A stretch of 60,654 bases of DNA from an uncultured Oscillospiraceae bacterium. GTDB lineage: Bacteria; Bacillota; Clostridia; Oscillospirales; Oscillospiraceae. The translations under genes and the position numbers were made by a program. This document shows positions 1 through 60,654 of the stretch, piece by piece. The notes under the pieces are model-generated. The model saw only the letters and a program-made list of their open reading frames with translations, ran no database searches and was not told where the DNA came from. The DNA lies in NCBI GenBank assembly GCA_944387055.1, contig CALXDL010000062.1, positions 1-60,654 of the forward strand. Reading direction: 5' to 3'. How positions within the stretch are numbered: position 1 is the stretch's first letter; each line of letters starts with the position of its first letter.

Positions 1-2
1 CC

Positions 3-950
3 GTCATCAATGACATCCTGGAAGTCCTCCAGCAGTTGGCCCAGGCCGGCAAGAAGCTGCTGATCATCGCCGAGGACGTGGAGGGCGAGGCCCTGTCCAC
101 CCTGATCGTCAACCGTCTGCGCGGCACGCTGAACGTCGTGGCCGTCAAGGCCCCCGGCTTCGGTGACCGCCGCAAGGAGATGCTGCAGGATATCGCCACC
201 CTGACCGGCGGCACCGTGATCAGCGAAGAGGTCGGTCTGGAGCTCAAGAGCGCCACCATCGACATGCTGGGCCGTGCCCGTCAGGTGAAGGTCACCAAGG
301 AGAACACCACCATCGTGGACGGCGCTGGTGACAGCCAGGCCATCAAGGACCGGGTCTCTCAGATCCGCGCTCAGATCGGCACCACCACCTCTGAGTATGA
401 CAAGGAGAAGCTCCAGGAGCGTCTGGCCAAGCTGGCCGGCGGCGTGGCCGTCATCAAGGTCGGCGCTGCCACTGAGACCGAGATGAAGGAGAAGAAGCTC
501 CGCATCGAGGACGCCCTGAATGCCACCCGCGCTGCCGTGGAGGAAGGCGTCGTGGCCGGCGGCGGCACCATCTTCGTCAACGTCATCCCTGCCGTGGAGG
601 CTCTGCTGGACACGGTCGAGGGCGATGAGAAGACCGGCGTGCGCATCGTCGCCAAGGCCCTGGAGGCCCCCATCCGTCAGATCGCGGCCAACGCTGGTCT
701 GGATGGCTCTGTGATCTTGGAGAAGGTCCGCTCTTCCGGCAAGAACGGCTACGGCTTCGACGCCTATAAGGAAGAGTACTGCGACATGCTGGCCTCCGGC
801 ATCATCGATCCCGCCAAGGTGACTCGTTCCGCCCTGGAGAACGCCGCTTCCGTGGCTTCCATGGTCCTGACTACCGAGTCTCTGGTGGCTGACAAGCCCG
901 AGCCCCCCGCTCCCGCTCCTGCCTCCCCCGACATGGGCGGCATGTACTAA
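3..950 (+). CDS. groEL: Chaperonin GroEL (60 kDa), C-terminal part
   Basis: This is the 3' part of an ATP-dependent folding chamber subunit; the gene begins before the window and is open from base 3. Recognisable GroEL segments are [16 protein letters not shown], then [13 protein letters not shown], then the equatorial-domain return around [11 protein letters not shown]. The protein ends in DMGGMY, a shortened form of the usual Gly-Met tail. Cytosolic; it normally works with GroES, which would lie upstream. A strong terminator follows about 50 bp after the stop, so this is the last gene of its operon. The family assignment is certain; only completeness is limited by the window edge. Confidence 0.98.
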
Positions 951-997
951 GCAAGAGCCACTGACCCTTGGAACGCTTGGGCCTGTGCACAGATAGG

Positions 998-1047
998 AAA
1001 AAGGAAGCCCGGCGCTCACCATGAGGTGAGCGCCGGGCTTCCTTTTT
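998..1047 (+). terminator. Rho-independent terminator after groEL
   Basis: A perfect 23-bp stem (998-1020 with 1025-1047) closes on the loop ATGA; the arms begin with five A and end with five T, so it can work in both directions. GC-rich core GGAAGCCCGGCGCTCACC. It sits directly downstream of groEL. Confidence 0.95.
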
Positions 1048-1240
1048 GATGGATCACTTTCCAAAATCGGCTGGTCCAGGCCAAGGCGTCCTGCCATCCG
1101 CTTCATTGATATCGATCGTCGGCTGGGAGACATCCAGTTTTAGAGTCGAGCCCCCTTGGTCTAGTCTCTGCTCTTCCATCGCCACTTTCAGACACATTGC
1201 ATCACTATCTTTCTTTTCTCGCCCCGAATCGGTCTAACTC

Positions 1241-2092
1241 ATGGCCCATAACACAGTTTCTGTGTTACCGATAACAAGTAAACAGTTTTTGAATTCCCCT
1301 ATCCATTCTGATAAACTAAACATGGAAGTCATCCTCAGGAAACAATATCCACGCAGGGCAGCAAAATATTTTGAGAACTATTTGAGGAAAGGGTGGAGCA
1401 CTGTGCTGAAAGACGTTCCATATCATACATTGAAGCGGGATGAACGGGCCTATGAGATCTTGATGCTGCGCGACCGATACAACAACACCTTTGCCGCGAT
1501 CGCAAGGGAGTATGGTATCTCCCCCATGCGGGCACGGCAGATATACGTCCGGATGAAGCGGGAGCAGAGCCGCCTATATATCCGGCATATCTCGATCGTG
1601 CTTGGCCATGAGACCACGAAAGATGTCACGGCAGACTTCCGCGCCGCATACCTGCGGTACCAAAGCCTTCCCTATGCTTGCGCATATCTGGAAAAGAAGT
1701 ACAGGGACATCCTGAAGGACTATCGGGCCGGAGAGCCAGGGACGCCCGAGCAGGTCATCAAACGGCTCCCCCTTTCCAAGCGGGAGCCGAGCAGGGCCAT
1801 GATCGCCCGCATGGTCGAGATGCGGGACATCGAAAAAGCGACCTTTCCCGCCATCGCAAGAGAGATGCGGATAACACCGGAAAAGGCAAAGTATCTATAT
1901 GATAGCTTTTATCATCGGAAGGTTTTGGCGCATATCGAGGCGCTGCAGAAAACAGCCAAGACCCCGGCGGAGAAACAAGCGATATGGGACCGGTATTTCC
2001 GCGGGACCAGATCCCCCAAGAAGCGCTATGAGATGATCCTGGAAGAGAAGGCCCATGAGCAGCCGCCATCCCCCAAGGCGCCCAGGGGATGA
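1241..2092 (+). CDS. Hypothetical protein with two sigma-region-4-like HTH repeats
   Basis: I do not recognise a named family. The protein (283 aa from the first ATG) is basic and helical and contains two similar helix-turn-helix units 118 residues apart: TFAAIAREYGISPMRARQIY (83-102) and TFPAIAREMRITPEKAKYLY (201-220). Both resemble region 4.2 of sigma factors (the TLEEIG..GVSRERVRQI pattern). Each unit is preceded by a Met/Arg-rich helix and followed by a charged helix. No acidic region-2 domain is seen, so it is not a complete sigma factor. The start is uncertain: ATG 1241 has no clear Shine-Dalgarno, and ATG 1322 is an alternative. A palindrome (AACACAG-TTT-CTGTGTT, 1249-1265) between the two candidate starts looks like a control site and favours the later one. 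Probably nucleic-acid binding. Confidence 0.7.
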   Translation: MAHNTVSVLPITSKQFLNSPIHSDKLNMEVILRKQYPRRAAKYFENYLRKGWSTVLKDVPYHTLKRDERAYEILMLRDRYNNTFAAIAREYGISPMRARQIYVRMKREQSRLYIRHISIVLGHETTKDVTADFRAAYLRYQSLPYACAYLEKKYRDILKDYRAGEPGTPEQVIKRLPLSKREPSRAMIARMVEMRDIEKATFPAIAREMRITPEKAKYLYDSFYHRKVLAHIEALQKTAKTPAEKQAIWDRYFRGTRSPKKRYEMILEEKAHEQPPSPKAPRG

Positions 2093-2149
2093 GCGCGCCG
2101 GAGAGAGGCGTGCGGCGGATGTCCGGGCACCTGCCCGCTGCATCAGGAA

Positions 2150-2178
2150 GGGCGGCGCTTGCAGCAGGAGCGCCGCCC
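2150..2178 (+). terminator. GC-rich hairpin downstream of the HTH-repeat gene
   Basis: GGGCGGCGCT (2150-2159) pairs perfectly with AGCGCCGCCC (2169-2178) across a 9-nt loop. No U-run follows, so termination is only a guess. Confidence 0.4.
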
Positions 2179-2279
2179 CTCTCTCCGCACGCAGATGGAC
2201 CGGGTCGCTTTCTCCTGCAGGCCGCCGGGGCCACGGGTCCCGCCGCCTCTCCCCGTCCCAAATTTTTTTGGATATCCTC

Positions 2280-2309
2280 TTGACATATGCCCCTCTATTC
2301 TGGTATAGT
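2280..2309 (+). promoter_or_regulatory. Sigma-70-type promoter of the tRNA operon
   Basis: TTGACA (2280-2285), 18-bp spacer, TATAGT (2304-2309), about 30 bp ahead of the first tRNA. GC-rich GCCCGTTGCGGGC follows the -10, as is usual at stable-RNA promoters. Confidence 0.8.
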
Positions 2310-2338
2310 AATCAATGCCCGTTGCGGGCAAGCGATTT

Positions 2339-2415
2339 GGCGGCATAGCTCAGTTGGCTAGAGCATGCGGTTCATACCCGCAGTGTCCCCGGTTCAAATC
2401 CAGGTGCCGCTACCA
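2339..2415 (+). tRNA. tRNA-Met (anticodon CAT)
   Basis: A 77-nt cloverleaf with encoded CCA. Acceptor GGCGGCA pairs with TGCCGCT, D stem GCTC/GAGC, anticodon stem TGCGG/CCGCA with loop TTCATAC, T loop TTCAAAT. The T stem (CCCGG/CCAGG) carries one C-A mismatch in the middle. CAT could also be read as Ile2 (lysidine) or initiator; an A-T pair closing the D arm side and the lack of three G-C pairs before the anticodon loop argue against initiator. Confidence 0.93.
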
Positions 2416-2418
2416 TAT

Positions 2419-2446
2419 CCATGAAGCGCCTGCAGGCGCTTCATGG
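2419..2446 (+). repeat. Perfect hairpin between tRNA-Met and tRNA-Glu
   Basis: CCATGAAGCGCC (2419-2430) and GGCGCTTCATGG (2435-2446) form a 12-bp perfect stem with loop TGCA. It has no T-run, and the next tRNA has no promoter of its own that I can see, so a processing element is more likely than a terminator. Confidence 0.75.
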
Positions 2447-2459
2447 ACCTCCCCAAAAT

Positions 2460-2534
2460 GGCCCGTTGGTCAAGTGGTTAAGACACGGCCCTTTCACGGC
2501 TGTAACATGGGTTCGAATCCCGTACGGGTCACCA
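2460..2534 (+). tRNA. tRNA-Glu (anticodon TTC)
   Basis: A 75-nt cloverleaf with encoded CCA. Acceptor GGCCCGT pairs with ACGGGTC; anticodon stem CGGCC/GGCTG holds loop CTTTCAC, giving anticodon TTC. T arm ATGGG-TTCGAAT-CCCGT is intact. Confidence 0.97.
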
Positions 2535-2535
2535 T

Positions 2536-2573
2536 CCCATAAGACGCTGTGATATCCCGCGGCGTCTTATGGG
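2536..2573 (+). repeat. Perfect hairpin between tRNA-Glu and tRNA-Val
   Basis: CCCATAAGACGC (2536-2547) is an exact inverted copy of GCGTCTTATGGG (2562-2573), a 12-bp stem with a 14-nt loop. Like the hairpin after tRNA-Met it directly follows the CCA end and lacks a T-run. Confidence 0.75.
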
Positions 2574-2595
2574 ACACAAAAAAGATATCCGTCAT

Positions 2596-2672
2596 GGAGG
2601 CTTAGCTCAGCTGGTTAGAGCGCCTGCTTCACACGCAGGAGGTCACTGGTTCGAGTCCAGTAGTCTCCACCA
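2596..2672 (+). tRNA. tRNA-Val (anticodon CAC)
   Basis: A 77-nt cloverleaf with encoded CCA. Acceptor GGAGGCT pairs with AGTCTCC; anticodon stem CCTGC/GCAGG with loop TTCACAC gives anticodon CAC (codon GTG). T arm CTGG-TTCGAGT-CCAG is intact. Its 3' side borders an AT-rich patch and an integrase remnant. Confidence 0.96.
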
Positions 2673-2720
2673 AAAAGGTCCTGATCTCTTTCAAAATCAG
2701 GACCTTTTCTTTTGTTTTGT
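2673..2720 (+). terminator. Terminator of the tRNA operon
   Basis: AAAAAGGTCCTGAT (2673-2686) pairs with ATCAGGACCTTTT (2696-2708), followed by the T-rich tail TCTTTTGTTTTG. It begins one base after the CCA of tRNA-Val. Confidence 0.92.
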
Positions 2721-2958
2721 AGTGAATAGATTCGCTTCAATTTTCCGTTTTTTCTCCAACCAATACAGCGATAGATTTGGATAGTATGGGATAACAACAA
2801 CCATATCTCTCTTTGCTTAATATTTTTTATTCTGATTTACAAAAAACTCGTTTAGTATATAATTATAACAAATTCTGGCACTTATTGCTTGAATCAATTT
2901 AATCAGTTATTATTTATTATATATTCTCTTCTATGGATGGGCTTTATTAGGAAATTAT

Positions 2959-3186
2959 GTGTTGCTATCAAATATTAGAGATACTATTGGCAAAATAGAA
3001 GCTGCAGAAAAATCAAAATTTGATTCTTTCAATGAATTAGGTCTTGAGCAGCTCGTTGAAATCATTTATCGAGGCTCTGGACAAGACTCTAAGAGCTTCT
3101 ATCGCGCCCTTTTACAAACTGTAAAAAGCAGTTCCCTCTCCCAGAAAGAAGAGCTGATTGATTATATTGAAAAAAGATATTTATAG
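2959..3186 (+). CDS. Small hypothetical protein in an AT-rich patch
   Basis: 75 aa from a GTG start, with AGGA about 8 bases upstream. No family recognised. The sequence is charged and helical, with a central SGQDSKSFYRALL segment and a C-terminal helix ending KRYL. Base composition is far more AT-rich than the neighbouring genes, and an integrase fragment lies just downstream, so it is probably a remnant or cargo of a decayed integrated element. It could also be spurious, as it is short and unflanked by partners. Confidence 0.45.
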   Translation: MLLSNIRDTIGKIEAAEKSKFDSFNELGLEQLVEIIYRGSGQDSKSFYRALLQTVKSSSLSQKEELIDYIEKRYL

Positions 3187-3252
3187 CAGTGCACTTTTTG
3201 AAAAAGATCCAGATGCACTACAGCACTTGCATCTTTCATATCTCCTTCCCAA

Positions 3253-3372
3253 TCACACCCCTATCGTATCCGCTACTTCTCGCATCATGTCCGGCGTAGC
3301 ATGGGTGTAGGTACTGAGGGTGAAGCCCGCGCTGTAATGTCCCAGGGTGCTGGACAAAGCCTTCACATCCCC
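3253..3372 (-). pseudogene. Tyrosine integrase, C-terminal fragment
   Basis: Read on the minus strand, this stretch encodes the last ~40 residues of a phage/conjugative-element tyrosine recombinase: a start like DVKALSSTLGHYSAGFTL, then STYTHATPDMMREVADTIGV and a stop at 3253-3255. The LGH motif and the catalytic Tyr in TYTH are both present, but the frame is closed by a stop immediately upstream (TAG before GGG-GAT), and the rest of the enzyme is absent. This is a relic of an integrated element, close to the tRNA-Val gene that would be a typical attachment site. Confidence 0.85.
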
Positions 3373-3412
3373 CTATTTTTCAGAGACAGCGCCGAGAAGG
3401 TATGTCCGAAAT

Positions 3413-3434
3413 TTGACCGCAGTACCTTGGTCAA
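3413..3434 (+). promoter_or_regulatory. Inverted repeat upstream of the KduD-like gene
   Basis: TTGACC (3413-3418) and GGTCAA (3429-3434) form an inverted repeat with a 10-bp spacer, about 50 bp before the SDR start. It may be an operator; TTGACC could double as a -35 box. Confidence 0.4.
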
Positions 3435-3485
3435 CGTTATCTACTATCTAGATGTTTTATACTGCAAAGATAAGGAGGACAAATC

Positions 3486-4247
3486 ATGGGGAATATGTTT
3501 GATATCCAGGGGCAAAAAGCTATCGTCACAGGTGGGACCCGCGGATTAGGGCGCGGTATGGCAGAAGCTTTGCTGGAAGCTGGCTGCGAAGTTGTGATCG
3601 TCGGCAGCTCTGCCAAAGTGGCAGAAACAGCCGCAGGATTCCGCGAAAAAGGTTATATCTGTAGCGCTGTTCAAGCTGACCTCGGCAAGAAGGGAGAACT
3701 CTATGCAGCGTTTAGGTCCTGTATGGAAAAATTGGGAGACCTGGACATCTTGGTAACTGCTCACGGCATCACTTATCGTCATCAGCCAGAGGAATATCCG
3801 ATCTCGGAATGGGACGAGGTCATAAATGTGAACCTGAACTCCGTATTTTACCTGTGTCAAGAGGCTGGCAAAGTAATGCTGAAAAAGGGCTATGGCAAGA
3901 TCATCAACATCTCATCTATGAACGCTTTCTTCGGAGGATCCGTCGCGCCTGCTTATTCCGCCTCTAAAGGAGGGATCTCCCAGTTGACCAAGGCTTTGAG
4001 CAACGACTGGGCCGGAAAGGGGATCAACGTCAACGCCATCGCTCCCGGCTTTATGGCTACCGATCTGACAGCCGCACTCTGGGATCCCAATAACCCAAGA
4101 TGCAAAGAGATCACTGACCGCATCCCTTCCCATCGCTGGGGCACGCCTGATGATATGAAGGGGATCACGGTGTTCCTGGCATCTCATGCCAGTGATTATA
4201 TCAGCGGAGCGATCATCCCTGTCGACGGAGGATACCTTGTGAAGTAA
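3486..4247 (+). CDS. SDR oxidoreductase, KduD-like
   Basis: NAD(P)-dependent short-chain dehydrogenase, 253 aa, cytosolic. The cofactor loop TGGTRGLG is at 15-22, the NNAG motif is replaced by TAHG (91-94), and the catalytic residues are N117, S143/S144, Y157 and K161 (YSASK). The C-terminal section with DRIPSHRWGTPDDMKG and ASDYISGAIIPVDGGYL closely follows 2-dehydro-3-deoxy-D-gluconate 5-dehydrogenase (KduD), so the substrate is probably a keto sugar acid. Start chosen on AAGGAGG 8 bases upstream. It stands alone between an integrase relic and the IS-like remnant; a link with the sugar-acid cluster 40 kb away is only a suggestion. Confidence 0.85.
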   Translation: MGNMFDIQGQKAIVTGGTRGLGRGMAEALLEAGCEVVIVGSSAKVAETAAGFREKGYICSAVQADLGKKGELYAAFRSCMEKLGDLDILVTAHGITYRHQPEEYPISEWDEVINVNLNSVFYLCQEAGKVMLKKGYGKIINISSMNAFFGGSVAPAYSASKGGISQLTKALSNDWAGKGINVNAIAPGFMATDLTAALWDPNNPRCKEITDRIPSHRWGTPDDMKGITVFLASHASDYISGAIIPVDGGYLVK

Positions 4248-4261
4248 TTCTGGTCCCTCTT

Positions 4262-4420
4262 CTTAGTCATAACTACCGGCTAAGCCGGTGGCTTGTTGAG
4301 TAGGCCTTATAAAGGCCCGTTACCGATAAGCGTCTCAAGACGCGCTGAAATTTATTTCGCTCGCTACTTGAAGCCAAAGCTTTTTCCTCACCAGCAGAGC
4401 TGGTGGTCCTGTCCGCTAAA
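4262..4420 (-). mobile_element. Possible IS200/IS605-type end remnant
   Basis: A non-coding run of closely packed palindromes: ACCGGCT-A-AGCCGGT, AGGCCT-near-AGGCC, GCGTCTCAAGACGC and ACCAGC-AGA-GCTGGT. On the minus strand, the order 'GACGCTTATCGGTAACGGG...CACCGGCTTAGCCGGT' resembles the structured right end (omega-RNA region) of IS200/IS605 elements as I remember them. No transposase or complete TnpB frame is present. Alternative: an unrelated structured RNA or MITE-like repeat. Confidence 0.35.
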
Positions 4421-4432
4421 GCTATACTAAAA

Positions 4433-4470
4433 GAGGCGGAAAGGACGGGATAGTCCGTCCTTTCCGCCTC
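4433..4470 (-). terminator. Terminator downstream of trxB
   Basis: A 16-bp perfect stem (4433-4448 with 4455-4470; core GGCGGAAAGGACGG) with a 6-nt loop. On the minus strand it is followed by TTTTAG, so it ends the trxA-trxB transcript about 110 bp past trxB. Confidence 0.88.
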
Positions 4471-4582
4471 GATATATCTCCGCATGTCGGAAGTCACTGA
4501 TCCGCGTCCAGCAGTCTCCGATCGAGATGCGCCATGGGTCTCAGCAGGAAGGCCCCATCCGGCCACCCCCCTTTCTTCCGCA

Positions 4583-5509
4583 TCAATCGCCGGCTGCCAG
4601 GTATCCTTCTGCCATGTGGACGGCCATCGCGCCGTCCGCTACAGCTGTTACCACCTGGCGAAGCAGTTTTGTCCTCACATCGCCCACTGCATAGACACCG
4701 GGAAGCGCAGTTTCCGTAGTTTCCCCGGCCACTACATAGCCCCTCTCGTCCAGTTCCAGCTGGCCTTTGACCAGCTCCGTCACCGGTCTCCTGCCTACGC
4801 TGATGAACACACCATCACACTGGATGACCGTTTCTTCTCCAGTAACGACGTCTTTCAGCCGCAGGCCCGTAAGTTTGCTGTCATACAGGAGCTCCGTGGC
4901 CACACTGTTCCAACAAAATCCCACATTCTCTGCGGTCATCAAGGGCTTATGATAGATCTTGGTGGCCCGAAGGGTGTCACGGCGGTGGACGATGATGACT
5001 TTTTTGGCAATGCGGCTCAGGAGCAGTGCATCTGCCGCAGCAGAGTTCCCTCCGCCGACGACTGCGACCGTCTTGCCGCGGTAGAACATCCCATCGCAAG
5101 CAGCACAGTAGGCAACGCCCCGGCCGACCAACTCCTTCTCGTGTGCGATGCCCAGTTCTTTCGGATCGGCTCCAGTGGCAAGCACCACCGTCTTGCTGTA
5201 AAATGTCCCCTCGCTGGACTCGATCGCTTTGGGGCACGCTGTGAGGTCCAGTCTCCGGACCTCAGCATACTCCGTCTTGGCGCCAAACCGCTCCGCCTGC
5301 TTCTGGATCTTCTCTCCCAGAGAGAAGCCATCGATGCCATCCTCAAAACCGGGATAATTATCAATCTGATGGGTCAGTGCCATCTGCCCCCCGGCGGACA
5401 GCTTTTCCAGCACCACAACATCCAAGCCCGCTCGGGCGGCATACAGGGCGGCTGTATATCCGCCTGGGCCGCCGCCGATGACGGCCATATCATAAACATG
5501 GCCCTTCAT
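4583..5509 (-). CDS. trxB: Thioredoxin-disulfide reductase
   Basis: FAD- and NADPH-dependent enzyme that reduces thioredoxin; 308 aa, normal length. FAD-binding GGGPGG lies at 12-17, the redox pair C135-A-A-C138 in CAACDG, the NADPH-binding VGGGNSAAAD at 151-160, and the closing FAD motif GVYAVGDVR near residue 270. Its ATG overlaps the thioredoxin stop (TGATG), so the two are translationally coupled and the substrate is the product of the upstream gene. Transcription starts at the CRP-box promoter ahead of the thioredoxin gene. Confidence 0.96.
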   Translation of the reverse strand: MKGHVYDMAVIGGGPGGYTAALYAARAGLDVVVLEKLSAGGQMALTHQIDNYPGFEDGIDGFSLGEKIQKQAERFGAKTEYAEVRRLDLTACPKAIESSEGTFYSKTVVLATGADPKELGIAHEKELVGRGVAYCAACDGMFYRGKTVAVVGGGNSAAADALLLSRIAKKVIIVHRRDTLRATKIYHKPLMTAENVGFCWNSVATELLYDSKLTGLRLKDVVTGEETVIQCDGVFISVGRRPVTELVKGQLELDERGYVVAGETTETALPGVYAVGDVRTKLLRQVVTAVADGAMAVHMAEGYLAAGD

Positions 5510-5844
5510 CAGGTATCCTCCCGATCCGCCAGGACCCGCTGGATGAATCCTTCGATCATCGCTTTGGATGTCGGGGCAACGATAGAATCGACCGCTTTCC
5601 CATCCCGGTAAAACACCAATGTAGGGAGCACTTCGATCCGCTCCAGCTCTGCCAGTGCCGTTTCCTTATCCACATCCACTTTTGCCACAGTGATCTCATT
5701 GCCATAGGTCTCTGCGATCTTCTCGTAGGCCGGACCGATCCGGCGGCAATATCCGCACCAGGGGGCCCAAAAATCCACCAGGACGGGTCTTCCACTTCCC
5801 ACCATCTGGTCAAACTGCATTTTATCCATATCGATAGCCGCCAT
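5509..5844 (-). CDS. trxA: Thioredoxin (paralogue 1)
   Basis: Small redox protein, 111 aa, with an active site WCGYC (C30, C33), one residue different from canonical WCGPC. The cis-Pro segment is VLPTLVFYRDGK. Start placed at the ATG with AAAGGAG 8 bases upstream; the open frame extends further 5' but without a ribosome site. First gene of the trxA-trxB operon, controlled by a promoter with a GTGA palindrome. Cytosolic; partner is TrxB. The Tyr in the active-site loop is seen in some specialised thioredoxins. Confidence 0.94.
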   Translation of the reverse strand: MAAIDMDKMQFDQMVGSGRPVLVDFWAPWCGYCRRIGPAYEKIAETYGNEITVAKVDVDKETALAELERIEVLPTLVFYRDGKAVDSIVAPTSKAMIEGFIQRVLADREDT

Positions 5845-5874
5845 ATCGCCAGCTCCTTTCTTTCGTGTGTCCTT

Positions 5875-5916
5875 AGTATATCCGATCGCAGCGTTTGCTT
5901 CCGTGATGACATCACT
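5875..5916 (-). promoter_or_regulatory. CRP/FNR-box promoter of trxA-trxB
   Basis: On the minus strand, AGTGATGTCATCACG (5902-5916) is followed by exactly 21 bases and the -10 box TATACT (5875-5880). No TTGACA-like -35 lies at the right distance, so the palindrome centre falls near -41, the position of a class II activator. The same arrangement is found at 10106-10147 and 11189-11230. Confidence 0.8.
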
Positions 5917-6031
5917 CATCAGACTGGGTACAATGCCGCTTGCCCTGTCACTCCCTTCCCCGCCAGAGCTGCCGATCGCCAAAGAGAGCCTCTGGCGCCG
6001 CCTCGTTCCATCGGGCATCTCCCTATGAGGA

Positions 6032-6061
6032 GCCGCCTGCCGGAACGTTCCGGCAGGCGGC
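6032..6061 (-). terminator. 30-bp perfect palindrome after desulfoferrodoxin
   Basis: GCCGCCTGCCGGAAC (6032-6046) is followed at once by its inverted copy (6047-6061). It lies 12 bp past the desulfoferrodoxin stop and can fold as a 12-bp GC stem with an AACGTT loop, but there is no U-run. Terminator or mRNA-stabilising hairpin. Confidence 0.6.
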
Positions 6062-6073
6062 AAACGCGGCCCC

Positions 6074-6451
6074 TTACACTTCGGTCATCCACAGGCCATG
6101 GATATTGCAGTACGCGTAAACAGCAACGGCTTTGTCGTCCCCCAGAGAAAAGGAGGCACGGGGGGCATCGCCAGGCTTCAGGATTTTGCTCTGTCCGCCC
6201 CTTTCGGTCTGGACATAGATCCACTCGATATAATGTTCGGGGAGCATGGGATGATCCACACTGCCCACATTGACATTGATGATACTGCCCTCCACAGCAA
6301 CTACGGGCAGATGCTTCTCACCGCTGGCTTCGACCGTATTGGGGACCAGCGCTTCCATCTTCTCACCACAGCAGACCACGGGGACGCCAGCATCATTGAT
6401 CATACCGATCAGGTTGCCGCAGTGGCGGCAGATATAAAACTTAGGTTTCAT
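6074..6451 (-). CDS. dfx: Desulfoferrodoxin (superoxide reductase)
   Basis: Reduces superoxide to hydrogen peroxide without making oxygen, an anaerobe's alternative to superoxide dismutase. 125 aa, cytosolic. The N-terminal desulforedoxin domain supplies the Fe(Cys)4 site (CRHC at 8-11 and a CC pair at 27-28). The C-terminal domain carries the Fe(His)4Cys centre: His in GEKHLPV, His in VDHPMLPEHY and the CNIHG motif. GGAGG precedes the ATG. It is a single-gene unit ending at a palindrome and divergent from the CRP-like regulator. No GTGA box is visible in front of it, so it may be regulated differently from its neighbours. Confidence 0.96.
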   Translation of the reverse strand: MKPKFYICRHCGNLIGMINDAGVPVVCCGEKMEALVPNTVEASGEKHLPVVAVEGSIINVNVGSVDHPMLPEHYIEWIYVQTERGGQSKILKPGDAPRASFSLGDDKAVAVYAYCNIHGLWMTEV

Positions 6452-6469
6452 TCGAATGATCCTCCTTCT

Positions 6470-6979
6470 TGATCTTCACTGCGGACCTCGAAGCGAGGCC
6501 GCACATATTTGCCGACAAGATCGCTCTTGCGGGCCGCAGGGCTGACATGGGGTCCTGGGCGGAAGCATCTCCGCCCTTGATGGACCTACCGACGCCCCGC
6601 TTGCAAGGGAACCTTTTGGTCCCGTCTGTCCTATCTTACCAAGGCTATGGTTTCCGATGGGCCGTTTCCGTTTTTCACGGGACCGAACGGTCTTCCATAG
6701 GGCCCCTGCGGCATCTGGATCTTAGCCTGCACCATCGGTCCGTCCTTTATTTTGAAGATATCTTCCAACTTTTAGCTCCTTTTACCCACCTTGGCAGGCA
6801 TTGGTCCGCTCGGCCTCTTATACGCTCCCAACGAACGCTCTCCAGCTCCATAGAGGCTTGCCCTGATCTATCCAGGGCCTCTCCAGAGGGCCTCCTCAGG
6901 GGACCTGCGGCCAGTTTCTCTACTGGTCCATCCGCACCCTCAGATGCGCCGAGAGCACGGACATAGGGCGATCGACTAA
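6470..6979. other. Non-coding region between desulfoferrodoxin and the CRP-like gene
   Basis: About 500 bp between two divergent genes. An open frame crosses it on the plus strand but has no ribosome site and a low-complexity, Pro/Ser/Arg-rich product, so I do not call it. An imperfect hairpin (GCGGACCTCG...CGAGGCCGC, 6481-6502) lies just upstream of the desulfoferrodoxin Shine-Dalgarno and may be a leader structure. Confidence 0.5.
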
Positions 6980-7008
6980 TTGACATATGTCCAAAATCTG
7001 ATTATACT
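6980..7008 (+). promoter_or_regulatory. Consensus promoter of the CRP/FNR-type gene
   Basis: TTGACA (6980-6985), exactly 17 bp, TATACT (7003-7008); GGGAGG follows just before the start. A near-perfect sigma-70 promoter predicts steady expression of the regulator. Confidence 0.9.
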
Positions 7009-7038
7009 TATCCACAAGAAGGCTCGGGAGGTAATGCC

Positions 7039-7698
7039 ATGGAGTTCAAAGAGTATTTTCCGATCTGGGATAAGCTGACCTCAGCGCAGCAAGAGAAGGT
7101 CTCGAACAGCATCACTCGCCGCGTTATCAAAAAAGGCGTCGTGATCCATAACGGCAGCATGGATTGCGCCGGCCTCCTGTTGATCAGATCCGGACAGCTC
7201 CGGGCCTATATCCTCTCTGATGAAGGACGAGAGATCACCATCTATCGTCTATTCGACATGGATATCTGTCTGTTTTCTGCTTCCTGTATGATGAACAGTC
7301 TCCAGTTCGATATCACCATAGAAGCAGAGAAAGATACCGACCTTTGGGTCATCCCCCCTGAGGTCTATAAAGAGATCATGCAAAGCTCCGCGCCCGTAGC
7401 AAACTACACCAATGAGATCATGGCAGCACGTCTCTCCGAGGTCATGTGGCTCATCGAACAGATCATGTGGAAGAGCATGGATAAGCGTGTTGCAGCCTTC
7501 TTGTTGGAGGAAGCCTCTATCGAAGGGACGGACCGTTTGAAGATCACCCACGAGACCATCGCCAACCATCTGGGCAGCCACCGGGAAGTCATCACCCGGA
7601 TGCTCCGGTATTTCCAGAGCGAGGGGATGGTAAAACTGGCCCGTGGGATCGTGGAGCTCACAGATGGAGCAAAACTGCGTGCACTGCGCGATGCATAG
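7039..7698 (+). CDS. CRP/FNR-family transcription regulator
   Basis: 219 aa: cyclic-nucleotide-binding-like beta-barrel (about 10-125), dimer helix (125-155) and winged helix DNA-binding domain (165-215). The recognition helix reads HREVITRML, with R182, E183 and R187 at the spacing of CRP's R-E-x-x-x-R, which reads GTGA half-sites; three such palindromes stand before nearby thiol-redox operons. There is no N-terminal FNR cysteine cluster; C43, C77 and C83 are candidates for redox sensing. It ends at a hairpin that overlaps the convergent CoA disulfide reductase gene. Most likely the activator of the local redox regulon. Confidence 0.9.
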   Translation: MEFKEYFPIWDKLTSAQQEKVSNSITRRVIKKGVVIHNGSMDCAGLLLIRSGQLRAYILSDEGREITIYRLFDMDICLFSASCMMNSLQFDITIEAEKDTDLWVIPPEVYKEIMQSSAPVANYTNEIMAARLSEVMWLIEQIMWKSMDKRVAAFLLEEASIEGTDRLKITHETIANHLGSHREVITRMLRYFQSEGMVKLARGIVELTDGAKLRALRDA

Positions 7699-7708
7699 CT
7701 TCCAGCAT

Positions 7709-7748
7709 CCACCTCTTACCGTTCAGGGACGAGGTGGGTGTCTTTTTT
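7709..7748 (+). terminator. Terminator of the CRP-like gene, overlapping the convergent gene
   Basis: CCACCTC (7709-7715) and GAGGTGG (7731-7737) form the stem, followed by GTGTCTTTTTT. The hairpin includes the stop and last codons of the convergent CoA disulfide reductase gene. Confidence 0.75.
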
Positions 7749-9428
7749 ATCCATGCCGCAGGCAGTGGCCGATCCGATCAGGCAGCGGTCGTTCATCACC
7801 GTGTCGTAGAAGCGGAAGCCGCCCGCAAGATTGTAGGCATCATAGCCCTCTCCCATCAGGATACGTGCTGCGATATAGCTGCGCAGTCCGCTCTGACAGA
7901 TGACATAGACGGGCTTTGCAGCATCGATCTCATCCAGTCTCTCCCGCAGCTCATCCACTGGAACGTTCAAAGCACCGTCGATGTGTCCGCCGCGGTACTC
8001 TTCCGCCGTCCTGACATCCAGCAATGTTATGCCATGGGGCAGCGAGGTCATATCCTCCAGATACCACTGCTTCACGATGCCTTTGGCGATATTCTCGACC
8101 ATAAAGCCGGCCATATTCACCGGATCTTTGGCAGAAGAATAGGGCGGCGCATAAGCAAGGTCCAGGTCCTTGAGCGCAGTGGCCTTCATCCCGGCATGGA
8201 TGGCGGTGGCCAGTACATCGATGCGTTTATCCACGCCCTCGTGGCCAACGATCTGAGCGCCCAGCAAACGGTACGTCTCTTTTTCGAAAACGATCTTCAT
8301 CGCCATCACTTTGCCGCCGGGATAGTAACCAGCATGGCTCATGGGGGAGAGGATGACTTTATCCACATCCAGACCGGCTTTCCTGGCGTTGGTCTCGTTG
8401 ATGCCGGTAGTTGCTGCAGTCATGTCAAACACTTTGATCACAGAGCTGCCCTGGCTGCCTAGATACCGGCTGTCGCCGCCGCAAATGTTGTCGGCCGCGA
8501 TCCGCCCCTGCTTGTTTGCAGGTCCGGCAAGAGAAATGAGCCCATCCTCACCGGTAACATAGTGTTTTATCTGTACCGCGTCGCCGACAGCGTAGATATC
8601 GGGGACAGACGTTTCCATCCGGTCATCGACCACGATGCTGCCCTTGATGCCCAGCTCCAATCCGGCCTCTCTGGCAAGGGCGGTGTCAGGGCTGACCCCA
8701 ATGGCAAGGACCACCATGTCTGCATGGAGGGAAGGCTCATCCTTCAGCAGCACATCCACACCGCCGTCCCGCTCTTCAAATCCCTCCACGGTATGGCCCA
8801 GCATCAGCCTCACGCCGTGTTTGCGCATTTCACTGTGGATGAAAGCGGCCATGTCCGGGTCAAAGGGATTCATCAGCTGTTTTGGACGCTGGACGATGGT
8901 GACATCCATCCCCAGTCCCCGCAGGTTCTCGGCCAGTTCCAGACTGATGAAGCCGCCGCCTGCCAGTATGGCGGACTTGGGATGGTGCGCGTCGATATAT
9001 CCCTTGATGCGGAACGTGTCTTCCACAGTGCGCAGGGTGAACAGTTTGTCGGATCCGGCTCCGGGAAGTCTGGGCTGGGTGGGTCTGGCACCAGGAGAGA
9101 GGATCAGTTTATCGTAGGACTCCTCAAATTCCCTGCCGGTCTCCAGATCTTTTACAGAGACTGTCTTCCGGTCGGGATGGAGCGCGATGACCTCATGATG
9201 CACCTTCATATCCACCCGGAACCGGGCAAAAAAGCTCTCTGGTGTCTGAAGGGTGAGCGCCTCGGGGTCTGTGATCACATCTCCAATGTAGTAGGGCAGG
9301 CCGCAGTTGGCGTAGGAAATGAAACCTGAACGCTCGAACACCACGATCTCTGCCTGTTCATCTAGCCTGCGGATCCTCGCTGCGGCTGTGGCACCGCCAG
9401 CTACACCGCCTACGATCACAACTTTCAT
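7716..9428 (-). CDS. CoA-disulfide reductase / NADH oxidase fused to rhodanese
   Basis: 570 aa. Residues 1-445 are an FAD/NAD(P)H pyridine nucleotide-disulfide oxidoreductase of the CoADR/Nox type: FAD site GGVAGG (7-12), the single redox cysteine C42 in SYANC, NAD site AILAGGGFISLELAENL (starts near 153), and GDAVQ. Residues about 460-550 are a rhodanese domain with catalytic C511 in CQSGLRS. The CoADR-rhodanese fusion reduces CoA-disulfides, CoA-persulfides or polysulfide. Third gene of the thioredoxin-rhodanese-CoADR operon. A short Cys-containing tail (CLIGSATACG) follows the rhodanese fold. Confidence 0.94.
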   Translation of the reverse strand: MKVVIVGGVAGGATAAARIRRLDEQAEIVVFERSGFISYANCGLPYYIGDVITDPEALTLQTPESFFARFRVDMKVHHEVIALHPDRKTVSVKDLETGREFEESYDKLILSPGARPTQPRLPGAGSDKLFTLRTVEDTFRIKGYIDAHHPKSAILAGGGFISLELAENLRGLGMDVTIVQRPKQLMNPFDPDMAAFIHSEMRKHGVRLMLGHTVEGFEERDGGVDVLLKDEPSLHADMVVLAIGVSPDTALAREAGLELGIKGSIVVDDRMETSVPDIYAVGDAVQIKHYVTGEDGLISLAGPANKQGRIAADNICGGDSRYLGSQGSSVIKVFDMTAATTGINETNARKAGLDVDKVILSPMSHAGYYPGGKVMAMKIVFEKETYRLLGAQIVGHEGVDKRIDVLATAIHAGMKATALKDLDLAYAPPYSSAKDPVNMAGFMVENIAKGIVKQWYLEDMTSLPHGITLLDVRTAEEYRGGHIDGALNVPVDELRERLDEIDAAKPVYVICQSGLRSYIAARILMGEGYDAYNLAGGFRFYDTVMNDRCLIGSATACGMDKKDTHLVPER

Positions 9429-9749
9429 TTATGATACCACCTTCCCAAGATGACCGGCGATACCGCCGATGTCCGTTACATTGGTATATCCCATACGCCG
9501 CAGCAGGCCAACCGCCTGACGGCTCCGGGCCCCGGAATAACAATAGACGAACAGGGGAACATCCTTGTTTTCGACTACGGATGTTATCTTGCCGATCGTC
9601 TGCAGCGGTACGTTTTGGCTGCCGGGGAGCTGGCCCTCCCGGTACTCCTGCGGGGTACGCACATCCAGGAGCACAGCGCCGGGGACCGTCTTATACGCTT
9701 GGATCCCCTGCTCGATATCAGGCCGTTTGAAAAGATCGAAGAGTCCCAT
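9429..9749 (-). CDS. Single-domain rhodanese
   Basis: 106 aa; a stand-alone sulfurtransferase domain with DVRTPQEY (29-36) and catalytic C70 in the loop CYSGARS. Expected to move sulfane sulfur between persulfide carriers in the cytosol. It lies one base from the CoADR-rhodanese start and 12 bp after a thioredoxin, so all three are made together; thioredoxin can reduce the rhodanese persulfide. GGAGG precedes the start. Confidence 0.92.
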   Translation of the reverse strand: MGLFDLFKRPDIEQGIQAYKTVPGAVLLDVRTPQEYREGQLPGSQNVPLQTIGKITSVVENKDVPLFVYCYSGARSRQAVGLLRRMGYTNVTDIGGIAGHLGKVVS

Positions 9750-9761
9750 ATCCCGACCTCC

Positions 9762-10067
9762 TCACAGCATCGCAAGGATCGCGCTCTTGGGTCTTGCGCC
9801 TATGGCCTGATCGACGATCTTGCCGTCCTCCATCACCACCAGGGTCGGGATACTCATGATGCCGAACTGGCGCGCCAGCTCAGGCTGCTCGTCTATATTG
9901 ACCTTGCCTACCTTGATATCGGAACGCTCTCCGGCGATCTCTTCAACGACGGGGGCCACCATACGGCAAGGGCCGCACCAGGGCGCCCAGAAGTCCAACA
10001 GGACAGGTCGATCTGCGTGCAGGACTTCACTTTGGAAATTGCTCTTGTTGATATCGATGACAGACAT
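9762..10067 (-). CDS. trxA: Thioredoxin (paralogue 2)
   Basis: 101 aa with the canonical active site WCGPC (C31, C34) and cis-Pro MSIPTLVVMEDGK. I start at the ATG 8 bases after AAGGAGG; an in-frame TTG two codons earlier is too close to that site. First gene of the operon with rhodanese and CoADR. Its promoter has the GTGA palindrome. It is clearly different in sequence from the WCGYC paralogue 4 kb away, suggesting separate clients (sulfur transfer here, general reduction with TrxB there). Confidence 0.95.
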   Translation of the reverse strand: MSVIDINKSNFQSEVLHADRPVLLDFWAPWCGPCRMVAPVVEEIAGERSDIKVGKVNIDEQPELARQFGIMSIPTLVVMEDGKIVDQAIGARPKSAILAML

Positions 10068-10105
10068 GTTCAAGTCCTCCTTATGTCCTTTTGTTTTATG
10101 GTCCT

Positions 10106-10147
10106 ATCATACCTGCCGCTGCGGATATTTTCTGTGATGTCATCACC
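10106..10147 (-). promoter_or_regulatory. CRP/FNR-box promoter of the thioredoxin-rhodanese-CoADR operon
   Basis: Minus strand GGTGATGACATCACA (10133-10147), then 21 bases, then TATGAT (10106-10111). No -35 consensus. Centre near -41, identical geometry to the trxA-trxB and SDR promoters. Confidence 0.8.
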
Positions 10148-10351
10148 TTTGCTCCAAACGGCTCCCCGGCCGATCGTCTGTCCTAGTGCGACCGATTTTT
10201 CACGCACCCATTTGCTCCCGCGACGGCAGTATGCCAGGAGCAGCCGGTCTTTATCTGCCGGCCCGGGACCTTTGTCATACGCCGCGCGGCCAGTCATGGG
10301 ACCCACCAGGGATCCGGGCCCCTTTCTTCCCATGCGCTCTCCCATATCTGC

Positions 10352-10385
10352 AAAAACAGGGCGGCGAAGGTCCGCCGCCCTGTTT
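10352..10385 (-). terminator. Terminator of the SDR gene
   Basis: AAACAGGGCGGCG (10354-10366) pairs with CGCCGCCCTGTTT (10373-10385), 13 bp. On the minus strand the stem ends in TTTTTG, 14 bp past the SDR stop. Confidence 0.9.
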
Positions 10386-10398
10386 CCACGCATACACG

Positions 10399-11145
10399 TC
10401 AGACCCTTGCCATGCCGTCTACGCTCAATACCACTCCGGTGATATAGGACGCCTCCTCAGAGGCCAGGAACACGAATGCGTTGGCGATGTCCTGAGGCCG
10501 TCCCAGCCGCCGCAGCGGGATCTGCTCGATCATGGGACCGATCACTTCTTTGGGGACCGCCCGCATCATATCAGTCTCCGTGATACCGGGCGCGACTGCA
10601 TTGACGCGGATGCCCTTGGGACCGAGCTCACGGGCAAGAGAGACCGTCAGACCATTGACTGCAAATTTGGATGCCGGGTAAGCAAGACCGCTGGGTTGAC
10701 CCGAGATACTGACCATCGAGGACGTAGAAAGGATAACGCCCTGACCGCGAGCGACCATGCACTCACTGGCAGCACGCGTGGCATTGAACACGCCCTTCAC
10801 ATTCAGGTCCATGACCCTGTCGAACGTCTCCTCGGTATACTCGGTAAAGGGCGTGCTTTCAGAAACGCCTGCGTTATTGATCAGGATATCCACACAGCCA
10901 TAGTGCGCAGTGACCTCCCTGAATGCATCCCGGACGGATCTCAGGCTGGTCAGATCAGGGCTGATCCCTGCGACCGTTGCCCCGGGATGTCTTTCTCGCA
11001 GCTCTGCCACTGCCTTATCCGCAGAGGCCTGAGAGCTCGCCGCAAGGATGACGGTGGCGCCCTCTTCCAGGAATCTATCCGCAGTGGCAAAGCCGATGCC
11101 GCGGCTACCGCCGGTGATGATCGCAACTTTATCCTTCAGTCTCAT
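10399..11145 (-). CDS. SDR oxidoreductase, FabG-like
   Basis: 248 aa classical short-chain dehydrogenase: TGGSRGIG (11-18), NNAG (90-93), catalytic S142/S143, Y156 and K160 in YPASK, and a C-terminal ITGVVLSVDGMA. It resembles 3-oxoacyl-ACP reductases and hydroxysteroid dehydrogenases; the substrate cannot be read from sequence. It is not within a fatty-acid operon, and its promoter carries the same GTGA palindrome as the thiol-redox operons, which argues for a redox-linked role rather than lipid synthesis. GGAGGAAC precedes the ATG. Confidence 0.9.
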   Translation of the reverse strand: MRLKDKVAIITGGSRGIGFATADRFLEEGATVILAASSQASADKAVAELRERHPGATVAGISPDLTSLRSVRDAFREVTAHYGCVDILINNAGVSESTPFTEYTEETFDRVMDLNVKGVFNATRAASECMVARGQGVILSTSSMVSISGQPSGLAYPASKFAVNGLTVSLARELGPKGIRVNAVAPGITETDMMRAVPKEVIGPMIEQIPLRRLGRPQDIANAFVFLASEEASYITGVVLSVDGMARV

Positions 11146-11188
11146 GCTTGTTCCTCCTTTTTCTTTATCGTTTTATGATCATGTCGAT

Positions 11189-11230
11189 AGCATACCCATT
11201 TTTTGATATCTCTTCTGTGATGGTATCACA
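11189..11230 (-). promoter_or_regulatory. CRP/FNR-box promoter of the SDR gene
   Basis: Minus strand TGTGATACCATCACA (11216-11230), a perfect TGTGA-N5-TCACA palindrome, then 21 bases, then TATGCT (11189-11194). Same geometry as the other two boxes. Confidence 0.8.
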
Positions 11231-11373
11231 CTGCGGTCTCGCTCCTCTCAAACAGAGCGCGTGCCAAAAGCGGTGATCCGCTCTGATCGTATCCTTCCGC
11301 TATATTGGACGGATGTTCCTAACCCTGTACACGGATAAGACTAAAGGTATCCTGACCGAGCAAATGTGAGGTC

Positions 11374-11419
11374 TTGACAGGGAATTTGTCTTATTCTATA
11401 ATAAAGTCAATAAATTGAC
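11374..11419 (+). promoter_or_regulatory. Consensus promoter and operator of the marR-nitroreductase operon
   Basis: TTGACA (11374-11379), 17 bp, TATAAT (11397-11402), a perfect consensus. Four bases later GTCAAT-AA-ATTGAC (11406-11419) forms an inverted repeat at the transcription start, where bound MarR protein would block RNA polymerase. A further GACC half-site follows at about 11431. Confidence 0.88.
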
Positions 11420-11449
11420 CGTAAATAAATAGACCAAAGGTAATGGACT

Positions 11450-11905
11450 ATGATTAAGGAAGATAAGAAAAATGCATTTCTCTACTGCAAATTTCGGGAC
11501 GAGCAGTTTGCGCTCTACGATGAATACGCCAAACGCAACGGCATGATGATGAAAACGCTGTTGGTGGTCAATGTTCTTTTCTACGCAAAAGACGGCATGA
11601 CCCAGACGGATATCTGCAAACGGACGTTTCAATCAAAACAGACGGTCAACCTGATCATCAAGAACCTTCTGGCAGAGAACTATGTAACCGTCACCGAGGT
11701 GCCGGAAAACAAGAGAAACAAAATTGTCCAGATGACCGATGCCGGAAGGGCCTACTGTGAAAAAATTGTGCGCCACATTACCTGGGCGGAGGACACGGCC
11801 ATGTCCATGTTCACGCCGGATGAACAAAAGCAGCTGATCGATCTGTCTCGGACATTCACAAAGAATCTGACCATGTTGGTCAAGCAAGAAATGGAAGATA
11901 TGTAA
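11450..11905 (+). CDS. MarR-family transcription regulator
   Basis: 151 aa winged-helix repressor. The HTH is around TQTDICKRTFQSKQTVNLIIKNL (about 51-73) and the wing has ENKRNKIVQMTDAG. It is the first gene of an operon with nitroreductases and repair genes, and lies directly behind a consensus promoter with a palindromic site, so autorepression relieved by a small aromatic or oxidising ligand is likely. Next start ATG overlaps nothing: the nitroreductase begins one base after the stop. The region is visibly less GC-rich than the redox block before it. Confidence 0.9.
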   Translation: MIKEDKKNAFLYCKFRDEQFALYDEYAKRNGMMMKTLLVVNVLFYAKDGMTQTDICKRTFQSKQTVNLIIKNLLAENYVTVTEVPENKRNKIVQMTDAGRAYCEKIVRHITWAEDTAMSMFTPDEQKQLIDLSRTFTKNLTMLVKQEMEDM

Positions 11906-12520
11906 ATGGAGTTTTATGACGTTATCAATGAACGGCACATGATTCGGGAATGGAAATCTGAGGATATTTCTATGGAAGTGCTGAAACGGGTTCTTGCCGC
12001 AGGACTAAAGGCACCCACACACGACCACCGGCGAAACTGGGAATTTATCATCCTGCATAACCAACAGGAAAAAGAAACTGTACTTCAACTCGCTAAAGCA
12101 TAGAGTGTTTCTCAGGAGGAACAAAAGGAAGTCTCTGCCCTTGGCTCAATTCCGCAGCGAATGTATGCCTACGCCATGCCCCGCCAGTATTCTATGTTGG
12201 TTACTGCTCCTTACGTGGTGATCCCTGCTTTCAAGGGCGCAGGGATATTCAATGCCAGACCCGTCAACGGACTCAATAGCTTCGCTTCTATCTGGTGCGT
12301 GGCTGAGAACATCTTTCTTGCCGCTACAGCGGAGGGGTTGGCCTGTTCCATGCGGATTCCTGTGGGTGAAGAAGGAAAGCAGGTCATGTCCGTTCTGGAC
12401 GTTCCGGAGGGATATGTGATGCCCTGCTATATCGGTATCGGCTATCCGGCGGAAAACGCTCCTGTTGTAGCGCAAGTCGAAAAGGCGGTGGACAGTACAC
12501 TGCACTTTGGTAAATGGTAG
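11906..12520 (+). pseudogene. Nitroreductase, interrupted by an in-frame amber codon
   Basis: The frame opens at ATG 11906, runs 65 codons, meets TAG at 12101-12103, then continues in the same frame to a stop at 12518-12520 with no frameshift. The two halves together align end to end with the intact paralogue that follows (MEFYDVINERHMIREW against MEFYEAIRKRRTVREF; MYAYAMPRQYSML against MYGYAMPRQYTML; NIFLAATAEGLACSMRIP identical). The region around the stop is also a few residues shorter than the paralogue. The downstream half could restart at ATG 12161 but lacks the FMN-binding N-terminus. Most simply a recently inactivated copy; stop readthrough is the other option. Confidence 0.88.
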
Positions 12521-12533
12521 GAGGTTTTTGAAG

Positions 12534-13160
12534 ATGGAGTTTTATGAAGCGATCCGGAAAAGAAGGACGGTCCGGGAGTTTCTGGATAAAGAGGTCGATT
12601 TTGAAGCAATCAAACGGATCTTAGAGGCGGGCAATCTGGCTCCTACCTGGAACCACAACCGCAACTGGAGTTATATTGTCCTGAGAACAGATGAGGAAAA
12701 GGAATACGCATTTGAATATGCGAAGAAGATTGCTGACAAGTTCGATGCAGAAAAATATCTGAATGCGCCGAGACCGTACCCAACGACACTCGCTCAGAAA
12801 ATGTACGGTTATGCGATGCCGAGGCAGTATACGATGCTCAAAAACGCGCCCTATGTGGTCATCCCGGTTTTTAAGTGCAAAGAACTGAACGGCAAATATG
12901 TATCCAAACTGAATCCATTTTCCACGATCTGGTGCGTAATCGAGAACATTTTTCTGGCAGCAACCGCAGAAGGATTGGCTTGCTCCATGCGAATTCCACT
13001 CAATGAAGAGCATGACATCGTAAAAGCAAAATTGAAGGTGCCGCCGACCTATATGATCCCCGTTTTTATCGGAATCGGTTACGCTGATCCGAACGAGATG
13101 GTATTGGAGCAAAATGTCGCCGATCTTGATAAACAACTGCACTATGGCAGATGGAAATAA
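12534..13160 (+). CDS. Nitroreductase-family FMN enzyme
   Basis: 208 aa. FMN- and NAD(P)H-dependent oxidoreductase; the N-terminal RKRRTVREF is the phosphate-binding Arg cluster of the family, and the C-terminal LACSMRIP and IGIGY segments match the second FMN contact. Start at the ATG 9 bases after AGGAGG. The adjoining interrupted gene is a tandem duplicate. Operon with marR, an SPL-like protein and mutM points to detoxification of nitro or quinone compounds coupled to DNA repair. The stop overlaps the next start by 10 bases. Confidence 0.9.
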   Translation: MEFYEAIRKRRTVREFLDKEVDFEAIKRILEAGNLAPTWNHNRNWSYIVLRTDEEKEYAFEYAKKIADKFDAEKYLNAPRPYPTTLAQKMYGYAMPRQYTMLKNAPYVVIPVFKCKELNGKYVSKLNPFSTIWCVIENIFLAATAEGLACSMRIPLNEEHDIVKAKLKVPPTYMIPVFIGIGYADPNEMVLEQNVADLDKQLHYGRWK

Positions 13161-14080
13161 ACGAATATTCGAGGAACTCTGCAATAGAACCGATCATTCG
13201 AAAAATAGAAGTAAAAAGCGTACTTACCAAATCCAACTTGCCGGTGAGCGACTATTCCGTGAATCCCTATGTGGGCTGCACCCATGCCTGCCGGTACTGT
13301 TACGCTTCGTTCATGAAGCGGTTTACGGGGCACCCGGAACCCTGGGGTACATTTTTGGATGTCAAGCACTGGCTGGAGATACGCCGCCCGGAGCGGTATG
13401 CCGGGAAGGAGCTGTTCATTGGCTCTGTTACTGATCCCTATCTGCCCCAGGAAGAAACATTCAAGCGCACCCGTGCGCTGCTGGAGCAGCTTGTGGGCAG
13501 CGGGGTCAAGATCAGTATCGCTACCAAAAGCGACCTCGTGCTGCGGGATCTGGATTTGATCAAAACTTTTCCAGACGCCCGTGTCTCCTGGTCTGTCAAT
13601 ACGCTGGATGAGGGCTTCAAAAACGATATGGACAATGCCGTCAGCATTGAGCGGCGGCTGGCCGCCATGAAGGCGTTTCATGACGCTGGCGTCCGCACCA
13701 CTTGTTTTGTCTCCCCCATCTTCCCCGGCATCACCGATGTAAAGGCCATCATTGCCCGGACGAAGGGGCAGTGCAACCTGATTTGGCTGGAAAACCTCAA
13801 CCTGCGGGGCAGCTACAAAGCGGTCGTCCTAGATTACATCCGGGAAAGGTATCCGCAGCTTGTGTCGCTGTATCAAGAGATTTACCAAAAAGGAAACCGC
13901 ACCTATTGGGAGCTTCTGGACGGGGAACTGAAACGCTATGCCGCCGAGATTGGGCTGGACTATGTGCGGAGCGATGACAGCATGAAACGGCCATTTGACG
14001 TTCCGCCGGTCATTGTGAACTATTTTTATCATGAGCAGATCAAAAAGTCTGCAAGGAAAGTTGGTGACAGCCGTGCCTGA
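13151..14080 (+). CDS. Radical SAM protein, spore photoproduct lyase-like (COG1533 type)
   Basis: 309 aa with the radical SAM cluster C43-x3-C47-x2-C50 in CTHACRYC, preceded by NPYVG, typical of the SPL/Rv2578c-like group. The central FIGSVTDPYLPQE and later FVSPIFPGITD match the TIM-barrel strands of this family. The C-terminal third is not the long SPL-specific tail, so it is a relative rather than spore photoproduct lyase itself; function unproven, though DNA or nucleotide repair is suggested by mutM directly after it (8-base overlap). It overlaps the nitroreductase stop by 10 bases. Confidence 0.85.
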   Translation: MEINEYSRNSAIEPIIRKIEVKSVLTKSNLPVSDYSVNPYVGCTHACRYCYASFMKRFTGHPEPWGTFLDVKHWLEIRRPERYAGKELFIGSVTDPYLPQEETFKRTRALLEQLVGSGVKISIATKSDLVLRDLDLIKTFPDARVSWSVNTLDEGFKNDMDNAVSIERRLAAMKAFHDAGVRTTCFVSPIFPGITDVKAIIARTKGQCNLIWLENLNLRGSYKAVVLDYIRERYPQLVSLYQEIYQKGNRTYWELLDGELKRYAAEIGLDYVRSDDSMKRPFDVPPVIVNYFYHEQIKKSARKVGDSRA

Positions 14081-14900
14081 ATTACCGGAAATAGAAGCGA
14101 TCAAACGGGTGATCGAACCTCAGATACAGGGGCTTGCCATTGAGCAGGTCACGGTCAACCGCCCGGAAGTACTCGCACACCCTGCCCCCGATGAATTCTG
14201 CACTCGAATTACCGGTCAGTTTTTTACCGAAATAGACCGCAGAGGGAAATTTCTGATTCTCTGTCTCAGCAGCAGTGATAAAGTAGTCCTGCACCTGTGG
14301 ATGACCGGCTGCCTGCTGGTGACACCGGCAGATTACCCGGAAGAAAAGCATACCCACCTTGTTTTCCATCTGTCCGGCGGCAGGGAACTGCGTTTCTCCG
14401 ATACACGCCGGTTTGGGCGCTTCTGGCTGCTGCGGCAGGGAGAAGCAGATCCATATACCGGGATGGAAAAGCTGGGAGCAGAACCCTTTGATTCCGGTTT
14501 CTCTGGGGCATACCTGTCCACACGCCTGGGAAAGCGGAAGAAAGCTATCAAGGAATGCCTTCTGGATCAGAGCGTGATTGCCGGGATCGGCAATATCTAT
14601 TCTGATGAAATCTTGTTTGCCGCCCGCATCCATCCGGAACGGCCCGCCAACACGCTGACAAAAGAGGAATGGCACCGTCTGGCTTCGGCGATTCTGGAGC
14701 GGCTGGCTTTCTTTATCGAAAAGAACGAGACCTCACCGGAGGAATATCTGGCGGCAAAGGGACAGGACTACCACAACACGCCGTTTCTGCAGGTCTATGG
14801 ACACGGCGGCGAACCTTGTCCGTTTTGTAGGGAAACGCTCTGCCGTACTGTGATCGGTGGCAGGAGTAGTGTGTACTGCCCGGCTTGTCAGAAGATATAA
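14073..14900 (+). CDS. mutM: Formamidopyrimidine-DNA glycosylase (Fpg/MutM family)
   Basis: Base-excision repair enzyme for oxidised purines, 275 aa. GTG start places the essential Pro2-Glu3 at the N-terminus (PELPEIE), which fixes the start unambiguously. K59 in RRGKFLIL, the DNA-binding IAGIGNIYSDE helix-two-turn-helix and a C-terminal zinc finger CPFC-x16-CPAC are all present. It overlaps the upstream radical SAM gene by 8 bases and closes the marR operon. Its co-expression with nitroreductase suggests a response to redox-cycling or nitro-drug damage. Confidence 0.95.
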   Translation: MPELPEIEAIKRVIEPQIQGLAIEQVTVNRPEVLAHPAPDEFCTRITGQFFTEIDRRGKFLILCLSSSDKVVLHLWMTGCLLVTPADYPEEKHTHLVFHLSGGRELRFSDTRRFGRFWLLRQGEADPYTGMEKLGAEPFDSGFSGAYLSTRLGKRKKAIKECLLDQSVIAGIGNIYSDEILFAARIHPERPANTLTKEEWHRLASAILERLAFFIEKNETSPEEYLAAKGQDYHNTPFLQVYGHGGEPCPFCRETLCRTVIGGRSSVYCPACQKI

Positions 14901-14978
14901 ATCAAAAAAATTGATCAATGTGACCATTCTCCTTCTTGCAGAGGGGATATTTTTTGAATTCATCATTTGGCATCGTGG

Positions 14979-15018
14979 AAAAGAACAGGCCGCCGGCTGA
15001 TAACCGGCGGCCTGTTCT
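14979..15018 (-). terminator. Terminator downstream of the lipoprotein gene
   Basis: AGAACAGGCCGCCGG (14982-14996) pairs with CCGGCGGCCTGTTCT (15004-15018), 15 bp, loop CTGATAA. On the minus strand it is followed by TTTTCC; it may also stop mutM transcription from the other side. Confidence 0.9.
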
Positions 15019-15020
15019 GC

Positions 15021-15452
15021 TTACTGATACAGTTTTGGGATCCGGAAACTCTGCTCCCCATTGGCTGCGTCGGTCACCGTCCCGGCCGGGAAATAGATGA
15101 CCGGATCGCCCTCTTCATCTACTTCGAATTTTGTAGTCTCGTCGATGGTCACATAGTCACTGAGGGGCGCATCATCTTCGATGGGGAAGTAGCGGACCTC
15201 CGGGTCCTTCTCCATACGGTTTCCCATCTGCATGGTGATCGTCTCGGTCAGATAGTCCACATAGTCCTCTCCCAACAGGTCCTCCAGCGTTGGATCTGTC
15301 TGCTCCGCAGGAGCCTCCTCCGCCGGCGGCACCTCTTCCGTCTGTGTGGCCGCGGGCTGTTCCGGCTCCTCTCCCTGGGCGGCTGTGCCACAGGCAGTCA
15401 GAAAGATCATGCAAAGCAGGATGGCAATGATCTGTAGGTAGTTCTTTTTCAT
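15021..15452 (-). CDS. Small lipoprotein
   Basis: 143 aa. Signal peptide MKKNYLQIIAILLCMIF ends in the lipobox LTAC with lipidated C21; a Glu/Pro/Ala-rich linker (25-55) leads to a small folded domain with DYVTIDETTKFEVDEEGD. Exported and membrane-anchored outside the cell. Family not recognised. Start fixed by GGAGG 8 bases upstream. About 120 bp separates it from the two-component operon, so it may be that system's target or an independent unit. Confidence 0.85.
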   Translation of the reverse strand: MKKNYLQIIAILLCMIFLTACGTAAQGEEPEQPAATQTEEVPPAEEAPAEQTDPTLEDLLGEDYVDYLTETITMQMGNRMEKDPEVRYFPIEDDAPLSDYVTIDETTKFEVDEEGDPVIYFPAGTVTDAANGEQSFRIPKLYQ

Positions 15453-15571
15453 AGTAGATACCTCCATTCTATCTCGATCAGCGGCGCCTGTCCGACGCCC
15501 GTTCCCTTTTGGTATATCCATCATAGGGTCCATTTCCCACAAAGTGGCCGCATCTGTGCATCTTTCTTGCA

Positions 15572-16318
15572 TCATTTGCCGCCGGGGCCCTCTGTGCTGT
15601 CCTCTTCTCCGAAGAGGTCCTGTGCAAATCCCATGGGCTCTATGCAGATGCGCCCGCTGACGCGCTCCACCGAGGCACTGTACACCAAGCCTCCGGCGCC
15701 TTCCACCTCCCAGACAGCCGGGCCACGCTGCACAGTCTCCAGAGCCAGGCCGCTGCAGAAGCGCTGGCATAGCACCTCTGCAGAGGGAAGGTCCTCTTTT
15801 GCCGAGCGGAGCGTGCAATCGATCCAGACCGGCAGGCCCGTCTCCTCATCCACTACCAGCCATAGGTCGTCCCGGCTGTCCGTCTTCCCCTGCAGATACA
15901 GCATGCTGGCAGATAAGGCACCGTCCGCCTGGATATAGACCGCCCGGCTGCCCCCTTGGAAGTCCAATGCCGTCAAGTCGACGCTCTCCGGCAGGATCCC
16001 CCATTCCGACAGGTATCCCATCCCCTGCGAAAAGGCTTCTTCTGCCCTTTCTGCTCCGCTTTCCTCCAACTCCTCCAGCGGCTGGGTGGTGGAGTAGACT
16101 GCACGGTCAGAAGCGCGGATGGCCCGTCCAAGCAGTTCCAGCCGCTGCGGCAGGGTGGTCTCTTGTATCGTCAGGTCCCCCTCTGCCAGCGGCTCTGTAT
16201 GGATGGCTTCCAACGTCCGCAGGTCTTTGAGCGCTGAGATCTGCCTTGGCAGCAGCACCGCCGCCAGCACCACTGCTCCAGTCAGGATAGGCAGGCCCCA
16301 TTTCTTCAAGCGTTCCAC
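15572..16318 (-). CDS. Membrane-anchored extracytoplasmic protein coupled to a histidine kinase
   Basis: 248 aa from a GTG start, 6 bases after AAGGAGG; it overlaps the kinase stop by 13 bases. One N-terminal transmembrane helix (WGLPILTGAVVLAAVLLP, about 7-24) is followed by an outside domain of about 220 residues with no recognised fold; it has WLVVDEETGLPVWIDC and AVYIQADGALSASM segments. Translational coupling to the kinase suggests it modulates signalling, as YycH/YycI-type partners do for WalK, but there is no evident sequence match to those. Confidence 0.75.
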   Translation of the reverse strand: MERLKKWGLPILTGAVVLAAVLLPRQISALKDLRTLEAIHTEPLAEGDLTIQETTLPQRLELLGRAIRASDRAVYSTTQPLEELEESGAERAEEAFSQGMGYLSEWGILPESVDLTALDFQGGSRAVYIQADGALSASMLYLQGKTDSRDDLWLVVDEETGLPVWIDCTLRSAKEDLPSAEVLCQRFCSGLALETVQRGPAVWEVEGAGGLVYSASVERVSGRICIEPMGFAQDLFGEEDSTEGPGGK

Positions 16319-17721
16319 GCGGCCCCTCCTTTCAGGCGGACGCTCACGCATGTGCCGCGTCCCAGTTCGCTCTTGAATCCCAGCGTCCCACCGTGCAGTG
16401 CCACGATCCTCTGGCACACAGCCAACCCCAGGCCCGCACCGCCCTGGGCACGGGACCTGGACTTGTCTGCCATGTAAAAGGGTTCCGTGATGCGCTCGAT
16501 GTCCTCCGGCGAGATGCCGCGGCCGTCGTCTGTCACCTGGATGCAGTAGCCGTCATCCAGCCGGATGCCCTCGAATCGGATGAGTCCCTCCCCCGTTATG
16601 GCCTTGCGGGCATTGTCCAGCAAGTTCAAACACACCGACTCCATCAGATCCGGTTCGATGTCCGCCGTCCCAGGCTCTGCATGAGTCTCCAGCCGGATGT
16701 CCGCGTGCTCCAGGGCAGGCCTGAACACGTCGGAGACCTGCTCCAGGAAGTCGGTCATCTCTGTTGGACGCAGGATGGCCCCCTCTCTCTCCAGCACGAC
16801 CATGTCCAGCAGCTTGTGGGACAGCCGCTCCAACCGCCGTCCCTCCCGAAAGATGTTGGAGGCGCTCTCCTGCACCAGCTCCGGTCGGGCGGGGCGCGAG
16901 AGCAGAAGCTCCGCATAGCCGATGATGGACGTCAGCGGCGTCTTGGTCTCGTGGGCGAAACTGTGGAGGAAATCCTCCTGCCGGCGGGCAGCGTCCGTCA
17001 GCTCCTGCATATGGCGCTGCAGTTGGTCCGCCATCTGGTCGAAGTCCCGGGAGAGTTGCCCGATCTCGTCGTCTCCTCGGACTTCCATCCGCTGGGAAAG
17101 GTCTCCTCCGGCCATCTGCCGGGCGGCCTCGGACAAGCGCCGCAGCGGCCGGGATATCCAAGCGCTCACCGCCAGTGCCGCCAGCGCCGCAGCCAAAATC
17201 AGTCCCAGCATCAGATAGGAGAACACTGCGTACTGTGTCTGCCGGGCGTCGAACAGGTCTCCCGCCTCGCGCCAATTTTCCAAGTAGATCGTCCCATCGT
17301 CCAGTGTGATCGGACTGGCCGCGTGTAGGTAGGCGCGCTCTCCCTTGCGCAGGAGCTCCCAGCCCAGCTGGTCGCTCTGCAGGGACGAAGTGAGCCCGGA
17401 CTCCGCAGGCAGACGGCTGCCGGCCAGAGTCTGCCCCTCGCTGTCACTAAGGCGGAAACGGATGCCATCTCGATCTTCAGGGACGGCGGCACTCTCCGCC
17501 AGCTGGATGGCCGCCGCCCGGTCGAAGTCCTGTGAGAACCGCAGCTCCCGCAGCAAGGTCCGCCGCAGGAGGGTGTGTTCCAGCGTCACCGCCTCTGCCC
17601 GGGCGTCCAGGCCGGTGCGGAACTGTCCGTCGATCAGCAGGAAGCCGCTGATCGAGCAGGCCAGCACCGTAACGGTCACCATGCTGCAAAACAGTTTCCA
17701 GAAAAGGCGCAATCTCCTCAC
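16306..17721 (-). CDS. Sensor histidine kinase
   Basis: 471 aa. Transmembrane helix near 12-30, extracytoplasmic sensor region to about 160, second helix (about 163-185), HAMP linker (ISRPLRRLSEAARQMAGGDL), phosphoacceptor His in FAHETKTPLTSIIGY, and the ATP-binding N, G1 (DDGRGIS) and G2 (GAGLGLAV) boxes. Membrane-bound partner of the OmpR-type regulator just upstream, whose stop overlaps its ATG by 4 bases. The ligand is unknown. Confidence 0.93.
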   Translation of the reverse strand: MRRLRLFWKLFCSMVTVTVLACSISGFLLIDGQFRTGLDARAEAVTLEHTLLRRTLLRELRFSQDFDRAAAIQLAESAAVPEDRDGIRFRLSDSEGQTLAGSRLPAESGLTSSLQSDQLGWELLRKGERAYLHAASPITLDDGTIYLENWREAGDLFDARQTQYAVFSYLMLGLILAAALAALAVSAWISRPLRRLSEAARQMAGGDLSQRMEVRGDDEIGQLSRDFDQMADQLQRHMQELTDAARRQEDFLHSFAHETKTPLTSIIGYAELLLSRPARPELVQESASNIFREGRRLERLSHKLLDMVVLEREGAILRPTEMTDFLEQVSDVFRPALEHADIRLETHAEPGTADIEPDLMESVCLNLLDNARKAITGEGLIRFEGIRLDDGYCIQVTDDGRGISPEDIERITEPFYMADKSRSRAQGGAGLGLAVCQRIVALHGGTLGFKSELGRGTCVSVRLKGGAAWNA

Positions 17722-18374
17722 CCCTCCAGCCGGTATCCCACCTTATACACCGCCGTCAGCCGGTCCTCCAGCCCCAGTTTCTTCCGCATCCGCTGGACAT
17801 GGAGGTCCACGGTGCGGCTGTCCCCCAGGTATTCCTCGTTCCAGACTCGCTCAAATATCCGGTCCCGGCAAAGGGCGATGTTCTTGTTCTGCACGAACAG
17901 TACCAGCAAGTCGAATTCCTTGGCAGTCAGCGCCACCGGCTCGCCGCCCTTCCGCACAATCCGGGCGGCCGGATCGATCTCGATATCCGGCTCCAGCCTC
18001 AATATCCGTTCCAGCTTTCCGCAGCGGCGCAGCACGGTCTCCACTCGGGCCAGCAGCTCCGGCAGGGCAAAGGGTTTCGGCAGATAGTCTTCCGCCCCGC
18101 TGCGCAGCCCCCGCACCCGGTCCTCCACCTCGCCTCGGGCCGTCATGAAGATCACGGGGACCTCCAAAGATCTGCAGTACTCCAAAAGCTCGAACCCATC
18201 CACGCCAGGCAGCATGATGTCCAGCAGCGCCAGATCGAAAGGCTCCTTTTCCAAAAGGTCCGCAGCCCGGGTCCCATCTTCCGCCCAGACACAGCGGTGG
18301 CCCGCGTCTGTCAGGACGGTCCGCACCAGCTCAGCGATGGCTGCATCGTCCTCTGCGATCAGGATCTTGTCCAT
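17718..18374 (-). CDS. OmpR-family response regulator
   Basis: 218 aa. Receiver with acidic pair E8-D9-D10, phosphoacceptor D52 and Lys in LPKPF; C-terminal winged helix ending RLTAVYKVGYRLEG. First gene of the regulator-kinase-membrane protein operon. It activates or represses unknown genes; the two lipoprotein genes on either side of the operon are natural candidates because both are exported and unlinked to other functions. Confidence 0.93.
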   Translation of the reverse strand: MDKILIAEDDAAIAELVRTVLTDAGHRCVWAEDGTRAADLLEKEPFDLALLDIMLPGVDGFELLEYCRSLEVPVIFMTARGEVEDRVRGLRSGAEDYLPKPFALPELLARVETVLRRCGKLERILRLEPDIEIDPAARIVRKGGEPVALTAKEFDLLVLFVQNKNIALCRDRIFERVWNEEYLGDSRTVDLHVQRMRKKLGLEDRLTAVYKVGYRLEG

Positions 18375-18465
18375 CTCCTCATCCCCTTTGTTTTATGATG
18401 ACGCCCGGTCCCATCGTTTTTGCATCATGCTCCCTGTGATCGACCCTGATGAACGTCCCACGATC

Positions 18466-18496
18466 ACAAAAAGGTGCCTGCGGACAGGCACCTTTT
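18466..18496 (-). terminator. Terminator of the 18.5-kb lipoprotein gene
   Basis: AAAAGGTGCCTG (18469-18480) pairs with CAGGCACCTTTT (18485-18496), loop CGGA; minus-strand tail TTTTTG. Six bases past the stop. Confidence 0.92.
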
Positions 18497-18501
18497 CCTC
18501 T

Positions 18502-19101
18502 TTAGTAATTGATGCCCACCACGGCCAGGCGGCCTTCGGACACCCCGAATATGATGTTGGGCCTGCCGCTCTTGGACAGTGAGAATCCCGCCATGCTGGG
18601 GCTCAAGCCTTCCGTATCCGCCTCTGCGATCTCGCTCATGAGCTCCTCCGTGAAGATGCGGTCAGCTCCCAGGGCCACGAACTCCTCCCGCGTCTCCACA
18701 GACTCTCCGCCATCGGTAGAGCCCAGATAGATCGGGAAGGCGACCAGGTCTGCCAGGGCCTCCACGTCCTTGTCCGCTACTGCGCCCTTTATCTCTTCCG
18801 CAAAGGCCGTCACCGCCGCATCATCCACATCGAAGTTGTCCGTATATTGAGGCGCATCCGCCTCCGCTCCATCCTCTGGAGCGGCCACGGACGGGTCCTC
18901 TGCCTCACTGCTCTCCGTGTCACCGGCAGGGACGGTACCTTCCTCACCCTCCGGTGTCTGCTCGGAAGACGGCGCTCCGCCCTCTGTGCTCTCTGTTGGC
19001 GTGGTATCCTCCGGCTCCGCCGCTCCGCCGCTCTGACCACATCCGGCCAGCAGCAGGCACAGCAGTGCCGCCAGCAGTGTCAAACCTATGTGTGCACGCA
19101 T
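18502..19101 (-). CDS. Lipoprotein with acidic linker
   Basis: 199 aa. Signal peptide with lipobox LAGC (C21), then about 60 residues rich in Glu, Thr, Ser and Pro, then a compact C-terminal domain: AVTAFAEEIKGAVADKDVEALADLVAFPIYLG resembles SnoaL/NTF2-like lipoprotein domains in gut Firmicutes, an assignment I hold loosely. Exported, membrane-anchored. Divergent from vanR (about 255 bp between), so both start from the same intergenic region. Confidence 0.8.
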   Translation of the reverse strand: MRAHIGLTLLAALLCLLLAGCGQSGGAAEPEDTTPTESTEGGAPSSEQTPEGEEGTVPAGDTESSEAEDPSVAAPEDGAEADAPQYTDNFDVDDAAVTAFAEEIKGAVADKDVEALADLVAFPIYLGSTDGGESVETREEFVALGADRIFTEELMSEIAEADTEGLSPSMAGFSLSKSGRPNIIFGVSEGRLAVVGINY

Positions 19102-19357
19102 GTCTCATGGTCCTTTCTGATCGATGTTTTCCAGCCGTTCGATCCGGCTATCCCTTAGACGTACAGCGCGGCAAAAAAGTTTTATCCTTTTTGGAGAAAG
19201 TGGATGGTCTCATGGCCCCCGCCATTTCCATCCTCACCACAGGGAGATGCATAGGTCTCGCGTGCCTCGATGTCCTCCGCTCCTGTGCTATGCTCCTTCT
19301 TCCCTTTCCGGCGGCGATATGCTACAATACGGGCAAAGTTCATGGAGGAAGGCGTCG

Positions 19358-20056
19358 ATGATGGACGTGGATATCTTAGTCGTGGATGATGAGACCGCTA
19401 TCGCAGACTTGGTGGAGGTCTATTTGCGGAACGAGGGCTATACAGTCCATAAATCTTACGATGCTGCCGGTGCTTTGGCCTGCGTCCGGGAACATCGATT
19501 GGACATGGCGATCCTGGACGTGATGCTGCCTGATATGGACGGCTTCACGCTCTGCCAGCGCATCCGAGAGGACCACCTATTCCCCATCATCATGCTCACC
19601 GCCAAAGTGGAGGACATGGATAAGATCATGGGGCTGACGCTTGGTGCGGACGACTATATCACAAAACCCTTCAATCCGTTGGAACTGGTGGCCCGCGTAA
19701 AGACCCAACTGCGGCGTTATACCCGCTATAACGCCGGGGGGCTCTCGCCTCGAGAGGCTGCAGGACACGACTTCCGAGGTCTGCAGATCTCCAAGGCCAC
19801 CCACAAGTGCATCCTGTTTGGGGAGGAACTGTCTCTGACGCCGCTGGAGTTCTCGATCCTCTGGTATCTTTGTGAACACCGGGGACAAGTGATCTCCAGT
19901 GAAGAGCTGTTTGAGGCAGTATGGGGCGAACGATACATGGACAGCAACAACACCGTCATGAGCCACATCGCCCGTCTGCGGGAGAAGATGCACGAACCCA
20001 GCCGCAAGCCGAGATTCATCAAGACCGTTTGGGGGGTAGGATACACCATTGAGTAA
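19358..20056 (+). CDS. vanR: VanR-type response regulator of the vanG cluster
   Basis: OmpR-family activator, 232 aa from the ATG at 19358 (GGAGGAA about 8 bases upstream; the frame is open further 5' without a ribosome site). Receiver: D10-D11, phosphoacceptor D54, K in ITKPFNPLELVARV. Winged helix ends RFIKTVWGVGYTIE, as in VanR proteins. The stop overlaps the vanS TTG start by 8 bases. Expected to respond to glycopeptides through VanS and to switch on the ligase genes downstream. Confidence 0.92.
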   Translation: MMDVDILVVDDETAIADLVEVYLRNEGYTVHKSYDAAGALACVREHRLDMAILDVMLPDMDGFTLCQRIREDHLFPIIMLTAKVEDMDKIMGLTLGADDYITKPFNPLELVARVKTQLRRYTRYNAGGLSPREAAGHDFRGLQISKATHKCILFGEELSLTPLEFSILWYLCEHRGQVISSEELFEAVWGERYMDSNNTVMSHIARLREKMHEPSRKPRFIKTVWGVGYTIE

Positions 20057-21158
20057 ACACAGAGGACGAACGGCTTTATCAGACCGGAGCCGTCATCGGG
20101 CACTACAGGCCTGGGGCTATTATCTGCTGGCTCTGACGGCCTGGGTGACAGTGGTCCTGATGATCGCATTTCTGGGGTATCTGGTATGCAGCTCTATCAC
20201 CTGGTATGCCAGCGACCCGCTTTATCAGCTCCTCGACTGGGTGCGGGACAATGTTTTGTTCCTATGCCTGATCGCCGTGCTGCTGGGATGGGCAGGCATC
20301 AGCTACGCCTTCATCGCCCGCCCGGTGCAGCAGATGGAAGCTATGGCCCAGGCTGCGGAGCAATTGGCCCGCCCGGGTGAGGAGATCATCCATCTGCCCT
20401 CCGGTCTGGGAGAGGTGGAGACCCAATTGAACGCTGTCCGGGAACAGGCCCTGCGGGACGCCCGGGCTGCTCGGGAGGCAGAGCAGCGGAAGAACGATCT
20501 GGTGGTCTATCTGGCCCATGATCTCAAGACGCCCCTCACCAGCGTCATCGGCTACCTGACGCTTCTGCGGGACGAGCCCCAGCTCTCTCCGGAGCTTCGG
20601 TCCCGGTACACCGGCATCGCCCTAGACAAGGCGGAGCGGCTGGAGGACCTCATCAACGAGTTCTTCGATATCACCCGGTTCAACCTCACCCATCTGGAGC
20701 TGGAAAAACAGTCTACGGACCTGAGCAGGATGCTGGAACAGGTGGTCAGCGAGTTCCAGCCCATACTGGCGGAGGCGCACCTCACCTGCCAGTTGGACCT
20801 GCCTGGTAAGCTGGTGTGCTCCTGTGACGGCGAGAAGCTCTCCCGGGTGTTCGATAATCTGCTGCGCAATGCCTCTTACTACAGTCTCCCGGGCACAGTG
20901 GTACAGATCTCCGGCATCTCTGACAGCCAGACCATCACGCTGACGTTCTCCAACGTCGGGAAGACGATCCCCCAGGAAAAGCTGGATCGGGTCTTCGAGC
21001 GATTCTTCCGGTTAGACAGCTCGCGCGCCACTCGGACCGGCGGCGCAGGTCTGGGTCTGGCTATCGCGAAGGAGATCGTGGAGCTCCATGGCGGCACCAT
21101 CCGGGCGGAAAGCAGCGACGATACGGTCACCTTCACGGTACATCTCCCGGTGTCGTAA
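20049..21158 (+). CDS. vanS: VanS-type sensor histidine kinase
   Basis: 369 aa from a TTG start within the vanR 3' end (ATTGAGTAA). Two transmembrane helices (about 22-50 and 70-88) flank a short outside loop, as in VanS. The HAMP-like linker is followed by the phosphoacceptor His in VYLAHDLKTPLTSVIGYL, then the ATP-binding domain with GAGLGLAIAKEIVELHGG. The short sensor loop and the order in the cluster match VanS of vanG-type operons. Confidence 0.92.
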   Translation: MSKHRGRTALSDRSRHRALQAWGYYLLALTAWVTVVLMIAFLGYLVCSSITWYASDPLYQLLDWVRDNVLFLCLIAVLLGWAGISYAFIARPVQQMEAMAQAAEQLARPGEEIIHLPSGLGEVETQLNAVREQALRDARAAREAEQRKNDLVVYLAHDLKTPLTSVIGYLTLLRDEPQLSPELRSRYTGIALDKAERLEDLINEFFDITRFNLTHLELEKQSTDLSRMLEQVVSEFQPILAEAHLTCQLDLPGKLVCSCDGEKLSRVFDNLLRNASYYSLPGTVVQISGISDSQTITLTFSNVGKTIPQEKLDRVFERFFRLDSSRATRTGGAGLGLAIAKEIVELHGGTIRAESSDDTVTFTVHLPVS

Positions 21159-21163
21159 GAAAA

Positions 21164-21180
21164 TCACAAGGATCTCACAA
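21164..21180 (+). promoter_or_regulatory. Direct repeat, candidate VanR box before vanG
   Basis: TCACAA occurs at 21164-21169 and again at 21175-21180, an 11-bp spaced direct repeat of the kind bound by OmpR-family dimers, six bases after the vanS stop and ahead of vanG. Confidence 0.5.
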
Positions 21181-21219
21181 CACTCTTGCAGGAACTTTGC
21201 ATGGAAGGCTGCAAACAAG

Positions 21220-21263
21220 GACCGCCTCGTTCTGGTACGATCTTCGTATCGAACAAGGCGGTC
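21220..21263 (+). other. Long hairpin in the vanG leader
   Basis: GACCGCCTCGTTC (21220-21232) pairs with GAACAAGGCGGTC (21251-21263) with one mismatch, and the loop contains a further perfect stem TACGA-TCT-TCGTA (21236-21248). A smaller hairpin TTTGCA/TGCAAA (21197-21215) precedes it. No U-run follows, so it is a structured leader rather than a classical terminator. Confidence 0.65.
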
Positions 21264-21287
21264 TCTGCTATCTTAGGAGGTATCTCT

Positions 21288-22328
21288 ATGCAAACGATCC
21301 TGGTATTGTTTGGCGGCTCCTCTACCGAACATGAGGTGTCCCTACAGTCTGCCCATGGGGTCTTGGTCCACCTGGACCGTGACCGGTACACGCCCCTGAT
21401 GGTAGGCATCACCCGAAGCGGCCGTTGGCTCCGCTACAGCGGTCCTCTCTCCCATTTGGAGAGAGGAGACTGGCAGGGACATCCGGCGTGCGTCCCCTGC
21501 ACCCTGTCTCTAGACCGGGGAGAGCGGCGTCTATTGCTGTTGGATGGATCTGGTGCAAGCGAGCCTTTCGACGCGGCCCTCCCCATCCTGCACGGCAAAA
21601 ACGGAGAGGACGGCACCGTCCAAGGCCTGCTGGAGTTGAGCGGCATCCCTATCATCGGCTGCGGGACGCTGTCCAGCGCGTTATGTATGGATAAGGATCG
21701 GGCCCACAAGCTGGTGGCTCTCACCGGAGTACGGGTACCTCGAAGTGCCCGCTTCTCCCGGGACATGGCCCTTTCCCAGATCATCCAGGCCGGAGCGGAC
21801 TTAGGCTATCCGCTGTTCGTCAAGCCCGTCCGGTCCGGGTCCTCTTTCGGTATCTCCAAAGTCATCGATCCGCACCACCTGCCCGATGCGGTGGAGGCAG
21901 CCTTCGCGCACGACCGGGACATCCTGTTAGAAGAGGCCATCCCTGGCTTTGAGGTCGGATGCGCCGTGTTGGGGAATGAAACGCTGACAGTGGGCGCAGT
22001 GGATGAGATCGAGCTATCTGGCGGTTTTTTCGACTATACGGAGAAGTATGGGCTCATCACTTCCCGGATCCACTGTCCCGCCCGCATCTCCACTGAGAAG
22101 GCAGCGGAGATCCAGCGGACAGCCAAGACCATCTACCGGGCCCTGGACTGCCGGGTCTTCGCCCGAGTGGATATGTTCTTGACGCCTTCGGGCGAGATCG
22201 TATTCAATGAGGTGAACACCATCCCCGGATTTACCGTCCACAGCCGGTATCCCGGCATGATGCGTGCCGCCGGTCTGGAGTTCAGCGCGCTGGTCAGTGA
22301 ACTGATCAGACTGGGGGTGGAGGCATGA
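21288..22328 (+). CDS. vanG: D-alanine--D-serine ligase, VanG type
   Basis: 346 aa, ATP-grasp ligase that makes D-Ala-D-Ser in place of D-Ala-D-Ala, lowering vancomycin affinity of peptidoglycan precursors. Family blocks: FGGSSTEHEVSLQSA (8-22), PILHGKNGEDGT, TLSSALCMDKDRAHKL, PLFVKPVRSGSSFGI, ELSGGFFDYTEKYGL and FNEVNTIPGFTVHSRYP. The EKY motif in the omega-loop region is the D-Ala-D-Ser signature (D-lactate ligases differ), and the whole reads closest to VanG. AGGAGG sits 8 bases upstream. It overlaps the next gene by 4 bases. Confidence 0.94.
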   Translation: MQTILVLFGGSSTEHEVSLQSAHGVLVHLDRDRYTPLMVGITRSGRWLRYSGPLSHLERGDWQGHPACVPCTLSLDRGERRLLLLDGSGASEPFDAALPILHGKNGEDGTVQGLLELSGIPIIGCGTLSSALCMDKDRAHKLVALTGVRVPRSARFSRDMALSQIIQAGADLGYPLFVKPVRSGSSFGISKVIDPHHLPDAVEAAFAHDRDILLEEAIPGFEVGCAVLGNETLTVGAVDEIELSGGFFDYTEKYGLITSRIHCPARISTEKAAEIQRTAKTIYRALDCRVFARVDMFLTPSGEIVFNEVNTIPGFTVHSRYPGMMRAAGLEFSALVSELIRLGVEA

Positions 22329-23068
22329 GGATCGTGCATCTTCCCAAAGCGAGGAGTGCGACTGGTCCCCTGGTGCTGGTGGACCGGCAGCATCCCCTAC
22401 AGACGTCTGCTCCAATAGACCTCATCGCCGTGGACAGCTATCACCCAGACATCTTGCTGGACCGCCAGGCCGCCCGCGCTCTGGCCGCCTGCATCCAGGA
22501 AGTGGGCGGAAACCGGGAAATCGTGCCAGTCTCCGGCTGGCGGAGCCAGGCAGAGCAGCAGCGCATCTGGGACGATACCCTGGCAGCGGACGGGGCATCC
22601 TTTACAGAAAAATATGTGGCGCTCCCCGGATGCAGCGAACATCAGACAGGCCTTGCCATCGACCTGGGCAGGACTGCCGGGAAGATCGATTTTATCCGTC
22701 CCGCCTTCCCCTATGATGGGATCTGCGGCGCTTTCCGGAAAGCGGCCGCTGCCTATGGCTTCATCGAGCGTTACCAGAGGGGCAAAGAGCCTCTCACCGG
22801 TATCGCCCCAGAACCCTGGCATTTTCGCTACGTGGGCACGCCCCACGCTATGCTGATGGAAGCAAACGGCCTTTGTCTGGAGGAGTACGCCGGTTTCCTC
22901 CAGCAGGGTCCTTGCTCCTGCCCTCTGCCCGGCGGGCGTCTGGCCCAGGTGTTCTATGTCCCCTGTGAAGAGGATGAGACGGAGATCCAGCTGCCGGATG
23001 GCTGCTGCCAGATCTCCGGTGACAACGCCGGTGGGTTCATCGTCACTGCCTGGGGGTATCTGGAATGA
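22325..23068 (+). CDS. vanXY: D,D-dipeptidase/D,D-carboxypeptidase, VanXY type
   Basis: 247 aa cytosolic zinc peptidase that removes D-Ala-ending dipeptides and pentapeptide termini so that only D-Ser precursors remain. Zinc and catalytic motifs: SEHQTGLAIDLG (first His and Asp), EPWHFRYVG (catalytic Glu and second His), with the substrate-binding SGWRSQAEQQRIW. No signal peptide or membrane anchor, which fits VanXY rather than VanY. ATGA overlaps with both neighbours. Confidence 0.93.
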   Translation: MRIVHLPKARSATGPLVLVDRQHPLQTSAPIDLIAVDSYHPDILLDRQAARALAACIQEVGGNREIVPVSGWRSQAEQQRIWDDTLAADGASFTEKYVALPGCSEHQTGLAIDLGRTAGKIDFIRPAFPYDGICGAFRKAAAAYGFIERYQRGKEPLTGIAPEPWHFRYVGTPHAMLMEANGLCLEEYAGFLQQGPCSCPLPGGRLAQVFYVPCEEDETEIQLPDGCCQISGDNAGGFIVTAWGYLE

Positions 23069-25158
23069 GCGCCCGTCCCTGCGCCGCCCTGGACCGCTTC
23101 CGCCTGCTGGCAGCGATCCTGGTGGTGGCTGTCCATACCGCCCCCCTGGCCTCCTATTCACCCGTGGGAGACCGTTACCTCACTCGGGTACTTGGGCGGG
23201 TGGCGGTCCCCTTTTTTCTGATGGTCAGCGGCTATTTCTTAGCGCAGAAGGAATGGAGACATACCAGGCGTTTCTTGAAGCGGATCGCTTTGCTGTATGT
23301 CGTCTGTGTATCCTCGTATCTGCCGCTCAATGCCTATGCCGGACAGCTGACCTCGGACTTTTTCCGCCGGTTGGTAACAGACGGGACCTTCTATCACCTA
23401 TGGTATTTCCCAGCATTGCTGCTGGGGGTCCCCATCGCTCGATGGCTCAGCCGGTCGGGAACACGGACCGCCCTGCTGCTGGCGGGCGTCCTGTATCTGC
23501 TCGGTCTGGGCGGGGACAGTTATTACGGTCTGGCTGTTAGGCTCCCTGCCCTGCAAGCAGTCTATGACGTCATTTTCCAAGTTTTCACCTATACCCGGAA
23601 CGGTCTTTTTTTCGTTCCCTTGTTCGTCCTGATGGGAGCGGCTGGGCAACGTTTTTCTCGGAAACAGTCTATTTGCGGGCTGTCCCTCTCCTTCCTGCTC
23701 ATGAGCATCGAAGCCTCCTGGCTCCACGGTCTGGGCGTGCCACGGCATGACAGCATGTACGCAGCGCTCCCGCTCGTGATGGTGTTCCTCTTTTCCCTGC
23801 TCCTGAGCATCGATCAAGGGCAGCAGCGATCGCTGCGGGACCTCTCTGCTCTGGTGTATGTGCTCCATCCCTGGTGCATCGTCCTGATACGAGGCAGCGC
23901 AGAGGTCCTGGGGCTGGATGACCTGCTGGTCCAAAACAGCCTGGGGCATTTTTGCGCTGTGCTGGCACTGAGCTTCGGGCTCTCCGCCCTGCTGCTGTCT
24001 CTGCGGCCGCGGCCCCTTCGGCCCATGGGGCGGGCCTGGCGGGAAATCGATCTGGAGGCCCTGGTCCATAACGCTGCTGTGCTGCAAAAGGCCCTCTCCC
24101 CTGATCAGAAGCTCATGGCCGTGGTAAAGGCGGATGCCTATGGTCACGGAGCGGTCCAGGTCTGCCGCCGACTATACAGGGCCGGCATCCGTGCCTTCGC
24201 AGTGGCGTGCCTTGCTGAGGGCGTGATGCTGCGCAAAGCAGGACTTCGGGGGACGATCTTGATCCTCGGGTATACGCCGCCGGAGGATACACCGCTGCTC
24301 CATCGCTGGCGTCTGACCCAGACAGTGGTGGATGCAGGACACGGCCGGGCATTGGACGCCCAGGGCCGACGCATCCAGGTGCATCTGGCTCTGGATACCG
24401 GGATGCATCGTCTGGGCATCCCAGCGGAGGAGCACGAGGCGATCGCTGCCATGTACCGTCTGTCCCATCTGCAGATCGACGGCGTGTTTTCCCATCTGAA
24501 TGTTTCAGACAGCTTGGAAGAGGCGGATGTGGCTTATACGCAGCGTCAGCTGGATACCTTTTATGACACGATCGCCTGGATGCGGGCGTCTGGATACGAT
24601 CCCGGGCGTATCCACGTCCAGGCCAGCTATGGGATCTGGGATCTCCCGCCCCAGCCCTGTGCCTATGCCCGGGCGGGCATCGCACTCTATGGGATCCGCA
24701 GCGACAGCACTCCCATCCAGCGAACGCTGGATCTGCGTCCAGTGCTGTCCCTCCGGACTCGGGTAGCTACCATTCGAGACCTGCAGCCGGGCGATACTGC
24801 CGGTTATGGCCGTGTCTACCGATGCACGAGGCCATCCCGTCTCGCCGTGGTGACCATCGGTTATGGGGATGGTCTGCCTCGGGAACTTTCCCAGCGGGGC
24901 GGCCAGGTACTGCTCCGAGGCCACCGGTGCCCTATGGTGGGCCGGATGTGTATGGATCAGCTGCTGATAGATGTCACCGATCTGGAAGATGTCTGTCCCG
25001 GCGATGTGGTAACACTGCTGGGGCGGGACGGCGGTCAGGAGATCCGAGCAGAGGAGCTGGCACAGCGATGCGGCACCATCACCAATGAGTTGCTCTCCCG
25101 GTTGGGAGCCCGGCTCCCCTTCCTTTGGACCACCTCCCCATCCCGCACCGGGCGCTAG
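23065..25158 (+). CDS. vanT: Membrane-bound serine racemase, VanT type
   Basis: 697 aa bifunctional protein. Residues 1-320 form about ten transmembrane helices of the acyltransferase-3 type (start: RFRLLAAILVVAVHTA), thought to help L-Ser uptake. Residues 325-690 are an alanine-racemase fold: AWREIDLEALVHNA, PLP lysine in AVVKADAYGHG, and the second catalytic Tyr region VGRMCMDQL. It supplies D-Ser for VanG. Last gene of the R-S-G-XY-T set; the same order is known from Clostridioides difficile. Confidence 0.94.
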   Translation: MSARPCAALDRFRLLAAILVVAVHTAPLASYSPVGDRYLTRVLGRVAVPFFLMVSGYFLAQKEWRHTRRFLKRIALLYVVCVSSYLPLNAYAGQLTSDFFRRLVTDGTFYHLWYFPALLLGVPIARWLSRSGTRTALLLAGVLYLLGLGGDSYYGLAVRLPALQAVYDVIFQVFTYTRNGLFFVPLFVLMGAAGQRFSRKQSICGLSLSFLLMSIEASWLHGLGVPRHDSMYAALPLVMVFLFSLLLSIDQGQQRSLRDLSALVYVLHPWCIVLIRGSAEVLGLDDLLVQNSLGHFCAVLALSFGLSALLLSLRPRPLRPMGRAWREIDLEALVHNAAVLQKALSPDQKLMAVVKADAYGHGAVQVCRRLYRAGIRAFAVACLAEGVMLRKAGLRGTILILGYTPPEDTPLLHRWRLTQTVVDAGHGRALDAQGRRIQVHLALDTGMHRLGIPAEEHEAIAAMYRLSHLQIDGVFSHLNVSDSLEEADVAYTQRQLDTFYDTIAWMRASGYDPGRIHVQASYGIWDLPPQPCAYARAGIALYGIRSDSTPIQRTLDLRPVLSLRTRVATIRDLQPGDTAGYGRVYRCTRPSRLAVVTIGYGDGLPRELSQRGGQVLLRGHRCPMVGRMCMDQLLIDVTDLEDVCPGDVVTLLGRDGGQEIRAEELAQRCGTITNELLSRLGARLPFLWTTSPSRTGR

Positions 25159-25173
25159 GCCTCCATGCCCCGC

Positions 25174-25509
25174 CTACGTCTCCATGAGACGGTCGGCCGC
25201 AGAAAGGACGTCCTCGAAAGAAGCGCTTTTGGGGAAGATGACGGCATCCGCTATCCGCGTCAGCCAAGATCGTTCCTCTCCATGCATGACAAGGACCCGT
25301 ATGGCAGGCCTTCGCGCCGCCGCCTCCAGAAAGCTCTGGGCCCCATCCGGGCTCAGCCGTTCCATATCCAAGATCACCAGCTGGAACGAGCGGTGTCCTG
25401 CGATCCATCCTGCGTCCCGCAGGCTGAGTGCAGATATGACCTGACAGCCAAAGACTTCGGCACGGTCCAGCAGGCGCAGCAGGTCTTCTTTCCCCAGCCC
25501 CACTGCCAA
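25174..25509 (-). CDS. Degenerate receiver-like protein
   Basis: 111 aa. Resembles a response-regulator receiver missing its first strand: LVILDMERLSPDG supplies a phosphoacceptor-like Asp, IRVLVMHGEE the alpha4-beta4 part and VIFPKSASFEDVL a conserved Lys-Ser. The N-terminal acidic pair is absent. The only start is TTG just after a stop codon and without a Shine-Dalgarno, and the other frame reads on upstream, so a small deletion or frameshift may have removed the real 5' end. Convergent with vanT. Likely a decayed gene. Confidence 0.45.
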   Translation of the reverse strand: MAVGLGKEDLLRLLDRAEVFGCQVISALSLRDAGWIAGHRSFQLVILDMERLSPDGAQSFLEAAARRPAIRVLVMHGEERSWLTRIADAVIFPKSASFEDVLSAADRLMET

Positions 25510-25787
25510 GATGTTTTACCGTCCACGCGGCGTACTCCTTTCTCTGCCCACGATCCAAGGAGATCCTCTCGGTCCCTGCCACCATACGGCCCCCCACGTT
25601 CTCCGGGGACGCGAGGTCCTGTACCCTTGCTTTGCCGGCTTGAAGATGGCGCTGTCTGTCATAGGCTATCCGCTGCCCAGGCAGGCGGCGCTGTCTTTGT
25701 AACGGCCGGCGCTGTCTGGGCGGCCCACATCGCTAATGGCAGAAGTCTCCCACTGTCTGGGCCGCCTCCGCAAAGATGCGCCCACGA
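25510..25787. other. Gap with no supported gene
   Basis: About 280 bp between the degenerate receiver and the IreB-like gene. Open frames here lack ribosome sites and are arginine/proline-rich. I see no hairpin with a T-run. Confidence 0.5.
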
Positions 25788-26003
25788 TCACAGGCCCGAT
25801 CCTCCATCTTCTTCCAGATACTTGCGGATCTTGCCGGTATCGAGTCCCCTGATCTTCATCCTGGCGTTGTTCCTGCAAGTGATATAGGCGTCGTTCCCCG
25901 TGCGGAGGTACCCGGAAAGCTGGGCATATGGGTCGAATCCCGCCTCGCGGAGAGCGCCTACGATCTCCTCCATTTTCTCCAGGAACAGTTTCTCACTGTG
26001 CAT
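25788..26003 (-). CDS. IreB-like small regulatory protein
   Basis: 71 aa, start fixed by GAGGAGG 6 bases upstream. The segment AQLSGYLRTGNDAYITCRNNAR matches the core of the IreB/UPF0297 family (GYxxSGDPAYxxxxNNAR), a substrate of the PASTA kinase IreK that tunes cephalosporin resistance in enterococci. Shorter than the usual ~88 aa at the N-terminus. Normally next to ruvX; here it is alone beside the van cluster, so a second, diverged copy is likely. Confidence 0.75.
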   Translation of the reverse strand: MHSEKLFLEKMEEIVGALREAGFDPYAQLSGYLRTGNDAYITCRNNARMKIRGLDTGKIRKYLEEDGGSGL

Positions 26004-26160
26004 ATCGATCCTCCTCGATGCTTGAAAGCTCTCATCCATATCTCATCCAGATGGCAGGGGCTCCTCCAGCCCCTGTCATCTCCCGGCAGCCCCTCTGTCC
26101 CTCCAGACGGCCGCACCGGAAAGCTGTGCAGTCCGGTACACCGCCTCCGCAGGGGCATTG

Positions 26161-27966
26161 TCATTCGAACTGGCTGTAATACAGCGCTGCATAGGCCCCC
26201 TGCTTGGCCAGCAAGGTCTTGTGGTCCCCCTGCTCGATGATGTTGCCTTGCTCCATGAAGAGGATGTTGTCCGCATCCCGGATCGTAGAGAGCCGGTGGG
26301 CGATGACGAAACTGGTACGGCCTCGCATCAGCTCCTTCATGGCCTTGCCGATCTCCGCCTCCGTACGGGTATCCACACTGGAGGTCGCCTCGTCCAGGAT
26401 CAGGATGGGCGGGTCGCACAAAAACACCCGCGCGATGGTCAGCAGCTGCCGCTGCCCGGCAGAGAGGTTTGCCGCCTCATTGTCCAGCATCGTGTCATAG
26501 CCTTTCGGCATGGTGCGGATGAAGTAGTCCACCTTGGCCGCCTTGGCGGCCGCTACGATCTCCTCCCGAGTGGCATCCGGGCGGCCATAGGCGATGTTCT
26601 CCGCTATCGTCCCGCCGAAGAGCCAGGTGTCCTGGAGGACCATGCCGAAGTTGCGGCGCAGGCTGTTGCGGCTCATCTGCGCAGTATCGACACCATCCAC
26701 GGTGATCCGGCCGCTATCGACTTCATAAAACCGCATGAGCAGATTGATGAGGGTGGTCTTGCCGGCGCCGGTAGAGCCCACCACTGCGATCTTCTGCCCC
26801 GGCGTGGCGGTGAAGCTGATGTCTTTCATCAGCAGGCGGTCCGGGTCATAGCCGAAGCTGACGTGCTGGAACGCGATCTCCCCACAGGCCCGCTCCAGCA
26901 CCGCAGGCTGGGCCGGGTCGGGGCGCTCCTCTTCCTCATCCAGCAGCTGGAAGGTCCGCTCAGCGGAGGCCAGGGCGGCCTGGAGGGAGTTGATCATATA
27001 GGAGGCCTCTGTGAGAGGTTCTGCGGTCTGGTTGACATATTGGAAAAATGCCTGGACCACGCCCACCGTCATGGTGCCGTTGAGCATAGCCCGCCCGGCG
27101 ATGACGGCGATGACGACCTGAGCCAGCCGGGTGAGCAGACGGATCAGAGGGTTGACGCAGTTGGTGAGGAAGTCCGCCTTTTGGTTTGCAAGGCGGTTGG
27201 CCTCAGCGGCCTGGGACACTTTGCGGATGCTCTCCGCTTCATGGTTATAGGCTTTGATGACATCACGGCCGTTGTAATACTCTTCCACGATGCCTGTGAG
27301 CACACCGATGGTCTCTTGGCGCTCTGCAGCGCAGCGCAGATTCTTACGGGCCACGATGTTGGTGACCACCATGCTGATCGCCATGAACACCAGGAATAGG
27401 CAGGTCAGGGGCACGCTGTAATAGAGCATGATGACCAGAGAGCCGATGATGGTGCCGATGGCCACGATAAGCTTGAGCAGGCCCGTCTGCAGGGTCTCGG
27501 ATATCTTATCCAAGTCGCTGGTGACCCGGCTGAGGATCTCACCGGCCAGATTCTGGTCAAAGAACCGCAGAGGCAGCCGGTCCAGCTTCCGGGCCACCTG
27601 GCTGCGCAGTTCCAACACCAGGCTCTCGGCCACGCTGGCCATCAGATAGGATTGGAGATAGTAGAACAGCCAAGTGAACAGGTACTGGATGGTGAGCTGG
27701 ATCAGTTCCCGGCCAATGGCGCCGGTGACAGAGAAGGGGGTCCCCGCATCCCAGGCCGCCTGGACGCTCTGCCACAGATGGTCGATGACGATGGCGCTGT
27801 ACATGGGGTTCCAGATGCTCAGCGCCACGTAGATGACGATGGATACCGCCACCACGCTCAGACGGATCCGCTGGCCGTGGAGCTGGCTGAACAGCCGGAC
27901 CACGGTGCTTCGAGTGTCCTGAGCCACCTGGTGCTCAAGGCCGGCGAATTTCTTTTTGGGACTCAT
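26161..27966 (-). CDS. ABC exporter subunit 2 (catalytically competent)
   Basis: 601 aa half-transporter: six transmembrane helices (about 35-330) fused to an ATPase domain. Walker A GSTGAGKTT, signature LSAGQ, Walker B ILILDEATSSVD with the catalytic Glu, H-loop IAHRLST. Begins at an ATGA overlap with the first subunit. With the first subunit, whose Walker B lacks the Glu, it forms a heterodimeric exporter of the BmrCD/TM287-288 kind. A frequent substrate class for such pairs is drugs or lipids; the MarR gene upstream agrees with multidrug export. Confidence 0.93.
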   Translation of the reverse strand: MSPKKKFAGLEHQVAQDTRSTVVRLFSQLHGQRIRLSVVAVSIVIYVALSIWNPMYSAIVIDHLWQSVQAAWDAGTPFSVTGAIGRELIQLTIQYLFTWLFYYLQSYLMASVAESLVLELRSQVARKLDRLPLRFFDQNLAGEILSRVTSDLDKISETLQTGLLKLIVAIGTIIGSLVIMLYYSVPLTCLFLVFMAISMVVTNIVARKNLRCAAERQETIGVLTGIVEEYYNGRDVIKAYNHEAESIRKVSQAAEANRLANQKADFLTNCVNPLIRLLTRLAQVVIAVIAGRAMLNGTMTVGVVQAFFQYVNQTAEPLTEASYMINSLQAALASAERTFQLLDEEEERPDPAQPAVLERACGEIAFQHVSFGYDPDRLLMKDISFTATPGQKIAVVGSTGAGKTTLINLLMRFYEVDSGRITVDGVDTAQMSRNSLRRNFGMVLQDTWLFGGTIAENIAYGRPDATREEIVAAAKAAKVDYFIRTMPKGYDTMLDNEAANLSAGQRQLLTIARVFLCDPPILILDEATSSVDTRTEAEIGKAMKELMRGRTSFVIAHRLSTIRDADNILFMEQGNIIEQGDHKTLLAKQGAYAALYYSQFE

Positions 27967-29696
27967 GCTTCTTGTGCCTCCTTCGTCTGGGATCGATAGA
28001 TCTCCTGGTAGACCTGGCAAGATGCCATCAGATCCTCGTGGGTACCGATGCCAGCCATGCGGCCCTCATGGAGGACGACGATCCGATCAGCATGGCGGAT
28101 GGAGCTGACCCGCTGAGCGATGATGAGCACCGCCGCGTCTCTCGTCTCCGCGGCCAGCGCTTTCCGCAGGGCCGCGTCCGTCTTGAAGTCCAAGGCGGAG
28201 AAACTATCGTCAAAGATGTAGAGTTCCGGTCTTTTCACCAGGGCTCTGGCAATAGACAGCCGCTGCTTCTGGCCGCCGGAGAAGTTGGTGCCGCCCTGGG
28301 CCACATGGGAATCCAGGCCCTCTGGCAGAGAGCGGATGAAATCCCCGGCCTGAGCCACGTCGGCGGCGTGCATCAGCTCCTCCTGCGTGGCGTCTGGACG
28401 GCTGTAGCGCAGGTTCTCTGCGATCGTACCGGAGAACAGCCACGCTTTCTGCTGTACATAGGCCAGGTGGTCCCGGAGGCCCTCCTGCGTCATGTCCCGG
28501 ATATCCGTGCCGTTGAGCTCGATGGCGCCGTCGGTCACATCGTGGAACCGGAGGATCAGAGAGGCCACGGTGGATTTCCCGCTGCCAGTGCCGCCGATGA
28601 TAGCAGTGGTCTCGCCCCGGCGGCAGACGAAGTCCAGGTGGCTCAGCGTGTCCTCTTCCGCATCTTGGAACCGGAAGGACACGTCTCGGAACGCCAGCAC
28701 CTCAGGTCCCCCATGGTCCTCCTCAGGGTCCTGGGCCACCAGGTCCACGATCTCCGGCGTGTGGTCCAGCACCAAGCGGACCCGCTCGCAGCATTCCAGC
28801 GCACGGGGCAGGGTCAAGATGACCATCTGGGCCATCATCAGGAAGAACAGCATCATCATGGCATATTCGATAACGGCAGTGATATCCCCAATCTGGAGAC
28901 CGCCAGTGCTGATGTGTCCGCCGCTGAGCCAGTAGACGACGACTACGAAGAAGTTGATGCAGAAAAAGGACAGGCCGTCCAGATCAGCGAAGAGCCGGTT
29001 GGCCTTGATAGAGGTTGCGGCATAGTCCGAGAAAGCGGAGATCATGCGCGCCTCTTCTCGTGTTTCGTTGTTGAAAGCCCGCACCACCCGGACGCCCGTG
29101 AGGTTCTCCAACAGCACAGTGCTCAGCCGGTCCAGCAGCTTTTGGAGCCTGCGGAACAGCGGGGACGCGCTGCGCATGATGAAAAATGCCAGCAGCAGCA
29201 CGATGACGACCACGCACAGCAAAATCATTCCCATCTGCGTATCCAGGCCGAAGGTCAGCACCAGTGCCAGGATGCAGATGAGGGGTACAGGGATGACCAT
29301 CTGGATGGTGCTGGTCAGGGCGAACTGGATGGCAGTGATATCCGAGATGGTGCGTGTAGTGATGGAGGCGGTGCCGAACTGCCGGAAGTCGTAGACTGAC
29401 AGCTTCAAAGACTTAGCATAAACGGCTTCCCGCATGTCCTTGCCTACTCGGGCGGAGAGGGCGGCGCAGGTATAGCCGCCCAAAATGGCACATCCTCCGG
29501 CCAGGACTGAGATCGCTGCCATCTGGAGCCCGGTGCGGACGATGGCGTCAAAGCTCGCGCCGGAGGTGCCGTCGTTGAGCATCTCCGCCACCAGTGTGGG
29601 GATGAACAATGCACCTGCCACATCCACGATCAGCAAAACGATCGTCACGGCGCACAGCTTCCAATGAGGTCTCAAAAATCGTAAGATCAGGCCCAT
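27963..29696 (-). CDS. ABC exporter subunit 1 (degenerate ATPase site)
   Basis: 577 aa half-transporter with six transmembrane helices and an ATPase domain: Walker A GGTGSGKST, signature FSGGQ, Walker B LYIFDDSFSALD, where Asp replaces the catalytic Glu, and the H-loop is IAQRVSS (Gln for His). These are the marks of the non-catalytic half of heterodimeric exporters. Start placed at the ATG (MGLILRFL) after AAAGGAAG; an upstream extension in frame has no ribosome site. A hairpin terminator lies between it and marR. Confidence 0.92.
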   Translation of the reverse strand: MGLILRFLRPHWKLCAVTIVLLIVDVAGALFIPTLVAEMLNDGTSGASFDAIVRTGLQMAAISVLAGGCAILGGYTCAALSARVGKDMREAVYAKSLKLSVYDFRQFGTASITTRTISDITAIQFALTSTIQMVIPVPLICILALVLTFGLDTQMGMILLCVVVIVLLLAFFIMRSASPLFRRLQKLLDRLSTVLLENLTGVRVVRAFNNETREEARMISAFSDYAATSIKANRLFADLDGLSFFCINFFVVVVYWLSGGHISTGGLQIGDITAVIEYAMMMLFFLMMAQMVILTLPRALECCERVRLVLDHTPEIVDLVAQDPEEDHGGPEVLAFRDVSFRFQDAEEDTLSHLDFVCRRGETTAIIGGTGSGKSTVASLILRFHDVTDGAIELNGTDIRDMTQEGLRDHLAYVQQKAWLFSGTIAENLRYSRPDATQEELMHAADVAQAGDFIRSLPEGLDSHVAQGGTNFSGGQKQRLSIARALVKRPELYIFDDSFSALDFKTDAALRKALAAETRDAAVLIIAQRVSSIRHADRIVVLHEGRMAGIGTHEDLMASCQVYQEIYRSQTKEAQEA

Positions 29697-29827
29697 ATCA
29701 TGTTGCTTCCTTTCTTCCAAGATCGAATGTCTGCGCCTTTCCCCAACTTGGGGCAGGCCACGGTGGTCTCCTTCCACTCCCTTTTGGCGGCGGGCGGTCC
29801 ATAACGTATCCTCTCCTTTCGAACATA

Positions 29828-29867
29828 GAAAAAGCGCGCCCGGTCAAACGATCTTGACCGAGCGCAC
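29828..29867 (-). terminator. Hairpin between marR and the ABC genes
   Basis: GCGCGCCCGGTCAA (29834-29847) and TTGACCGAGCGCAC (29854-29867) pair over 14 bp with two G-U wobbles; on the minus strand TTTTTC follows. A terminator or attenuator that would reduce readthrough from marR into the exporter genes. Confidence 0.8.
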
Positions 29868-29887
29868 TCGACATCTTCTCTGACTCG

Positions 29888-29903
29888 TGTGATTGCGATC
29901 ACA
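29888..29903. promoter_or_regulatory. Perfect CRP-type palindrome before the ABC exporter
   Basis: TGTGATTGCGATCACA has the exact TGTGA-N6-TCACA pattern. It lies between marR and the ABC genes. Unlike the three boxes at 5.9-11.2 kb (N5) its spacer is 6 bp and no -10 box follows at 21 bp. Confidence 0.5.
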
Positions 29904-29935
29904 AGCCCTCCGATGAGCAGATATCCAATTTTTCC

Positions 29936-30376
29936 TTACTGCTGCAGCGATCGGCGCAGTGCCGCGCTGAATTTTCGGAGCAAATGGGGAAGCGCGATCT
30001 GTTCCTCCTCGTCCAAAGTCTGCCAGGCCTGTTCTTCCAATGCTCTGGTCTGGACGATATAGGTCTCCACAAAGCGTGTCCCCGCGTCTGTCAGGCTCGC
30101 CCGCTTGCTCCGCTGGTCGTTCTCGAAGGGCTCCAGCTTCACGAGACCCTTTCTCACCAGCAGCTTGAAAGCGGAGTTCAAGGTCTGCCGGCTCAGGCAG
30201 AGCTGCTCACTGATCTCTCGCTGGGTCGCCACGCCTTCATGGATCAATACCAACGCCCAGTATTCCGTTCCCGACAGGCCGCAGGACTTGGCCAGCAGGC
30301 CATAGACGGAATCGAATTCCATCGATGCGTCCCGGAACGCATCCAGGTGTGGGATCTGTCGTTTGTCCGGCGGCAT
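29936..30376 (-). CDS. MarR-family transcription regulator of the ABC exporter
   Basis: 146 aa winged-helix repressor: TQREISEQLCLSRQTLNSAF is the HTH and ENDQRSKRASLTDAG the wing. Start at the ATG 9 bases after GGGAGG; an earlier ATG overlaps that site. A consensus promoter with a palindrome on the start side lies just upstream, so it probably represses itself and, when a ligand binds, lets the downstream exporter be made. Confidence 0.9.
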   Translation of the reverse strand: MPPDKRQIPHLDAFRDASMEFDSVYGLLAKSCGLSGTEYWALVLIHEGVATQREISEQLCLSRQTLNSAFKLLVRKGLVKLEPFENDQRSKRASLTDAGTRFVETYIVQTRALEEQAWQTLDEEEQIALPHLLRKFSAALRRSLQQ

Positions 30377-30418
30377 CTGCGTGCGCCTCCCATCCATCCG
30401 ATCTCATATATTCCCGTT

Positions 30419-30461
30419 TCGGACTATCCGAGATAATACTATATCCATCTGTGGATGTCAA
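30419..30461 (-). promoter_or_regulatory. Promoter and operator of the marR-ABC operon
   Basis: Minus strand TTGACA (30456-30461), 17 bp, TATTAT (30433-30438); TCGGATAGTCCGA (30419-30431), a perfect palindrome with a 3-bp centre, begins at the -10 and covers the transcription start. Confidence 0.85.
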
Positions 30462-30479
30462 TCCCCTCTGTCCATGATT

Positions 30480-30824
30480 ACGGGTGGGATCCTGCATGAA
30501 ATATCCTGCCGTTTCCCTCCTATATCACAGCACTTTGCCACCTTCGCTCCGCTCATGCACGGTCCCGAAATATCTCGTTCCATAAAGCGCAGGCCCCTGT
30601 TCCTCGGTCCAGATCCACCGACTGCCTGATCGTTCCCGCTCCAGCAGTGCTCGGGATGCTCCGAACATCTCGTTTCCCCTGTCCTCCTCTTCTTGCTGAC
30701 AGGAACTAGCTATCCAGCGTCCACACCGCCGACTGCACAGAAGCCGCCGGCCCTGTTCTGCAACACAGGACCGACACGGCAGGGCACGCTGCGGGATGGA
30801 TGCTCATACAGGCATCTCCGCAGG
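30480..30824 (-). other. Intergenic region downstream of the flippase
   Basis: No gene supported. One imperfect hairpin, GCCGGCCCTGT (30746-30756) with ACAGGACCGAC (30765-30775), may end the flavodoxin-EFR1-flippase transcript although it lacks a U-run. Confidence 0.4.
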
Positions 30825-32207
30825 TCAGATCACTTTTTTGACCGCACTCCACAGCGGTCTGCGCCCGATCGCTGCGACTGCCAGGAAGCACAGGCCGGAC
30901 CACAGCGGCCACAGGGGGGCATCTCCCTCGATCAAGAGGCACTGGAGGCCCAGCAGCAGGGCGCTAATCAGAGTCTTCGGGATATCCCAGGAGATGCGGA
31001 GCATGGAGCGGGTGTGGATGGCCCGTACGGCGAAGATCAAGAGATAGCTCAGCAGCGTGGAGATGGCCGCCCCCATGGCCCCCCAGAGCTGGATCAAGAA
31101 GAAATTCCCCACCAGATTCGCCGCCGCCCCCAGCATGGTGGTGGTCAGAGTAGCGGCACTGCGTTGTTCCACCATGTACACGGAGGAGAAAAAGGAGCCC
31201 AGGCAGGCAAACGCAGTGGCCAGCGTGAGGACCGGTACGTACCGCCACGCCTCGTAATATGTTGGTGCCGCCAGCAGGCGGGTGGATACCTGCGCGGTCA
31301 GGATGACCCCGGAGGCTACCACGAAGGCAACGGCGGAATAAGTGGCGTACACATTGGAAAAAAACCGCTCTTTCTCCGCCCGGGGCTGCTCCGCCAGGGC
31401 AGAGAGCTGCCAGGCGGAGGTAAAGATATTCGCGATCGTCAACAGTACAGTGGGGATCTTGTTGGACACCGCATAGATCCCGGTGGCAGCGTTCCCGACC
31501 AACAGCGCGATGAGATAGCGGTCTGAGATGTTGATGATCCAACCGCAGAGATTGGTGGGGACCAGGGGCGCACTGTACCGGAGCATCCGCACCGTGTCCC
31601 GGCGGGACACGGCGGACAGGCGAAGATATCGCCATTGCCGGGCCCTGCAGAACACGAAAGCAGTGGTGATCCCGTCAGAGAACACATTGGCCAGCACAGA
31701 GCCGGTGACTCCCATGGGGAATACCGCCAGCAGCAGGATATTGAAGAGGATGGTCAAGACGGTGCGGAGGATGCCGTCCAGCGCGAAGAGTCGGACATGT
31801 CCCATGGTCCTTGCAAATTGGTTGCAGACGGAATGGATGTTCGCCGCCAACACGTAGAGGAGCACCAGCCAAAGATGGCTGGAAAGGAACGAGATCCGCT
31901 CCAGCAGCGGAGACACCGAGAGCAGCAGGAGATATCCGGTCAACGTGACAAGCACCCCGGTGGTGAAGACACCGCTCTTGTCACTGCTCCTCTCCAGCCC
32001 GTACCGGATCACCGCATTGGCGATCCCCACAGAGGCGATGGGGATGATGAGGTTGCCCGTCTGGAGCAGCAGGTCTGTCACACCATATTCCGCACTGGTG
32101 AGGACACGGGTATAAAAGGGCGTCAGCAGGAAGGTCAGGAACCTGGCTCCGAAGGTACTGATCCCGAATAGTGCGGTGTTAGAGATGAGTTTCTTGTATG
32201 GATCCAT
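30825..32207 (-). CDS. Polysaccharide flippase, Wzx/MATE-like
   Basis: 460 aa with 12-14 predicted transmembrane helices; the start (KLISNTALFGISTFGARFLTFLLTPFYTRVL) is typical of O-antigen/teichoic acid flippases that move lipid-linked glycans across the membrane. GGAGG precedes the ATG by 4 bases. It lies 44 bp after the EFR1 gene in the same direction, so it is probably co-transcribed. No glycosyltransferases are nearby, which is unusual for a Wzx. Confidence 0.85.
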   Translation of the reverse strand: MDPYKKLISNTALFGISTFGARFLTFLLTPFYTRVLTSAEYGVTDLLLQTGNLIIPIASVGIANAVIRYGLERSSDKSGVFTTGVLVTLTGYLLLLSVSPLLERISFLSSHLWLVLLYVLAANIHSVCNQFARTMGHVRLFALDGILRTVLTILFNILLLAVFPMGVTGSVLANVFSDGITTAFVFCRARQWRYLRLSAVSRRDTVRMLRYSAPLVPTNLCGWIINISDRYLIALLVGNAATGIYAVSNKIPTVLLTIANIFTSAWQLSALAEQPRAEKERFFSNVYATYSAVAFVVASGVILTAQVSTRLLAAPTYYEAWRYVPVLTLATAFACLGSFFSSVYMVEQRSAATLTTTMLGAAANLVGNFFLIQLWGAMGAAISTLLSYLLIFAVRAIHTRSMLRISWDIPKTLISALLLGLQCLLIEGDAPLWPLWSGLCFLAVAAIGRRPLWSAVKKVI

Positions 32208-32251
32208 GGCCCCTCCTCAAAACAGTCTCGCCGCAGGCCAGGACGGGTATC

Positions 32252-33139
32252 CTACGGGCACGCAGCAGGTCTTCGGGTCACAGGCTCATCTGGGTACAGC
32301 GGAGAGCATGCAGTCGGGCCGGCAGGCCGCGTCCCTGGGCGGGTCTGATCAGGACTCTCACAGCTGCCGCTTGGATCCGTCTGCTCATTGGCGCGGATGA
32401 TCTGAGCCAATGTGATATGCTCGTTCCGATAGCGAGCCTTTGCGTTTTTCTCCGGGATGGTGAGGCCGATGGCCATCTGCGGACAGTTATGGACACAAAA
32501 TAGGCACGTTTGGCAGTTCCCGGGGATAGGGATCGCCCGGCCATCCCGCACTTTTATGGAAGATGTGGGGCAGACCCGCTGACAGATCCCGCAGCCGATA
32601 CACCGGTCGCTCACCTGGATCAGATGCTGCCACGCACCGGCGGGCATCTGTGCGCTGCGGGCCAAAAACTCCCGATGAGCCGCCCGGTCGCTCTCGGAGA
32701 CTGGAGCGATCCAGTGCTTGCGCGCTGCGATATCCGCCGCGATCTGCGCCAGATGTGCATCCACTTGTTTATCCAGACGCATCTGTTCTTCCATGTCGAA
32801 ACTGGGGAGCCAGTTGTCCACCATCAGCAAGACATTGATATAGCTGTGCTGGATCCCACAGTCCTGGCAGAGCTGCTGCGCCAGCTCGGCCGCACCGCCG
32901 TGGCGGTTCCCATAGGTCAAGACCATAAAGAAATACGGCGTATGGAACCGTGCTTTTCTGAGGAATTCCTTCACCATCGGCGGGATTTCATGTCCATAGA
33001 CGGGAGCCACGATCCCGATCGTCTCCGCAGTGAAGTCCAGCTTTCCGCTGCGGAGCACCTGTGGGATGCTCTGCAGCGGCGCCCCGATCGTCATGGCCGC
33101 ATATAGACTATTCCCTGTCCCGGTAAAATAAAACACCAT
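32252..33139 (-). CDS. EFR1-type ferrodoxin (flavodoxin-like domain plus two 4Fe-4S clusters)
   Basis: 295 aa. N-terminal flavodoxin-like fold (FYFTGTGNS, residues 3-11, binds FMN phosphate), then two ferredoxin motifs CIGCGICQRVCP and CQTCLFCVHNCP around residues 180-215. Cytosolic electron carrier of anaerobes. After ITLAQIIRANEQ the sequence continues with a Pro/Thr/Cys tail that family members generally lack, so a frameshift near 32390 or a short read-through end is possible. Next to a flavodoxin; the two may share electrons. Confidence 0.88.
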   Translation of the reverse strand: MVFYFTGTGNSLYAAMTIGAPLQSIPQVLRSGKLDFTAETIGIVAPVYGHEIPPMVKEFLRKARFHTPYFFMVLTYGNRHGGAAELAQQLCQDCGIQHSYINVLLMVDNWLPSFDMEEQMRLDKQVDAHLAQIAADIAARKHWIAPVSESDRAAHREFLARSAQMPAGAWQHLIQVSDRCIGCGICQRVCPTSSIKVRDGRAIPIPGNCQTCLFCVHNCPQMAIGLTIPEKNAKARYRNEHITLAQIIRANEQTDPSGSCESPDQTRPGTRPAGPTACSPLYPDEPVTRRPAACP

Positions 33140-33151
33140 GCCGTCCACCTC

Positions 33152-33661
33152 TTACAACACTCTCAGCTCTGAGAGCCATCGATCCAACTCCTTCTGGGGC
33201 GTCTCCAGTTTCCCGAACTGCTGGGGACTGAAGTGGATGGTCATGGGGCACGACACCTCCGCCCCCTGGCAGAGCCGCTCCATGTCTTCCAGCCCATGTC
33301 CCGGCCATCCCGCATGGGTCTGGAACGGGATCAGAGTCTTCCCCCGCCAATCCACCATGGACAGGAAACTGCGTACGGGAGAGGCCATGGTGTACCACCA
33401 GGTGGGGGTCCCCACCAGGAAGGTGTCATATGCCTGCAGATGGATGCCCAGGGGCTTGAGTTCGGGCTGATAGCACCGTTCGACCTCCTCCTGTCCCTGG
33501 GCGATGATCTCTTCATCCGTCCCGGTGTAGGGCACCACCGGTTCCAGCCGGATCAGCGGTGCCCCGATCGTCTCATGGACCCGCTCTGCGATCTGTTTGG
33601 TGTTGCCGTCCATGGAATAGTAGATGATAACGGCCTTGCGAGGCCGTTTTTCTTGCGCCAC
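33152..33661 (-). CDS. Flavodoxin-family protein
   Basis: 169 aa from a GTG start 8 bases after AGGAGG. The FMN phosphate loop is YYSMDGNTKQIAE and the aromatic loop TPTWWYTMASPVRSFLS; this is the longer flavodoxin_4-type fold. A single-electron or two-electron carrier. First gene of the operon with EFR1 and the flippase, divergent from a TetR gene that probably controls it. Confidence 0.88.
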   Translation of the reverse strand: MAQEKRPRKAVIIYYSMDGNTKQIAERVHETIGAPLIRLEPVVPYTGTDEEIIAQGQEEVERCYQPELKPLGIHLQAYDTFLVGTPTWWYTMASPVRSFLSMVDWRGKTLIPFQTHAGWPGHGLEDMERLCQGAEVSCPMTIHFSPQQFGKLETPQKELDRWLSELRVL

Positions 33662-33750
33662 TTGACATGCCTCCTGACATCTTCCTATAATAGTTTTCAT
33701 GTATGTTATCTATCGTTCGCCTATTATAGGGCATGCGACCATTTATTGCA
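33662..33750. promoter_or_regulatory. Divergent, overlapping promoters with inverted repeat
   Basis: Rightward: TTGACA (33662-33667), 18 bp, TATAAT (33686-33691). Leftward: TTGCAA, 17 bp, TATAAT within CTATTATAGG (33721-33730). The two -10 regions are an exact inverted repeat (CCTATAATAG ... CTATTATAGG), so one TetR operator could cover both. Confidence 0.75.
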
Positions 33751-33842
33751 ATGGACCTTGCGCCGCGCGCCGCCCCTTATGCGGCACAGAAAGGCTGAAT
33801 GCTCAGGAAGTCACAAAAAATTCAAGATCAGGAGGCAGCGAT

Positions 33843-34412
33843 ATGGACCAAGAAAAGACCGATTTGCGGGTGCTCCGTACCCGGAAGGCCATCCGGGACA
33901 CCTTTTGTGATATGCTCATGGAGATGGACCTGCAGGATATCACCATCAAGGAACTGGCCAAACGGGCCATGATCAATCGGAACACCTTCTACCTGCACTA
34001 TGACTCCATGGAGGCCCTTTTGCAGGAGCTGCAGGACGAGATCGCTGGAGAGTTCATCGACCGGCAGGTATCCTATACCAAGATGGAAGACATCCGCAGG
34101 ATGATCCGGGTGTTCTTCGAGTTCGCTGCGGTCCGATCCCCTGTCCAAGAGCGGCTGTTGTGCAGCGGGAGCTATCAGTTCCTCTATGACCGGATCAACC
34201 GGCAGATCATGGGGCACCGCAAGTTGATGAACCGCGGAGCCTTCGGGATGGACGAAGCATCAGAAAACATCATCTTCACCTACTACGGGAGCATCACGGC
34301 CACGCTTTACCGGCAGTGGGTGGCAGACGGGAAACAGCTTTCCCTGGAGGCGGTGATCGAGCTGGCCACCAAGCTGATCTGTGAGGGGATGTCCAGCGTC
34401 GTCAAGCATTGA
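33843..34412 (+). CDS. TetR-family transcription regulator
   Basis: 189 aa. N-terminal HTH ITIKELAKRAMINRNTFYLHY (about 33-53) is a typical TetR DNA-binding domain of the 'TetR/AcrR, C-terminal TetR_C_7-like' kind; the C-terminal half is a ligand domain. AGGAGG is 8 bases before the ATG. Divergent from the flavodoxin-EFR1-flippase operon and therefore its likely repressor. Confidence 0.9.
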   Translation: MDQEKTDLRVLRTRKAIRDTFCDMLMEMDLQDITIKELAKRAMINRNTFYLHYDSMEALLQELQDEIAGEFIDRQVSYTKMEDIRRMIRVFFEFAAVRSPVQERLLCSGSYQFLYDRINRQIMGHRKLMNRGAFGMDEASENIIFTYYGSITATLYRQWVADGKQLSLEAVIELATKLICEGMSSVVKH

Positions 34413-34709
34413 AGCTCATCCCTTATCGTATCACCGAGCCTTGAACAATGTTTAAACAGGACTTCGATCGTTTTGAAACTCTGGCTCCTGTCCCGTTCCC
34501 ATCAGGCGCTCCGGTATGGTCCCTGGTGTCTATACACTGTCAGCGCCGGCGCCGTGTCTCCCGTGAGCGGGTCATCCAGAGGCCAGTCCGCGTGAGGAAG
34601 AACGCGGTCTCTCGCGGAAATCCCGTATCGGAGTTTATCTGCAGTTTAAGAATACAGGCGAGGACCGTGCTATCCTAATGGTGCGACAAACAAGCTTGGA
34701 GGCGCTGCC

Positions 34710-36176
34710 ATGACCATCCGAAGACGACTGTTTTGGTCCAATATCCTGATGCTCGTTGTCCCGGCCGTCACGACCGCCCTAGTGGGCCTGCTGTGCCTGG
34801 GGATGCTCTGGCTCGTCATGATGGGACGGGGTGCCGGCTTTGGTGTAGAAGACAGTGGGGACTTTTATTGGGTGGGGCAAGCCGCCTCGGACGCGGTGGG
34901 ATCCGCGCTGGAAGCCGGAGACGGCGCATGGGAGCGCCAGCTGGACCAGCTCACCACGCTGCTGGATGCCAACTCCATGTGCTTGGTGGTGACGGATGGC
35001 GACCAGGTGCTCTACTCATATGGCCAACCGCTGGAGATAGACGATGCGCTGTGTCAGGCAGCGGAAGGTCTGGGCCTCGATCCTGTCCTGGTCGGTACGG
35101 GAGAACGGGGCGTCTATTTTTCTCAGGTCCAGGCAGGCGGACGCACGGTGTCCCTCAGCCTCTTCGGCACGCCGGGAGAGCATATCGGACGGGACCTGCG
35201 GCCCGCCGCGGCGCTGGCCGCGCTGTTGATCCTGTGTGTCATCGCAGGTTCCATCCTGCTGACGAACCGATTCCTTACCAGATTCGTGCTCCGCAAGATC
35301 GAAGGGCCTTTAGATCTCCTGGCAGCGGGAACGCAGCGGATCGGCCAGGGGGATCTGGACTTCCGTATCTCTTACGCGGGGCGAGACGAATTCGCGCCGG
35401 TGTGCGATGCCTTCAATGAGATGGCGGCGCGGCTGAAGGCGTCTGTGGAACGGATCCGCCGGGACGATGAGAGCCGCAAGGAGCTGTTGGCAGGGATCTC
35501 CCATGACCTGCGTTCTCCCCTGACCTCCATCCGGGCCTATGTGGAGGGATTGCTGGACGGGGTGCCTCAGACAGAGAGAGACCGGCAGCGATACCTGTGC
35601 ATCATCCGTTCCAAAGCGGAGGACATCGACCGGCTGGTGTCCCAGCTCTTTTTGTATGCCAAGCTGGATCTGGAGGGCGTCCCTACCCAGAACGTCTCCC
35701 TCCGCTTGGACCGATTCGTGACGGACTTCCTTCGAGAAGATCAGACCGATCACCGGGAACAGGGACTGGAGGTATCCGCAGATCGTCTCGCGCCGGTGAC
35801 TGTCTGCGCAGATCCGGAACAGCTGCGCCGGGTCTTGACCAACATCCTGGATAACAGTGCCAAATACAAAGCACACGACCATGGGCATGTCTGCATCACA
35901 TTGTGTCCTGACGGCTGTCTGACTTTGACTGATGACGGCCCCGGCGTACCGGAGGCGGCCCTGCCGCGGCTGTTCGATGCGTTCTACCGCAGCGATCCCG
36001 CCCGGAAAGATCCTGCAGGCGGCAGTGGTCTGGGGCTTGCGATCGCGGCCAAGGCCGTGCAGAATATGGGTGGGACCATCCGGGCATACGCTCCTCTCCA
36101 AGGAGGACTGGCCATCGAGATCACATTGCCAAGGGAGGCGGATCAGGATGCAGAATATCTTGATCGTAGAGGATGA
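34710..36176 (+). CDS. Sensor histidine kinase
   Basis: 488 aa. Two transmembrane helices (about 12-38 and 168-190) flank a ~130-residue outside sensor, then HAMP (FVLRKIEGPLDLLAAGTQRI), the His box LAGISHDLRSPLTSIRAYVEG, and the ATP-binding domain with NSAKY, DDGPGVP and GSGLGLAI. GGAGG precedes the ATG. It comes before its response regulator, with which it overlaps by 29 bases; the reverse order is more common. Signal unknown. Confidence 0.93.
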   Translation: MTIRRRLFWSNILMLVVPAVTTALVGLLCLGMLWLVMMGRGAGFGVEDSGDFYWVGQAASDAVGSALEAGDGAWERQLDQLTTLLDANSMCLVVTDGDQVLYSYGQPLEIDDALCQAAEGLGLDPVLVGTGERGVYFSQVQAGGRTVSLSLFGTPGEHIGRDLRPAAALAALLILCVIAGSILLTNRFLTRFVLRKIEGPLDLLAAGTQRIGQGDLDFRISYAGRDEFAPVCDAFNEMAARLKASVERIRRDDESRKELLAGISHDLRSPLTSIRAYVEGLLDGVPQTERDRQRYLCIIRSKAEDIDRLVSQLFLYAKLDLEGVPTQNVSLRLDRFVTDFLREDQTDHREQGLEVSADRLAPVTVCADPEQLRRVLTNILDNSAKYKAHDHGHVCITLCPDGCLTLTDDGPGVPEAALPRLFDAFYRSDPARKDPAGGSGLGLAIAAKAVQNMGGTIRAYAPLQGGLAIEITLPREADQDAEYLDRRG

Positions 36177-36837
36177 CGGCGACATCGCCGCCATCGAACG
36201 AGACTATTTGACGCTCAACGGTTATCAGGTTGCCATCGCCAGTGACGGGATCGCAGGGCTTGAACAGGGCCGCAGCAAGGCGTTCGATCTGATCTTGCTG
36301 GACGTGATGCTGCCTGGGATGGACGGTTTCGATGTTTGCCGGAAACTGCGGGAGACGACGGATATCCCCATCCTGATGGTGACGGCCCGTCGGGAGGATA
36401 TCGACAAGATCCGCGGTCTGGGGCTCGGAGCGGACGACTACATCGAAAAGCCCTTCTCCCCCAGCGTGCTGGTGGCCCGTGTCCGCGCCCATCTGGCCCG
36501 TTACGAACGGCTGACAGGTCTCCAAGACCATCGGGCCGAGCTCCGGGTGGGCGGTATCCGGTTGAACACGGAGACACGCCGGGTCTACGTGGAGGGCCGC
36601 GAGGTGACACTGAAGAACAAAGAGTACGAGCTGCTGCTGTTCCTGATGCTCCATCTGGACCGGGTGTTCAGCCGGGAAGAGCTGTATGAAAGCGTCTGGG
36701 GCCTGGATGCCATGGGGGACAACGCCACGGTTGCAGTACACATCAACCGCATCCGAGACAAGATCGAACAGGATCCCAGTGACCCGCAATATATCCAGAC
36801 CGTCTGGGGTGCTGGCTACCGATTTCAGAAACGCTGA
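36148..36837 (+). CDS. OmpR-family response regulator
   Basis: 229 aa from ATG 36148. Receiver with E8-D9-D10 and phosphoacceptor D52, Lys in IEKPFSP, winged helix ending YIQTVWGAGYRFQKR. Starts inside the kinase gene (29-base overlap), so their output is coupled. The EamA transporter begins 20 bp later in the same direction and is the nearest candidate target. Confidence 0.93.
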   Translation: MQNILIVEDDGDIAAIERDYLTLNGYQVAIASDGIAGLEQGRSKAFDLILLDVMLPGMDGFDVCRKLRETTDIPILMVTARREDIDKIRGLGLGADDYIEKPFSPSVLVARVRAHLARYERLTGLQDHRAELRVGGIRLNTETRRVYVEGREVTLKNKEYELLLFLMLHLDRVFSREELYESVWGLDAMGDNATVAVHINRIRDKIEQDPSDPQYIQTVWGAGYRFQKR

Positions 36838-36857
36838 AGGATAGGGGGCACAGCTAG

Positions 36858-37721
36858 ATGTGGATCTTTTTTGCGGTGGGCTCTGCGTTTTTTGCCGGCG
36901 TGACCGCGATCTTGGCCAAATGCGGTATCCGGAAAACGGACTCTACCGTGGCCACCTCCATCCGCACCATCGTGGTGCTGATCTTCGCGTGGATCATGGT
37001 GTTCATAGAAGGTCCTCAAGAGCAGGCCGCCACCATCGACACAAGTACGCTTTCCTGCCTGCTCTTGTCTGGTTTGGCCACCGGTGCCTCTTGGTTGTGT
37101 TACTTCAAGGCGCTCCAGATCGGGGACATCAACAAGGTCGTTCCCATCGACAGATCCAGCACTGTACTGACCATCCTCCTGGCGTTTGTGCTGCTGGGCG
37201 AGCCCATCGGTCTGTTCCAGGGAGCCGGCGTAGTCCTCATCGGTACAGGCACTTTTTTGATGATCGAGAAGAAGGTTTCTGGACCCAGCGCAGCGCCTCA
37301 GAGGAAGGGCTGGCTGCTCTACGCCTTCGGGTCTGCTCTCTTCGCCAGCCTCACCGCCATCCTGGGCAAGATCGGTATCCAGGGGATCAGCTCCGATCTG
37401 GGAACGGCCATCCGGACCTGTGTGGTGCTGGTGATGGCCTGGGTCATGGTCCTGGTGACGGGCAAGGCTGGAAATGTGAGGCAGGTCCCCAGGCGGGAAC
37501 TGGTCTTTATCTGTCTGTCTGGCCTTGCCACCGGCGCCTCCTGGCTGTGTTACTATCGGGCCCTGCAGGATGGACCCGCCAGTGTGGTGGTCCCCATCGA
37601 CAAACTGAGCATCCTGGTCACTGTGGCCTTCTCCTATGTGGTGTTCCACGAGAAGCTCACCCCCCGCTCCGGATGGGGGTTGGTCCTCATCGTGGCAGGG
37701 ACGATGATCATGCTGTTTTGA
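36858..37721 (+). CDS. EamA/DMT-family transporter
   Basis: 287 aa, ten predicted transmembrane helices in two internally similar halves: each starts with a FAVGSAFFAGVTAILAKCGI- or AFGSALFASLTAILGKIGI-like segment and each contains GLATGASWLCYF/Y. Drug/metabolite superfamily member of unknown substrate. The strength of the repeat makes this a good example of the duplicated EamA fold. Probably co-transcribed with the kinase-regulator pair; terminator follows. Confidence 0.9.
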   Translation: MWIFFAVGSAFFAGVTAILAKCGIRKTDSTVATSIRTIVVLIFAWIMVFIEGPQEQAATIDTSTLSCLLLSGLATGASWLCYFKALQIGDINKVVPIDRSSTVLTILLAFVLLGEPIGLFQGAGVVLIGTGTFLMIEKKVSGPSAAPQRKGWLLYAFGSALFASLTAILGKIGIQGISSDLGTAIRTCVVLVMAWVMVLVTGKAGNVRQVPRRELVFICLSGLATGASWLCYYRALQDGPASVVVPIDKLSILVTVAFSYVVFHEKLTPRSGWGLVLIVAGTMIMLF

Positions 37722-37757
37722 AATGCGCCGTACTCTCTTTGCGGCGTCATATGATCG

Positions 37758-37812
37758 AACGATAAGATCCGTGGGACATCTCTCGATCCCCCACGGATCT
37801 TATCGTTTGTTT
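37758..37812 (+). terminator. Terminator after the EamA gene
   Basis: AACGATAAGATCCGTGGG (37758-37775) pairs with CCCACGGATCTTATCGTT (37790-37807), followed by TGTTT. An 18-bp perfect stem. Confidence 0.93.
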
Positions 37813-37827
37813 AACTTTTGCAAAAAC

Positions 37828-37852
37828 ACAGTTCAACTGTCTCTTTTATACT
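37828..37852 (+). promoter_or_regulatory. Palindrome and -10 box before gntR
   Basis: ACAGTTCAACTGT (37828-37840) is a perfect palindrome, and TATACT (37847-37852) follows. The palindrome covers the -35 position, so GntR bound there would block its own promoter. Confidence 0.55.
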
Positions 37853-37976
37853 GGATCTGTCAGATCCAGCAGGATGCTTTTCAGATGTGGTGCCCCCCTG
37901 CACAGGACCGGTCCCGCATCCACCGCTGGATCACTCTGACACAGGGCTTGAAACACTGCGCAGAGAGGAGCGATCT

Positions 37977-38327
37977 ATGATGTACGGGCCCTTTCTCTAT
38001 CTGCAGATCGCACAGGATCTGGAGGCTGTCATTTTATCGGGGCGGATGGTCCCGGGCACACGCCTTCCCCCTGTGCGGACACTGGCAAGGACGTATCAGG
38101 TCCATGTGGACACGCTCCAGCATGCACTGCGGATGCTTCGGCAAGCCGGGCTGCTCCAGATGCATGGACGGCGCACTTTCGTCACAGGGGACATCGGTCA
38201 TCTTCGGCGCCGCAGAGCGGAAAAGGCGGACACATTGGTCTCCGCCCTCTTGTGCGCCCTGCTGCGGCTGGGCTGTACCCCCAGTGATGCCATACGCACG
38301 ATCTTAGAACTCCAGGAGGGTGGATGA
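37977..38327 (+). CDS. GntR-family regulator, short (YtrA-like)
   Basis: 116 aa with a single winged helix (about 10-70): LYLQIAQDLEAVILSG, then LPPVRTLARTYQVHVDTLQHALRML. There is only a short helical tail instead of a ligand domain, as in YtrA-type regulators that control transporters or cell-envelope genes. The stop overlaps the DUF368 start by 4 bases, so it probably regulates that lipid-carrier translocase. Confidence 0.88.
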   Translation: MMYGPFLYLQIAQDLEAVILSGRMVPGTRLPPVRTLARTYQVHVDTLQHALRMLRQAGLLQMHGRRTFVTGDIGHLRRRRAEKADTLVSALLCALLRLGCTPSDAIRTILELQEGG

Positions 38328-39286
38328 TGTTGATCAAAGCTTTCCAGGGCTTTTGTATGGCCCTGGCCGACAGCGTCCCCGGTGTATCCGGCGGTACGGT
38401 GGCCTTTATCTTAGGTTTTTATGAACAGTTCCTAGGGGCCCTGCACGACCTTTTCGGCCGGGACCGGACTTCTCGGGCAGCGGCGCTGCGCTATCTGATG
38501 AAACTGGGACTGGGATGGTGCATCGGGATGGGTGCCTCTGCACTGGCGCTTTCCCGGATGTTCGAGCAAAACATCTATTTCCTCAGCTCTCTGTTCCTGG
38601 GCCTGACAGTGGCCTCCTTCCCCTTCGTCGTCCGAGAGGAGTGGCCTGCCATCCGTGGGAAGTGGCGCGATCTCCCCTTTCTGTTGTTGGGAGCCGCGGT
38701 GGTCTGTGCCATGGCCTTTTCCCGTTCCCAGGCGGCTGGCAGCGCGGCCGTGGATTATCTGGCCCTGCGTCCAGAACAATATCCGTACCTCTTTTTTTCC
38801 GGTGCAGTGGCTATCATGGCCATGGTACTGCCCGGCGTGTCCGGCTCTACGCTGCTGCTGATCTTAGGGGTCTACGTCCCTACCATCAGCGCTATCCACG
38901 CTTTCTTGACGCTGGAGTGGGCAGTGGTCCCTGGCTTGCTGGCTCTTGGCCTTGGGATCCTGGCGGGGATCGCGCTTTCTATCGGTCTCTTGCGGGCTGC
39001 GCTGCGGAAGTACCGCAGCCCTATGCTCTATCTGATCCTTGGGTTGATGCTGGGCTCTCTGGCGGCCATTACCATGGGCCCCACGACCCTTGCCTCTCCG
39101 CAGCCGGCCCTGAGCCTGGAGACCTTCGATCTCCTGGGTCTCCTGCTGGGGATAGTGATCCTCCTGGGACTGGAAGGTCTCAAAAGCGTCATTGCAAAGC
39201 AAGAAGCTGCAGAAAAAGATAGTCGCCTGCAGGTCCGTACGCCAGAGGAAGCAGGCTGTAGAGAACGCAGCCAGCACTTTGGCTGA
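38324..39286 (+). CDS. DUF368 / PopT-type undecaprenyl phosphate translocase
   Basis: 320 aa, eight to ten membrane helices. The hallmark PGVSGGT appears at ADSVPGVSGGTVAFILGFY (16-34) and again as MVLPGVSGSTLLLILG in the second half. DUF368 proteins (PopT) flip undecaprenyl phosphate back to the cytosolic face; this activity is known from published work on other bacteria. Controlled by the overlapping gntR. Relevant to cell-wall stress in a genome that also has vanG and a Wzx. Confidence 0.9.
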   Translation: MMLIKAFQGFCMALADSVPGVSGGTVAFILGFYEQFLGALHDLFGRDRTSRAAALRYLMKLGLGWCIGMGASALALSRMFEQNIYFLSSLFLGLTVASFPFVVREEWPAIRGKWRDLPFLLLGAAVVCAMAFSRSQAAGSAAVDYLALRPEQYPYLFFSGAVAIMAMVLPGVSGSTLLLILGVYVPTISAIHAFLTLEWAVVPGLLALGLGILAGIALSIGLLRAALRKYRSPMLYLILGLMLGSLAAITMGPTTLASPQPALSLETFDLLGLLLGIVILLGLEGLKSVIAKQEAAEKDSRLQVRTPEEAGCRERSQHFG

Positions 39287-39828
39287 ACATCTCATCTGGC
39301 CGGTCAAAGAGGGCAATCGGATACCTGCTCCTCATGCAGGTCATTGCCGCAAATCGTAGGCGCGATTTGATGATAGGATGTCCAAAGGCGGTCCCCTATC
39401 CCTTTCCGGCCTGTCCACGCTGTGAAGGGAAATATGATAGCCGCTGCCGGTGTGCATGGAAGGCTCTGCATATGATAGATGCCGGAGACCTATCCGGTGT
39501 CGGCATCTCCTCTGGTATGTGCCCTTTGGCCGCACTTCTTTTTGGTCGGCTGAAAAATTCCCGGGCCGTTCATCCTCCATCTCTAGCGTTTTATTTCCAT
39601 ATTTTGTGCTCCAGCAATATTTTATCCGGTTTTCTCCATCGTTGCTATGGGGTCTCCCTTTTTCTTGATGTCGCGCTCGATGAGGCGAGGTTTTCCCCTC
39701 CTTTCCGCTTATAGCGATGCCCCCTGATGTGGCCCATTTTCCCACATCAGGGGGCATCTTGTCTATTGTCTGTTTCCACTTTGCGATCCAATTTTTTTGA
39801 TGGTGATCGCGATGCGCTCACGGAAAGT
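39287..39828. other. 540-bp intergenic region with hairpins
   Basis: No supported gene. Two inverted repeats: CAAATCG-TAGGCG-CGATTTG (about 39349-39369) and a perfect 16-bp stem ATGCCCCCTGATGTGG ... CCACATCAGGGGGCAT (about 39716-39757) lacking a T-run. An open frame on the plus strand has Cys pairs but no ribosome site. Confidence 0.5.
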
Positions 39829-40095
39829 CTACCAATGATACTTACGTTCTAACACCAAGGAAATAGCGTATAGCAATGCGGCAATAACGAACATCCCCAG
39901 AGCCGCTGTATCCGCCAACATATTGCCGGTCAGCTGTGTCAGGATCACGGAGAGCAAGATCATCCAAGCTCCCCATCGGATAGCGGTCACCGCGATGCGT
40001 TTGGGGCCTTTCTCCTCTCGGGGCGTAAAATGGCTCTCCGGTGCAGAGTGGCTCGTCTGCTGCCTAGCGGTTTTGTGCTTTCTTTTTTTTGCCAT
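39829..40095 (-). CDS. Small membrane protein with basic N-terminus
   Basis: 88 aa from the ATG after GAGGATGAT; earlier in-frame starts (40119, 40152) are possible. Lys/Arg-rich first 40 residues (MAKKRKHKTARQQ), then two transmembrane helices (about 48-66 and 68-85) ending ERKYHW. No family recognised. Basic end inside. It lies 80 bp from the MATE gene in the same direction. Confidence 0.6.
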   Translation of the reverse strand: MAKKRKHKTARQQTSHSAPESHFTPREEKGPKRIAVTAIRWGAWMILLSVILTQLTGNMLADTAALGMFVIAALLYAISLVLERKYHW

Positions 40096-40176
40096 ATCAT
40101 CCTCACTTTTCTCCTGCATGGTGTTTCTGCGCAGTATGGCGAGCTGTTCCACGTCCTTGCAGCTCGATACGCCTCC

Positions 40177-41562
40177 TCAATGCTTCGATCCCGCCGCTTC
40201 CTCCATTTCCAACGTCCGCAGATCAGACCGCAGGATGAGGATCCCTAAGATGGTAGACAGTACGTCCGAACAAGGCTGGACAGCGATAAGCCCGCCCAGC
40301 CCCAAAAATTTCGGGAGCACGAGGATCAGTGGCACCAGGAAAAGCCCCTGCCTTCCACTGCCCACGATGGCCGCATCCCGATTTTTCCCAATCCCCTGGA
40401 GCATGACGAATCCGGTGGAACATACCGGCAGCAGGGAAAGCGTAGCCATCTGTGCCCGCAGGATCAGCGAGCCGTATCGAATGACCATTGCATCGTCCTC
40501 GCGAAATAGGGCGATGATCTGTTCCGGAAACAAAAACGCCACTAAGATCACCAGCAGCAAAGCGCCGCCCAGTTTGATGCAGAACCAGAATCCTTCTTTT
40601 ACCCGGCTATACCGCCCAGCACCATAATTGTAGCTGCATACGGTCTGATACCCTTCCCCGATCCCGAAATATATCTGCTGGCACATATGGACCAGCCGGT
40701 TCACCACGATAAACGCTGCGATCACCGCATCTCCATATGGTCTGGCGGCCCGATTCAGCAGGACTGAGGCCAAGCTGGACAAGCCGTTTTTCAGCAGGCT
40801 GGAAAAGCCGCCGCTGAGGATCGCCTTGAGTCCCGACCAGTATAGGGAAAAGAACCGCGGTCTGACAGGGATGCAGTCCTTGCGGTCACACTGCCATAGC
40901 AGCACCAAACAGCTGGTCATCTCCCCTGCCAGCGTGGCAGCGCCCGCTCCAGCAAAGCCCATTTCCAGCCCAAACATCAGCAGTGGGTCCAGGAAGATGT
41001 TCAACACGGCACCGCTGCCCAATCCATACATAGACCGCTTAGAAAACCCCTGGAAGCGCAGGATGCAGCTCAATGCAGTCCCTGCCGCCTTAAATGGCAT
41101 AGTCAGCAAGATGAATCGGGCATAGACCACGGCATACGCACGCATGCTCTCCGTGGCTCCCAAAAGATCCACCAGGGGATGGACGAAGATCAGGCCCACT
41201 ATCATCAGTACACTGGCGAGGGCCGACACATATACCACGCCCTGCGCTGCTGTCCGTCGCGCGCTCTCAGTGTCTTTTCTGCCCAGCTGCCGTCCCATCA
41301 GAGTCCCCGTCCCCTTACCGAACATCAACCCTAATGCCAAGATCAGCGTCATGAGCGGATATACGATCCCAACTGCTCCAGTCGCACTGGTCCCCAATTT
41401 CCCGACAAAATATGTATCTGCCAGGTTGTAGATCGATGTGATCAGCAAGGACACGATAGAAGGGATGGACATTCGTATGATGAGAGGTTCAAGCGGTGAC
41501 TCTACCATCTCCCGGTACTTTGCTTCTTGTCCACGCTCCGGAAGTGCAGTGCCTTTGCTCAT
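40177..41562 (-). CDS. MATE-family efflux transporter
   Basis: 461 aa with 12 transmembrane helices. N-terminal PLEPLIIRMSIPSIVSLLITSIYNLADTYFVGKLG is the classic MATE start; the second half begins LFRED-type loops and RLVHMCQQIYFGIGEGYQ. Exports organic cations or drugs with Na+/H+. Starts by ATGA overlap with the VOC gene, so it belongs to the long minus-strand catabolic operon, perhaps exporting an intermediate or a toxic analogue. Confidence 0.93.
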   Translation of the reverse strand: MSKGTALPERGQEAKYREMVESPLEPLIIRMSIPSIVSLLITSIYNLADTYFVGKLGTSATGAVGIVYPLMTLILALGLMFGKGTGTLMGRQLGRKDTESARRTAAQGVVYVSALASVLMIVGLIFVHPLVDLLGATESMRAYAVVYARFILLTMPFKAAGTALSCILRFQGFSKRSMYGLGSGAVLNIFLDPLLMFGLEMGFAGAGAATLAGEMTSCLVLLWQCDRKDCIPVRPRFFSLYWSGLKAILSGGFSSLLKNGLSSLASVLLNRAARPYGDAVIAAFIVVNRLVHMCQQIYFGIGEGYQTVCSYNYGAGRYSRVKEGFWFCIKLGGALLLVILVAFLFPEQIIALFREDDAMVIRYGSLILRAQMATLSLLPVCSTGFVMLQGIGKNRDAAIVGSGRQGLFLVPLILVLPKFLGLGGLIAVQPCSDVLSTILGILILRSDLRTLEMEEAAGSKH

Positions 41563-41906
41563 TTTTGGAGGATATGGATGGCGAATCCGCCATATTCTCC
41601 AGAAAGATAGACGTTTTTGATCTTTCCCTCCTCCGTATAGGCGGCTGTATCCATGTTGAATGAAACTCCTTTGCTTTTCAAATCTTCCATGGCGGCCGCC
41701 AGATCTGCCGTCGCCATGGCGATATGACCGTTCGTCCCCAGGAAAGGTCCCTTCATGCACTCAAAATAGGGCCCCGCAAATTCCGATCTGTTTCCATGTC
41801 TAGGTGTCAGATCAAAGAGCTCGCACAGCAGTTGCGCCAACTGGGCCGCCTCTTGCGCAGAGTCATTGTTGATCCCGATATGCGCCAGCTCAAACTTATT
41901 TTCCAT
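41559..41906 (-). CDS. Stand-alone VOC-fold protein
   Basis: 115 aa from the ATG after AAGGAG. A glyoxalase/bleomycin-resistance (VOC) fold: FELAHIGINN, GPYFECMK, TNGHIAMAT, EYGGFAIHIL. It strongly resembles the extra C-terminal domain of clostridial KDPG/KHG aldolases (ENKFELAHIGINN...GGFAVH), but no aldolase is fused here. The role of that domain is unknown; a metal-binding sensor or enzyme partner for one of the aldolases of the cluster is possible. Confidence 0.8.
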   Translation of the reverse strand: MENKFELAHIGINNDSAQEAAQLAQLLCELFDLTPRHGNRSEFAGPYFECMKGPFLGTNGHIAMATADLAAAMEDLKSKGVSFNMDTAAYTEEGKIKNVYLSGEYGGFAIHILQK

Positions 41907-41942
41907 TCTGTTCACACTCCTTCACTCGATCTCTTCCAGATA

Positions 41943-41982
41943 GCAGAGTACCTTTCACCTCAGCGGATGAAAGGTACTCTGC
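41943..41982 (-). terminator. Hairpin between DapA-like and VOC genes
   Basis: GCAGAGTACCTTTCA (41943-41957) pairs perfectly with TGAAAGGTACTCTGC (41968-41982). No U-run on either strand; an mRNA-processing or partial-termination hairpin inside the operon. Confidence 0.55.
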
Positions 41983-42006
41983 GGAAAGGGGGATGCCTTG
42001 TGTCCC

Positions 42007-42903
42007 TTACTTCATACCACGCGCGTGGTCTGCGGCCACGGTCTCTCGGATCTTGGCCACAGCAGCGTCACTCAGGGAACAGAATGGCCGGCGGCAGGGT
42101 CCCACGGGATTGCCTGCGATACGGGCAGCCGTCTTAGTGACAGTGTTGGGGTTGCCGAACTTGAAGCAGTTGCGGATAGGCCGGATGCTGTCTTGGGCTT
42201 TCTTCGCAGCTTCCAGGTCCCCTTGCTGGAAATATCTATAGATAGAGACCATGACCTCTGGATAGATATTGGCCACAGCGGTGATACCGCCGGCGCCTCC
42301 TGCCAGCAGATTCCACAAGATCAGGGCATCATTCCCGGAGAGCACGCTGAACGTCTCCGGATCCGTCAACTCGATATACTGTTTCATGTTGTCGAAGTTG
42401 CCGCTGGAGTCCTTGACGCCCACGATACCGTCCACCTTGCTCAGGCGGGCTACAGTATCCGGAGCGATATTGTTGCCCGTGCGGGCTGGCATATTGTACA
42501 TCACGATGGGCAGATCCACGGCAGCGGCCAGCTCTGCATAGTGAGCGTAGATCTCATCCTGAGAGATGGCTGCGAAATAGGGACTGATGACAGACAACAC
42601 ATCCGCTCCCAGCTCCTTGGCCTTTTTAGAAAGGCGGATCGTATCCGCGGTGCCCGGCATGCCGGTGCCGGCATAGACAGGTACCCGGCCATCCGCCGCC
42701 TTTACAACGGTCTCAATGATCCGCAGCTTTTCCTCTTCTGAGAGGATATATGCCTCGCCGTTCGTGCCCAGACAGAACACTCCGTCTACACCGGCCGCGA
42801 TCTGCCGGTCCACCTGATGTTCGATCTCCTCCATGTTCAAGGATTCATCATCGTTCATAGATGTGACCATGGCGGCGATGATCCCTTTTACCAGTTTGGC
42901 CAT
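42007..42903 (-). CDS. Dihydrodipicolinate synthase-family aldolase
   Basis: 298 aa TIM-barrel of the DapA/NanA superfamily with the complete active site: GTNGE (Thr/Ser proton relay, about 46-50), Tyr in MYNMPART and Schiff-base Lys in GVKDSSG. The fold cleaves or makes C-C bonds next to a pyruvate enamine; family members in sugar-acid clusters split 2-keto-3-deoxy acids to pyruvate and an aldehyde. Clustered with a TRAP importer and PdxA2, so a catabolic lyase is more likely than lysine biosynthesis. A hairpin follows. Confidence 0.88.
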   Translation of the reverse strand: MAKLVKGIIAAMVTSMNDDESLNMEEIEHQVDRQIAAGVDGVFCLGTNGEAYILSEEEKLRIIETVVKAADGRVPVYAGTGMPGTADTIRLSKKAKELGADVLSVISPYFAAISQDEIYAHYAELAAAVDLPIVMYNMPARTGNNIAPDTVARLSKVDGIVGVKDSSGNFDNMKQYIELTDPETFSVLSGNDALILWNLLAGGAGGITAVANIYPEVMVSIYRYFQQGDLEAAKKAQDSIRPIRNCFKFGNPNTVTKTAARIAGNPVGPCRRPFCSLSDAAVAKIRETVAADHARGMK

Positions 42904-42927
42904 AATACCAGTTCCTTTCCTAACAAA

Positions 42928-44940
42928 TCATTCCTCATCCAAATTGACTTCTGAAGTATCCGCCACGATCTTTTGGACCACTTTTGGCTGATCCGCCACG
43001 TTGGCGCGCTCCATCTTCACCTTCCGCGCGGCAAATATCTGCAGCACCACCACCACGGCGCCGATGCTCAGGCCGATGACATCGGTGATAGGCTCAGGGA
43101 TGCAGGTACAGATCCCGCCGGCCAGCAGCAATAGCCTCTGCCACACAGGGATATTGGTCAGCAGGTACCCCGCCACAGCGAATACCAACATGGCAGTCCC
43201 CAGGGCCAGGATCCCCGTGTCATGTACGATGTCCAGAAGGGTCCCCTCCATCAGGATGCCTGGTTCATACACGAAGGCAAACGGCGCGAAGAACGCCACC
43301 GAAGCATAGACCATACCGCGCCAGCCGGTATCCCAGGGCTTTGCATCGGCGATGCCTGCCGCGGTATAGGAAGCGATGCACACAGGGGGCGTGATCTGTG
43401 CGAAAATGCCGAAGTAGAAGATGAACATATTGGCAGCCAGTGTACTGATGCCCAAGCCTTTGAGCGTAGGGATGAACAGCACATACGCCGTCAAGTAGGC
43501 AGCCACCGTGGGCAGCGCCATGCCCAGCAGCATGCAGCCCAGCATGGTGATGATCAGTCCCATCCACATGAGATCCCCGCCCATAGAGGAGATCACAGTG
43601 GAGAGCCGGGTAGCTAAGCCGGAAATGGAGACGATACCAATGATGATGCCGCAGCCGCTGATGGGTTGAGAGGTATTGCTGGAAAGGCGCGTGGCATTGA
43701 GCACCTGCTGGATGATATGGATGGGGCCGTAACGCATCCGGGGGCTAATGACATTGAGGATCAGGATGGCGGCGATGCCATACAGAGCGGAGCGCTGCAG
43801 CGTACAGCCGGCGCCGATGGCGATCACCAGCACCACGATGGGGCTGAGGAGATACAGGCGGGGCAGGATGGGTTCGCACTCCAGCTCCATCTCCACTACC
43901 TCGCCGGCATTGCGGCGTTTCTTTGCCAGCATGTGGACCAGCAGGAAAATAGCTGCATAGTACATCACGGCTGGGATGGCGGCAGCTTTGCAGATGGACA
44001 TATAGGAGATACCCAGCATTTCCGCCATCAGGAACGCGCCCGTACCCATGATGGGAGGCATGATCTGGCCGCCGGTAGAGGCAGCCGCCTCGATGGCACC
44101 GGCTTCCTCAGGCGCATAACCCACTTTCTTCATCATGGGAATGGTCATGACGCCAGTGCCAGCCACATTGGCAGCGGCAGAGCCAGAGATCATTCCCATC
44201 AGGCCGCTGGCCATGACGGCCGCTTTGGCCGGGCCAGAATTATCTTTTGATTTGGTCCCGAACTTGATGCCGATATCGATCAGGACTTGGCCGCCGCCGC
44301 AGGTACCAAACAGCGAGCCAAAGATCATGATCCAGTACATAAAGCCGGAACCGGCACCGGTAGCGGTCCCGTAGATACCTTCGCTGCCCATTATCATCAA
44401 GTCCGTGAATTTGGAGATCGTCATGCCGTCATAGAACAGGATCCCCGGCAGCCATTGGGCTCCCCAGGCGTAGGCGATAAAAATGCCGATGAAAATGGAC
44501 AATGTCAGTCCTACCGTGCGGTAGATCCCCAGCATGATCAAAATAATGAGGGTAATGCACTCGAAGATATCGATGGGGTAGACCGCATCCAGGTAGTTGA
44601 CACGGATCCCCAGCCGGCTGAACTGGCTGAGCGCATACCACACATGGTAGAAGAACGTGATGAATACGAACCAGTCCGATGCGACATCAAATATATGTCC
44701 GGCTTTGCTCTTATGCTTGCCGGGATTCAGCAGCACGCATAAAAGGCCGATGCTGGACACATGGAGCGGCCGGACCAGCATGGGGACCATTGGATTGACA
44801 AAGGTACGGTATATCTGGAAAAGCAGATAGGCCAGCGTGACCCACACCGCAGCGGTCGCCCGCGGATTTTCTTTGATGAGAGTCTCTCTGATCTGCTGCC
44901 CGATGCTCTTTTTTTCCAGAGAAGTCTCGGGTGTACTCAT
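42928..44940 (-). CDS. TRAP transporter, fused 4TM/12TM permease
   Basis: 670 aa, about 16 transmembrane helices. The N-terminal ~160 residues correspond to the small DctQ-type subunit, the rest to the large DctM subunit (GSGFMYWIMIFGSLFGTCGGGQ, SGSAAANVAGTGVMTIPMMKK, GALPTVAAYL-type core). Fused permeases pair with TAXI-family binding proteins, and one lies directly upstream. Uses a Na+ or H+ gradient to import organic acids. Confidence 0.94.
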   Translation of the reverse strand: MSTPETSLEKKSIGQQIRETLIKENPRATAAVWVTLAYLLFQIYRTFVNPMVPMLVRPLHVSSIGLLCVLLNPGKHKSKAGHIFDVASDWFVFITFFYHVWYALSQFSRLGIRVNYLDAVYPIDIFECITLIILIMLGIYRTVGLTLSIFIGIFIAYAWGAQWLPGILFYDGMTISKFTDLMIMGSEGIYGTATGAGSGFMYWIMIFGSLFGTCGGGQVLIDIGIKFGTKSKDNSGPAKAAVMASGLMGMISGSAAANVAGTGVMTIPMMKKVGYAPEEAGAIEAAASTGGQIMPPIMGTGAFLMAEMLGISYMSICKAAAIPAVMYYAAIFLLVHMLAKKRRNAGEVVEMELECEPILPRLYLLSPIVVLVIAIGAGCTLQRSALYGIAAILILNVISPRMRYGPIHIIQQVLNATRLSSNTSQPISGCGIIIGIVSISGLATRLSTVISSMGGDLMWMGLIITMLGCMLLGMALPTVAAYLTAYVLFIPTLKGLGISTLAANMFIFYFGIFAQITPPVCIASYTAAGIADAKPWDTGWRGMVYASVAFFAPFAFVYEPGILMEGTLLDIVHDTGILALGTAMLVFAVAGYLLTNIPVWQRLLLLAGGICTCIPEPITDVIGLSIGAVVVVLQIFAARKVKMERANVADQPKVVQKIVADTSEVNLDEE

Positions 44941-45064
44941 AGGCGTGCTTTCCTTTCAGACAACTCAGTTCAGAAATCATATAAGGGCTGCGTTCTGTTT
45001 TCCTGTTTCGATCGTCGCCTGGGGAGAGGAAGGTCCCCTCCCCAGGAAGACAATCTGGATGGGC

Positions 45065-46144
45065 TTACTTCCCTGTGTAATTGCCATCGGCATCCAACAC
45101 GCCGATGTCCTGGAAATACTGGATGGCGCCGGGATGCATGGGCACAATCATGGCCTCGGTGTCCACCATATCCTCATAGGTCAAGCCACGGTAGCCAGCA
45201 ACATCTTCTGCCAGTATCTCCTTGTTCTCATCCAGGATCTTAGTGATGGCATAGGCCAGTTCATTACTCATATCAGAACTGACGATCTTGGAGGTAGCCT
45301 GGCACACAGAGGGCATCTCCTCCTCCACGCAGCCAAACGTGCCTGCGGGGATGACAGTCTCGCTGTAACCGCGCTCGCACATACCGGCGATCTCCTCCTC
45401 ATTGAGCCCGCTGATCACCATATCGGCGCTCATGCACAGCTCCGTCAAGGAAGAAGAGGCTTCCGTCGTATGGCCGATCATCAGATCCGCCTGTCCGTCC
45501 TGCAGCATATCGCAGCAAGCGCTGCCATCGGTGTAAGTGATGCTACCGCCCCAGCTCTCGATGTCCTCCTGCGTGACGCCGTGGACATCCAGCAGATACA
45601 CCAGGGACACATAGTCAGTGGAACCGACCGGCTCAGCAACGATGCGGCAGGCTTCCTTCTTCTCGATCACGTCCGCCAGCGTGGCGCAGCCTGTCCTCTC
45701 ATAAAAGCTTTCAGTGACGATCTCGGCAACGAAGGCATACTTGACGGTGGCCATCAGAGCACTGACAGAGGAATACGGTTCCCTGCCCTCAAAGCCCACC
45801 GTAGCCGCCATGGCGTTCTGGCCAGTGGCGAAATCGCCCATGCCGGCTTCGATCAGATAGCCCACGCTGGAGCAGCCGCTGGAGATAGTCTCCTGCGTGA
45901 TAGTGGAGCCAGCCGGCAGGTTCTCCTGCAGGACCCTGCCTTCGGAGGCTAGTGTGATGTAGTCATCGCTACCGGCACCCTGGCTCAGCAGCGTGAGTTC
46001 CACAGGCTCTGTCAGGCCAGTATCCGTAGTCTGCGCAGACTCGGAAGGCTCTCCTTCGCCGGTCTCCGGAGTCTCTGTCTCTCCGCAAGCGGACATGCCC
46101 AAGATCATGGCCAGGGTCAAAAGCAAGGCAAACACTTTTTTCAT
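45065..46144 (-). CDS. TAXI-family TRAP solute-binding lipoprotein
   Basis: 359 aa from the second ATG, 8 bases after GGGAG. Signal peptide KKVFALLLTLAMILGMSAC with lipidated Cys, a Glu/Thr-rich linker, then the binding domain with SGCSSVGYLIEAGMGDFATGQN and the TAXI landmark order. Delivers the substrate to the permease. Lies between pdxA2 and the permease in the operon, so import and catabolism are co-expressed. The substrate is presumably a small hydroxy or sugar acid. Confidence 0.92.
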   Translation of the reverse strand: MKKVFALLLTLAMILGMSACGETETPETGEGEPSESAQTTDTGLTEPVELTLLSQGAGSDDYITLASEGRVLQENLPAGSTITQETISSGCSSVGYLIEAGMGDFATGQNAMAATVGFEGREPYSSVSALMATVKYAFVAEIVTESFYERTGCATLADVIEKKEACRIVAEPVGSTDYVSLVYLLDVHGVTQEDIESWGGSITYTDGSACCDMLQDGQADLMIGHTTEASSSLTELCMSADMVISGLNEEEIAGMCERGYSETVIPAGTFGCVEEEMPSVCQATSKIVSSDMSNELAYAITKILDENKEILAEDVAGYRGLTYEDMVDTEAMIVPMHPGAIQYFQDIGVLDADGNYTGK

Positions 46145-46207
46145 TTTCATTTCTCCCTTCGATAATGGTTTATTCTCTCTTCCGGTTTTCCCGGACAAAA
46201 GACTCAT

Positions 46208-47290
46208 CTACAGTCCTTTTTTCGCATTGGCCATGCGGATGCCGTAGTCCATGGCATTGATTAGGCTCAATGCATTGGCGTGACCATCCCCGGCGTGGCC
46301 GAAACCGGTACCATGGTCCACGCTGGCCCGGATAATGGGCAGGCCCAGCGTTATGTTGACGCCTGCCACTGCATCCCAATGTCTCTCCTCTTTGTTGTAT
46401 ACGAAGCCCCGCACCTTCAGCGGGATATGGCCCTGGTCGTGATACATCGCCACCACGATATCGTACCAGCCTCCCAGCGCCTTGGAGAAGACCGTATCCG
46501 GAGGGCTGGGCTTCTTCTCAGGGATGAATATCCCCTCCGCCAGGGCCATGTCGATGGCGGGCTGGATCTCCTCGATCTCCTCTCTACCGAACATGCCGTT
46601 TTCCCCACAGTGGGGATTCAAGCCAGCCACAGCGATCTTGGGGGTCTTGATGCCGATGGCCTTACAGCCAGCATCAGCGATGCGGATCACATCCAGCACC
46701 CGCTCTTTCTTCACTCGGTCGCAGGCCTCCCGCAGGGAGACATGGGTAGAAACATGGACGACACGCAGGTCTTCGTGGGCCAGCATCATGGTGTACTTAG
46801 CGGTATGCGTGTAGTCGGCATATATCTCGGTGTGGCCGGAATAGTGATGGCCGGCCATATTGATGGCCTCTTTGCTCAAGGCATTGGTGATGGTGGCATC
46901 TATCTCGCCGGACATGGCAAGCTCGATCACCTTCACCACATACTGAAAGGCTGCCTCCCCGCCCAAAGCCGTGGCACCTAGTCCGAAGGGCTGGGGGTCC
47001 TCGGGATCGCACGGGATATCCGATGCCCGGATAAGGTCCATGCTGTACACGTCTATGACGCCATACTGATAGGTGGCCTCACTGACAGCGTGGATGGGAC
47101 GGATCTCCACATCGATACCAGAGACCTTCCTTGCCACTCTGGCGGCGTGTTCCATGCAGGAGACATCCCCGATGACTATCGGACGGCAGCGTTCATAGAC
47201 GCTCTTGTCGGCCAGTGCCTTGACCGTGATCTCCGGACCGTTCCCGAAGGGGTCACCCATCGTGATGCCAAGGATCGGTCTATTGTCCAT
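46208..47290 (-). CDS. PdxA2-type 4-phospho-sugar-acid dehydrogenase
   Basis: 360 aa, NAD-dependent, metal-requiring oxidative decarboxylase of the PdxA superfamily (GITMGDPFGNGPEI, conserved His in GHHYSGHTE, MYHDQGHIPLK, and TSVDHGT-type closing motif with DHGTGF). In clusters with a DUF1537 kinase it is PdxA2, which converts D-threonate or D-erythronate 4-phosphate to dihydroxyacetone phosphate and CO2 (known from published work). The kinase lies two genes upstream, which supports this over a vitamin B6 role. Confidence 0.88.
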   Translation of the reverse strand: MDNRPILGITMGDPFGNGPEITVKALADKSVYERCRPIVIGDVSCMEHAARVARKVSGIDVEIRPIHAVSEATYQYGVIDVYSMDLIRASDIPCDPEDPQPFGLGATALGGEAAFQYVVKVIELAMSGEIDATITNALSKEAINMAGHHYSGHTEIYADYTHTAKYTMMLAHEDLRVVHVSTHVSLREACDRVKKERVLDVIRIADAGCKAIGIKTPKIAVAGLNPHCGENGMFGREEIEEIQPAIDMALAEGIFIPEKKPSPPDTVFSKALGGWYDIVVAMYHDQGHIPLKVRGFVYNKEERHWDAVAGVNITLGLPIIRASVDHGTGFGHAGDGHANALSLINAMDYGIRMANAKKGL

Positions 47291-47314
47291 TTGTATCCCT
47301 CCTTTGCGGTCCAG

Positions 47315-48478
47315 TCAATGTGGAAGGACTTGTAAATAGATCTGCCTTGCATCTTCTGGGGTGACTTCCCGCATATTGTTCACCAACAGACGGGTCACCT
47401 GCATCCCCGCATCTACCAGAGCATCCAGATCATGGATGGAGACATTGAATTCCGCTAAGCTGGTGGGGATGTCCAGATGTTTTACGATATCGCCCATCCG
47501 CTTTACCACCCAGGCACTCTTTTCTTCTTCGGTAGAACATGTTTTTTCTCCATGCACGACGCGGTCATATGCCGCCGCCAGTTTAGAGCGGATGGCAGGT
47601 TCGTTGAACTTCATCACCGGGACCAGCAACATCGCATTGGAGACGCCGTGGGCGATATGGTATTTGCCGCCCAGGGGATAGCTGAGTGCATGTACCGCCG
47701 TAGTGCCAGAGCAGGTGATCGCAACGCCCGCATAGAACGCCGCGATCTGCATCTGGTTCTTAGCATCCAGTGCATCCGGATCGTCGCAGGCCTTTTCGAT
47801 GTTGTTTAGGATCATATCGAAGGCTTCCAGTGCAAAGGTATCGCTGAAAGGATTGGCTTTATTGCTTGTGAAGCACTCGATCGCGTGTGCCATGGCATCC
47901 ACGCCGGTGGCCGCAGCAATTTTTCTGGGGAGGCCGCGGACCATTTCCGCATCTAAGATCACGTAATCAGGTACCATACTGGGATTGACGATCCCGATCT
48001 TCAGAGCCTTCTCAGGGACCGCCACGATGGCGTTCGGTGTTGCCTCCGATCCAGTTCCTGCGGTGGTGGGGATCAGGCAAGTCCTGACTGTCTTGACTGC
48101 CAAGCCAGGGTCATCCAGAAGATCTTTCACGGTATAATGTTCCGTTGCCAAAAGGCTGGCCAGCTTGGCGGTATCCATGGCACTGCCGCCCCCCACCGCC
48201 ACGATGAGATCCGCTTTTGAAGCTTTGAACTGATCCACCAGCATCTGCACCTGACTATATGTAGGCTCGGGGGGGAGGTCGGAGAGCACCACCGTTTCCA
48301 CTCCCGCTCGCTCCAGCTCTGCCAGGGGCATATCCACCAAGCCGGTGCTCAATATCCCCTCGTCGGTAAAGACCGCTACTTTCTTTGCTCCGGCGGTGAT
48401 CGTTTTGAGGTTCTTCAATGCATCTTTTCCGCTGTAGATGGCACGCGGCATGATCATACTGTACGTTTCCAGAGCCAT
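47315..48478 (-). CDS. Iron-containing alcohol dehydrogenase
   Basis: 387 aa, group III Fe/NAD(P) dehydrogenase. GGGSAMDTAKL (about 97-107) is the NAD loop, TTAGTGSEAT the phosphate region, and the metal ligands come from DAMAHAIE (Asp, His) and ALSYPLGGKYHIAHG. Plausible for reducing an aldehyde (for example, from a DapA-type split) to an alcohol or for oxidising a secondary hydroxyl of the sugar acid. Sits between kinase and pdxA2 with a few bases of spacing. Confidence 0.92.
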   Translation of the reverse strand: MALETYSMIMPRAIYSGKDALKNLKTITAGAKKVAVFTDEGILSTGLVDMPLAELERAGVETVVLSDLPPEPTYSQVQMLVDQFKASKADLIVAVGGGSAMDTAKLASLLATEHYTVKDLLDDPGLAVKTVRTCLIPTTAGTGSEATPNAIVAVPEKALKIGIVNPSMVPDYVILDAEMVRGLPRKIAAATGVDAMAHAIECFTSNKANPFSDTFALEAFDMILNNIEKACDDPDALDAKNQMQIAAFYAGVAITCSGTTAVHALSYPLGGKYHIAHGVSNAMLLVPVMKFNEPAIRSKLAAAYDRVVHGEKTCSTEEEKSAWVVKRMGDIVKHLDIPTSLAEFNVSIHDLDALVDAGMQVTRLLVNNMREVTPEDARQIYLQVLPH

Positions 48479-48484
48479 AGACCG

Positions 48485-49783
48485 TCATCTCCCCTTTTCT
48501 ATCGTTGTTCCATCAGCTGTTTTCCGGCTTTCCTCGCAGAACGCATATCCCTCCTGCAGGATCCCCAGCAGTTCCTTCTCTCCGAAGCCACCAGATTTGG
48601 AAAGCACCTCGTATCGCTTTCCTCGGTATGTCACCAAGGAGAGGACCACTCCGGGATGCAGTTCACATACGGGGGTCAGCTCTGTACAGTCGATCGCCTC
48701 GAGAAAGGCCAAAAGTGTATCGCCCCCGATGATCAAAATGCGGGAATCGGCGCCCTTATCCAGCAGACCTTTTATGATCCGGCCCAGTGAATGAGATATC
48801 CTCTGCCGGATCTCTTCCAGAGTCAGCTCACTGGTCCCTTCCATGATCTGCTCTCCACCGCCTTGTAGAGAGTCGATCATCAGATACTCCGATCGGCAGT
48901 AAGCGTCCCAAAGATCATCCAGCGGATCATCTCCGCTTCGCTGGACCGTTTCAGCGTCCCCCAACAGGGTCTCTGCCGAAATATGGATCCTGCGATACCC
49001 AATGGCCTCGCCGTAATCCAATTGGCTGCAGGAAATAGGATTGACGCTCCCGCACACCACCATCAGTTTGTTTCGGGGCCCATCCTTCTCCTCGGGATCT
49101 GTGCCGCTCAGCTCCAGGCAGACCGGCAAGCTCTCTGCCAGGCCGGAGCAGCCCGCCAACAGATGCAGACGATCCTGGCTGGCCAGGAGCCGTACCTCCT
49201 TTTCCATATCCGCTTTGGATGTACAGTCAAATACGCATATCCCATCCATCTCTCCGAGGGAAATGTCCATGAGCTGTTCTCTGGTCACCACGCGGACTGG
49301 AACTTCACACTGCAGATGGAGAAGATCCGGGACATAGCTCCGTTCCACTGGTTCAAAGGGATCTTGTCCAAAGATGCTCTGGTCCACGGGGACACCATCG
49401 ATATAATGCGTTCCATTTAAGGTGATCCGTCCCATGGCCGGAAGCGCCGGAATGAAGAAAAGTGCTTTTTCTCCGCTGCCATCCAGCGCAGCGCTGAGTT
49501 CAGCTCCGATGTTCCCCCGAAGTGCAGAGTCTGTCTTTTTATAGATGCATCTAATCTTCGCCTGGACCGCCCGGCGCACGATCTTAAAGATCGTATCGTA
49601 CGCCTCTTTCGCTGGCAAGTGCCGTGTTGGCGCGCACAGTACCAGCACCTCTTCCGGCAGATCCTGGTGAAAGTTTATTTCCATATCCGTGACCACTTTT
49701 GTCTTGGCCCCGGCTGTGGAGAACTTGATCCCCGTATCCAGTGCCCCGGTAAAATCATCTGCGATTATCAATATCTTGATCAT
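48485..49783 (-). CDS. Four-carbon acid sugar kinase (DUF1537 / OtnK type)
   Basis: 432 aa. Characteristic N-terminal IIADDFTGALDTGIKFS (about 6-22), YKKTDSALRGNIGAEL, the C-terminal IIGGDTLLAFLEA and SKSGGFGE nucleotide loop. The family phosphorylates the 4-hydroxyl of D-threonate, D-erythronate or 2-oxo-tetronates. With PdxA2 it makes a complete two-step route to dihydroxyacetone phosphate. Start chosen at MIKILIIADDF; ribosome site weak. 250 bp gap to the next upstream gene. Confidence 0.9.
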   Translation of the reverse strand: MIKILIIADDFTGALDTGIKFSTAGAKTKVVTDMEINFHQDLPEEVLVLCAPTRHLPAKEAYDTIFKIVRRAVQAKIRCIYKKTDSALRGNIGAELSAALDGSGEKALFFIPALPAMGRITLNGTHYIDGVPVDQSIFGQDPFEPVERSYVPDLLHLQCEVPVRVVTREQLMDISLGEMDGICVFDCTSKADMEKEVRLLASQDRLHLLAGCSGLAESLPVCLELSGTDPEEKDGPRNKLMVVCGSVNPISCSQLDYGEAIGYRRIHISAETLLGDAETVQRSGDDPLDDLWDAYCRSEYLMIDSLQGGGEQIMEGTSELTLEEIRQRISHSLGRIIKGLLDKGADSRILIIGGDTLLAFLEAIDCTELTPVCELHPGVVLSLVTYRGKRYEVLSKSGGFGEKELLGILQEGYAFCEESRKTADGTTIEKGR

Positions 49784-50029
49784 TGTCTCAAAACCACCCA
49801 ATCCAGAACTTTCAGGCACTCTTCCCTGTCGCTATCCCGTCTGAGGCAACAGCGCGTACGACGGTCTCATAAAGGCGCTCACGAAGGATATCTCTATCCA
49901 TTTTTCAAGGTCCTTGCACGAACCTATCGTCTTCTCAGACCGGGAGTGATATGTGCCCAGGCAGCGCCTCGATCCTTCAATGCGCGGGAGTGCACAGGTG
50001 ATCTTGACCTGCAAAGGCCACCCGCCTTT

Positions 50030-50944
50030 TCAGTCCTTCCAATACTCGTCGAGATGTTCCCGGATCCACAATGCCCGGTCGATCATCTCGTTGGCATAGT
50101 GTTCCTGCACGCTGTCGATCGCATATGGCCCACGGAACTTCGTAGTGCTGTACGATCCCAGGCGTTTGAAATACATCTTATGAAAACTGAGGTTCACGCT
50201 GTCTGATTGCCGAGTAAACGTCAGGATAGGCAGCATGTCGAAGAAAAGGCGCATAGCCGCCTCGCGGCTCTTTTCATGGTAAAGCTGATAAGCATTGACG
50301 AAGAGTTCAAACAGCCCTGAGGGCATCAGCGCATGGATGCCGCGATCATAGGCCTCGATCATCTGATCGCTGCCCCAGGAACCGCTGATGTTGAGCCGCC
50401 CACCGGTAGCCTCTTGGATGGCGGTGTAGTCTGGACCGGGATCCGCTGTTTCGATCTTGATGCAACGAAAGCTCTCGAATTCGTCGAACATGGACTTTAC
50501 GAATGGAGCCCGCAGTTCGTTGTCCTTGGTGTCCTGCAGGCACAAAAACGGCGGGTGCAGCGCGTCTATCGCCGCAACGAATTCCCGATAGCTTTCCTCG
50601 GTCTCAGTCGGAATGAAGAGATTCACACCATCGACGCCCAGATCCAGGTAACGCTTGGCCTGCTCTACGCAGTCCTCTTTGTCCTTGCCTCGGATATTGG
50701 GGATGACGATGCCATGTCCTGCCTCCCGGGTCACATTGACCAACTCACCAGCCATCTGATACCGTTCATCCTGGGTCAGCTGATCGATCTCACTTGCAAA
50801 GCAAGGGGCCAGGAATCCCGTCACTCCCGCCTCCAAAGCCGCTTCTGCCGTACGTCTGAGATCGGTCCAATTGATAGATAAGTCCTCATTGAAGGGGGTA
50901 TTTACCGTAGAAATGATCCCGAACATAGGGTAGAGTTCTTTCAT
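50030..50944 (-). CDS. DapA-superfamily protein with altered active site (copy A)
   Basis: 304 aa, TIM barrel, tandem paralogue of the next gene (MKELYPMFGIISTVNTPF start shared). The GTTGE and YNxPxRT motifs of DapA are replaced (FLAPCFASEID; FLCLQDTKDN), while a Lys at the Schiff-base position may be the one in CIKIETADPGP. Substrate cannot be deduced. RBS AAAGGAG. The altered catalytic triad suggests a different reaction from canonical DHDPS/NAL. Confidence 0.8.
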   Translation of the reverse strand: MKELYPMFGIISTVNTPFNEDLSINWTDLRRTAEAALEAGVTGFLAPCFASEIDQLTQDERYQMAGELVNVTREAGHGIVIPNIRGKDKEDCVEQAKRYLDLGVDGVNLFIPTETEESYREFVAAIDALHPPFLCLQDTKDNELRAPFVKSMFDEFESFRCIKIETADPGPDYTAIQEATGGRLNISGSWGSDQMIEAYDRGIHALMPSGLFELFVNAYQLYHEKSREAAMRLFFDMLPILTFTRQSDSVNLSFHKMYFKRLGSYSTTKFRGPYAIDSVQEHYANEMIDRALWIREHLDEYWKD

Positions 50945-50984
50945 AGGTCTCCTTTTCTGTGGTCCTCTGTGCGTCCGGTGTCCG

Positions 50985-51905
50985 TCAGGCCCAATAGGAG
51001 GGGATATCGTCCCGCAGTTTGACAGCATATTCGATCAGGTCATCCGCGTAGCGGCGATGATATTCATCAAAGAATACCGTTTCACGGCTGACCGCCTCGT
51101 CAAACACTCCGATCTTCTGGAAATAGAGTTTATGGAAATAGCGGTTGAGCGGCTGGCTCTGCCGGGTGAAGCTGATCACTGGCAGCATGGCGAAGAACAA
51201 TTCCATGGCTTTGTCCCGTTTGCCTTGATGATAGAGCTCATAAACGTTCACGAAGAGTTCCGGCAGACCAGAGGGCATCAATGCGTGGATCCCGCGGTCA
51301 TATGCTTCGATGGATTGACTGCTCCCCCAGGCACCGCTGATATTCATGCGACCTCCGGTGGCTTTGAGGATACGGGTATACTTCGGGCCCGGATCCTTGA
51401 CCTCGATCTTAGCACAGCGCACACTTTCGAATTCTTCGAACAAGCGGAGCAGCAATCGGTCAGGCAGACCGTCATCCGTCATAGAGACATCTTGGATGCA
51501 CAGGAAGTTGGGCTTCATGTCATCGATCTTCTTGACCATGGCGCAATACTCGTCATCCGTGGTATAGGGCATATTCAGATTCAAGCCGTCCACGCCAAGG
51601 TCCAGGTATTCCTTGCACTGACGCAGCCGCGTCTCCTCATCGTTAGCGGTGATGCTGGGAATCACGATGCAGTTTTCTTTCTTATGAGCCAGAGCGACCG
51701 TCTCCTGGACCTCTTGCATGATCTCCTCATGTGTCAGCTGATCCATCTCGCTGGCCATGCACGGCACCAGGAACCCGGAGACGCCGGCATCCATGCAAGT
51801 CTGGATCTCCCGCCGGAAAGAAGGCCAGTGGATCTCCTTGGTCCCAGATGTAAAGGGTGTGATCACTGTAGTGATGATCCCATGCATCGGATAAAGTTCT
51901 TTCAT
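50985..51905 (-). CDS. DapA-superfamily protein with altered active site (copy B)
   Basis: 306 aa, about half identical to copy A by eye: MKELYPMHGIITTVITPF, FLVPCMASEMDQL, CIQDVSM, CAKIEVKDPGP, GRMNISGAWGSSQSIEAYDRGIHALMPSGL. Same replaced motifs as copy A, so both arose by duplication after diverging from the canonical family. Start 9 bases after GGAGG. First gene behind the main promoter of the minus-strand operon. Confidence 0.82.
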   Translation of the reverse strand: MKELYPMHGIITTVITPFTSGTKEIHWPSFRREIQTCMDAGVSGFLVPCMASEMDQLTHEEIMQEVQETVALAHKKENCIVIPSITANDEETRLRQCKEYLDLGVDGLNLNMPYTTDDEYCAMVKKIDDMKPNFLCIQDVSMTDDGLPDRLLLRLFEEFESVRCAKIEVKDPGPKYTRILKATGGRMNISGAWGSSQSIEAYDRGIHALMPSGLPELFVNVYELYHQGKRDKAMELFFAMLPVISFTRQSQPLNRYFHKLYFQKIGVFDEAVSRETVFFDEYHRRYADDLIEYAVKLRDDIPSYWA

Positions 51906-51929
51906 TTTGAGACACCTCCGCAATCTTTC

Positions 51930-52009
51930 ATATTTTTGAATTGTGCAAAACGACTGCTCCGCTCAACTTTATCTACCACCAATTATACGAAATGCCGACA
52001 GTCGTGCAA
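51930..52009 (-). promoter_or_regulatory. Main promoter of the catabolic operon with 5' operator-like block
   Basis: Minus strand TTGCAC (52004-52009), 16 bp, TATAAT (51982-51987). The transcribed leader contains ATATTTTTGA (51930-51939), AAACGACTGC (51948-51957) and CGCTC (51960-51964), a pattern repeated before the MalY-like gene at 55159-55188. Around it are a perfect 11-bp inverted repeat TGTTTTAAATT/AATTTAAAACA (about 52026-52076) and CGCAAATTTGCG (52134-52145). Confidence 0.65.
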
Positions 52010-52147
52010 GGATCCAGTCCACATTTGATGTTTTAAATTGAAGCAGTTTTGACGCAGTACAGAAGAAATTTAAAACACAGGTGCAAACGGAAGCTGGCTT
52101 TTTGTCAAATTTAAATAAATTTCCCTGTGATTACGCAAATTTGCGCA

Positions 52148-53029
52148 TCAAATATCCCGCACTGTATTGACCAAGACTCCGATCCCCTCTATCTCGCATG
52201 TCACTACATCCCCATCTTTCAAGAATACTGGCGGGTCCATCCCAAATCCGATCCCGGTAGGACTTCCCGTGGCAATGATCGTTCCCGCCGGGAGCGTCAT
52301 GCCGCGGCTCAATTCGCTGACGATCTGCGTGATATCGAAGATCATGTCCCTGGTATTTCCATTTTGCCTGGGCTCGCCGTTGACAGAAAGGCGGATAGCA
52401 AGTTGGGGGGGATAAGATATCTCGTCCGCAGTGACGATCCAGGGGCCCAAAGGACAGCTGCCATCCAGGCTCTTCATAAAATAGTTCTGCTTATGACGGC
52501 TGAGCTCCCGTCCAGTGATATCGTTGAGGATGGTATAGCCAAAGATATACTCCGAAACTTTTTCTGGCGGCACTTTCCTGGCATCCTTCCACAAGATCGC
52601 TCCCAGCTCGCACTCATAGTCCAACGTAGAGATGAAGTCGCTGTGGGAAGGGATATCCTCTCCGGTCCCCCGACAGTAGTCCACGGCCTTGCCAAAAAAG
52701 ATCGGCCAGATGCGCTCTGTCGGTCGTTCTTTCAAAGCAGCGGACATCTCATCTGCATGGGCACGATAATTTAGTCCCATACACACGATATCGCGTACGG
52801 GGTGAGGGATAGGTGCCATAAGCTGTACCTCCTGAAGTTCCACGGCAGCTGGCCACTGCAGCGCGGTCCTCCTGATCTCCTGCAAGACCAAGGGGCTACT
52901 TTGCCGAATCAGGTCGTTCATGGTCTCATATTGGTACCCCAGGTCGGAAAGGGGGATCATGTGTCTTTCATCCGGTGTCAGGACGGCTACGATCTCTTTT
53001 CCTTGGAAGCGGCAAGTCAAAAGTTTCAT
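52148..53029 (-). CDS. Fumarylacetoacetate hydrolase-family protein
   Basis: 293 aa, start after GAGGTGT. FAH C-terminal domain: CMGLNYRAHADE, DYECELGAILWKDARKVP (metal-binding Glu pair), GYTILNDITGRELSRH, GTIIATGSPTGIGFG. Members hydrolyse 2,4-diketo acids or tautomerise oxaloacetate; in sugar-acid routes the reaction is 2,4-diketo-3-deoxy acid to pyruvate plus a carboxylic acid. Divergent from the PrpR-like regulator and upstream of the two DapA-like genes. Confidence 0.9.
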   Translation of the reverse strand: MKLLTCRFQGKEIVAVLTPDERHMIPLSDLGYQYETMNDLIRQSSPLVLQEIRRTALQWPAAVELQEVQLMAPIPHPVRDIVCMGLNYRAHADEMSAALKERPTERIWPIFFGKAVDYCRGTGEDIPSHSDFISTLDYECELGAILWKDARKVPPEKVSEYIFGYTILNDITGRELSRHKQNYFMKSLDGSCPLGPWIVTADEISYPPQLAIRLSVNGEPRQNGNTRDMIFDITQIVSELSRGMTLPAGTIIATGSPTGIGFGMDPPVFLKDGDVVTCEIEGIGVLVNTVRDI

Positions 53030-53145
53030 TTTGGTACACCTCATCTTCTATTTTTATTTTTTTGTGATATCAAACATATTTTGCTTGATTTTTTTGAATA
53101 TTCTAATTTATTTCTACAAAAATCGCAATTGATTTTTCATCCCAG

Positions 53146-53211
53146 AACTGTTCAAAAAGTAAACAGTTTTTTCCATGATGACTTGCTTTTTGAACACCCC
53201 CTTGTTATACT
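53146..53211 (+). promoter_or_regulatory. Promoter and operator-like repeats of the PrpR-like gene
   Basis: TTGCTT (53183-53188), 17 bp, TATACT (53206-53211). Overlapping it: AACTGTT (53146-53152) ... AACAGTT (53162-53168), and TGTTCAAAAAG (53149-53159) exactly inverted as CTTTTTGAACA (53186-53196). The repeats look like an autoregulatory operator. Confidence 0.75.
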
Positions 53212-53291
53212 GGCCTTAAATCCCGAGGTCTCTCCATTTTGCGGCGATCTTCACGGCCTTTTGCGAACGGATAGAAAAAGGGGGCTGCTGT

Positions 53292-55067
53292 ATGAAAAAG
53301 CTTCGGCTTTTGTGTATCCCGCCATACGAGGGCATGTACAATCTGATGACCAATATCGCGGCACAGCGCAGTGATGTGGAGCTGATCATCCACATGGGCA
53401 ATCTGGAAGATGGATTAAAGGCCGTGCTGGAAAACCGAAACAACAACATCGATGCTGTCATTTCCCGCGGCGGCACTGCGGAAGCTATTCGTGCCAACTG
53501 TGGAGATATCCCGTCCTGCGACATCATCCCCTCAGTATACGATGTGCTGAGGACCATCCGTCTGGCGCAAAGCATGTCCGACAAGTTGGCGGTAGTTGGA
53601 TTTCCCAGTATCACCAAGCCTGCGGATATGCTGCGCGACATCATGCAGTATGATCTCCAAGTAAAGACCATCCGCAGTTCCTCGGAGTGTGAAGCCTGCT
53701 TGCGGTCTCTTCAGGAAGAGGGGATCCAAGTAATCGCCGGAGACATGATCTCTGTCACCTGCGCGCAAAAGCTGGGGATGCACGGGCTGTTGATCGTCTC
53801 CGGCATCGAGAGCGTGGAAGCTGCCATCGACAGTGCGATAGATATGCATCGCTACTATGCATCCATCAGCAAACGGGCATCTCTGTTTTCTGATCTCCTT
53901 ATCTCTGAAGACCCAGATACTGTCATCTATGATTCCGCCGGACAGGTATATTTTTCCACTGTCAGCTCCCTTCCTAAGGATATCTCTTCATTGCTCAGTC
54001 AAAAAGTTTCCCATGTCATCGCCCAGGGAAACGTAAAGATCATCCGTCGCTGTTACGACCACATATTGACTATCAAGGGCCGCCTCCTCCAGTCTGATGG
54101 AGAGGATTATTGCGTATACTCCCTCTCCAGACTCTCGGGAGCAGATGTCATCGATAAACATATGATCCGGTATCTCTCCCCGGAAAGTGATATGCCAGAG
54201 TCGAAACCTCTGGAATATTATCTTGGGCACAGCGACCCGATTACCAGCGTGCACGCCATCTGTGACCGATATGCCGCAATGACCGCACCTGTCTTGATCA
54301 TTGGAGAACGTGGCACCGGCAAAGATAGCTTTGCCTATGATATCTATTCCCACAGCAATCTCAAGCACAACTCCTTCATCTTCATTGATGTCAGCCTTTT
54401 GGATGAAAGGGGTTGGAACTTTTTATTGAAGAGTGAAAATTCCCCTTTGATGGGGTCTGGATTCACCATATATTTTTCCAGGATGAACAAGGCCCCCGCT
54501 GAACAGCGGCATCAGCTGCGGATCTTCTTGAAGGCTTCCCGCATAGCCACTTCGAACCGGCTCCTATTCTCCTATACAGCTGAGCCGGGGGAGGCTCTGC
54601 AAGATGACCTCTATCTATATCTGGCAGAGACCCTGCGCTGCCTACAGCTCCATATCCCCCCTCTCTCGCAGAGACGAGAGGACATCCCTACGCTGGTGGG
54701 ACTGTATATCAATGCTGTGAATGTGCAGCACGGAACGCGTGTCATCGGACTCACTCACGGTGCTATGCTGGCTCTGCAAAACCATACTTGGCATCGAAAT
54801 GCTGACCAATTGTTCCAGACGGTGCGTGATCTCGTGGTAGATGCAAAGACCTCCTACATCTCCGAGGAGCAGGTCCAGAGCCAGCTTTCTAAAAAGCAGC
54901 AAAACGCTCCCGTCCTACAGGAGAGCAACATCGATCTGGATCGGCCATTGGACGAGATCACACACGACATCGTATTGCGGGTCTATGAAGCAGAGAATAT
55001 GAACCAGACCCGTACAGCCAAGCGTCTCGGGATCAGTCGCAGTACACTTTGGCGGATGTTGAAGTGA
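53292..55067 (+). CDS. PrpR-like regulator with degenerate AAA+ domain
   Basis: 591 aa. Domains in order: PrpR-N sensor (1-190; DVELIIHMGNL, VISRGGTAEAIR), a PAS-like region (about 200-290), AAA+ (about 310-520) and a C-terminal FIS-type HTH (NQTRTAKRLGISRSTLWRML). Walker A survives as GERGTGKD (338-345), but the position of Walker B reads TIYFSRMNK, without the DE pair, and no GAFTGA loop is present. PLSQRREDIP of sensor II remains. It should therefore not open sigma-54 complexes, and no TGGCA-N-TGC promoter is seen nearby; TyrR-like control of a sigma-70 promoter is more likely. PrpR-N domains bind small acids. Confidence 0.9.
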   Translation: MKKLRLLCIPPYEGMYNLMTNIAAQRSDVELIIHMGNLEDGLKAVLENRNNNIDAVISRGGTAEAIRANCGDIPSCDIIPSVYDVLRTIRLAQSMSDKLAVVGFPSITKPADMLRDIMQYDLQVKTIRSSSECEACLRSLQEEGIQVIAGDMISVTCAQKLGMHGLLIVSGIESVEAAIDSAIDMHRYYASISKRASLFSDLLISEDPDTVIYDSAGQVYFSTVSSLPKDISSLLSQKVSHVIAQGNVKIIRRCYDHILTIKGRLLQSDGEDYCVYSLSRLSGADVIDKHMIRYLSPESDMPESKPLEYYLGHSDPITSVHAICDRYAAMTAPVLIIGERGTGKDSFAYDIYSHSNLKHNSFIFIDVSLLDERGWNFLLKSENSPLMGSGFTIYFSRMNKAPAEQRHQLRIFLKASRIATSNRLLFSYTAEPGEALQDDLYLYLAETLRCLQLHIPPLSQRREDIPTLVGLYINAVNVQHGTRVIGLTHGAMLALQNHTWHRNADQLFQTVRDLVVDAKTSYISEEQVQSQLSKKQQNAPVLQESNIDLDRPLDEITHDIVLRVYEAENMNQTRTAKRLGISRSTLWRMLK

Positions 55068-55133
55068 TACGTTTCAAAATCAAACAGTTTTTGTGGAAAT
55101 CGTTTTAAATTTTGATGTTCCTCTCTGTATTTT

Positions 55134-55188
55134 CTGTTGAAATAAACAGTCATTTTTGATATTTTTGAGCCAAACGACTGCAACGCTC
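55134..55188 (+). promoter_or_regulatory. Operator-like region before the MalY-like gene
   Basis: CTGTT-N6-AACAG (55134-55149), an inverted repeat similar to the one before the PrpR-like gene, followed by ATATTTTTGA (55159-55168), AAACGACTGC (55172-55181) and CGCTC (55184-55188), which recur in the same order before copy B of the DapA-like genes. Confidence 0.6.
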
Positions 55189-55220
55189 TTCACAGAAGAC
55201 TGCATATGCCGGAGGCTCAT

Positions 55221-56423
55221 ATGGAAAATCGAATCTTTGATATCACACGATTCCCGGACCGCAGACATACGAATAGTGTGAAATGGGACACGTTGGCGGG
55301 AAAATATGGCCGCGATGATCTGATCCCCCTCTGGGTGGCAGACATGGACTTCCCATCGCCCCCCTGTATCCGCGAAGCCTTGGAAAAAGCAGTGGATCTT
55401 GGCGTATTCGGATACTTTTCTCCTCCACGATCTTATCAAGATGCATTCCTTCGCTGGGAACAGGGGCATCACCACGTCTCTGTGGACCGGGAGTGGCTGC
55501 GTTTTACGCCAGGAGTCGTAACTGGGATCTATTGGTCCATCAGTTCACTGACTATGCCCGGCGATGCCGTAGCCATCTTGACGCCATGCTATTATCCCTT
55601 TATGGACGCTGTAAAGGATACTGGGAGGCGGCTTGTCTGCAGCGACCTTATACATACGGAGGCGGGATACACTGTAGATCTGGTGGATCTTGAAGAAAAG
55701 GTCCGTCTCGAACACGTAAAAATGTTTTTATTGTGTTCTCCTCATAATCCTGTGGGCCATGTCTGGAAAGAGGCCGAGCTGTACGGCATCTTAAGCATCT
55801 GCGAGAAATACGATGTGCTGGTGGTAAGCGATGAGATCCACCAGGACCTTGTATTCCCTAATAACACGCACCTTTCCTGTCTGGGACAGGAGCAGCATCC
55901 CAACCGGCTGATCGTTTTGACCTCTGCGTCCAAGACCTTTAATATTGCAGGACTCCAAAATTCCTTCGCCATTATCCCAGATTCTGATCTCCGTCGACGT
56001 TTTGACGCCTATGTGAAGACACTGCGCATCAAAAAGGGCGTCTCTTTAGGGTATATCGCCGCAGAAGCGGGATACACCGGCGGTGCCGTGTGGTTAGAAG
56101 AGGTCCTGGAGTATCTGCAAGGAAACTATGACCTCCTTCGGGATCTGCTGACAGAAGCTCTCCCAAATATCCATATCGATCCTCTGGAAGGTACCTATAT
56201 GGTTTGGGTAGACCTATCCGCCTATGTAGCGCAGGAAGCACTCGAGGAGTTGGTGCGTGATGAGGCAAAGCTGGCGGTCGATTTTGGTTTCTGGTTCTGG
56301 CCGGAGGAGTTGGTCCCCAAACACGAGGCCCATATCCGGATCAATATCGCCACTCCCAGGGACAACGTCTGCAAAGCTGCAGGATCTCTCATTGCTGCCA
56401 TCCAAAAACGCCAACAGAAATAA
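55221..56423 (+). CDS. PLP-dependent aminotransferase / C-S lyase (MalY/PatB family)
   Basis: 400 aa, fold-type I. Start at the ATG 5 bases after CGGAGG. PLPx motifs: WVADMDFPSPP, SPHNPVGHVW (substrate/PLP), SDEIHQDL and the PLP lysine in SASKTFNIAGLQ, then RINIATPRDNV. MalY/PatB proteins are cystathionine beta-lyase-like; some act only as regulators. In this setting it could release thiol or amino groups from the imported acid. Second gene on the plus strand after the PrpR-like regulator, with HpaI-like following 20 bases later. Confidence 0.9.
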   Translation: MENRIFDITRFPDRRHTNSVKWDTLAGKYGRDDLIPLWVADMDFPSPPCIREALEKAVDLGVFGYFSPPRSYQDAFLRWEQGHHHVSVDREWLRFTPGVVTGIYWSISSLTMPGDAVAILTPCYYPFMDAVKDTGRRLVCSDLIHTEAGYTVDLVDLEEKVRLEHVKMFLLCSPHNPVGHVWKEAELYGILSICEKYDVLVVSDEIHQDLVFPNNTHLSCLGQEQHPNRLIVLTSASKTFNIAGLQNSFAIIPDSDLRRRFDAYVKTLRIKKGVSLGYIAAEAGYTGGAVWLEEVLEYLQGNYDLLRDLLTEALPNIHIDPLEGTYMVWVDLSAYVAQEALEELVRDEAKLAVDFGFWFWPEELVPKHEAHIRINIATPRDNVCKAAGSLIAAIQKRQQK

Positions 56424-56442
56424 TAAAGAGGAGGGCAAACTC

Positions 56443-57249
56443 GTGAGAGGGAACCGGCTCCGTCAGCTTTTACAGGAACATAAGCCATCCATCGCAACGC
56501 GTATCTCCAGCCGCTGGGGACTCATCACTGAGTTGGCGGCATATGGACAGTGCTATGACTACATCGAATATCTGGCTGAATACGCGCCGCTCCAAACGGA
56601 GGACTTTGAAAATCTAGCCCGCTCTTGTGAGCTTCATGGCATGGGTTCCATTGTGAAGGTGGATTTCCAAAACCGTTTTTGGACCGCTCAAAAGGCTTTG
56701 GCTGCTGGGATCCAGGGCGTTTTGTTCACAGACTGCAAAACACCTGCTGAAGTCGAGGAATGCATCCACATGACGATGCCCGATACGCCAGAGTATGGCG
56801 GGCGCTTTGGCTATCCCAGTTACCGTTGGATCGGCTATCAGCCCAACAAGCCGCAATTAGATCATGCCCGGATGGTCGCAGCATCTGTCCGGCTCTTTAT
56901 GATCGAAAAAAAGGAGGCGGTGGATCATATCGAGGATATCTGCAGGATCCCTGGTGTGGATATGATCCAATTCGGACCGTCTGACTACTCTATGAACTGT
57001 GGGTACGATGCGGCAGATCCTAGCTGGGTCCACTGCCGCCAAGAAGCAGAGCGCCACTGTATCCGTGTGGCATTAGAGCACGGTGTGGAGCCCCGGTGTG
57101 AGATCGAACGGGTCCAAGACGCTTCCTACTACATGGAACTTGGCGTAAAACATTTCTGTTTGGGCGATGAAGTGAAAGTCCTGCGCAACTGGTGGAGTGA
57201 AAATGGAAGGCACCTGCGCAGTATTATCACGGATGGCCCTTGCTCTTAA
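56443..57249 (+). CDS. HpcH/HpaI aldolase / citrate lyase-family protein
   Basis: 268 aa from a GTG 8 bases after GAGGAG. TIM barrel aldolase with the metal/pyruvate-enolate site: VKVDFQNRFWTAQKALAAGIQGVLF, IQFGPSDYSMNCGY. Class II, metal-dependent; related enzymes cleave 2-keto-3-deoxy-rhamnonate or 4-hydroxy-2-oxo acids to pyruvate and an aldehyde. Shorter and more divergent than HpaI, so the substrate is uncertain. Last gene of the plus-strand unit. Confidence 0.85.
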   Translation: MRGNRLRQLLQEHKPSIATRISSRWGLITELAAYGQCYDYIEYLAEYAPLQTEDFENLARSCELHGMGSIVKVDFQNRFWTAQKALAAGIQGVLFTDCKTPAEVEECIHMTMPDTPEYGGRFGYPSYRWIGYQPNKPQLDHARMVAASVRLFMIEKKEAVDHIEDICRIPGVDMIQFGPSDYSMNCGYDAADPSWVHCRQEAERHCIRVALEHGVEPRCEIERVQDASYYMELGVKHFCLGDEVKVLRNWWSENGRHLRSIITDGPCS

Positions 57250-57478
57250 GGGAGCGGTCTTCTACGGAGATGTAGTCGTCTCTGACATCAAACCGTTCCC
57301 CATCTCTTGAGCGATATGATGCCTTGATCATTTTCTAGATGTTTTTAAAAAGCTTCACAAGTAGAGCCGCAGAAAGTCCGGCCCTTTCCTCACAGAGCTC
57401 GATGTCTATAGAGCGTGCCTAGAGATCACTGTCAGATATCTTACCGTAAGATTTTTATTTGAGAACGCTGCATGCACT

Positions 57479-57510
57479 AAGGTGCCCGTCTCAGATGAGA
57501 CGGGCACCTT
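57479..57510 (+). terminator. Hairpin downstream of the HpaI-like gene
   Basis: AAGGTGCCCGTCTCA (57479-57493) with TGAGACGGGCACCTT (57496-57510); tail TTTG. Weak T-run. Confidence 0.55.
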
Positions 57511-57878
57511 TGAAATAGCGGCAGGCTCCTTGCTCTATCGATAAGCGTCTCTTATAGGGACTCCATTCTTCCCATCATCTCTTATCAGTGGAGCATCACC
57601 ACTGGACAATGATGGACCTATCCAAAAATATCCTGAAAGGACGGAACGGGACATATCCCGCTCCCGGGATCTCTGGCATAGCTCCTCTGCCATACTTTCC
57701 AGAGGCACGTGGACAGCAGCATCGTACTCCGTGTATGGTCATCAGATCAAACGCAGGCCCCGGCTTCTGCGATGGTATCGACAACGGATGAGTGCCTTGC
57801 GAAATGCAGCTTTGCTGCTCGATCATCCACCGCGGTCTGATCGTATTTTCAACATACACAGCCGTTCTCAAAAGCATG

Positions 57879-57916
57879 ACAAGGGCCTCCGGCATGATGC
57901 CGGAGGCCCTTGTTCT
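57879..57916 (-). terminator. Hairpin downstream of the Rnf-type operon
   Basis: ACAAGGGCCTCCGGCA (57879-57894) pairs with TGCCGGAGGCCCTTGT, 16 bp, loop TGA; plus-strand tail TCTTTAG. Bidirectional; on the minus strand it would close the rnf operon. Confidence 0.6.
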
Positions 57917-57995
57917 TTAGTGGTCGGTCTTACCCTGCCGCACAAGTATCTGGCCGTCCGCGGGCAGGCGTGGGGAAATTCGCCCCCCATGCGAT

Positions 57996-58457
57996 TTATA
58001 TCCCGATACTCATCAAGATCTGAGCAGCGAGCCACAGCAGCAGCGCAGACACAACGGCCATGCTCCTGCGGTACTTGCCGACAGGACCAGAGGAGAGGCG
58101 GTCCAGGATGGAGTGGAGCAGTACCTCACAAATCAGGAACACTGTGCCGCCCAATATCCCGACCCGCAGTGCATCCAGTACCGTTGTCACGCCGCCGGCA
58201 CACAGGGAGAGAACGCCGAACGCTACGATGCCCACGATCAGGGAAGTCGCCCAGAACCGGTGGTCCTCTCCGAAGAGGACCACCTCCAGGACCAGAGCGA
58301 AGAGGGAGAGGGCCGCCAGCGTGGGGATGTCCAAAGCAGGCAGGATAATATTGGGGACCACAGTCACTGCGATCTGGGCAGCGAGACCCGCTGCCAGCAG
58401 GGTCGCGGAAAGGCAGATCGAGCCCGTGCACAGCGGCGATCGAATGACCTTTTTCAA
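57996..58457 (-). CDS. Divergent membrane protein at the RnfE position
   Basis: 153 aa from a TTG start 10 bases after GGGGAGG; an ATG nearby is in another frame. About four membrane helices. The segment VLDALRVGILGGTVFLICEVLLHSIL weakly echoes the final RnfE/RnfA helix pair (FLDGxGMGLGFTLxLxxxGxIREIL), but the defining NCIxxGR-type motif and the N-terminal GLCPxLAVT are absent and it is much shorter than RnfE (~200 aa). It follows rnfG with seven bases between. A truncated or specialised relative, or an unrelated helper; not certain. Confidence 0.55.
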   Translation of the reverse strand: MKKVIRSPLCTGSICLSATLLAAGLAAQIAVTVVPNIILPALDIPTLAALSLFALVLEVVLFGEDHRFWATSLIVGIVAFGVLSLCAGGVTTVLDALRVGILGGTVFLICEVLLHSILDRLSSGPVGKYRRSMAVVSALLLWLAAQILMSIGI

Positions 58458-58463
58458 ACTGCA

Positions 58464-59003
58464 TCAACCTCCCCACTCTGTAGCGGATGTGCTGACATCC
58501 GCGCCGGTAACATACGCACAGGCGGAGCTGACGCCCCGGGCGATCGCACGGGAGGTCACTGTGGCACCGGTCATCGCGTCCACACCGTCTCCGATCTCTG
58601 CTTCTCCAGAGGTGCCGACAAACTGTACGAGAAAATCGATGTCCGTCAGCGCGTTTTGGCCAAGGCCAATCGTCTCCTGCATGTCACGGACCACCAGGCC
58701 CGTCACATGGCCATTGCTGTCCACGCCGGTCCACTGTCGAATCGAGCCGGCATAGCCGTCCACGGTGGTCTCTATCACCCAGCCGCCTTCTCCTTTCCAG
58801 ACGGCCGTGATATTGGCATCGGCCCCGGTGTCCTCTTCCTGGGTGAAGACGGTGCTTCCGGGAAGCAGGGTCTCCATCATCTCCTGCTGCTCCGCTGCGG
58901 CGTTTGCGGCCGCGGCAGGAGCCAGGGCATTCCCGGCCGCCACCAGGATCAGGCCGGCAAGCAGCAGGGACCCGGCGCTGACAAGCAGCTCTTTTACCTT
59001 CAT
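58464..59003 (-). CDS. rnfG: RnfG-type FMN-binding subunit
   Basis: 179 aa. N-terminal membrane helix (LLVSAGSLLLAGLILVAAG, about 6-24), then an outside domain with the flavinylation motif DAMTGATVTS (FMN ester on the last Thr, residue 150). FMN is attached by ApbE. Part of the electron path across the membrane. GGAGG precedes the ATG; it overlaps rnfD by four bases. Confidence 0.9.
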   Translation of the reverse strand: MKVKELLVSAGSLLLAGLILVAAGNALAPAAAANAAAEQQEMMETLLPGSTVFTQEEDTGADANITAVWKGEGGWVIETTVDGYAGSIRQWTGVDSNGHVTGLVVRDMQETIGLGQNALTDIDFLVQFVGTSGEAEIGDGVDAMTGATVTSRAIARGVSSACAYVTGADVSTSATEWGG

Positions 59004-59974
59004 CGAAGGCCTCCTTTCCGTTGCGGCGCGCCGAACAGGCGGGTGGGCGTGAAGCGCTCCAGCAGCCAGGACGCGGCATTCATCAGTAAAATTGCGTAGG
59101 TGACGCCCTCCGGATAGAGCCCGGCGGAGCGGAAGAGCACGGTCAGCACGCCGCACCCGATCCCATAGAGCACCTGCCCGCCGGGTGTGGCGGGGGAGGT
59201 GGCGTAGTCCGACGCCATGAAGATGGCCCCCAGCAGGACCCCGCCGCCCAGAAGGCTGTACAGCATCCACCGAAGCGGCTCCATCGGTGCGAAGGCGAAG
59301 CTCAGGACCGCCACGGTCCCCAGATAGCTGATGGGGATCCGCAGCTTGATGACCCCCCGGACCACCAGATAGGCCCCCCCGATCAGCAGCGCCAGGGCGG
59401 AGCCCTCACCGATACACCCGCCGATGTTCCCCAGGAACATGTCCAGCAGCGAGGCCTCCGGCAGCGCCGGCATGACCATGCTGTGGAGGGGCGTGGCGGC
59501 CGTGACAACGTCTGCGGCGCCCAGGTCCAGGGGGACGGATGCCCCAGGGGCCGCGAAGCGGGTCATGGCCGCCGGAAACAGCAGCAACAGCAGCGCCCGG
59601 GCCGCCAGGGCGGGGTTGAAGATGTTCTGACCCAGGCCGCCAAAGGCGCCCTTGACCACCACGATGGCAAACACCGCTCCCACCGCCGCCATCCAATAGG
59701 GCACGGTGGCGGGGAGCGTCAGCGCCAGCAGCAGACCCGTGACGGCGGCCGAGAGGTCTCCCACAGTCTGGTACTGGCAGGTGAGCTTGTTCCAGAGGGC
59801 CTCGGCCAGGACCGCGGCGGCGATGGACACCGCCGCCAGTACCAGGCACCGCGGCCCAAACAGGATCGTTCCGGCCAGGAGGGCGGGCAGCAGCGCGGTC
59901 AAAACGTCCAGCATGATCCGCCGGGTGTTGTCGCCGCAGCGGATATGCGGGGATGAAGACATGGCAAACCTCAT
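59000..59974 (-). CDS. rnfD: RnfD-type membrane subunit
   Basis: 324 aa, eight to ten helices. NqrB/RnfD landmarks: NIFNPALAARA, the FMN-ester region VVTAATPLHS (Thr in AATP), MASDYATSPATPGGQVLYGIGCG near the C-terminus. Starts after GGGAGG, overlapping rnfC by four bases. Couples electron flow to ion movement in a complete Rnf complex. Confidence 0.93.
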   Translation of the reverse strand: MRFAMSSSPHIRCGDNTRRIMLDVLTALLPALLAGTILFGPRCLVLAAVSIAAAVLAEALWNKLTCQYQTVGDLSAAVTGLLLALTLPATVPYWMAAVGAVFAIVVVKGAFGGLGQNIFNPALAARALLLLLFPAAMTRFAAPGASVPLDLGAADVVTAATPLHSMVMPALPEASLLDMFLGNIGGCIGEGSALALLIGGAYLVVRGVIKLRIPISYLGTVAVLSFAFAPMEPLRWMLYSLLGGGVLLGAIFMASDYATSPATPGGQVLYGIGCGVLTVLFRSAGLYPEGVTYAILLMNAASWLLERFTPTRLFGAPQRKGGLR

Positions 59975-60654
59975 GATGGTTCCTCCCTTACCCGCTGTTT
60001 TCCCTCCCGGATCGCCGCCACAATGGGCAGCTTCCCCGGGCAGGTGTAGGCGCAGCAGCCGCACTCCACACAGTCCAGGATGCTATAATGTTGGAGCATC
60101 TCCACATCCTGACAGCGGGAGAAGCGATAGAGATACAGCGGCTGGAGCCCCATCGGACAGACGGACACGCACCTGCCGCAGCGGATGCAGGAGGGATGGG
60201 GGGACTCCAGGTCATCCGCGCTGGTCAGCGCCACGATGGCGTTGGTGCCCTTGATCACCGGCGTGGTGAGATCCGCCTGGGAGCGGCCCATCATGGGCCC
60301 GCCGGCGATGACCTTCCACACATCCCCCTGCAGGCCGCCCGCCGCCTCGATGGCGTGGGCGAAAGGCGTCCCGATGGGGACGATCAGGTTTTTCGGCTCC
60401 TTGATCCCGTGGCCGGTGACCGTGACGATCCGGCGGAGGACAGGCTCCCCGTCCGCCACGGCGCGGCACACGCTGGCGCAGGTGGCGATGTTGAAGACCG
60501 CGCACCCCACATCCTTGGGAAATCCGCCGGAGGGTACCTGGCGGCCGGTGACGGCCTGGATGAGCTGCTTCTCCGCCCCCTGGGGATAGCGGGTGGGCAG
60601 CACCACCAGCTCCACCTCGTCCTGCTGTTTCAGCTTGTCCGTCAGGATCGAGAC
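59971..60654 (-). CDS. rnfC: RnfC-type subunit, 3' part
   Basis: The last ~227 residues of a peripheral NADH/FMN-binding subunit; the frame is open to the edge of the window (a GTG at 60615 is internal). Typical RnfC text: YPQGAEKQLIQAVTGRQVP, VFNIATCASVCRAV, VIAGGPMMG, and two 4Fe-4S motifs CIRCGRCVSVCP and CVECGCCAYTCP near the end. Membrane-associated on the inner face, oxidising NADH or accepting electrons from ferredoxin. Confidence 0.95.
   Translation of the reverse strand, partial: VSILTDKLKQQDEVELVVLPTRYPQGAEKQLIQAVTGRQVPSGGFPKDVGCAVFNIATCASVCRAVADGEPVLRRIVTVTGHGIKEPKNLIVPIGTPFAHAIEAAGGLQGDVWKVIAGGPMMGRSQADLTTPVIKGTNAIVALTSADDLESPHPSCIRCGRCVSVCPMGLQPLYLYRFSRCQDVEMLQHYSILDCVECGCCAYTCPGKLPIVAAIREGKQRVREEPS

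Follow-up and report, generated by a model that had tools for sequence, protein, structure and literature searches.

This locus raises the question of whether a CRP/FNR-type gene and the thiol-redox genes around it form a regulon, with a palindrome that recurs before three promoters as the operator. We examined this in a window of 60,654 nucleotides from an uncultured Oscillospiraceae bacterium, in its assembly, and in genomes of the same family and class. We consider it probable that the locus encodes a class II CRP/FNR activator of a Clostridia thiol and reactive-sulfur repair regulon, acting at an N5 box and carrying a cysteine- or cofactor-based sensor. The combination of box, spacing, and regulator is found again in many oxygen-sensitive gut bacteria, in front of genes for thioredoxins and sulfur repair, and points to a shared stress switch that is apparently undescribed. 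Little is known of the defences of strictly anaerobic gut Clostridia against oxygen and reactive sulfur.

Three boxed promoters in a block of redox genes

GTGAT-N3-ATCAC is present three times in the window, always on the minus strand and within one 5.3-kb block. A sequence-only reading had claimed the same palindrome at one fixed distance of 21 bases before three -10 boxes, which our measurements bore out: exactly 22 nt separate the end of the 13-bp core from the -10 hexamer in all three promoters (21 nt if counted from the 15-mer). Pfam and TIGRFAM matches confirmed the genes that it had named behind the boxes, trxA-trxB, thioredoxin-rhodanese-CoADR, and a short-chain dehydrogenase (SDR) gene. 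The features of the block are as follows, with transcription starts placed by the promoter logo described below.

4583-5509, minus: trxB, thioredoxin reductase (TIGR01292, 363 bits, over cut-off)
5509-5844, minus: trxA, thioredoxin (Pfam Thioredoxin, 5.9e-28)
5875-5880, minus: -10 box TATACT of box 1, 22 nt past the box; probable start 5868 (CA)
5903-5915, minus: box 1, GTGATGTCATCAC, before trxA-trxB
6074-6451, minus: desulfoferrodoxin (Pfam Desulfoferrodox, 3.4e-19)
6980-7008, plus: likely promoter of the regulator, TTGACA-N17-TATACT, without a box (read from the sequence)
7039-7698, plus: CRP/FNR-family regulator, 219 aa (Pfam HTH_Crp_2 and cNMP_binding, above cut-off)
7716-9428, minus: CoA-disulfide-reductase-like flavoprotein with a C-terminal rhodanese domain (Pfam Pyr_redox_2, Pyr_redox_dim, Rhodanese)
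9429-9749, minus: single-domain rhodanese (Pfam Rhodanese, 3.5e-15)
9762-10067, minus: thioredoxin (TIGR01068, over cut-off)
10106-10111, minus: -10 box TATGAT of box 2, 22 nt past the box; probable start 10099 (CA)
10134-10146, minus: box 2, GTGATGACATCAC, before thioredoxin-rhodanese-CoADR
10399-11145, minus: SDR (Pfam adh_short_C2, 7.9e-65)
11189-11194, minus: -10 box TATGCT of box 3, 22 nt past the box; probable start 11182 (CA)
11217-11229, minus: box 3, GTGATACCATCAC, before the SDR gene

The flavoprotein scored 503 bits against TIGR03385, below the cut-off of 579, and we found no box in front of the desulfoferrodoxin gene inside the block. A scan of the window allowing up to two mismatches gave 26 matches against 28.6 expected from shuffles; with no excess at this stringency, only the exact form of the box is informative within the window.

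Register, targets, and co-occurrence across genomes

The genome-wide scan that the sequence-only reading had proposed was run on the 2.12-Mb assembly (85% complete), where we found eight exact GTGATNNNATCAC palindromes and none for the reversed control. Three of the eight lie in the 5.3-kb block. Four have TATNNT at 22 nt, and all four of these precede thiol or redox genes; the fourth is on a different contig, before DUF6132-like, CcdA, and TlpA genes. The four palindromes outside the promoter register are on contigs C7, C47, C53, and C71.

A logo of 157 related sites revealed CA at -1/+1 (69% and 88%) and RGAA at -34 to -31, two features that the search had not asked for. The CA dinucleotide places the box centre at -41, in agreement with the earlier claim of a centre near -41, and class II activators occupy a position of about -41. 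The sequence-only reading had also noted the lack of a -35 consensus. None of the three promoters has a TTGACA-like -35 by eye, no site among the 157 matches five or six positions of TTGACA, and matches of at least four positions number 8 of 157, where base-shuffled spacer would give about 17. With the start taken from the CA, the promoters have the layout of class II activation, a site centred near -41 and no -35 consensus.

The half-sites are arranged as GTGA-N5-TCAC and not as a CRP-type N6 palindrome. When both spacings were left free, N5 with a gap of 22 accounted for 69 of the 123 matches listed and every other combination for at most 7; by half-site spacing, the matches listed comprised 89 with N5 and 26 with N6. 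At 80 named loci, a gap of 22 was found for 56 sites and every other gap for at most 4, and the palindromes there numbered 101 with N5, 12 with N6, 19 with N3, and 25 with N9.

We surveyed other genomes with the pattern GTGAY-N3-RTCAC-N22-TATNNT. Among 150 family genomes, the site was present in 46 of the 56 with the regulator versus 7 of the 94 without it (alongside the 46 with both, 10 had the regulator alone, 7 the site alone, and 87 neither; Fisher p 2.7e-21). The association held among the 97 family genomes with a trxB match, with the site in 38 of 44 with the regulator and 4 of 53 without it (38, 6, 4, and 49 in the same order). In the class outside the family, the counts were 25, 14, 24, and 178 (p 3e-11), the 24 genomes with a site having no regulator match at E 1e-40. 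Reversed-control matches occurred in 3 of 150 family and 12 of 243 class genomes. Ten of the 56 family genomes with the regulator lack the exact site; four of these ten showed near misses and in six none was seen, in a check that covered 10 loci and the regions around 49 of the regulator places. Of the 80 named loci, 28 had no site within the sequence stretch examined.

Sites unlinked to the regulator (more than 20 kb away or on a different contig) numbered 36 in regulator-bearing genomes. Twenty-three precede core redox genes, and, with labels beyond the core set assigned by reference proteins taken partly from the sites themselves, 5 precede associated genes and 7 other genes, among the latter one SDR gene, a target type also present in the window; the remaining site, at a contig end, was unreadable. 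Together with the assembly sites and the co-occurrence in the family, these unlinked redox targets support the earlier proposal of an activator, encoded at 7039, that would switch on thiol and persulfide repair genes from class II sites.

The regulator and its characterized relatives

Pfam and fold searches place the regulator in the CRP/FNR superfamily, with a cNMP-binding fold and a Crp helix-turn-helix. Its translation contains cysteines only at 43, 77, and 83 and a recognition helix with R182-E183-x3-R187, exactly as the sequence-only reading had them. Across 132 regulator rows (L039-L092, L163-L242, and the window, with near-identical genomes contributing some of them), C43 and C83 are present in 132, C77 in 131, R182 and E183 in 132, and R187 in 130. 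A homologue lacking the Glu occurs in genome G044, which has no exact site, a single case.

The closest structure is PDB 3DV8 (EUBREC_1222, a putative Crp/Fnr regulator of Eubacterium rectale), a structural entry released in 2008. It is 70% identical to the window regulator, aligns with a TM score of 0.96 to our model, and matches it at the cysteines and recognition helix. We found no assigned role for 3DV8 and, in a text search of open-access PMC, no paper with the EUBREC_1222 locus tag; we know of no site, target, or signal for it. The proposed regulon suggests a function for this unexplained structure.

The FNR regulators share the family and a redox role, with TM scores of 0.64 to 0.71 to A. 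fischeri FNR entries. FNR holds its cluster with four cysteines, of which three are N-terminal, and reads TTGA half-sites. In contrast, the window regulator has only three cysteines, the first at 43 and none in an N-terminal group, in keeping with the earlier description of these residues as unlike FNR, and the boxes here have GTGA half-sites. The cAMP phosphate pocket of Vfr and CRP contains an Arg-Ser pair, and this pair is not kept in the window regulator when aligned to Vfr, a cAMP-binding relative. E. coli CRP shares the R-E-x3-R arrangement, GTGA half-sites, and a class II centre at about -41; these helix residues are tied to GTGA reading in CRP, for Arg180 in passages of PMC545781, which also give a CRP consensus with N6, versus N5 for the window-type boxes.

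The best characterized profile match outside 3DV8 was CooA (E 2.6e-20). In the alignment, C77 falls one residue off the heme ligand Cys75 and C83 falls on Cys80, the CooA heme ligands being Cys75 and His77 in the numbering given in part of PMC6955866. CooA sites, as excerpted from PMC545781, are a 16-bp TGTCGGCNNGCCGACA palindrome in contrast to the N5 box here. The same passages describe HcpR, a CRP/FNR regulator of anaerobes including Clostridium, with TTGTGA-N6-TCACAA before hcp and frdX; the boxes here have N5 and thiol-repair targets. Sections of PMC6955866 describe PgRsp of Porphyromonas gingivalis, a Crp/Fnr protein of oxidative stress modelled on 3DV8; set beside the window regulator by description, it is distant, binds heme, and has other targets. 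For C. difficile, portions of PMC10880999 report trx promoters under SigB, SigA, and SigG, and in those portions of this Clostridia thioredoxin paper "Crp" and "Fnr" have no occurrences. Text searches of open-access PMC papers turned up no description of regulon or box, a scope with most subscription papers and bioRxiv outside it.

A candidate mechanism and its alternatives

We propose a model in which the product of the gene at 7039 would bind GTGAY-N3-RTCAC as a dimer, with half-sites 5 bp apart, and would activate sigma-70-type promoters from a fixed class II position, the box covering -47 to -35 around a centre at -41. RGAA would take the place of the -35 box, with TATRMT as the -10 box and the start at the conserved CA. 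The regulon would comprise thioredoxins, thioredoxin reductase, rhodaneses, CoA-disulfide-reductase/rhodanese flavoproteins, and an SDR, joined elsewhere by CcdA-TlpA, 4Fe-4S proteins, rubrerythrin, and desulfoferrodoxin. At C43, C77, and C83, the regulator probably senses oxidation or sulfuration, or responds to a cofactor bound there.

That a short palindrome recurs near -10 boxes by chance is negligible as an explanation: the window lacks an excess at two mismatches, but the near-empty reversed controls, the fixed spacing, the co-occurrence with the regulator, and a start-site signature outside the search pattern all argue against it. It is also very unlikely that a different transcription factor binds the box and that the CRP/FNR gene merely adjoins it. 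Binding by the regulator is predicted only, and seven family genomes have the site without a regulator match, but site and regulator co-occur across genomes with unlinked sites included, R-E-x3-R suits GTGA half-sites (as in the CRP passages above), and the Glu-less homologue coincides with the lack of an exact site in its one genome. Repression through the same regulator and box, with the -35 region covered and RNA polymerase blocked until a redox signal arrives, seems improbable to us. Protein bound at -47 to -35 could obstruct polymerase, and CRP/FNR proteins work in both directions according to a portion of PMC545781, but a blocking repressor would not need a fixed 22-nt distance to the promoter, and -35 matches to TTGACA of at least four positions occur less often than in shuffled spacer.

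The alternative that we take most seriously leaves regulator and regulon as proposed and has a bound heme or iron-sulfur cluster do the sensing, with oxygen or a gas as the signal in place of thiol oxidation, which is a real possibility, if somewhat short of an even one. The CO-sensing heme protein CooA is the nearest characterized sensor by profile, the distant PgRsp binds heme in the excerpts cited above, and three near-invariant cysteines could ligate metal; against this, C77 is offset from the CooA ligand, and there are three cysteines rather than the four of FNR. Within the activator model, we regard as less likely than not the broader proposal of an undescribed CRP/FNR subfamily, with half-sites only 5 bp apart and three cysteines in its sensor domain, that would be the master switch by which gut Clostridia control the repair of thiols and persulfides. 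It would have the role that Spx or OxyR play elsewhere, with C43, C77, and C83 as direct sensors of disulfide stress or reactive sulfur.

The N5 box raises the structural question of how a CRP-type dimer would read half-sites 5 instead of 6 bp apart. In the regulator-site pairs, half-sites with T numbered 121 of 134 for His181 regulators versus 44 of 102 for Ala181. On a tree of 96 rows, from which site-less loci and repeated copies of a protein had been removed, residue 181 changes only twice; with only one or two independent pairs, we rejected this co-variation as support.

With a single regulator, box, and promoter register and a list of targets, the proposed regulon is directly testable in cultured commensals. 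In the stretches examined, a single site was found in Anaerobutyricum hallii DSM 3353, in front of Trx-rhodanese-CoADR, and three were found in Blautia wexlerae MSK.20.46, ahead of SDR, Trx-rhodanese-CoADR, and TrxA-TrxB.

A box in fixed register with the -10 element

The sequence-only reading had placed three boxes with -10 elements, and the window sequence bears out these positions, on the minus strand. At all three promoters, the 13-bp core GTGAT-N3-ATCAC lies exactly 22 nt before the -10 hexamer (TATACT, TATGAT, and TATGCT). The block contains trxA-trxB, a desulfoferrodoxin gene, the CRP/FNR-type regulator gene, thioredoxin-rhodanese-CoADR/rhodanese genes (CoADR being a CoA-disulfide-reductase-like flavoprotein), and a short-chain dehydrogenase (SDR) gene. 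The window's assembly, whose 106 contigs total 2.12 Mb at an estimated 85% completeness, holds eight copies of the exact palindrome and none of a reversed control. Besides the three in the block, only one of the eight, on contig C72, is followed by TATNNT after 22 nt. This fourth site precedes a DUF6132-like gene (under the Pfam cut-off), a transmembrane gene of the CcdA/DsbD type, and a gene for a TlpA-like thioredoxin, and it lies just past a second desulfoferrodoxin gene and the end of a rubrerythrin gene. Because the other four palindromes (contigs C7, C47, C53, and C71) lack a -10 at that distance, the promoter-register form is not frequent upstream of unrelated genes in this assembly; such frequency would have refuted the redox regulon proposed earlier.

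The likely promoter of the regulator gene itself, as read from the window, is a complete TTGACA-N17-TATACT without a box. By eye, its -35 box falls within an inverted repeat, TTGACATATGTCCAA (6980-6994), which could be a candidate operator of another kind. We also observed a nitroreductase-like frame (named by eye; 11906-12520) interrupted by an in-frame TAG near 12102 and followed by a second, intact-looking copy at 12507-13160.

Leaving both half-site spacing and gap free in 150 Oscillospiraceae (family) genomes, we found that 69 of the 123 matches listed were GTGA-N5-TCAC with a gap of 22, with other N5 gaps contributing 0 to 7 each, N4 spacing 8 in total, and N6 spacing 26 scattered across gaps; the reversed control matched in 4 genomes. 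In 80 named loci around regulators from GTDB genomes, the best 80 of 585 candidate relatives, N5 palindromes again predominated (101; N2 5, N3 19, N4 2, N6 12, N7 2, N8 3, and N9 25). In these loci, 56 N5 sites in 43 loci had a gap of 22 and every other gap occurred at most 4 times; GTGAN5TCAC-N22-TATNNT was present in 52 of the 80 and absent from 28, several being short stretches. N6-spaced palindromes were seen elsewhere. The window's genome has GTGAC-N4-GTCAC with TATNNT-type boxes on both sides (C16:24657-24725) and an N6-spaced palindrome on C61, and two genomes without a regulator match (G010 and G112) have four GTGAC-N4-GTCAC promoters with a gap of 22-23 nt to TATACT, perhaps a separate CRP-type regulon.

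In a logo of 157 unique sites, with the -10 hexamer numbered -12 to -7, the box spans -47 to -35. C-1 (69%) and A+1 (88%) were conserved outside the search pattern, and this CA, present in all three window promoters and the C72 promoter, is probably the transcription start, placing the box centre at -41. Past the box, G-33 (94%), A-32 (77%), and A-31 (73%) were also conserved; since the mirror position of G-33, -49, was not (C 13%), RGAA lies outside any symmetric operator. If a TTGACA is set 17 nt from the -10, its G and A fall on G-33 and A-32, and RGAA is therefore likely a remnant -35 element. TTGACA matched at four positions in 8 of the 157 sites, with about 17 expected for four or more, and at five or six positions in none.

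Co-occurrence of regulator and site

Regulator homologues (E up to 1e-20) were found in 56 of the 150 family genomes. At least one candidate site (either the palindrome without mismatches, or a form with no more than 2 and a -10 close by) was present in 37 of 49 regions fetched around them, where the consensus broadens to GTGAY-N3-RTCAC. The pattern GTGAYNNNRTCAC-N22-TATNNT occurred in 53 of the 150 genomes and its reversed control in 3. As trx genes alone might explain the association, we rebuilt the table from only those 97 genomes that gave a trxB match (E up to 1e-60).

Regulator and site across genomes (number of genomes)
Set: both; regulator only; site only; neither
Family (n=150): 46; 10; 7; 87
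Family with trxB (n=97): 38; 6; 4; 49
Clostridia (class; n=243): 27; 14; 24; 178
Class without two family members: 25; 14; 24; 178

The class set comprised genomes covered by both searches, with a regulator threshold of E up to 1e-40. The p values (Fisher, 2.7e-21, for the family; 3e-11 for the class without family members) overstate independence because the genomes are related to one another. The reversed control matched in 12 of the 243 class genomes, so part of the class-level sites are chance. Near misses were present in 4 of the 10 family genomes with regulator only, as TANNNT at 22 nt (G015, G038, and G087) or a single altered base with a gap of 21 (G037). In stretches from genomes G362, G208, G311, and G264, the sites lay close to members of the gene set (Trx, CcdA, CoADR-like, or others) and to a divergent homologue of the regulator that scored 58-73 bits, too weak for the class table; no homologue of this kind was seen within the 10 kb taken from G294.

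Target genes

The first labelled gene downstream of the 157 sites encoded thioredoxin (78), a 4Fe-4S protein or membrane partner (24), TrxB (11), rhodanese (10), SDR (8), CcdA/DUF6132 (6), rubredoxin/rubrerythrin/desulfoferrodoxin (4), CoADR (3), the regulator (2), a nitroreductase-like protein (1), or another product (3), with none for 7, counts biased to the regulator's neighbours. Because those loci were chosen around the regulator, the 89 family sites found genome-wide are a fairer set. Within 20 kb of the regulator lay 46 sites (41 core redox, 4 associated, and 1 other); 36 were unlinked in regulator-bearing genomes (23 core, 5 associated, 7 other, and 1 unread), and 7 were in genomes without it (2 core, 1 associated, and 4 other), the core counts being safer since "associated" labels draw partly on proteins from the sites themselves. 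Among the seven unlinked "other" targets is one SDR gene, a type also found behind a box in the window. Some genomes have a single palindrome flanked on each side by a -10 at 22 nt; examples separate the regulator from trxA-trxB (G097) and a ferredoxin gene from a CoADR gene (G007).

In many family loci, as in L073 (4213-4991), sites precede a small two-cluster 4Fe-4S protein. Next to it comes a membrane protein that starts with WYDYLW and whose sole Pfam match, Fer4_5, is under the cut-off; this may be an uncharacterised system carrying electrons to the CcdA pathway. A 73-amino-acid DUF6132-like protein (below cut-off; L060, 974-1192) lies upstream of CcdA and TlpA, an arrangement common to the C72 gene set and several other genomes.

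The regulator and its likely action

The regulator has HTH_Crp_2 and cNMP_binding Pfam domains, and an NCBIfam search returned no family reaching its cut-off. Across 132 regulator rows, C43 and C83 were invariant and C77 was kept in 131, as were R182 and E183 in all and R187 in 130. All homologues of 10 further loci (29-54% identity) keep the three cysteines, as do 4 of 5 from other families, the fifth having Lys at 83. In a single case (G044), the homologue lacks the Glu of R-E-x3-R and the genome lacks the exact site.

The structure model (mean pLDDT 92.3) matches PDB 3DV8, a putative Eubacterium rectale Crp/Fnr regulator, at TM 0.96 and 70% identity; the remaining hits, to CRP, FNR, and similar proteins, share 16-23% identity. 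CooA is the nearest characterised sensor by profile, and its heme ligand is not exactly aligned with the regulator. By excerpts of the cited papers, HcpR and E. coli CRP sites are N6-spaced, the CooA site is a 16-bp palindrome, and Arg180 is tied to the G of the half-site (PMC545781); PgRsp is a heme-binding CooA relative modelled on 3DV8 (PMC6955866); and excerpts of PMC10880999, on Clostridia thioredoxins, contain neither Crp nor Fnr. A text search of open-access PMC papers found the regulon or site nowhere described. The fold and promoter class are thus already known, and the site spacing, sensor pattern, and regulon, for which that search gave no earlier description, appear new.

The analysis directly establishes the box, its register, the start signature, the target set, the co-occurrence, and the conservation of the cysteines and of the recognition helix. 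By analogy with CRP, the regulator would bind the box as a dimer, contact polymerase, and act as an activator at the class II position. Activation is favoured by the exact register, which a repressor that merely blocks polymerase would not require. Judging by the targets, oxidised thiols, persulfides, or oxygen are suggested as the signal. Diverged regulators of another clostridial family (L244 9724, L245 6078, and L249 3732) have Cys77 followed by His (C-H-E-A-L-S-C), recalling the CooA ligand region, and may use a different sensor chemistry.
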